In this document: positions 1 through 20,985 of the stretch, in pieces
Layout of the letters: every line of letters begins with the position of its first letter
Numbering within the stretch: position 1 is the first letter of the stretch
The notes under the pieces: model-generated
The model's database searches: none
Told to the model about the DNA's origin: nothing
Seen by the model: the letters and a program-made list of their open reading frames with translations, nothing else
Position numbers and translations under genes: made by a program
IMG/VR virus record: IMGVR_UViG_3300040807_002146
Location: 1-20,985 of that record
DNA from: a virus
Reading direction: 5' to 3' (one strand)
DNA length: 20,985 nt

Positions 1-1
1 T

Positions 2-103
2 ATAATGTATACATTAAAAGGTTATGAAGTATTTGACTTTCACGAATCACTAGAAATGGAACCGGAATATTATGCGAACACAACCACAAACTATTATCCG
101 TAA
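2..103 (+). CDS. Small ORF or C-terminal end of an upstream gene, unknown
   Basis: The reading frame is open from the window edge to TAA at 101-103. The first ATG inside it (5-7) would give a 32-residue acidic, tyrosine-rich peptide ending NTTTNYYP. No Shine-Dalgarno sequence can be seen because the window starts here, so this may be the tail of a longer upstream gene. It overlaps the start of the ligase gene by 32 bases in another frame, the kind of overlap common in this tightly packed genome. I recognise no family. Confidence 0.4.
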   Translation: MMYTLKGYEVFDFHESLEMEPEYYANTTTNYYP

Positions 104-1373
104 TCTAGAAGAAAACAACAGTCGTCTAGAAAAAGAAAAAATTCTACAGGTAGCAGCCGACGAAGGCTTGCCAGAGTTCTTTGACGGATTGCGTATGGCA
201 CTAGATCCGCTTGTAACATTTGGTGTTAAGCAAGTGCCTGAAGCAACAGAAGATGGACAAGGCTTGCCAGCTAATGCTTTTGCAGAACTTGCTAGACAAC
301 TACAAGAACGTGAACTAACCGGACACGCTGCTCGTGATGCTATTGAACTGGCAATGAGTGTTGCTACAAAAGAGCAATGGAATGGATGGTATCGTCGTAT
401 CCTTATCAAAGACTTGCGATGTGGTGTAAGTGAAAAGACTGTGAACAAAGTGGTGCCAGGTACTGTTCCTGTGTTTACTTGCGCTCTTGCTCACGATAGT
501 GCCAAGCACGAAAAGAAAATGACTGGCAAAAAACAGATCGAAATCAAACTCGATGGTGTTCGTGTTATTACTATTGTTCAAGGCAACAAAGTTGAAATGT
601 TCTCTCGTAACGGAAAACAGTTCCATAACTTTGGACACATTATTGCAGAGATTGAAGAAGTAATCAAAGATTATCCTGTACCTTATCCGCTAGTACTAGA
701 CGGCGAAGTAATGAGTGCTAACTTCCAAGATCTTATGAAGCAAGTACATCGCAAAGATAATGTAGAAGCAAACGATGCTGTACTGCACTTGTTTGATACT
801 ATTCCGCTAGGCTGTTTCAAGAATGGTGTATGGGATAAGCCACAGAGCTTTCGTAGCCTAATTACCAAGCATTGGGTAGAAGAACATAAGGAAGTTTTAA
901 AGCACGTACAAGCACTAGACTGGGAAGATGTAGACTTGGATACACCTGAAGGCAACAAACGCTTTGTAGAGCTTAATAAAGCGGCTGTAGAAGGTGGTTA
1001 TGAAGGTGTAATGATCAAAGATGTGGATGCGCCTTATGAATGTAAAAGAACATATGCGTGGCTCAAAGCAAAGCCATTCATTGAAGTAACACTGGAGGTA
1101 AAAGAAATTGAAGAAGGTACTGGTAGGAATGAAGGCAGGCTTGGTGCATTCGTTTGTGAAGGGATCGACGATGGAAAAGATATTCGCGTCAATGTCGGTA
1201 GTGGCTTCACTGATTCTAATAGGGACGATTATTGGAATCGTCGTAATGATATTATCGGGCATTTAGTAGAGGTAAGAGCAGATGCTATTACACAAAATCA
1301 AGACGGCACTTATTCGCTTCGTTTCCCAAGGTTCAAAACGTTCCGCGGATTCGAGCCAGGCGAAAAAGTCTAA
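72..1373 (+). CDS. ATP-dependent DNA ligase, T4 gp30-like
   Basis: Seals nicks in duplex DNA through an enzyme-AMP intermediate. Phage ligases of this kind join Okazaki fragments and act in repair and recombination. The 433-residue protein has the nucleotidyltransferase motifs in order: motif I KLDGVR at 159-164 with Lys159 as the AMP-accepting lysine, motif III around FSRNGK (177-182), LDGEV at 209-213, motif IV EGVMIKD at 311-317 and motif V LKAKP at 331-335. An OB-fold tail ends in RFPRFKTFR (417-425), matching motif VI. The first 140 residues are a helical N-terminal domain. Length is close to T4 ligase (about 490). The start is the first ATG in frame, with only a weak GGAA upstream. The next frame continues past its stop into the deaminase start (see the ORF at 1282). 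Confidence 0.93.
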   Translation: MRTQPQTIIRNLEENNSRLEKEKILQVAADEGLPEFFDGLRMALDPLVTFGVKQVPEATEDGQGLPANAFAELARQLQERELTGHAARDAIELAMSVATKEQWNGWYRRILIKDLRCGVSEKTVNKVVPGTVPVFTCALAHDSAKHEKKMTGKKQIEIKLDGVRVITIVQGNKVEMFSRNGKQFHNFGHIIAEIEEVIKDYPVPYPLVLDGEVMSANFQDLMKQVHRKDNVEANDAVLHLFDTIPLGCFKNGVWDKPQSFRSLITKHWVEEHKEVLKHVQALDWEDVDLDTPEGNKRFVELNKAAVEGGYEGVMIKDVDAPYECKRTYAWLKAKPFIEVTLEVKEIEEGTGRNEGRLGAFVCEGIDDGKDIRVNVGSGFTDSNRDDYWNRRNDIIGHLVEVRADAITQNQDGTYSLRFPRFKTFRGFEPGEKV

Positions 1374-1443
1374 CAAAATATACACTAAAAGCAAACCATT
1401 TGAAAACGCTCGTTGTGTGTGGGATTTAGAGAATGAAGGCTAA
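1282..1443 (+). CDS. Possible small overlapping ORF, +1 frame to ligase
   Basis: A 53-codon frame starts at ATG 1282, with GAGG ten bases upstream, inside the end of the ligase gene. It stays open past the ligase stop and ends at TAA 1441-1443. The final A of that stop is the first base of the deaminase ATG (TAATG), a classic sign of translational coupling. The part beyond the ligase (residues 31-53) reads like protein, ending in CVWDLENEG. It could be a real small gene, a +1-shifted ligase extension or chance. No family is recognised. Confidence 0.35.
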   Translation: MLLHKIKTALIRFVSQGSKRSADSSQAKKSNKIYTKSKPFENARCVWDLENEG

Positions 1444-1850
1444 TGTCTAGAATTACACAAATGTTAACCCGCCTTGCGATTGAGTCCGGCGGCTACGGAC
1501 AACGTGTTCCTATGGCTGCGGGTGTTGTATATAAACGACATTTGATCGCAACTGGTACTAACCAACCTAAAACTCATCCTTTAATGATGAGTGAAGGATA
1601 TCGAGAAGATCAGCTATTTAGACACGCTGAAGTAGACGCTATATTAAACGCTCTGCGCTTGATTACAGCAGAGCAGCTCAAACAGTGCGAGCTGCACATA
1701 GTACGTGTTAAACGACCTTATAATGCGTCTAAGACATGGGTACACGGGCTTGCTAAACCTTGTAAAGGATGTACAAATGTAATACAAAATTATGGTATTA
1801 CAAAAGTATACTGGACTGAAGATTCAGAAAAAGTGGTTGACTTTTTATAA
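1443..1850 (+). CDS. Cytidine/deoxycytidylate deaminase-fold zinc enzyme
   Basis: This 135-residue protein has the two zinc motifs of the cytidine deaminase superfamily: HAE at 61-63 (His61 zinc ligand, Glu63 proton shuttle) and PCKGC at 106-110 (Cys107 and Cys110 zinc ligands). In T4-like phages the usual member is dCMP deaminase, which supplies dUMP for thymidylate synthesis. The substrate here is inferred, because the protein is shorter than T4 Cd (about 190 residues) and I cannot place a nucleotide-specific loop. tRNA or other base deaminases share the same core. It starts at ATG 1443, overlapping the stop of the preceding small frame by one base, with GAAGG just upstream. Confidence 0.8.
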   Translation: MSRITQMLTRLAIESGGYGQRVPMAAGVVYKRHLIATGTNQPKTHPLMMSEGYREDQLFRHAEVDAILNALRLITAEQLKQCELHIVRVKRPYNASKTWVHGLAKPCKGCTNVIQNYGITKVYWTEDSEKVVDFL

Positions 1851-1865
1851 ACAAACATATATACT
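1837..1865 (+). promoter_or_regulatory. Sigma-70-like promoter before the 422-aa gene
   Basis: TTGACT (1837-1842) and TATACT (1860-1865) are separated by 17 bases, each one base from the bacterial consensus. The predicted start near 1872 lies just before AGGAGAG at 1881 and ATG at 1895. It fits an early phage promoter read by host polymerase. Confidence 0.5.
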
Positions 1866-1894
1866 AGCAAAATAACTGTTAGGAGAGCATCTAA

Positions 1895-3163
1895 ATGGCA
1901 CGTAAGAAAACAAAAGCACAACTGGCACCTCGACGTAAAGCTGGCAAACTAGCAGGACCATCGTTTGACGGTTGGGAAAAACTAGAACCAGCAGCGTTTG
2001 GCAGACTTGAACGTGCTGCTGTAGACTTCTATTATCAAGAATATAAGCCTGCAGATATTATTCCTTATTTCTTTATGTGGATGAGCGAAAACGGCTACGA
2101 TAAGAAACAAGTTGCAGCCGCTAAGAAAGGTAATGTTCGACCTACTTCCGGTACATATGCTCGTATCTTGCTAGATGGTTGTCCTGACTATAATGAAGAA
2201 TATGCAAAGTATTGGACTAGCCTTCCTGGTACAGGTGATACATTAAAGCCACACTCACACTATTTGCATAAATGGGCAGAGGAAGCTATTGCCAAAGGTG
2301 AAAAAATAGTAGAAGAAGTAAAAGAAGAAGAAAAAGAAAAAGCTAACGTTTATGTACCTACTATCCAAGAACGTATTCGAGATCAATCAATTGACATGGT
2401 TGAAGATATCGATGAATGGTTAGAAGGCTGGGTAGTTGATCCTGATACATTTGATCCTAAAGGATTTGACTTTAAAAAGCATTTTCAAAAGCTACAGCCA
2501 TCGCAAGCACATGCACGTAAAATGAAAGGTTTTTATGAAAACGAACTTGCAGACTACGACGAACTCGAACGTATGCCGACTGCTGGTCAGCTCAAAAAAA
2601 TGGGCGAGTATGAACAAGACCAATGGGCACAGCTCAAAGAAGGATATTCCCATCTTAAAAAAGCAGATATCAAAAAGTTGCGCACTGCTATCGAAACCTT
2701 AATGACAGAATTAGACTTTATTATTGAAAAAGCAAAGGCAACACGTAAACCACGCAAGCCTAAAGCACGTTCTGCAACTAAAGTAGTTGAAAAGTTGAAG
2801 TTCTGTAAAGCTGACTCAAAATATTCACTCGCAAGCGTAGATCCTGTAAGTCTAGTAGGTGCAAATGAGCTTTGGGTGTTTAATATTAAAACACGTAAAC
2901 TAGGCAAGTATATAGCAAGCAATCAAGATCCAAAAGGCATGAATAGAGACGGAACGGGGCTAAGTGTAAAAGGCACAACTATTATTGGATTTGACGAAAA
3001 TCTAAGCATCCAGAAGACACTACGTAAGCCAGAAGAACAGCTTAAAGAGTTTAAAGGTGCAGGCAAAGTAGCACTACGTAAGTTCTTAGATGAAATTAAT
3101 ACCACTGACACAAAACTTAACGGCAGATGTAATCCGGATACAGTACTTCTAAAGGTTTCTTGA
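1895..3163 (+). CDS. Conserved-looking phage protein of unknown function, 422 aa
   Basis: I cannot assign a function. The protein is soluble and highly charged, with a basic N-terminus (MARKKTK), an aromatic-rich segment near 43-64 and a Glu/Lys helix at about 128-150 that may be coiled coil. A central helical part (160-280) is followed by a very basic linker KATRKPRKPK at 281-290 and a compact C-terminal domain of about 125 residues (298-422) containing ELWVFN, KGTTIIGFDE and TLRKPEEQ. From memory the C-terminal part resembles an uncharacterised protein of marine T4-like phages, but I cannot verify this. A strong AGGAGAG lies eight bases before ATG, and a sigma-70-like promoter precedes it, suggesting early expression. 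No signal peptide or membrane span. Confidence 0.85.
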   Translation: MARKKTKAQLAPRRKAGKLAGPSFDGWEKLEPAAFGRLERAAVDFYYQEYKPADIIPYFFMWMSENGYDKKQVAAAKKGNVRPTSGTYARILLDGCPDYNEEYAKYWTSLPGTGDTLKPHSHYLHKWAEEAIAKGEKIVEEVKEEEKEKANVYVPTIQERIRDQSIDMVEDIDEWLEGWVVDPDTFDPKGFDFKKHFQKLQPSQAHARKMKGFYENELADYDELERMPTAGQLKKMGEYEQDQWAQLKEGYSHLKKADIKKLRTAIETLMTELDFIIEKAKATRKPRKPKARSATKVVEKLKFCKADSKYSLASVDPVSLVGANELWVFNIKTRKLGKYIASNQDPKGMNRDGTGLSVKGTTIIGFDENLSIQKTLRKPEEQLKEFKGAGKVALRKFLDEINTTDTKLNGRCNPDTVLLKVS

Positions 3164-3169
3164 TAAATA
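3162..3169 (+). promoter_or_regulatory. T4-like late promoter (GATAAATA)
   Basis: Seven of eight bases match TATAAATA. It sits 22 bases before the ATG of the fibre-like gene at 3192, and the expected transcript start is near 3175. It partly precedes an inverted repeat around that gene's ribosome binding site. Confidence 0.65.
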
Positions 3170-3170
3170 T

Positions 3171-3207
3171 TGTTAATGGAGAAGAAAACACATGCCAAAC
3201 ATTAACA
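3171..3207 (+). promoter_or_regulatory. Inverted repeat flanking SD and start codon of the 3192 gene
   Basis: TGTTAATG at 3171-3178 is the exact complement of CATTAACA at 3200-3207. The 21-base loop holds GGAGAAG-type SD sequence and the ATG (3192-3194). RNA from the late promoter should start near 3175 and keep only half of the 5' arm, so the hairpin would form mainly in read-through RNA. Confidence 0.45.
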
Positions 3208-4055
3208 CTTCGGAACTAGATTCTGCAATAGAAGCACTCGGCACTTCTGTTAGCAATATATTACAAACTGCGTTGTCCGCCGAAGACTTTCGTTTGAAGT
3301 CACTTGTAACAATTGACTTTCAAGATGATGCAGGTCCATACGGAAAAGGCCTAAGATGGTTAGGCGAAGGAATTGGTGCTCAGTTTATTTACAGAGCAAA
3401 TCCTGATCGTATTTGGACTAGTGAAAGCATAGATCTTGCTGAAAATGCAAGTATTATGATTGGCAATAGTGTAATGTTAAGTAGAACTGAGTTAGGTAGT
3501 ACTGTAAGAAACAGTAACTTAACTAGAGTAGGTACACTTAATAATCTCCGTACACAAGGTAATCTTGTAATAGATGATTACATTTATTATAACACAGATC
3601 AAGAAGCACTTGGTATTGGCACAGAATCACCAAACGGTAAATTTGCTGTTGCAACATTAGATTCTGAATTTATCATTGACACAGCACCAGGACTAGCAAG
3701 AGCTGGAACTTGGACATCAGATGATCTACACTTAGTAACTGATAACACTACACAAGTAGTAATTAGAGCTAATGGAAATATTGAGCTTGGAAACGGATCA
3801 GCTAGTGTAAAAGTTTCAGGAAAACTTGGCGTAGGTGTAAATCAAGTAGGCGATGTATCATTAGCAGTTGCTGGTCCGATTAGAATGGACGGCAAGAAAA
3901 TGGAATCAGGTACAGCAGCACCGCAAAGTGGTACATATAAAGAAGGTGACATTGTGTGGAATAGCAATCCTGCTCCGTCGGGTTATGTTGGATGGGTATG
4001 CATTAGCTCAGGAACTCCAGGTGAATGGAAGCCATTTGGCCGAATCTCTACATAA
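3192..4055 (+). CDS. Fibre-like virion structural protein, 287 aa
   Basis: Probably a tail-fibre or other surface protein. The N-terminus (1-40) is helical. The body has the short glycine-, asparagine- and threonine-rich beta repeats of trimeric fibres, including GIGTESPNGKFAV at 141-153, a phrase common near intramolecular-chaperone fibre tails, and ANGNIELGNGSA at 193-204. The C-terminal 40 residues (GDIVWNSNPAPSGYVGWVC then PGEWKPFG) match a small tip module seen at the ends of many phage fibres. No chaperone peptidase follows. A late promoter and a good SD (GGAGAAG) precede it, as expected for a structural gene. Which virion part it forms cannot be told from sequence. Confidence 0.75.
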   Translation: MPNINTSELDSAIEALGTSVSNILQTALSAEDFRLKSLVTIDFQDDAGPYGKGLRWLGEGIGAQFIYRANPDRIWTSESIDLAENASIMIGNSVMLSRTELGSTVRNSNLTRVGTLNNLRTQGNLVIDDYIYYNTDQEALGIGTESPNGKFAVATLDSEFIIDTAPGLARAGTWTSDDLHLVTDNTTQVVIRANGNIELGNGSASVKVSGKLGVGVNQVGDVSLAVAGPIRMDGKKMESGTAAPQSGTYKEGDIVWNSNPAPSGYVGWVCISSGTPGEWKPFGRIST

Positions 4056-4062
4056 TATCAAC

Positions 4063-4082
4063 ACATTAAGAGAAATTAATGT
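4063..4082 (+). other. Intergenic AT-rich hairpin, 7-bp stem
   Basis: ACATTAA (4063-4069) pairs perfectly with TTAATGT (4076-4082) around the loop GAGAAA. It lies between the fibre-like gene and the next late promoter and has no U-run after it, so it is at best a weak pause or RNA-processing site. Confidence 0.35.
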
Positions 4083-4084
4083 CC

Positions 4085-4092
4085 AATAAATA
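4085..4092 (+). promoter_or_regulatory. T4-like late promoter (AATAAATA)
   Basis: Seven of eight bases match TATAAATA, 20 bases before the ATG of the membrane protein gene. The expected transcript start is near 4098, inside the 5' arm of a hairpin that encloses the ribosome binding site. Confidence 0.6.
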
Positions 4093-4112
4093 TATCTGTA
4101 AGGGGACAGATA
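4093..4112 (+). promoter_or_regulatory. Hairpin with the Shine-Dalgarno sequence in its loop
   Basis: TATCTGT (4093-4099) pairs perfectly with ACAGATA (4106-4112) around the six-base loop AAGGGG, which is the ribosome binding site of the gene at 4113. The stem ends immediately before the ATG. A transcript from the overlapping late promoter would start near 4098 and retain only two bases of the 5' arm, so the site would be closed only in read-through RNA. Confidence 0.5.
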
Positions 4113-4421
4113 ATGGACACTAAGAACTTCCATAAGAAAAAAATATCAGAAATTAAATGGTGGGCGTGGGCTGCTACTGTGTTACCTCTTACGGCACTAG
4201 CAGGTATGTTCTTTATAGAATATATAGGCACAGATAGTTGGTACCATATAGCGTTAGGATTAGGCGCATCGGTTATGTTTGGTATTTCTGTCGGATGGTG
4301 GTGGTGGGCTCTATGGACTATTTTACAAGATACTAATGTGTTAGGTTCAACTCTAGAAAAGTTTGACATAGTAAACACAGAAATAAAAGAAATCAAAAAA
4401 GAAATCAAAAAAGGCCCTTAA
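4113..4421 (+). CDS. Two-helix inner-membrane protein, 102 aa
   Basis: Function unknown. After a basic N-terminus (KKKISEIK) there are two hydrophobic segments, about 15-37 and 45-71, the second ending in a run of tryptophans (GWWWWALW at 61-68). A short charged tail follows, with the helix KEIKKEIKK at 92-100. The basic N-terminus suggests both ends face the cytoplasm. Late expression fits a membrane-remodelling, lysis-related or antiholin-like role, but no specific family is recognised and it is not a T4 t-type holin by sequence. The SD AAGGGG lies inside a hairpin loop. Its stop overlaps the next ATG by one base (TAATG), so the two are probably coupled. Confidence 0.8.
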   Translation: MDTKNFHKKKISEIKWWAWAATVLPLTALAGMFFIEYIGTDSWYHIALGLGASVMFGISVGWWWWALWTILQDTNVLGSTLEKFDIVNTEIKEIKKEIKKGP

Positions 4422-5002
4422 TGTTTGTTATAGGCAACGGCGAAAGTCGTAAACATATTAATATAAACTCTCTAGAAGAATCCAAAGTTGGGTGCAATGC
4501 TATATTTAGAGATTATTATACCGACTACCTTGTCTGCGTAGATAAAAGGATGATGCAAGAAGCATTAGACTCTAATGTAAACCAAGACCGACTAGTATAT
4601 ACAAGACCAGACTGGTATAATCAATTTAAAGGAAAGAAAGTTAGAGAAGTGCCTGTTCTTCCATATGTTGGTATGGATAGACCTGATTTGCCGTTAAATT
4701 GGGGGAGCGGTCCTTATGCTGTTCTTATTGGTGCTAAGTACACAAAGATAAAAGAAGTTCATATGATCGGTTTTGATCTTTATGGTAAAGATAGAAAAAC
4801 AAATAACATCTACAAAGATACATTAAATTATAATTCAAGTGATAAAACAGCAGTTGATCCTAGCTACTGGATATATCAAATATCACAGGTTTTTAAACAT
4901 TTTACTGAATGTAAGTTTATTGTATATCAAGACCCTAAATGGAACATGCCAAATCAGTGGAACAAAGACAATGTTTTTCTTGACAAACTATCAAATCTAT
5001 AG
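4421..5002 (+). CDS. Possible sugar-transfer protein (GT42/DUF115-like), 193 aa
   Basis: The protein begins with an N-terminal beta strand and glycine turn, FVIGNGES at 2-9, then GCNAIFRDY. It continues with WGSGPYAVLIGAK (93-105) and EVHMIGFDLYG (113-123). This order (a GNG turn, a cysteine/asparagine motif, a GS-x-x-A helix and a strand ending IGFD) recalls sialyltransferase-like GT42 and DUF115 proteins, which build or modify surface sugars. The match is a visual impression of fold pattern, not a verified family hit. It is coupled to the membrane-protein gene by TAATG and followed after 12 bases by the oxygenase gene. A GT-A-like glycosyltransferase is encoded about 1.1 kb downstream, so a shared sugar-modifying role is plausible. 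Confidence 0.6.
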   Translation: MFVIGNGESRKHININSLEESKVGCNAIFRDYYTDYLVCVDKRMMQEALDSNVNQDRLVYTRPDWYNQFKGKKVREVPVLPYVGMDRPDLPLNWGSGPYAVLIGAKYTKIKEVHMIGFDLYGKDRKTNNIYKDTLNYNSSDKTAVDPSYWIYQISQVFKHFTECKFIVYQDPKWNMPNQWNKDNVFLDKLSNL

Positions 5003-5008
5003 TATATT
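4980..5008 (+). promoter_or_regulatory. Strong sigma-70-like promoter, possibly giving a leaderless mRNA
   Basis: TTGACA at 4980-4985 is the perfect -35 consensus, and TATATT at 5003-5008 follows after 17 bases. The expected transcript start falls on or next to ATG 5015, and there is no Shine-Dalgarno sequence before that ATG. Confidence 0.5.
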
Positions 5009-5014
5009 ATACAC

Positions 5015-5614
5015 ATGATATACAGTTTATTTCCTACAGCCGTTGGCGTATACGATATACAGATTCCAGATCACGTTAATGAAGATTATTTTAGATCTCT
5101 AAATATTTCTGGATATCATAGTCTAGTAACTACTGGAGAAAGTAGTCACGACACTGTAAAAGGAAATATGTTTCTTCTTAATGAAAAAGAGCTTGAACCG
5201 TTAAAGTTCCAAATACAAAATGCAATTGATCACTATACATCAGAAGTTGGATTACAAGCACTAAAGATTACTAGCAGCTGGTTTAATATAATGGAACCAG
5301 GTGGCGAAACGTTACCACATCAACATAAAGCAAGTACAATCAGCGGCGCATTATATGTAAAGAGTGAGCCAGAAACATGTCCCTTTATTTTACAAAATCC
5401 GATGGATGATTTAAAACTGTTAGATATTAAACAACAAGATACACAGTTCACAAGTAGAACTGGAGTTATTGATTCAATAACTGGACGGCTTATATTATTC
5501 CCCAGCTATATAATACATCGAACAACAGAAAACAAAAGTAAAGATAATCGTGTAGTTATTAGTTTTAATACATTGCCAACGCAAATGATAATTAATAATG
5601 CACAAGTGGTCTAG
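5015..5614 (+). CDS. 2-oxoglutarate/Fe(II)-dependent oxygenase-like protein (PF13759-like)
   Basis: This family couples oxidation of 2-oxoglutarate to hydroxylation of a substrate at a ferrous centre on a jelly-roll fold. The 199-residue protein shows the family pattern: SSWFNIMEPGGETLPHQHKAS at 87-107, with His102 and His104 as candidate iron ligands, then SGALYV at 110-115. RLILFPSYIIHRT at 158-170 includes the second histidine (His168), and RVVISFN at 179-185 has Arg179 placed to bind 2-oxoglutarate. Members are common in marine T4-like phages and usually have unknown substrates. The start at ATG 5015 keeps the typical opening (SLFPTAVGVYDI). It has no visible SD and sits at the predicted transcript start of the promoter just upstream. 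Confidence 0.8.
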   Translation: MIYSLFPTAVGVYDIQIPDHVNEDYFRSLNISGYHSLVTTGESSHDTVKGNMFLLNEKELEPLKFQIQNAIDHYTSEVGLQALKITSSWFNIMEPGGETLPHQHKASTISGALYVKSEPETCPFILQNPMDDLKLLDIKQQDTQFTSRTGVIDSITGRLILFPSYIIHRTTENKSKDNRVVISFNTLPTQMIINNAQVV

Positions 5615-5676
5615 GGCTCATCCCACTTTAAATATTCTGCGCATCAAACTTACTCGACTAATACAGGAGGCAAGAG

Positions 5677-6126
5677 ATGAGTAAACATTATAGTACTAAA
5701 CATTACGGACACAACATTGGCTTATCAGCAGTGTTCCGTCAACCCAACGCAGATCATTCACACTGTCATTTGCTACACGGTTACAGTCTAGCATTTACAT
5801 TTACATTTGGATGTGATGAATTAGACAATAAAAACTGGGCAGTAGACTTTGGTGGACTTAAACCTTTGAAGGCTTGGCTAGAAGATAGTTTTGATCACAA
5901 GCTATGTGTAGATTCAGCAGATCCGCATATTGTTGATTTGTACGAACTTGAAGAAAAAGGTTTATGCGAAATTAGAGAGTTTAATGGTGTAGGTGCTGAA
6001 AAATTTGCACAACATGCATTTAACTTTGCAGACAAACTTGTACGTGAACAAACTAATAATCGTTGTTACTGTGTACGAGTAGAGTGTGCAGAACACGGTG
6101 CTAACTCAGCAATCTACGAGGCATAA
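5677..6126 (+). CDS. QueD / 6-pyruvoyl-tetrahydropterin synthase family protein, atypical zinc site
   Basis: QueD makes 6-carboxytetrahydropterin from dihydroneopterin triphosphate, an early step to 7-deazaguanines such as queuosine. The 149-residue protein has the family skeleton: CHLLHGYS at 30-37, DFGGLK at 57-62, DHKLC at 73-77, GVGAEKFAQ at 104-112 and VECAEHG at 135-141 with the conserved Glu. Against E. coli QueD as I remember it, two of three zinc histidines are replaced: AAH becomes AVF (Phe20) and HGHS becomes HGYS (Tyr36). His34 and Cys30 remain. I recall a bacterial subfamily sharing these changes, so this is probably a distinct branch rather than decay. Strong SD AGGAGG at 5665-5670. 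No other queuosine genes lie in the window. The next gene starts one base after its stop. Confidence 0.82.
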   Translation: MSKHYSTKHYGHNIGLSAVFRQPNADHSHCHLLHGYSLAFTFTFGCDELDNKNWAVDFGGLKPLKAWLEDSFDHKLCVDSADPHIVDLYELEEKGLCEIREFNGVGAEKFAQHAFNFADKLVREQTNNRCYCVRVECAEHGANSAIYEA

Positions 6127-6127
6127 A

Positions 6128-6835
6128 TTGAACTACGTTGTCTGTCTAAAATACGGCAACAAATACTCAGCGGAATATGTTAATAAACTTTACTCTATGG
6201 TAAAGCGTAATTTAACTATTCCGTTTGAGTTTGTTTGCTTTACAGAAAACCCGGAAGGAATAGATTCTGAAATAAGGATTGAACCTTTAAAAGTACAATT
6301 AGGAATTACAGGCTGGTGGTATAAACCATATTTCTTTAATCCTGATTTGGGTTTAGACGGAACGTTATTGTTCTTAGACTTAGATATAGTGATATTCGAT
6401 AATATAGATAAGCTGTTTAACTACGAACTAGGAAAGTTTTGTATAATAAGAGATTTTAATAGATTTATTGTAAAAGGTTATAACAAATTTAACAGTAGCA
6501 TTTTCAGAATACAAACTGGAATGCACTCTAATGTTTACACAGATTTTATTGCAGATCCAAAATCTGCAATACGAAGATTTGCAGGCGACCAAGACTGGAT
6601 TTTTAATAAGATTGGCAATACAAAAGAATTTGTTTTTTGGCCAGACGAATGGATACAAAGTTACAAATGGGAAATGCGCGGCAAACCAAAATTTGATACT
6701 AAGCCGAGAGGACAAAGGGACTTCGCAGAAAACGGCCATCCTGTAATTAAAGATAATACTATGGTAGCAGTATTTCACGGAGATCCAAATCCGCATAACT
6801 GTAAAGACTCTTGGGTAGTTGACAACTGGAAATAA
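6128..6835 (+). CDS. GT-A-fold glycosyltransferase, TTG start, 235 aa
   Basis: Transfers a sugar from a nucleotide sugar, target unknown. It opens with a short strand (MNYVVCLKYG) and has the metal-binding LFLDLDIVIFDNID at 81-94, with Asp84-x-Asp86 as the DxD motif. FNSSIFR at 121-127 resembles the FNSG strand of GT8-like enzymes. GDQDWIF at 153-159 and FHGDPNPH at 216-223 (a late metal-ligand histidine) are also typical. I chose TTG 6128 because it follows the QueD stop by one base, has GAGG at 6118-6121 seven bases upstream and matches where homology-like sequence begins. A GTG at 6086 would add 14 residues inside QueD and looks less likely. It ends one base before the FNR start. Confidence 0.78.
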   Translation: MNYVVCLKYGNKYSAEYVNKLYSMVKRNLTIPFEFVCFTENPEGIDSEIRIEPLKVQLGITGWWYKPYFFNPDLGLDGTLLFLDLDIVIFDNIDKLFNYELGKFCIIRDFNRFIVKGYNKFNSSIFRIQTGMHSNVYTDFIADPKSAIRRFAGDQDWIFNKIGNTKEFVFWPDEWIQSYKWEMRGKPKFDTKPRGQRDFAENGHPVIKDNTMVAVFHGDPNPHNCKDSWVVDNWK

Positions 6836-6836
6836 T

Positions 6837-7550
6837 ATGAGTAAATTTTTACAAGTAATTGAAGTAGAACATTACACAGATACACTGTTTAGAATTAGAA
6901 CAGAACGTCCTAGTACATATAGATTTACCGCTGGCGAGTTTACTATGATCGGAATGGGCGACGATGATATTAACAGAGCCTATTCGATTACAAGTGGCCC
7001 TTATGACGAGTTTTTAGAATTTTATAGTATTAAGGTACCCGACGGCCCTCTTACTAGCCGACTACAACATATCAAAGTCGGCGACGAACTTGAAGTAGGT
7101 GATAAACCCACTGGCACACTAACACTTGCTAATCTAGAACTAGGAGGTGACTTATGGATGCTAGGCACTGGAACAGGAATTGCTCCGTTTATTAGTTTGT
7201 TGCGTGACCCTGCAACATACGAGGCATTTAATAGAATACATGTTGTGTGGAGTGTAAGAGAACAAGCAGAGCTGTTGGCTTATAACGAATTCTTGCAAGA
7301 GTTAGACATAGATTATATTCCTATTGTTACCCGAGATCCAGAGTGGACTGGCGTAAAAAATAGGATGACAAAGTTAATGAAAGATGGTATAATTATTACT
7401 AATGGGGCGCCTGATACTGACAAAGTCATGATCTGCGGTAGTATGCCTTTTAACAACGATGTTAAAGATATGCTAACAAGTGCAGGATGGCAAGAAGGTA
7501 ACAGGCGTATAGCAGGCAACTTTGTACAAGAAAAGGCATTTGTATTGTGA
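6837..7550 (+). CDS. Ferredoxin/flavodoxin-NADP(H) reductase, bacterial Fpr type
   Basis: A flavoprotein that passes electrons between NADPH and ferredoxin or flavodoxin. The 237-residue protein has RAYSIT at 47-52 (FAD binding), EFYSIKVPDGPLTSRLQHIK at 61-80, typical of bacterial Fpr, and KPTGTL at 90-95. GTGTGIAPF at 110-118 is the NADP(H)-binding loop, MICGS at 198-202 the nicotinamide-site cysteine motif, and it ends QEKAFVL, the expected tail near the flavin. It is about 20 residues shorter than E. coli Fpr (248) and A. vinelandii FPR (258), mainly in loops. ATG 6837 is preferred over an upstream TTG. Its stop overlaps the UvsE GTG (GTGA). FNR is unusual phage cargo. A ferredoxin partner is not in this window. 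Confidence 0.9.
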   Translation: MSKFLQVIEVEHYTDTLFRIRTERPSTYRFTAGEFTMIGMGDDDINRAYSITSGPYDEFLEFYSIKVPDGPLTSRLQHIKVGDELEVGDKPTGTLTLANLELGGDLWMLGTGTGIAPFISLLRDPATYEAFNRIHVVWSVREQAELLAYNEFLQELDIDYIPIVTRDPEWTGVKNRMTKLMKDGIIITNGAPDTDKVMICGSMPFNNDVKDMLTSAGWQEGNRRIAGNFVQEKAFVL

Positions 7551-8629
7551 TTAAACGTATAGGCTTTGCATGTAAATACATGCACACAGATCAAACACAA
7601 AAGAAAAAACTACTAGAAGAAATTCAACGACCACTAAATACTCGTAGCACAACAGTACAGTGGCTCAATCGTCAGACACGTGATGTTGCCGAGGAACGGC
7701 TGTGGGACATCATGGTGCATAATATTCAATCATTTTACAACTTGATTGAATACGTAGGAGGTTTACCACATGAATTACGAATGGTTAGACTCGGCAGTGA
7801 TGTTCTTCCTGTTTACACTCAGCGCGACTGGAGCTATTTTTGGAAACGTAGTGATGTGGTCAGCTATTGTGAAAGCCATTTCGCAAGGGTTGGCGCCCTC
7901 GCCAAAGAGTGTGATGTACGCTTGTCTATGCATCCTGGTCAGTTTACTGTGCTCGCTAGTGATGATCCAGGTATCGTTGATAGGTCTATAGAGGAGTTTG
8001 AATATCATGTGGATGTCATCAGGTGGATGGGGTACGGTACACAATTCCAAGACTTCAAATGCAATGTACACATATCGGGTCGAAAAGGTCCACAAGGCAT
8101 CATCGACGTCTTACCAAGACTCTCGCCAGAAGCGAGGAACTGTATTACAATCGAAAACGACGAAATGTCGTGGGGTATCGACGCAAGTTTACAGTTGCGA
8201 GATCACGTCGCACTCGTGCTTGACATACACCATCACTGGGTCGCTACAGGAGAATACATTCGACCCACCGACGATAGATTTGCTCGCATAATAGATAGTT
8301 GGCGTGGTGTGCGTCCTGTTATACACTACAGTTATAGTCGTGACGAACATTTGCCTGCGGACTTTGCACATAACAGTTTGCCCGACATGACTCGTCTACT
8401 AGAAGCAGGACACAAAAAACAGAAATTACGAGCACACAGTGATTGGTATCCTAATCAACAAGCAAACAACTGGGCGTTAGAGTTCCTTAATTATGCAGAT
8501 ATTATGTGCGAGTCTAAGTGTAAGAATCTAGCAAGCATTGCACTATATAAACATTACAAAGGACGTCACAATGAGTTATACAAAACCGAGAATAGTAAAA
8601 ACGTTACGGACCTTCTCGTTGATATGTAA
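7547..8629 (+). CDS. uvsE: UV damage endonuclease UvsE/UVDE
   Basis: Nicks DNA immediately 5' of pyrimidine dimers and other lesions, starting alternative excision repair. The 360-residue protein carries the UVDE TIM-barrel signatures. RIGFACKYM is at 4-12, RMVRLGSDVLP at 79-89, RLSMHPGQFTVLAS near 125-138, and NCITIENDE near 198-206 (metal-binding glutamate). DIHHHW and VIHYSYS follow. Length is normal for bacterial UvsE. It starts at GTG 7547, overlapping the FNR stop by four bases, so it is translationally coupled. Its middle part is visibly richer in G+C than the flanking genes and has long open frames in several other registers, which may mean recent acquisition. T4 uses the unrelated DenV glycosylase for the same lesions. 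Its last 59 bases overlap the next gene. Confidence 0.92.
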   Translation: MIKRIGFACKYMHTDQTQKKKLLEEIQRPLNTRSTTVQWLNRQTRDVAEERLWDIMVHNIQSFYNLIEYVGGLPHELRMVRLGSDVLPVYTQRDWSYFWKRSDVVSYCESHFARVGALAKECDVRLSMHPGQFTVLASDDPGIVDRSIEEFEYHVDVIRWMGYGTQFQDFKCNVHISGRKGPQGIIDVLPRLSPEARNCITIENDEMSWGIDASLQLRDHVALVLDIHHHWVATGEYIRPTDDRFARIIDSWRGVRPVIHYSYSRDEHLPADFAHNSLPDMTRLLEAGHKKQKLRAHSDWYPNQQANNWALEFLNYADIMCESKCKNLASIALYKHYKGRHNELYKTENSKNVTDLLVDM

Positions 8630-9119
8630 CTTTTTTGAAGATAAAACTTTTTATAACTCAATTAATCAATCTGATAGAAAATTGCTAGAAGAACGATATT
8701 CAAAGTGTTACGAACTTTATAAAAACTTTCAACACAACAATTTATTAGATACTATTATTGGTGAAGGAAATGACAAAATAGTGTTTAGTTTGAAAAATAA
8801 AAATGACAGTGTTGTAAAGTTTTTTAAAACAAAAGATGCATTTAATCATGAAAAAGAAAATTATCATTTTTTAATAAATTCTAATTTACAACATTTAGTT
8901 CCTAAGATGGAGTTTTTTGATCAACATTCAATTGTTGAAAAAGTAAAATTAAAAAATTTTAAAGATGGTTTAGAGTCTAATAGTAAGTTACTTAAGATAG
9001 AAAGTGACCCTGGCACACGAAACTTTGGAATCCTAAATGGTAGAACAGTTCTTATGGATTTAGGTTGTATAGATTACAACTATATTAACGAAAATTTAGA
9101 ATTTTTGAAAACGATATAA
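8571..9119 (+). CDS. Very small protein kinase/APH-fold protein, 182 aa
   Basis: The sequence reads as a shortened kinase fold. GEGNDKIVF at 64-72 resembles a glycine-rich loop. VVKFFK at 81-86 holds a candidate ATP-binding lysine (Lys83), and NHEKENYHF at 92-100 offers the helix-C glutamate. EKVKL at 123-127 would be the hinge. SDPGTRNFGI at 145-154 has the D-x4-N spacing of the HRDxxxxN catalytic loop (Asp146, Asn151), and VLMDLGCID at 160-168 replaces DFG with DLG. Only about 20 residues separate hinge and catalytic loop, so the C-lobe is very reduced. Activity and target are unknown, and it could be an inactive binder. ATG 8571 has AAAGGACG upstream and overlaps UvsE by 59 bases. The gene is much more AT-rich than UvsE. 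Confidence 0.65.
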   Translation: MSYTKPRIVKTLRTFSLICNFFEDKTFYNSINQSDRKLLEERYSKCYELYKNFQHNNLLDTIIGEGNDKIVFSLKNKNDSVVKFFKTKDAFNHEKENYHFLINSNLQHLVPKMEFFDQHSIVEKVKLKNFKDGLESNSKLLKIESDPGTRNFGILNGRTVLMDLGCIDYNYINENLEFLKTI

Positions 9120-9120
9120 T

Positions 9121-9128
9121 CATAAATA
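9121..9128 (+). promoter_or_regulatory. T4-like late promoter (CATAAATA)
   Basis: Seven of eight bases match TATAAATA, just after the kinase-like gene stop and 17 bases before the ATG of the coiled-coil gene. The SD GGAGAAG lies between them. Confidence 0.65.
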
Positions 9129-9145
9129 CGATATGGAGAAGAATA

Positions 9146-9439
9146 ATGAACTACTTAAATCAAATGTACGGCAGAAGCAAACAGCAGCCGGTCCTAACCC
9201 AATCATCTAATAAAAATCCTAACCGAGTTACAGGCGGGTTAAGAGCGCAAGGTGTAGATCGTTTTACTATGCTAGGTGAAGACGGTAGCCAACAAGAAGT
9301 TCCATCACTTGAATATGTTCGTAGTTTAGAAGAACAGTCAAAAAAACAGCGAGCAGCTATAAACGTTCTAGAACGTAAGCTAACTCGCTGTGAAAAAACT
9401 ATAGAACAATTAGTTAATACCGTTAACCAACGTTCTTAA
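9146..9439 (+). CDS. Small coiled-coil protein, late-expressed, 97 aa
   Basis: Function unknown. The first half is polar and probably flexible (MNYLNQMYGRSKQQ onward, with NRVTGGLRAQGVDRFTML at 26-43). Residues 56-93 form a heptad-patterned helix (YVRSLEEQSKKQRAAI then VLERKLTRCEKTIEQL) likely to make a coiled coil. Its own late promoter and strong SD (GGAGAAG, 9134-9140) point to a virion, assembly or late-stage role. The stop is directly adjacent to the end of the convergent minus-strand gene, with no bases between them and no clear terminator hairpin. Confidence 0.8.
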   Translation: MNYLNQMYGRSKQQPVLTQSSNKNPNRVTGGLRAQGVDRFTMLGEDGSQQEVPSLEYVRSLEEQSKKQRAAINVLERKLTRCEKTIEQLVNTVNQRS

Positions 9440-9844
9440 TTATTTTTTATTAGCCAATCCTAATACTTCATCAACTAGATCAGCTTTCTTTTTACGTTTG
9501 TCAAGATCGACTTTGTACTCTTTCTTGGCAAATGTTTCGAGCTGATCTTTGTTCATTTTGTTAAGATCAGTTTTAGTAACACCTGTTTTCTTTGGACCAC
9601 GTGTTGCTGTAGTCTTAGGTGGTGTATTTTTAGTAGTTTTTTTAGTTGTTTTAGTAGCAACCTTTTTAGTCTCTGCTTCTACTTTAGGAGCAGGTTTTGT
9701 TTTAGTCTCTGCTTCTACCTTAGGAACAGGTTCAGGCTTTACAGCTTCTACGGCCTGATCAACTTCTTCTTTTTTAGGTTTAAAAACAAAGAATGCTACT
9801 AAAGCAGCAACTACTATAATACCAATTAACATTTCAATTGTCAT
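9440..9844 (-). CDS. Membrane-anchored protein with Lys/Ala/Pro linker and SAP/HeH-like C-terminus
   Basis: One of two minus-strand genes. Residues 4-22 are a single hydrophobic span (MLIGIIVVAALVAFFVFKP), probably an N-in/out anchor rather than a cleaved signal because there is no cleavage-site motif. Residues 23-90 are a low-complexity Lys/Thr/Pro/Ala linker containing an imperfect 12-residue tandem repeat, PKVEAETK at 41-48 and 53-60. Residues 92-131 (KTDLNKMNKDQLETFAKK then DKRKKKADLVDEVL) look like a SAP/HeH/Rho-N helix-extended-helix module, which usually binds nucleic acid. That would make it a membrane tether for DNA or RNA, but this is inference. A perfect AGGAGG lies upstream of the start on the minus strand. 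It faces away from the gene at 9904. Confidence 0.82.
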   Translation of the reverse strand: MTIEMLIGIIVVAALVAFFVFKPKKEEVDQAVEAVKPEPVPKVEAETKTKPAPKVEAETKKVATKTTKKTTKNTPPKTTATRGPKKTGVTKTDLNKMNKDQLETFAKKEYKVDLDKRKKKADLVDEVLGLANKK

Positions 9845-9874
9845 AAAATTTCCTCCTATAGGAACTACTACTTA

Positions 9875-9882
9875 TATAAATA
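9875..9882 (+). promoter_or_regulatory. Perfect T4 late promoter TATAAATA
   Basis: All eight bases match the T4 late consensus. It is 21 bases before the ATG at 9904, in the divergent gap between the minus-strand membrane gene and the small plus-strand membrane gene. It is the clearest late promoter in the window. Confidence 0.8.
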
Positions 9883-9903
9883 TTGTACACAAGGAGATTA
9901 AAA

Positions 9904-10068
9904 ATGGTTACAAAATGGATTAATGCAAGACTTAAAGAACGTACAACACTAGACGGTGCTATACTAGTAGGCGCGGGCGTTGCATTCCTTATCTTCAAGC
10001 CAATTGCTGCTCTAGTAGCTTACGGTGCTATTGCTTACGGTGCTTGGACAATTTGGAAAGCAGAGTAA
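9904..10068 (+). CDS. Small membrane protein, 54 aa
   Basis: The basic, amphipathic start MVTKWINARLKERTTLDG is followed by one long or two short hydrophobic helices (about 18-50) ending TIWKAE. It looks like a small inner-membrane protein. I recall similar short proteins with the phrase ERTTLDG in marine T4-like phages, without a known function; this could not be checked. The start is ATG 9904 behind AGGAGA (9892-9897). A non-ATG start at 9883 would lie before the SD and is rejected. The perfect late promoter upstream means late, probably strong, expression. It may be co-transcribed with the haem-copper pair 86 bases downstream. Confidence 0.78.
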   Translation: MVTKWINARLKERTTLDGAILVGAGVAFLIFKPIAALVAYGAIAYGAWTIWKAE

Positions 10069-10109
10069 TTGTAATCAATTGTAACTTTTAACATACAGAG
10101 GTTGCAATC

Positions 10110-10173
10110 CTGCGATAATGTGTTTAAATATTAATAGTTCCCAGGAGAATTATTATGAAACACATTATCGCAG
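10110..10173 (+). promoter_or_regulatory. Perfect 16-bp inverted repeat enclosing SD and ATG of the haem-copper operon
   Basis: The arm at 10110-10125 is exactly complementary to 10158-10173. The 32-base loop holds most of the late promoter, the SD (CCAGGAGAA at 10141-10149) and the ATG (10155-10157), and the 3' arm starts right after the ATG. Read-through RNA would form a very stable stem around the initiation region. RNA from the late promoter, starting near 10136, lacks the whole 5' arm. This matches the known T4 gene e arrangement. Confidence 0.75.
10123..10130 (+). promoter_or_regulatory. T4-like late promoter (TTTAAATA)
   Basis: Seven of eight bases match TATAAATA. It straddles the inner end of the 16-bp 5' arm, and the expected start is near 10136, before the SD and ATG of the first haem-copper gene. 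Confidence 0.6.
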
Positions 10174-11438
10174 TAATCACTGTGCTGTTTCCCTTTGCTT
10201 TATCAGCACAAACTTATACAAACGAAGTAGCAGAAATTATCAATAACAATTGTGTTGTATGTCACCGTCAAGGCGGCATAGGACCAATGAGCTTTGAAAC
10301 ATATGAACAGGTGCGCCCGTGGGCACCACTTATACAATTAAAAGTAGCAAACAGAGAAATGCCTCCGTATGCTTACGATCATGGTATAGGCATACAAGAC
10401 CTACAAGGTGACTGGCGTTTATCGCAAGATGAAATAGACACAGTTGTTGCGTGGGTAAACTCAGGCGCACAGTACGGTGATCAGGATGTTGTAGTACAAG
10501 CACCTGCACTAAGAGATCCAGAAGCATGGAACTTTGAAGCAGACTTTGGTGCACCTGACGCAATTATTCCTAGTGTAGCAATTGACATTCCTGCAAACGG
10601 CAACGATCTATGGCACAAGCATTTAGTGCCAACAGGCTTGTCAGAAGACAGATGTATCAAAGCAGTACAGGTTAAGCCACGTGGCGCTGCTAAGTCAGTA
10701 GTACATCACGCTAACTCCTCTATTATCACAGCGGAAGGGCGTGAAGGCATGCTCACTGAGTATGCTATGGGAAAGTGGGGAGAGATTGTACCAGAAGGAG
10801 TCTGTCGTACAATCCCAGCAAACGCACAAGTATCGTGGGACATTCATATGTTCCCAGGTGGTCTTGGAGCAATGGCCCCAGGTTCTGTAATCAAAGACAA
10901 TGTGGTAGAGATTGGTCTCTGGTTATACACAGAAGAGGAAAGCAAACAATTAAAATACAAACAAGATTTGAGTTTGTATCGCCTTGGGGACCAGGACGAC
11001 TTAGTAGTCCCACCCAATGGATATGCAATGACGCAGGGCTTTCACAGTTTCGATCATCCTGTACGTTTAGATAGTTTTCAGCCACATGGTCACTTGCGTA
11101 TGAATGCAGCAAGTCTTGAAATCTTCTATCCACAAACAGGACGAACAGAACAAGTAAGCCAAATAAGCAAGTGGAGCGCAACTTGGCATCACAGTCATTT
11201 GTACGATCCAGAAGTAGCACCACTAATACCTGCGGGCGCAGTTATTATATTAAAACAGTGGTACGACAACACTGTTGACAATCCTAACAATCCTGACCCT
11301 GACATGTGGGTAATGGGAGGTTCAAGAACAGGAGACGAAATGACTCACGCTTGGCTTGCTATCACACACTTAGATGAAGAAGGATACAATAAATTATTAG
11401 AGGAAAGAAATGAAAAAATTAATATTGCTAGTAACTAG
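10155..11438 (+). CDS. Secreted haem c / type II copper monooxygenase-like protein, copy 1
   Basis: A predicted periplasmic redox protein of 427 residues. Residues 1-18 are a signal peptide (MKHIIAVITV, cleavage after ALSA). Residues 20-110 are a cytochrome c domain with CVVCH at 33-37 and Met69 in REMPP as likely sixth haem ligand. The rest matches peptidylglycine/dopamine monooxygenase-type copper domains: His184-His185 and His231 (IHMFPGG) for one copper site, and His311 and His313 (PHGH) with Met396 (DEMTHAW) for the other. Bacterial proteins of this layout exist, with unknown substrates; C-H hydroxylation or one-electron oxidation is inferred. The haem could replace ascorbate as electron donor. 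The start region lies in a 16-bp hairpin. It overlaps copy 2 by 29 bases. Confidence 0.85.
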   Translation: MKHIIAVITVLFPFALSAQTYTNEVAEIINNNCVVCHRQGGIGPMSFETYEQVRPWAPLIQLKVANREMPPYAYDHGIGIQDLQGDWRLSQDEIDTVVAWVNSGAQYGDQDVVVQAPALRDPEAWNFEADFGAPDAIIPSVAIDIPANGNDLWHKHLVPTGLSEDRCIKAVQVKPRGAAKSVVHHANSSIITAEGREGMLTEYAMGKWGEIVPEGVCRTIPANAQVSWDIHMFPGGLGAMAPGSVIKDNVVEIGLWLYTEEESKQLKYKQDLSLYRLGDQDDLVVPPNGYAMTQGFHSFDHPVRLDSFQPHGHLRMNAASLEIFYPQTGRTEQVSQISKWSATWHHSHLYDPEVAPLIPAGAVIILKQWYDNTVDNPNNPDPDMWVMGGSRTGDEMTHAWLAITHLDEEGYNKLLEERNEKINIASN

Positions 11439-12639
11439 TTTATTTGCAACTACAATTTATGCAGATGAAATTGATTATGCAAGAGATGTTGCACCTATCT
11501 TTGTAGAGCAGTGTCAAGCATGTCACAGAGAAGGCGGCATTGCTCCTTGGGCAATGACTAACTATCAAATTCTACAAGGCTTTGCTCCTGCAATCAAAGA
11601 GGCTATTGTATCAAAGCGTATGCCTCCAGGACAAATTGATCGTAAGTATGCAGGCACAATTGTCAATCACAGAACTCTAAGTAACAGAGAGATTGATACT
11701 ATTGTAGAGTGGATTGACGCAGGTGCACCTGTTGAAGGTGATGTAGATCCGTTGACGGAAACTGTTTACTCTACTTCAGAGTGGGTACATGGCGAACCTG
11801 ATATGATTATCGAAGTACCACCGCAAGAGATTCCAGCAGTGGGTACAATGGGTCCTAATGCAATTCCATATCGTTATGTAAGTGTTCCTTTAGGATTGAC
11901 GGAGGATCGCTGGTTGCGTGGTTCAGAGTTCTTACCTTCAGAGCCTACTGTAATGCATCACATGCTGAACACAGTAACTATACCTGGTGAACGCAACGGT
12001 AACTTGTTAGGCGCACAGGGTGAAGGACAAGGTAACATGGAGTATGCAACTATCAGTGCATATGTTCCTGGTGGTGATCCTGATTACTATGACGCTAACA
12101 CAGGCGGACTTTTACGTGCAGGGTCAATTGTAAATCTACAGTTGCACTATACACCAGACGGAACTGCAAGAACTGACAAAGCACGTATTGGACTATACTT
12201 TCACGACGAAGGTGTAGTACCAGAAGAGAGAATGGCAGGCGACTGTGCTTGTATCTTCCCTAACAACTGGACTCCGATTCCACCGTTTGATCCTAACTTT
12301 GTACAGACAGCAGAAATTACTCTAAAGAATGATATTATGTTGCACACATTCTTACCACACATGCACTTCCGTGGCAAGAGTATGCGAGCAACTGCAATTT
12401 ATGCTGACGGTACACGAGAAGAACTAATTGATATTCCTAAGTATGACTATGCTTGGCAACTTTCGTATACATGGAAAGAGCCTAAGTTTATTCCTGCAGG
12501 AACTCGTTTGTTTGTTGAAGGTGCGTTTGATAATAGTGAAGATAATCCAATGAATCCAGACCCAAGCAGACTAGTACCTTGGGGACAGATGTCAGAGGAT
12601 GAAATGTTCTTTGGAGCATTTACTTGGAAAAACCTATAA
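11410..12639 (+). CDS. Secreted haem c / type II copper monooxygenase-like protein, copy 2
   Basis: A 409-residue paralogue of the preceding protein. The signal peptide is 1-18 (cleavage after IYA), haem site CQACH at 35-39, and candidate axial Met71 in KRMPP. The copper body has VMHHM at 181-185 (His183, His184), LQLHY (His246), LPHMH at 315-319 (His317, His319) and DEMFFG with Met399, so both copper sites look complete and canonical. The copies are clearly diverged, so this is an old duplication or two separate acquisitions, and they may form a heterodimer. AGAGGAAAG precedes ATG 11410 within the end of copy 1, implying coupled translation. Haem attachment needs the host Ccm system. The stop codon lies inside a hairpin shared with the convergent zinc-ribbon gene. 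Confidence 0.86.
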   Translation: MKKLILLVTSLFATTIYADEIDYARDVAPIFVEQCQACHREGGIAPWAMTNYQILQGFAPAIKEAIVSKRMPPGQIDRKYAGTIVNHRTLSNREIDTIVEWIDAGAPVEGDVDPLTETVYSTSEWVHGEPDMIIEVPPQEIPAVGTMGPNAIPYRYVSVPLGLTEDRWLRGSEFLPSEPTVMHHMLNTVTIPGERNGNLLGAQGEGQGNMEYATISAYVPGGDPDYYDANTGGLLRAGSIVNLQLHYTPDGTARTDKARIGLYFHDEGVVPEERMAGDCACIFPNNWTPIPPFDPNFVQTAEITLKNDIMLHTFLPHMHFRGKSMRATAIYADGTREELIDIPKYDYAWQLSYTWKEPKFIPAGTRLFVEGAFDNSEDNPMNPDPSRLVPWGQMSEDEMFFGAFTWKNL

Positions 12640-12652
12640 TTTACTTATAGGT
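12632..12652 (-). terminator. Terminator hairpin in the convergent gene junction
   Basis: ACCTATAA (12632-12639) and TTATAGGT (12645-12652) form a perfect 8-bp stem around a five-base loop. Read on the minus strand the stem is followed by TTTTT, as in an intrinsic terminator for the zinc-ribbon gene. On the plus strand the following ATATTA is a poorer tail. The stem contains both genes' stop codons. Confidence 0.55.
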
Positions 12653-12921
12653 ATATTAGAACTGGCGTGGAGATTCCAAACTTGTTTGCGTTCCACGCCT
12701 TTCTTTTGAGCAAAAACTTTAGCATCGCAGTTTGAACATACATGGAAATAGTTGTTGCTTAGACGTTTTGGATCCATCTTTCCACGCTCACGCTCAAACT
12801 CTACATCACAATTATCACATCTAAACACACATATCGTTAATTCACGCTTGTAGGTGTGTTCCTTGCCCGTTTTGCTAGTACGAACGTGCCGGGTTTGCTT
12901 TTTATATTCGGACAAATACAT
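12634..12921 (-). CDS. Zinc-ribbon protein of unknown function, 95 aa
   Basis: A minus-strand gene. The protein has two CxxC pairs, CDNC at 35-38 and CSNC at 62-65, spaced like a four-cysteine zinc ribbon, within a strongly basic chain (RTSKTGKEHTYKREL, then RERGKMDPKRL). Such ribbons usually bind nucleic acid or stabilise small phage regulators, but no specific family is recognised; an HNH-like nuclease is less likely because no catalytic His-Asn-His pattern is seen. I start at ATG 12919-12921 (MYLSEYKK). An upstream ATG at 12984 would add a hydrophobic 21-residue piece overlapping the Fe-S gene and its promoter, and looks spurious. No good SD is visible. A TATAAT box lies at 12940-12945 on this strand with no convincing -35. 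Confidence 0.72.
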   Translation of the reverse strand: MYLSEYKKQTRHVRTSKTGKEHTYKRELTICVFRCDNCDVEFERERGKMDPKRLSNNYFHVCSNCDAKVFAQKKGVERKQVWNLHASSNIPISKL

Positions 12922-12954
12922 AACTATATTTACATTAAGATTATAAAATAATAT

Positions 12955-12962
12955 CATAAATA
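12955..12962 (+). promoter_or_regulatory. T4-like late promoter (CATAAATA)
   Basis: Seven of eight bases match TATAAATA. It lies 21 bases before the Fe-S protein ATG, with AAGGAAGG between. The segment is divergent with the minus-strand zinc-ribbon gene. Confidence 0.65.
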
Positions 12963-12982
12963 GTAGTAAGGAAGGATAATTC

Positions 12983-13345
12983 ATGCATATTTGTGAACTA
13001 ACTGAAGCAGCTCAAGACCAAATTAACAATATCTGTAAAGAAAATAATTGTTATGGAGTCAGTTTAAATTTAAAAGGCGGCGGATGTGCAGGTTTTGAAT
13101 ATGAATGGCAAATAGTACCTTCACCTAGCGAAATAGATGATAATGATGAAGTTATTGATACAGGATCAGGTAATCTAATTATAGGAGCACATAGCCTAAT
13201 GTTTCTTGTAGGAACAATAATAGATTATAAAAAAGATATTATGGGTGCTATGTTTGATATAAAAAATCCTAATGCACAATCAGCATGCGGTTGCGGAGTT
13301 AGCGTAAACTTTGACATGGATAACTTAGTAAGTCCAAAATTATAA
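12983..13345 (+). CDS. A-type iron-sulfur carrier, IscA/ErpA/HesB-like
   Basis: A-type carriers receive and hand over [2Fe-2S] or [4Fe-4S] clusters to target proteins. The 120-residue protein has the three cysteines in the family places: Cys35 in GGGCAGFEY and Cys102-Gly-Cys104 in SACGCGVSVNF, near the C-terminus. The beta-rich core between them carries a family-like IDYKKDIMGAMFDIKNPNA segment. It is slightly longer than bacterial IscA (107) and ErpA (114). Related carriers occur in some marine T4-like phages. No Fe-S apo-target is obvious in the window, so it may serve a host enzyme or another phage protein. Strong SD AAGGAAGG, own late promoter. It ends 14 bases before the giant structural gene. 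Confidence 0.88.
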   Translation: MHICELTEAAQDQINNICKENNCYGVSLNLKGGGCAGFEYEWQIVPSPSEIDDNDEVIDTGSGNLIIGAHSLMFLVGTIIDYKKDIMGAMFDIKNPNAQSACGCGVSVNFDMDNLVSPKL

Positions 13346-13359
13346 ACGGAGCAAATTAA

Positions 13360-16300
13360 ATGGCAAGACAAGACGTAGACATTGGTATTGAAGGTAATGA
13401 CGGAACAGGCGATAGCATTCGTGAATCGTTTCGTAAAGTAAATGAAAACTTTCAAGAACTATATGCAGTATTTGGTATTGGCGGTCAGATTAGTTTTACA
13501 GACCTAAACGACACACCTAATACATACGAAGGTAACGAAAATAAAGTTCCGTTAGTTAAGTCGGACGGTAGCGGACTTAACTTGTTAGAATTAGCATCAG
13601 ATAATGCAATAGATGGATCGGCCGATACTATTGGATTTGATTTTAGTGTTGACGGTAAGTTAATAGTTAAACAACTTGTTTCTAAAGTATCTAATGACCC
13701 AGAGCCTACTCTAGCAGGTCCATTAAACGCTTCTACACAGCCTATTGCAGGTGTAACTGTAAGTCAAGGTGCTATTGATACATTTAACTCTGTGTACGGT
13801 ACAGATTATGACATTGGTGCTCTTGTAATTAATAAAGCATACGCAGATAGAAGTTATCAACAAAAAGAAGTTGCTGGTGGCGGCATACGTATTGGCGATG
13901 AACCAACAGAAACGTCTTCATATGTTCTTACTTCAAATTCTATATCACAAGGCAACTTATTTGTTCCAAATCACGGATTGCTTGAAGCATACAATGCTGC
14001 TGCATTTGTATTTCAATCTTCAGGAACAGATCCGTTCGGTGTAGTAAGTGGCGGCACGTATTACATAAGAATTGCAACTCCAGACCAAATTGCACTATAT
14101 GAAACTGAAGAGGATGCAATTGAAATTACAGGACGTATACTATTAAGTGGCGGTACAGGAACGTTTACACTTACAGATGCTGCTTATGATGATGAACTAG
14201 AAGGTAACTGGTTAGACAACGTAGCGTTGCCACGTAAGTCGATTGTTCGTCGCCAAGGCGATAGTATGGAGGGAGCATTACATCTATTTGACCATCCAGG
14301 TGAATTAGCAGGAAAAGGTACTCCTAATGCGTATGACGATTTACAAGCAGCAACAAAACTTTATGTAGACAACGTAGCAGCAACAAGCCAAGTTAATTTG
14401 TATGTAAGTACAACAGGTAACGATCAACAAACATTTACTCCGGACGGTAAAGAAGGTCGTTCACCTGGATATGCATATCGCACTATTGGAGCAGCAGCTC
14501 GTAAAGCAGAAGAAATTATGACTGCTGCAAGACCAGAACCTGGTCCATATCAACAGACTATGACATACGGCGGACATGCAAATGCTAAAATTGTTACAGC
14601 AGGTATTACAAGCCCGATAGGCGGCAGAGTAAATGCTAGAACTCTTATTGTAAACAACAAAGAGTTTGTTGCAAAAGAAGTTACAGGGTATATTGATGCA
14701 ACATTCCCAGATTTTGCTAATTCGTATAACAAAGAAATTTGTCAGCGTGATGTAGAATTTATTTTAGACAGTGTGTCGCTCGATATATTATTGGGTAACA
14801 ACGCAAACTATTTGTCAAGATGGGCAGGTATTCGTTATTATTCAAATGTTAGCGCACAAAAAGCAATTGGAACCCAGCGTGTAGAAACTATTGCAGGTAT
14901 CGAGTATGCAAAATCTCTTGTAACAAATTATATTTTAACAAATACAGCACCACCAACTTTGTATCAAACTCGTGTAGATCAATTTATTGATGTAAGCATT
15001 CCTCCAGATGGAAGTGCAGACGAAGCTGTTGCTGCTAAAATGAACATCATTTTAGACGTTATTGAAAATGGTGTATTAGATGCTACAGAAATTGTAGACG
15101 GACAAACAACTTATAAAATTAATGTTGGTAACGGAAACTTAGGCTTTATCGATCAAGCAAATCCAGAAAATACTGATATTATTCCTGGTAAGGTGGTACG
15201 TGGTAAAACTTCAGGAGCAGTAGCACGTATTATTGATTATCGTTACGAAGCAGGTCCGAGAGCAGTTAGTGTTGCAGAAACAGACGAAATTGAAGTACAA
15301 CTATTAGAACCAATCGAGTTCCAAGTAGACGAAGAACTAGAATACGGTAACTATGTTGTAAACACTCAAATTGCAATTAGAGTTGAGTCTGGTATTTACG
15401 AAGAAGATTATCCAATTCGTGTTCCAGCAAATGTATCAGTAAAAGGTGATGAATTTAGACGTACTATTATACGTCCCAAAGATCGTGTTTCGCAGTCACG
15501 TTGGGCAAACACATTCTTCTATCGTGATGCAGAATTTGATGGCTTGGTATTAGGTAAATCAAACATCACTGGTATTTCTTTTGAGCCACAACTTGATTCA
15601 AACAGAGTAGCAGGAACATATTCTGTTAGTACTTGGACTAGTGATAAACTAGGCAAATATGCAGAGTTTGATATTACTATAGGTGCTGACGGTGCAATCG
15701 CAGATATTATAGTTACAAATGAAGGTGCAGACTTCCAAAAAGGCGAACGTATTACAGTACTAGATGATTATCTAGGAGCAGGCGGAGCAAATAGCATTTC
15801 GTTTGTTGTAACTAGTGTTCCAAACGGTATTGAATATGTCAACCCATTAACAGGTGCAGTTGACGGGTACTTTGGTTATCATTACCTAACGCAGCCAGAC
15901 AGACTAAAAAATACAGGCGAAGGTTACGAAAACGTAGGTAATTGGGAAACTAATGCTCTTACACTTATTGACAACAAAGAATTTATTGCCGAACAAGTTG
16001 TAAACTATGTAGAAACAACATATCCTGCACTTGTTGGAACACCACAATATTCTAGAAGTAAATGTGAAAGAGATGCACGTTTAATTGTTGACGCACTTGT
16101 ACAAGACTTCCGTAACGGCGGTAATGAATTTGCGTTACAAGCACAAGGTCAATATTATGCAGGCGCAGTTGAAGTTGGAACAGAAGATCAAACTGTTGCC
16201 GGAATACAACATATCTTTACTGTAGCAAGTAAACTTTTACTAGGGGAAGAACCTACTCAGTTGTACTCCCCGTCAGGTGGTTCACTATCTGACTTAAATT

Positions 16301-19300
16301 ATTCTGCAGACTTATTTAACGGCTCAGGCGAACCTGCTGATTGGGGAGCAGATACAACATATCGCTTAGGAAACGTCGTTAAATTTACTACAGGTCTTGG
16401 AACTACATTATACTATACTCCAACAAAAGAACATAGATCAGGTAGTACTTTTAACGCAGCAGAAGTAGCAGAATATTGGAGAGAAATCGACGGTCCTGCT
16501 ACTGTACTACAAAACTTATTGAATACTGTTACATTTGCATTTAACGAAGACTATAATCCACCATTACGTAACGACGAAATGGATGTGTTCTTAATGAACG
16601 ATGCAACTATGCTTCGTAACATGACAGTACAAGGACACGGTGGCTTTATGCTTGTACTTGATCCAGAAGGACAGGTACTAACTAAATCGCCATATATTCA
16701 AACAGGTTCAAGTTTCTCGCAATCACTAAATCGTCAAGCATTCCGTGGCGGACTTTTTGTTGATGCATTTGTTGGTAACTCAGCAGTGCAAGTTACAGAA
16801 AAAGTTGATGGAAGTGCATTTAGATTAGCTATTAAGAGTTACGGTTCTCCAACTGAACCACAAGGTTTGTATGTAAGACGTCCACAAACTCCGTGTGTAT
16901 TTTATATAGATGGTAGACGTTTCCAAGTTAATGCTGTAACTAATTATAACAAAGAAGCAGGTACAGCAGAAATTATTCTAGACCCAAGTTCAAACGGTGG
17001 CGATGGATTTACTGGCTGGACCAGTGAGTTAGCATCTGGTGTTAACTTAGATACTGTTGCAGATTTTGATTTTGATTCAGATAAGTGTTATAGAGATACT
17101 GGTTATATTCTAGATGGTGTAACGTATGATGTCTCTTTAGGAACAAACTATAATAGTGTTTATAATGGTATTGCATATCAAAGAGCAGGTGCATATTACG
17201 TAAATGAACAAGGTACATTGCCTATTGGAGTAGATGGACAACAATCAGAAACTATTTCTGCAATCCAATTTGCAAGAGACGAAGTAGCTGCACTAACTGA
17301 TGTAGCAGGAGATCCAACTGCATTAGCAAGATCAAATGCTGCATTTGATGAAGTTGTTGATATATTATCAAGCGGCACAATAAGCACAACTGTTCCAGGC
17401 GACGGTGTAGCAGATGCGTTAACATTCCCTGCACCAGCAGTTCTCCCAACAGCAGATGCAGACGATGCTGCTATTAGACTACAAAATAATAGATTATTTT
17501 TACAAGCAGAAGTTACAGCATGGATTGCAGATAACTACCCTGCATTAAACTATAACACTACTAAGTGTGAACGAGATGTTGGTTATATTGTTGATGCATT
17601 AACTTATGACGTGTTGTACGGTGGAAACAGTGCAACAGTTACAAATGCAAGAGCATATTATGACGGATCTGTTGCGCAACAGCCTGCGGATCAGCGTACA
17701 CCAACTAAACTAGCATACGATCACATGGCTACTGTTATAAGTGATATTCTTTTAGGTAACCCAGTTACACCAACTGGAACTAATCCACAGACAGCAGACC
17801 TTTCAGGTAGCAATGCAACTGCTACAGAAACTGCAATAACAGATGCACTTGTAGAAATAATTGCCGTAACTGCTGAAAATGCAAATTTAAATGCTGTTCC
17901 GGATCCTACTTTCCCAGACATTAGTTGGGCTGCTGCAACTCTACTTGACGCAAGTAATGCTATTATAAATAGCAAACGTTTAATACAAAGTAGAACTGTA
18001 CAAAGTGTAAATGCAGTATTACCGATTACACTACAAACAGCTGGTAACAGAAGTATCTTAGGTAACGACTTTACACAAATTAACGACTTAGGTTACGGAC
18101 TTGTTGCTGTTAATGGTGCGCTATCAGAGATGGTATCTATGTTTACCTACTACTGTTGGGCAAGTTACTATTCAAAGAACGGTGCTGAAATTAGATCACT
18201 AACAGGTTCAAGTTGTTACGGTGAATATGGTCTAGTTGCAGAAGGTTCAGATCCAAACGAAATACCAGATGCAATTTCGTTGGGTCAAGATATGACTCAA
18301 CCTGCTAAAGCATTTGACGTTGATACTATTTTAACAACCACAGGGTTCTTAGTATTACCAAAAGGTGAAATTTTAACACAGGCTTCAACAGGTGCTACTG
18401 GTGAAGTTGCAGTTGCAACTAGTACAACAGGAGGATCAAATGTAATCTATCTAACAAACGTAGTAGGTGCATTTGACACTACAAATGAATTAACTGGTGA
18501 TACTGCGGGTGCGCTAGGAGCAGATAGTGTTCCAACACTTGTTGATGCAAACGGATACGACAATGTGGAAGAATCGTTATCAGTTTATGTATATGATATG
18601 GAAGAGGCGCCGAGCAATAGATCAGAAGTTAATATTTGGCATCCTGGTCGTCCTGCATTTGCACGTTACGAAGTAGCCAACGTTGAAGCAATTCAACATA
18701 TAGCTGGCGAATATCCGTTAATAGATGGCAGTGCTATACAAACAACTACAGACCCAACTGCAACTGGGTTTGTGTTTAATGTGTATAAAACAATAGACGC
18801 AGGATACACAGTAACTTATAACACAAATAATGCAGGTACTGATTATCAAGTAGGAGATACATTTGTTGTTCCTGGAGATGAACTTGGTGGTGCGACTCCT
18901 GCAAACGACTGTACTATTACTGTTGACGCTGTTGACGTAGATGGTGGAATTACAGAAATAACTGTTACAGGTACTATTGAAGTAGAAGATAGTACTCCAA
19001 TGTATAGCGGTCAAGTTTATAAATTAAACTTCTCTACTAGTGATGCTCAATTTAGTGCTAACGGACTTTTAGAAGTAGTTCCGTTTAATACAAGTATTAT
19101 CTATTACAGAAACCAAACACATGTAATTTCAGATTTAGCTCGTCCGGATATCTTAACTATTCGTCCAAGTACTGCGCTTGTGTTTGATGAAAATCCAAAC
19201 TTTGTTTATAGAAGTATCAGTTTCTTAACAAGTGATAGTATCGGTGATGATTTACCAGCTAATACTTCGCAGGCTGGCTTAGACTCTTCCTATGACTGGA

Positions 19301-20985
19301 TTAGACTACAAATTAATAGTTCAAAAGCGCAAGAAGCTATTGGAACTATTACAGCAAGCGGTGTTCCTTTAACAGGCGGAACCACAAAAGGCGGTACAGC
19401 AGGAGACACTACCCTTGCAATTGCTTTAGCTGACGCAAATGAAATTTATCGTTTGAACAATAACGCTAGAACACCTAGTGCAAATAGACCTGCGGGTTGG
19501 ACAGCAGAAACATTAGCAATTGAAGCACCTATTTTGACATGGGGCGGGAAAAAACATTATGTCTTTAACTATAGAGGTATTTCCGGAACTACGGTTGTAG
19601 AGCCAAGCGAAGATAATGATTATGCAATTGTCGATCTAGTTGATTACGATACTATTAACCAAGTTGACGCACCGGGTATTTTTGAACCAGTAGTGCTTGG
19701 ATCAGAACTTGTTACTTTACGTGCAGGTCTAAAGGCAGGCGCCACTGGTACAGTTACCGTTAATATTTCAACTTGTCGTGTTACAGGTCATGACTTCCTA
19801 GACATTGGTACAGGCGGATTTAACACAAGTAACTATCCAAACGTTATTTTTGGTGAACCAAGTGAAAAACAAGAAGCAAACGAAGTTGTCGAAAAAGGCA
19901 AAGGTCGTGTGTTCTATGTAAGTACAGACCAAAACGGTATATTCCGTGTAGGACGTTTCTTCAGCGTTGACCAAGGTACTGGTACTGTTACGTTTAGTGC
20001 AAGTCTTGCACTATCAGACGTTGACGGCTTAGGCTTTAAGCGTGGTGTTGTTATTACTGAATTTAGTACAGACACAGCAATGACTGATAACGCATCAGAC
20101 ACAGTTCCAACTGAAAGTGCTGTACGTGGTTACTTAAACAGACGTTTAGGTTATGACGTAAACGGTGATCCTGTTGCAAACAAACTAGGTCCAGGTGTAC
20201 TTGCTCCTAACGGTGCGGTACCAATGACAGACGATCTAAACGCAGCAGGAAACACAATTACTAATCTTGCAGCACCAACTTCTGAATCTGATGCAGCAAC
20301 CAAAGCATATGTTGACGATGGCAGAGGTGAACAAGATACACTTCCAGATCTTAGAGATGTTGAAATTAACGACATAGACGAAGGTCAACTACTTGTGTCA
20401 ACTGGTTATAAGAAAATTATTATTGATGCAGGATCAGTTGTTGGAGGACCTTTTGTAAGAGGCGATAGTATAACAGGAACCATAACTGGTGCTACAGGTA
20501 CTATTGTTGATGTAATTGACGGCATTGAAGCAATAGAAGGAAGTGTAGTAGAAATTATCTATACTCCAGTACTTGGAGAGTTTAGTGATGGTAAACCAGC
20601 AACGGGCCCTGACCAAGATGTTATTACTGCAAGTGGTGGCAAACAAGGTTTAATTATTGACGGACCTGTAGACGAGTGGGCAAACGGTGTTTGGAATGCA
20701 GCAAGTGATATTTTAGTTAGTACCAATAGAGAATCGACAGATTCATTTGCAACTAATCGATATACTACTGTTAATTTCCAAATTAATCCAGGAGCAATTA
20801 ATGATACAGATGTGGCAGGAAATGCTCAAATTGCACAAAGCAAATTGAATATGAATGCTGCAACTACTAGAGCAAATGCTACTGCAATTAGTCAATCAGA
20901 TTTAGGTTTAGCAAGTTTTGATACAGCAAGATTTGATATAACTGATGGCTGGGTAACTATTAAGTCGGCAGGTGTAACAACTGCT
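13360..20985 (+). CDS. Giant virion structural protein, fibre/tail associated, truncated by the window end
   Basis: The frame is open from ATG 13360 to the last base: 2542 codons read with no stop, continuing beyond the window. The start has GGAG at 13348-13351. Residues 8-40 (IGIEGNDGTGDSIRESFRKV then NENFQELYAVFG) are an N-terminal signature I associate with large structural proteins of marine T4-like phages. Fibre-type phrases DLQAATKLYVDN (327-338) and SDAATKAYVDDG (2310-2321) mark repeat modules; the second follows PMTDDLNAAGNTITNL. Between them are four copies of a Cys-x-Arg-Asp module (Cys461, 902, 1243, 1403), VQGHGGFMLVLDPEGQ at 1090, a segment starting NRSILGNDFTQINDLGYG at 1563, and GTGGFNTSNYPNVIFGEP at 2150. 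Host-contacting fibre or baseplate-linked protein is inferred. It has no late octamer of its own beyond a weak TATAAACG. Confidence 0.9.
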   Translation, partial: MARQDVDIGIEGNDGTGDSIRESFRKVNENFQELYAVFGIGGQISFTDLNDTPNTYEGNENKVPLVKSDGSGLNLLELASDNAIDGSADTIGFDFSVDGKLIVKQLVSKVSNDPEPTLAGPLNASTQPIAGVTVSQGAIDTFNSVYGTDYDIGALVINKAYADRSYQQKEVAGGGIRIGDEPTETSSYVLTSNSISQGNLFVPNHGLLEAYNAAAFVFQSSGTDPFGVVSGGTYYIRIATPDQIALYETEEDAIEITGRILLSGGTGTFTLTDAAYDDELEGNWLDNVALPRKSIVRRQGDSMEGALHLFDHPGELAGKGTPNAYDDLQAATKLYVDNVAATSQVNLYVSTTGNDQQTFTPDGKEGRSPGYAYRTIGAAARKAEEIMTAARPEPGPYQQTMTYGGHANAKIVTAGITSPIGGRVNARTLIVNNKEFVAKEVTGYIDATFPDFANSYNKEICQRDVEFILDSVSLDILLGNNANYLSRWAGIRYYSNVSAQKAIGTQRVETIAGIEYAKSLVTNYILTNTAPPTLYQTRVDQFIDVSIPPDGSADEAVAAKMNIILDVIENGVLDATEIVDGQTTYKINVGNGNLGFIDQANPENTDIIPGKVVRGKTSGAVARIIDYRYEAGPRAVSVAETDEIEVQLLEPIEFQVDEELEYGNYVVNTQIAIRVESGIYEEDYPIRVPANVSVKGDEFRRTIIRPKDRVSQSRWANTFFYRDAEFDGLVLGKSNITGISFEPQLDSNRVAGTYSVSTWTSDKLGKYAEFDITIGADGAIADIIVTNEGADFQKGERITVLDDYLGAGGANSISFVVTSVPNGIEYVNPLTGAVDGYFGYHYLTQPDRLKNTGEGYENVGNWETNALTLIDNKEFIAEQVVNYVETTYPALVGTPQYSRSKCERDARLIVDALVQDFRNGGNEFALQAQGQYYAGAVEVGTEDQTVAGIQHIFTVASKLLLGEEPTQLYSPSGGSLSDLNYSADLFNGSGEPADWGADTTYRLGNVVKFTTGLGTTLYYTPTKEHRSGSTFNAAEVAEYWREIDGPATVLQNLLNTVTFAFNEDYNPPLRNDEMDVFLMNDATMLRNMTVQGHGGFMLVLDPEGQVLTKSPYIQTGSSFSQSLNRQAFRGGLFVDAFVGNSAVQVTEKVDGSAFRLAIKSYGSPTEPQGLYVRRPQTPCVFYIDGRRFQVNAVTNYNKEAGTAEIILDPSSNGGDGFTGWTSELASGVNLDTVADFDFDSDKCYRDTGYILDGVTYDVSLGTNYNSVYNGIAYQRAGAYYVNEQGTLPIGVDGQQSETISAIQFARDEVAALTDVAGDPTALARSNAAFDEVVDILSSGTISTTVPGDGVADALTFPAPAVLPTADADDAAIRLQNNRLFLQAEVTAWIADNYPALNYNTTKCERDVGYIVDALTYDVLYGGNSATVTNARAYYDGSVAQQPADQRTPTKLAYDHMATVISDILLGNPVTPTGTNPQTADLSGSNATATETAITDALVEIIAVTAENANLNAVPDPTFPDISWAAATLLDASNAIINSKRLIQSRTVQSVNAVLPITLQTAGNRSILGNDFTQINDLGYGLVAVNGALSEMVSMFTYYCWASYYSKNGAEIRSLTGSSCYGEYGLVAEGSDPNEIPDAISLGQDMTQPAKAFDVDTILTTTGFLVLPKGEILTQASTGATGEVAVATSTTGGSNVIYLTNVVGAFDTTNELTGDTAGALGADSVPTLVDANGYDNVEESLSVYVYDMEEAPSNRSEVNIWHPGRPAFARYEVANVEAIQHIAGEYPLIDGSAIQTTTDPTATGFVFNVYKTIDAGYTVTYNTNNAGTDYQVGDTFVVPGDELGGATPANDCTITVDAVDVDGGITEITVTGTIEVEDSTPMYSGQVYKLNFSTSDAQFSANGLLEVVPFNTSIIYYRNQTHVISDLARPDILTIRPSTALVFDENPNFVYRSISFLTSDSIGDDLPANTSQAGLDSSYDWIRLQINSSKAQEAIGTITASGVPLTGGTTKGGTAGDTTLAIALADANEIYRLNNNARTPSANRPAGWTAETLAIEAPILTWGGKKHYVFNYRGISGTTVVEPSEDNDYAIVDLVDYDTINQVDAPGIFEPVVLGSELVTLRAGLKAGATGTVTVNISTCRVTGHDFLDIGTGGFNTSNYPNVIFGEPSEKQEANEVVEKGKGRVFYVSTDQNGIFRVGRFFSVDQGTGTVTFSASLALSDVDGLGFKRGVVITEFSTDTAMTDNASDTVPTESAVRGYLNRRLGYDVNGDPVANKLGPGVLAPNGAVPMTDDLNAAGNTITNLAAPTSESDAATKAYVDDGRGEQDTLPDLRDVEINDIDEGQLLVSTGYKKIIIDAGSVVGGPFVRGDSITGTITGATGTIVDVIDGIEAIEGSVVEIIYTPVLGEFSDGKPATGPDQDVITASGGKQGLIIDGPVDEWANGVWNAASDILVSTNRESTDSFATNRYTTVNFQINPGAINDTDVAGNAQIAQSKLNMNAATTRANATAISQSDLGLASFDTARFDITDGWVTIKSAGVTTA
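14653..14847 (+). repeat. Cys-x-Arg-Asp module, copy A (protein-level repeat)
   Basis: Copy A begins NNKEFVAKEV, then CQRDVEFILDSVSLDIL with Cys461, and ends RYYSN. The same order of a NKEF-type helix, a CxRD helix, a glycine turn and a tyrosine pair recurs in copies B to D in the same frame. Confidence 0.65.
15970..16164 (+). repeat. Cys-x-Arg-Asp module, copy B
   Basis: Copy B begins DNKEFIAEQV, then CERDARLIVDALVQDF with Cys902, a GGN turn, and ends QYYAG. It aligns with copy A over its whole length without needing large gaps. Confidence 0.65.
17062..17205 (+). repeat. Cys-x-Arg-Asp module, copy C (lacks the first helix)
   Basis: Copy C starts at DFDFDSDK, then CYRDTGYILDGVTYDVSLG with Cys1243 and ends AYYVN. 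The NKEF-type helix of copies A and B is missing or unrecognisable. Confidence 0.6.
17482..17667 (+). repeat. Cys-x-Arg-Asp module, copy D
   Basis: Copy D begins QNNRLFLQAEVTAWI, then CERDVGYIVDALTYDVLYG with Cys1403, a GGN turn, and ends AYYDG. It is closest to copy C in the CxRD helix and lies 480 bases after it. Confidence 0.65.

Follow-up and report, generated by a model that had tools for sequence, protein, structure and literature searches.

Does the DNA before a small membrane-protein gene of a marine phage encode an RNA switch that closes the gene's ribosome site on RNA entering from upstream and leaves it open on RNA begun at the gene's own late promoter? The question arises at positions 4080–4119 of the window, by which we mean the whole stretch of DNA analysed, an IMG/VR fragment of 20,985 bases from a marine T4-like, Kyanoviridae-like phage. 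The window encodes a DNA ligase, a deaminase, a 2OG-Fe(II) oxygenase, and a QueD-like protein, and its long tail-fibre gene begins like T4 gp9/10. Pelagibacter phage HTVC008M carries relatives of one window gene. In T4, the ribosome sites of e (lysozyme), soc, and 49 are closed on long early RNA and open on RNA from a late promoter within the 5' strand of the hairpin (PMC3014915), and soc and 49 are among the genes with inhibitory structures (PMC3014915, PMC2988022). We assign a probability of about 0.7 to the reading that the element at 4080–4119 is a promoter-spanning riboregulator of this T4 late-gene kind. The features of the locus are as follows.

3162–3169, + strand: late-type octamer GATAAATA before the tail-fibre-like gene, from which further RNA would run into gene 4113
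3192–4055, + strand: tail-fibre-like gene, 287 aa, adjoining the membrane-protein gene on its upstream side
4063–4082, + strand: neighbouring 7-bp hairpin ACATTAA/TTAATGT, rival of the outer stem (fold)
4080–4085, + strand: 5' arm of the outer stem, TGTCCA (sequence, fold)
4085–4092, + strand: late promoter octamer AATAAATA, abutting the inner 5' arm (position enrichment, known motif)
4093–4099, + strand: 5' arm of the inner stem, TATCTGT (sequence, fold)
4097–4100, + strand: predicted late transcription start, 4098 being 13 nt after the first octamer base
4100–4105, + strand: Shine-Dalgarno sequence (SD) AAGGGG, filling the six-base loop, 7 nt before the ATG (sequence)
4106–4112, + strand: 3' arm of the inner stem, ACAGATA (sequence, fold)
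4113–4115, + strand: start codon ATG of the membrane-protein gene (sequence)
4113–4421, + strand: membrane-protein gene, 102 aa, with two hydrophobic stretches and a WWWWA motif, of a family without named function
4114–4119, + strand: 3' arm of the outer stem, TGGACA, covering the UG of the start codon (sequence, fold)

The 102-residue protein has no Pfam match and no solved relative. In PHROGs, the window protein has 0 matches and single family members have isolated weak ones; given these results, holin or any other named function is left unassigned.

Predicted folds and start site at 4080–4119

The letters and coordinates that an earlier note had given for 4080–4119 are all correct on re-reading. 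The outer pair TGTCCA/TGGACA surrounds the octamer, the inner hairpin, the SD, and the ATG. The folding energy of the inner hairpin is -5.8 kcal/mol, and that of the inner and outer stems together is -11.2 kcal/mol. In the fold of an 85-nt RNA, both stems are present in the centroid; in the minimum free energy (MFE) structure, the inner stem is kept and the outer stem is replaced by the hairpin at 4063–4082. The weaker outer pair of the earlier note thus exists with the letters given for it, but it competes with the neighbouring hairpin and is absent from the MFE structure. In addition, TGTCC of the outer 5' arm can alternatively pair with GGACA at 4104–4108, and hence with the 3' end of the SD, as read off the sequence. 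The SD itself sits in the loop, and the UG of the AUG lies in the outer stem in the centroid and outside it in the MFE structure. Because the SD is in a loop and not in a stem, inhibition depends on the entire initiation region being folded.

For read-through RNA, folding predicts a cost of 11.1 kcal/mol for opening the initiation region (-14 to +4), with a range of 9.3–13.7 kcal/mol when the context is varied from 20 to 120 nt upstream. On RNA started at 4097–4100, the predicted cost is 3.0 kcal/mol, in keeping with the claim that the ribosome site is closed on read-through RNA. Starts from 4097 onward are predicted to abolish the hairpin, whereas starts at 4090–4096 are not and would still leave an opening cost of 5.6–9.6 kcal/mol. 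The switch therefore works on paper, yet it hinges on a few bases of the start position. Terminator prediction finds none in 4056–4112.

In marine T4-like phages, the octamer NATAAATA has been reported as the motif of late promoters (PMC2984593). Five of its six copies in the window lie 25–35 nt before a start codon (binomial 8e-9). Because the motif is known from such phages and is enriched in position, we take 4085–4092 as the late promoter. By analogy to T4, late transcription is predicted to start at about 4098, and a genome-wide peak of start codons at a distance of 13 nt (see below) supports this spacing independently. The octamer was claimed to lie in or before the 5' arm, and this agrees with a promoter at 4085–4092 and a predicted start at 4098, inside or after the inner arm. 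The octamer at 3162 overlaps the stop codon of the preceding gene.

How often would such closure arise by chance? Perfect 7-bp stems with loops of 3–8 nt number 26 in the window, compared with 10.6 +/- 4.4 in shuffles. In an MFE-based shuffle test, the octamer and everything downstream are held fixed, the upstream flank is shuffled, and the cost of opening the ribosome site is compared. For gene 4113, the observed cost is attained by 1.7–2.6% of the flank shuffles. The positive controls T4 e, I-TevI, and I-TevII are all at the floor, indicating that the test detects known cases. A p of about 0.02 at one gene chosen for its looks is weak evidence by itself. The ribosome site of gene 3192 is also closed on read-through RNA (10.3 vs 0.8 kcal/mol; shuffle p 0.007–0.010).

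Among all late genes outside T4, the shuffle test gives p up to 0.05 for 20 of 169 late-promoter genes and for 14 of 200 promoterless genes (Fisher 0.08). General closure at late genes is weakly above that at promoterless genes, which is suggestive only. A genome-wide version of the flank swap described below gives a mean rank of 0.471 (z -2.5), with controls at 0.512 (z -0.4). Since this genome-wide signal is weak, we limit the claim to the membrane-gene family and to the class of hairpins with the SD in the loop.

Matching of flank and ribosome site in the membrane-gene family

As a single query against the viral contigs and the phage collection, the membrane protein finds nothing; relatives of the gene are reached by way of its neighbour and of three aligned orthologs. 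Comparison of the arms in relatives had been set beforehand as a result on which the proposal could fail. The exact arms TATCTGT/ACAGATA, sought among the relatives found, are present in none, and by this comparison the arms are not conserved. The recurring feature among the relatives is that unrelated arms close the ribosome site. Closure is strong in two relatives (read-through vs late RNA, 11.8 vs 1.7 kcal/mol in L023 and 10.8 vs 3.6 kcal/mol in L115), and in ortholog L250 a 9-bp and a 6-bp stem extend across TATAAATA and the SD (19.2 vs 3.1 kcal/mol). Closure is weak in L022, L026, and L116. The nearest relatives (L022 and L116, 59–61%) reach 4.4 and 3.9 kcal/mol, which weighs against the switch. 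Relatives that lack an octamer have open ribosome sites (0–3.3 kcal/mol), and we count these against the switch as well.

We also cast the comparison as an alignment-free test of covariation. Each ribosome site is folded with its own upstream flank and then with 25 foreign flanks, in a sample of 26 family members, each with an octamer (NATAAATA or NTTAAATA) and a leader; an SD can be recognised in nearly all of them. The opening cost is 9.73 kcal/mol with own flanks and 6.23 kcal/mol with foreign flanks, and the mean rank is 0.20. None of 20,000 permutations reaches the observed value, which puts p at the floor of 5e-5, and the result is the same without the window. Swapping just the 40 nt before the octamer has the same outcome. 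The matching is specific to the ribosome site: a pseudo-site at +22..+40 shows none (p 0.97), nor does a remote upstream stretch (p 0.92). The swap gives p 2e-5 for the 20 members collected once the hypothesis was in place, 2e-5 for the NATAAATA members alone, and 2e-5 when near-similar members are dropped. The window member has a rank of 0.115 against foreign flanks.

Selection has thus matched each flank upstream of a late start to its own ribosome site, though the arms turn over. Because the pairing is selected while the arms change, simple conservation looked negative. A selected function, as argued in the earlier note, is supported at the level of the family; the particular hairpin, with its SD in the loop, is present in none of the relatives found. 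The pairing, the energies, and the family-wide matching of flank and ribosome site are computational results.

Related hairpins and predicted leaderless starts

A layout resembling that at 4080–4119 had been reported further downstream in the window, and it is real.

10110–10173, + strand: parallel structure before gene 10155, with 16-bp outer arms at 10110–10125 and 10158–10173
10123–10130, + strand: octamer-like TTTAAATA, lying between outer and inner arms
10132–10140 and 10147–10155, + strand: 9-bp inner arms, with the SD in the six-base loop CCAGGA at 10141–10146

As at 4080–4119, there are two stems with the octamer between them, an SD in a six-base loop, and a start codon between the stems. 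Unlike at 4080–4119, the 16-bp outer arm enters the coding sequence, and there are compensatory changes in relatives. In the window and in L049, L054, and L060, all 16 of 16 outer pairs are kept; in three of them both partners have changed, and G-U steps occur at others. When the 3' arms of nine distinct sequences are re-dealt, the observed pairing is attained in 0.8% of cases; the 3' arm is partly coding sequence. The structure at 10110–10173 covaries and is the better supported of the two copies. The promoter-spanning hairpin precedes a gene for a 427-aa exported cytochrome-like protein, here and in L035, L037, L039, L040, L042, L049, L050, L054, and L060, and it is in a shifted register in the relatives L037/L038. 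The gene at 10155–11438 and that at 11410–12639 encode adjacent exported proteins, both with CxxCH-type motifs. The protein of 10155–11438 has a weak cytochrome c match; the collection of viral contigs encodes relatives of it at 257 stretches, and PHROGs has no family for it.

Hairpins with the SD in the loop were surveyed in T4, RB49, Aeh1, KVP40, S-PM2, Syn9, P-SSM2, P-SSM4, HTVC008M, Mosig, and marine contigs. Perfect stems of at least 7 bp flank the SD in 11 of 231 late-promoter genes and in 11 of 1603 others (Fisher 2e-5). The frequency of such hairpins at late-promoter genes is thus seven times that at other genes, and the permutation expectation is 1.9 +/- 1.4. Stems of at least 8 bp are found at 5 late-promoter genes and at 0 others. 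The enrichment holds without the window (p 7.6e-5) and without the window and T4 (8e-4). The scan recovers T4 soc and 49; T4 e is found by the shuffle test. By geometry, a stem with the SD in its loop abuts the octamer in a late leader of such length, so that a late start would cut the 5' arm.

Several members of this class were seen in the marine contigs. In the MSRPKP family (minus strand; L147 at 4103, L166 at 8967, and L253 at 2314), the octamer is followed by an SD-flanking stem beside the ATG, with arms that are shared by two of the orthologs and unrelated in the third. Two MEMISR/MDMIYR membrane proteins (minus strand; L148 at 19551 and L159 at 5503) are 91% identical and have the same octamer with unrelated SD-flanking hairpins (CATTAGC/GCTAATG and ATAGTAA/TTACTAT). 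In IMGVR_UViG_3300023238_000005 (L178, minus strand, 19008), a 255-aa gene that starts MSKTGFIYMWESATDNKKYIGSH and looks GIY-YIG-like by eye has the leader GATAAATA AT ACTATAC AAAGGA GTATAGT ATT ATG, a nearly identical design that recalls the hairpins of T4 homing endonucleases.

The relatives of the membrane gene also display a second arrangement. When 51 ortholog clusters are sorted by layout, the octamer lies 16–39 nt before the start codon in 26, and 24 of these 26 have an SD. In 12 of the 51, the octamer lies exactly 12–13 nt before the start codon and an SD is present in 0 of 12 (L320, L321, L323, L326, L327, L331, L350, L351, L353, L356, L359, and L055). With a late start predicted 13 nt beyond the first base of the octamer, the RNAs of these 12 clusters should be leaderless. 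The distance from NATAAATA to the start codon in all fetched genomes has a sharp peak at 13 nt (46 genes, 45 without an SD), with 1 and 6 start codons at the neighbouring distances of 11 and 14 nt and a broad leadered hump at 24–45 nt. HTVC008M, Mosig, and marine contigs show the peak, whereas T4, RB49, KVP40, Aeh1, S-PM2, and Syn9 do not. At 6280, 18916, 19456, and 49760 of HTVC008M (KC465899), the deposited start codons agree with the SD-less arrangement at 12–13 nt, and two of these four genes have structural names, DNA end protector and tail tube associated baseplate protein. The sequences thus imply leaderless late mRNA in twelve relatives and, genome-wide, in pelagiphages. In a literature search on leaderless RNA in connection with T4-like late promoters, one paper came up, and its sole mention of the subject is in the title of a reference.

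A read-through RNA would offer such genes neither an SD nor a 5' AUG, so a leaderless start would tie translation to the gene's own late promoter. The membrane-gene family might then be translatable solely from RNA of its own late promoter, by two interchangeable designs, a hairpin-closed SD or a leaderless start; we put this forward tentatively, with odds of roughly one in three.

Proposed mechanism, alternative readings, and significance

We infer the start position, the existence of read-through RNA, the effect on translation, and the purpose of the switch as follows. On RNA entering from upstream, the segment 5' of and just past the octamer would pair across the ribosome site of gene 4113. 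Binding of the 30S subunit would have to pay about 11 kcal/mol, and the gene would be largely silent. RNA begun at about 4098 would be missing the whole 5' arm of the outer stem and most of that of the inner stem; with a leader of 15 nt and AAGGGG exposed, it would be translated. Gene 4113 would thus be expressed essentially from its own late promoter alone. The membrane protein may in this way be held off until late, or its amount may be uncoupled from the upstream tail-fibre gene. The two purposes, temporal gate and insulator against tail-fibre RNA, are equally open. An early timing of the read-through RNA and harm done by the protein, as the earlier note envisaged, gain no support from these results.

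Taken by itself, the proposal that the same switch insulates the membrane gene from late tail-fibre RNA (promoter 3162), with the gene's own promoter fixing the amount, has a probability not far below one half. The tail-fibre-like neighbour has its own late octamer, which makes read-through of late RNA no less plausible than that of early RNA. Relatives preserve the gene order tail fibre, membrane protein, glycosyltransferase-like protein. Judging from the coordinates, a ribosome that terminates at 4055 should not unfold the structure, the outer arm lying 25 nt beyond that stop codon. However, the ligase and deaminase genes further upstream of 4113 on the same strand could supply early or middle RNA, and the closure of gene 3192 is what is expected if early RNA crosses both genes.

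Other readings deny the switch. That the hairpin at 4093–4112 is a chance palindrome without effect is improbable: the single-locus p is modest (0.017–0.026), short stems are in excess throughout the window, and the arms are unconserved, but the family swap test and the class enrichment without the window make a functionless copy unlikely, as does the rank of the window member. We regard it as more improbable still that the hairpin is a stability or processing element of the upstream mRNA. In its favour, a second stem at 4063–4082 directly follows the tail-fibre stop codon, but there is no U-run and hence no terminator, and the family-wide matching is with the ribosome site and not with a control stretch. 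The least probable reading, which we consider very unlikely, is that the dyad has its effect at the DNA level, for instance as an operator overlapping the late promoter. The inverted repeat abuts the octamer, and I-TevI is known to repress its own late promoter (PMC2988022); against this, the arms vary from one relative to the next yet continue to pair with the ribosome site, and many members pair across the SD or start codon with no DNA dyad at a fixed place.

The promoter-spanning riboregulator, which we prefer, has close counterparts. As in T4 e, soc, and 49, the octamer NATAAATA lies in or beside the 5' arm, and closure is confined to read-through RNA, here by prediction. Unlike in those genes, the regulated gene encodes a membrane protein of a marine phage, the SD sits in the loop of an inner stem, the start codon touches an outer stem, and the case is known computationally. 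Some homologs of gene e are without the structure (PMC3014915), indicating that identical arms in orthologs are not required for membership in the class. Hairpins are also found at T4 I-TevI, I-TevII, I-TevIII, and segB, and at Aeh1 mobE (PMC2988022). As in this group, the late start would remove the 5' arm, a prediction in our case; the hairpins of the group guard homing endonucleases, and the delay of I-TevI protects intron splicing, whereas the window gene encodes a membrane protein. The locus adds a new case to a class of read-through hairpins already known from T4 late genes, and at the level of the family the evidence for a selected function is good.

These results extend the hairpin logic of T4 late genes to abundant marine phages and to a membrane-protein family of unnamed function. 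The pairing is selected under complete sequence turnover, which an ordinary alignment would score as non-conserved, and the swap test can detect such switches in uncultured phages. The 13-nt peak gives testable start sites for late genes in pelagiphages and bears on the use of leaderless RNA in marine bacteria. If the leaderless reading is true, leaderless late initiation would be a general mode of gene control in pelagiphage-like viruses.
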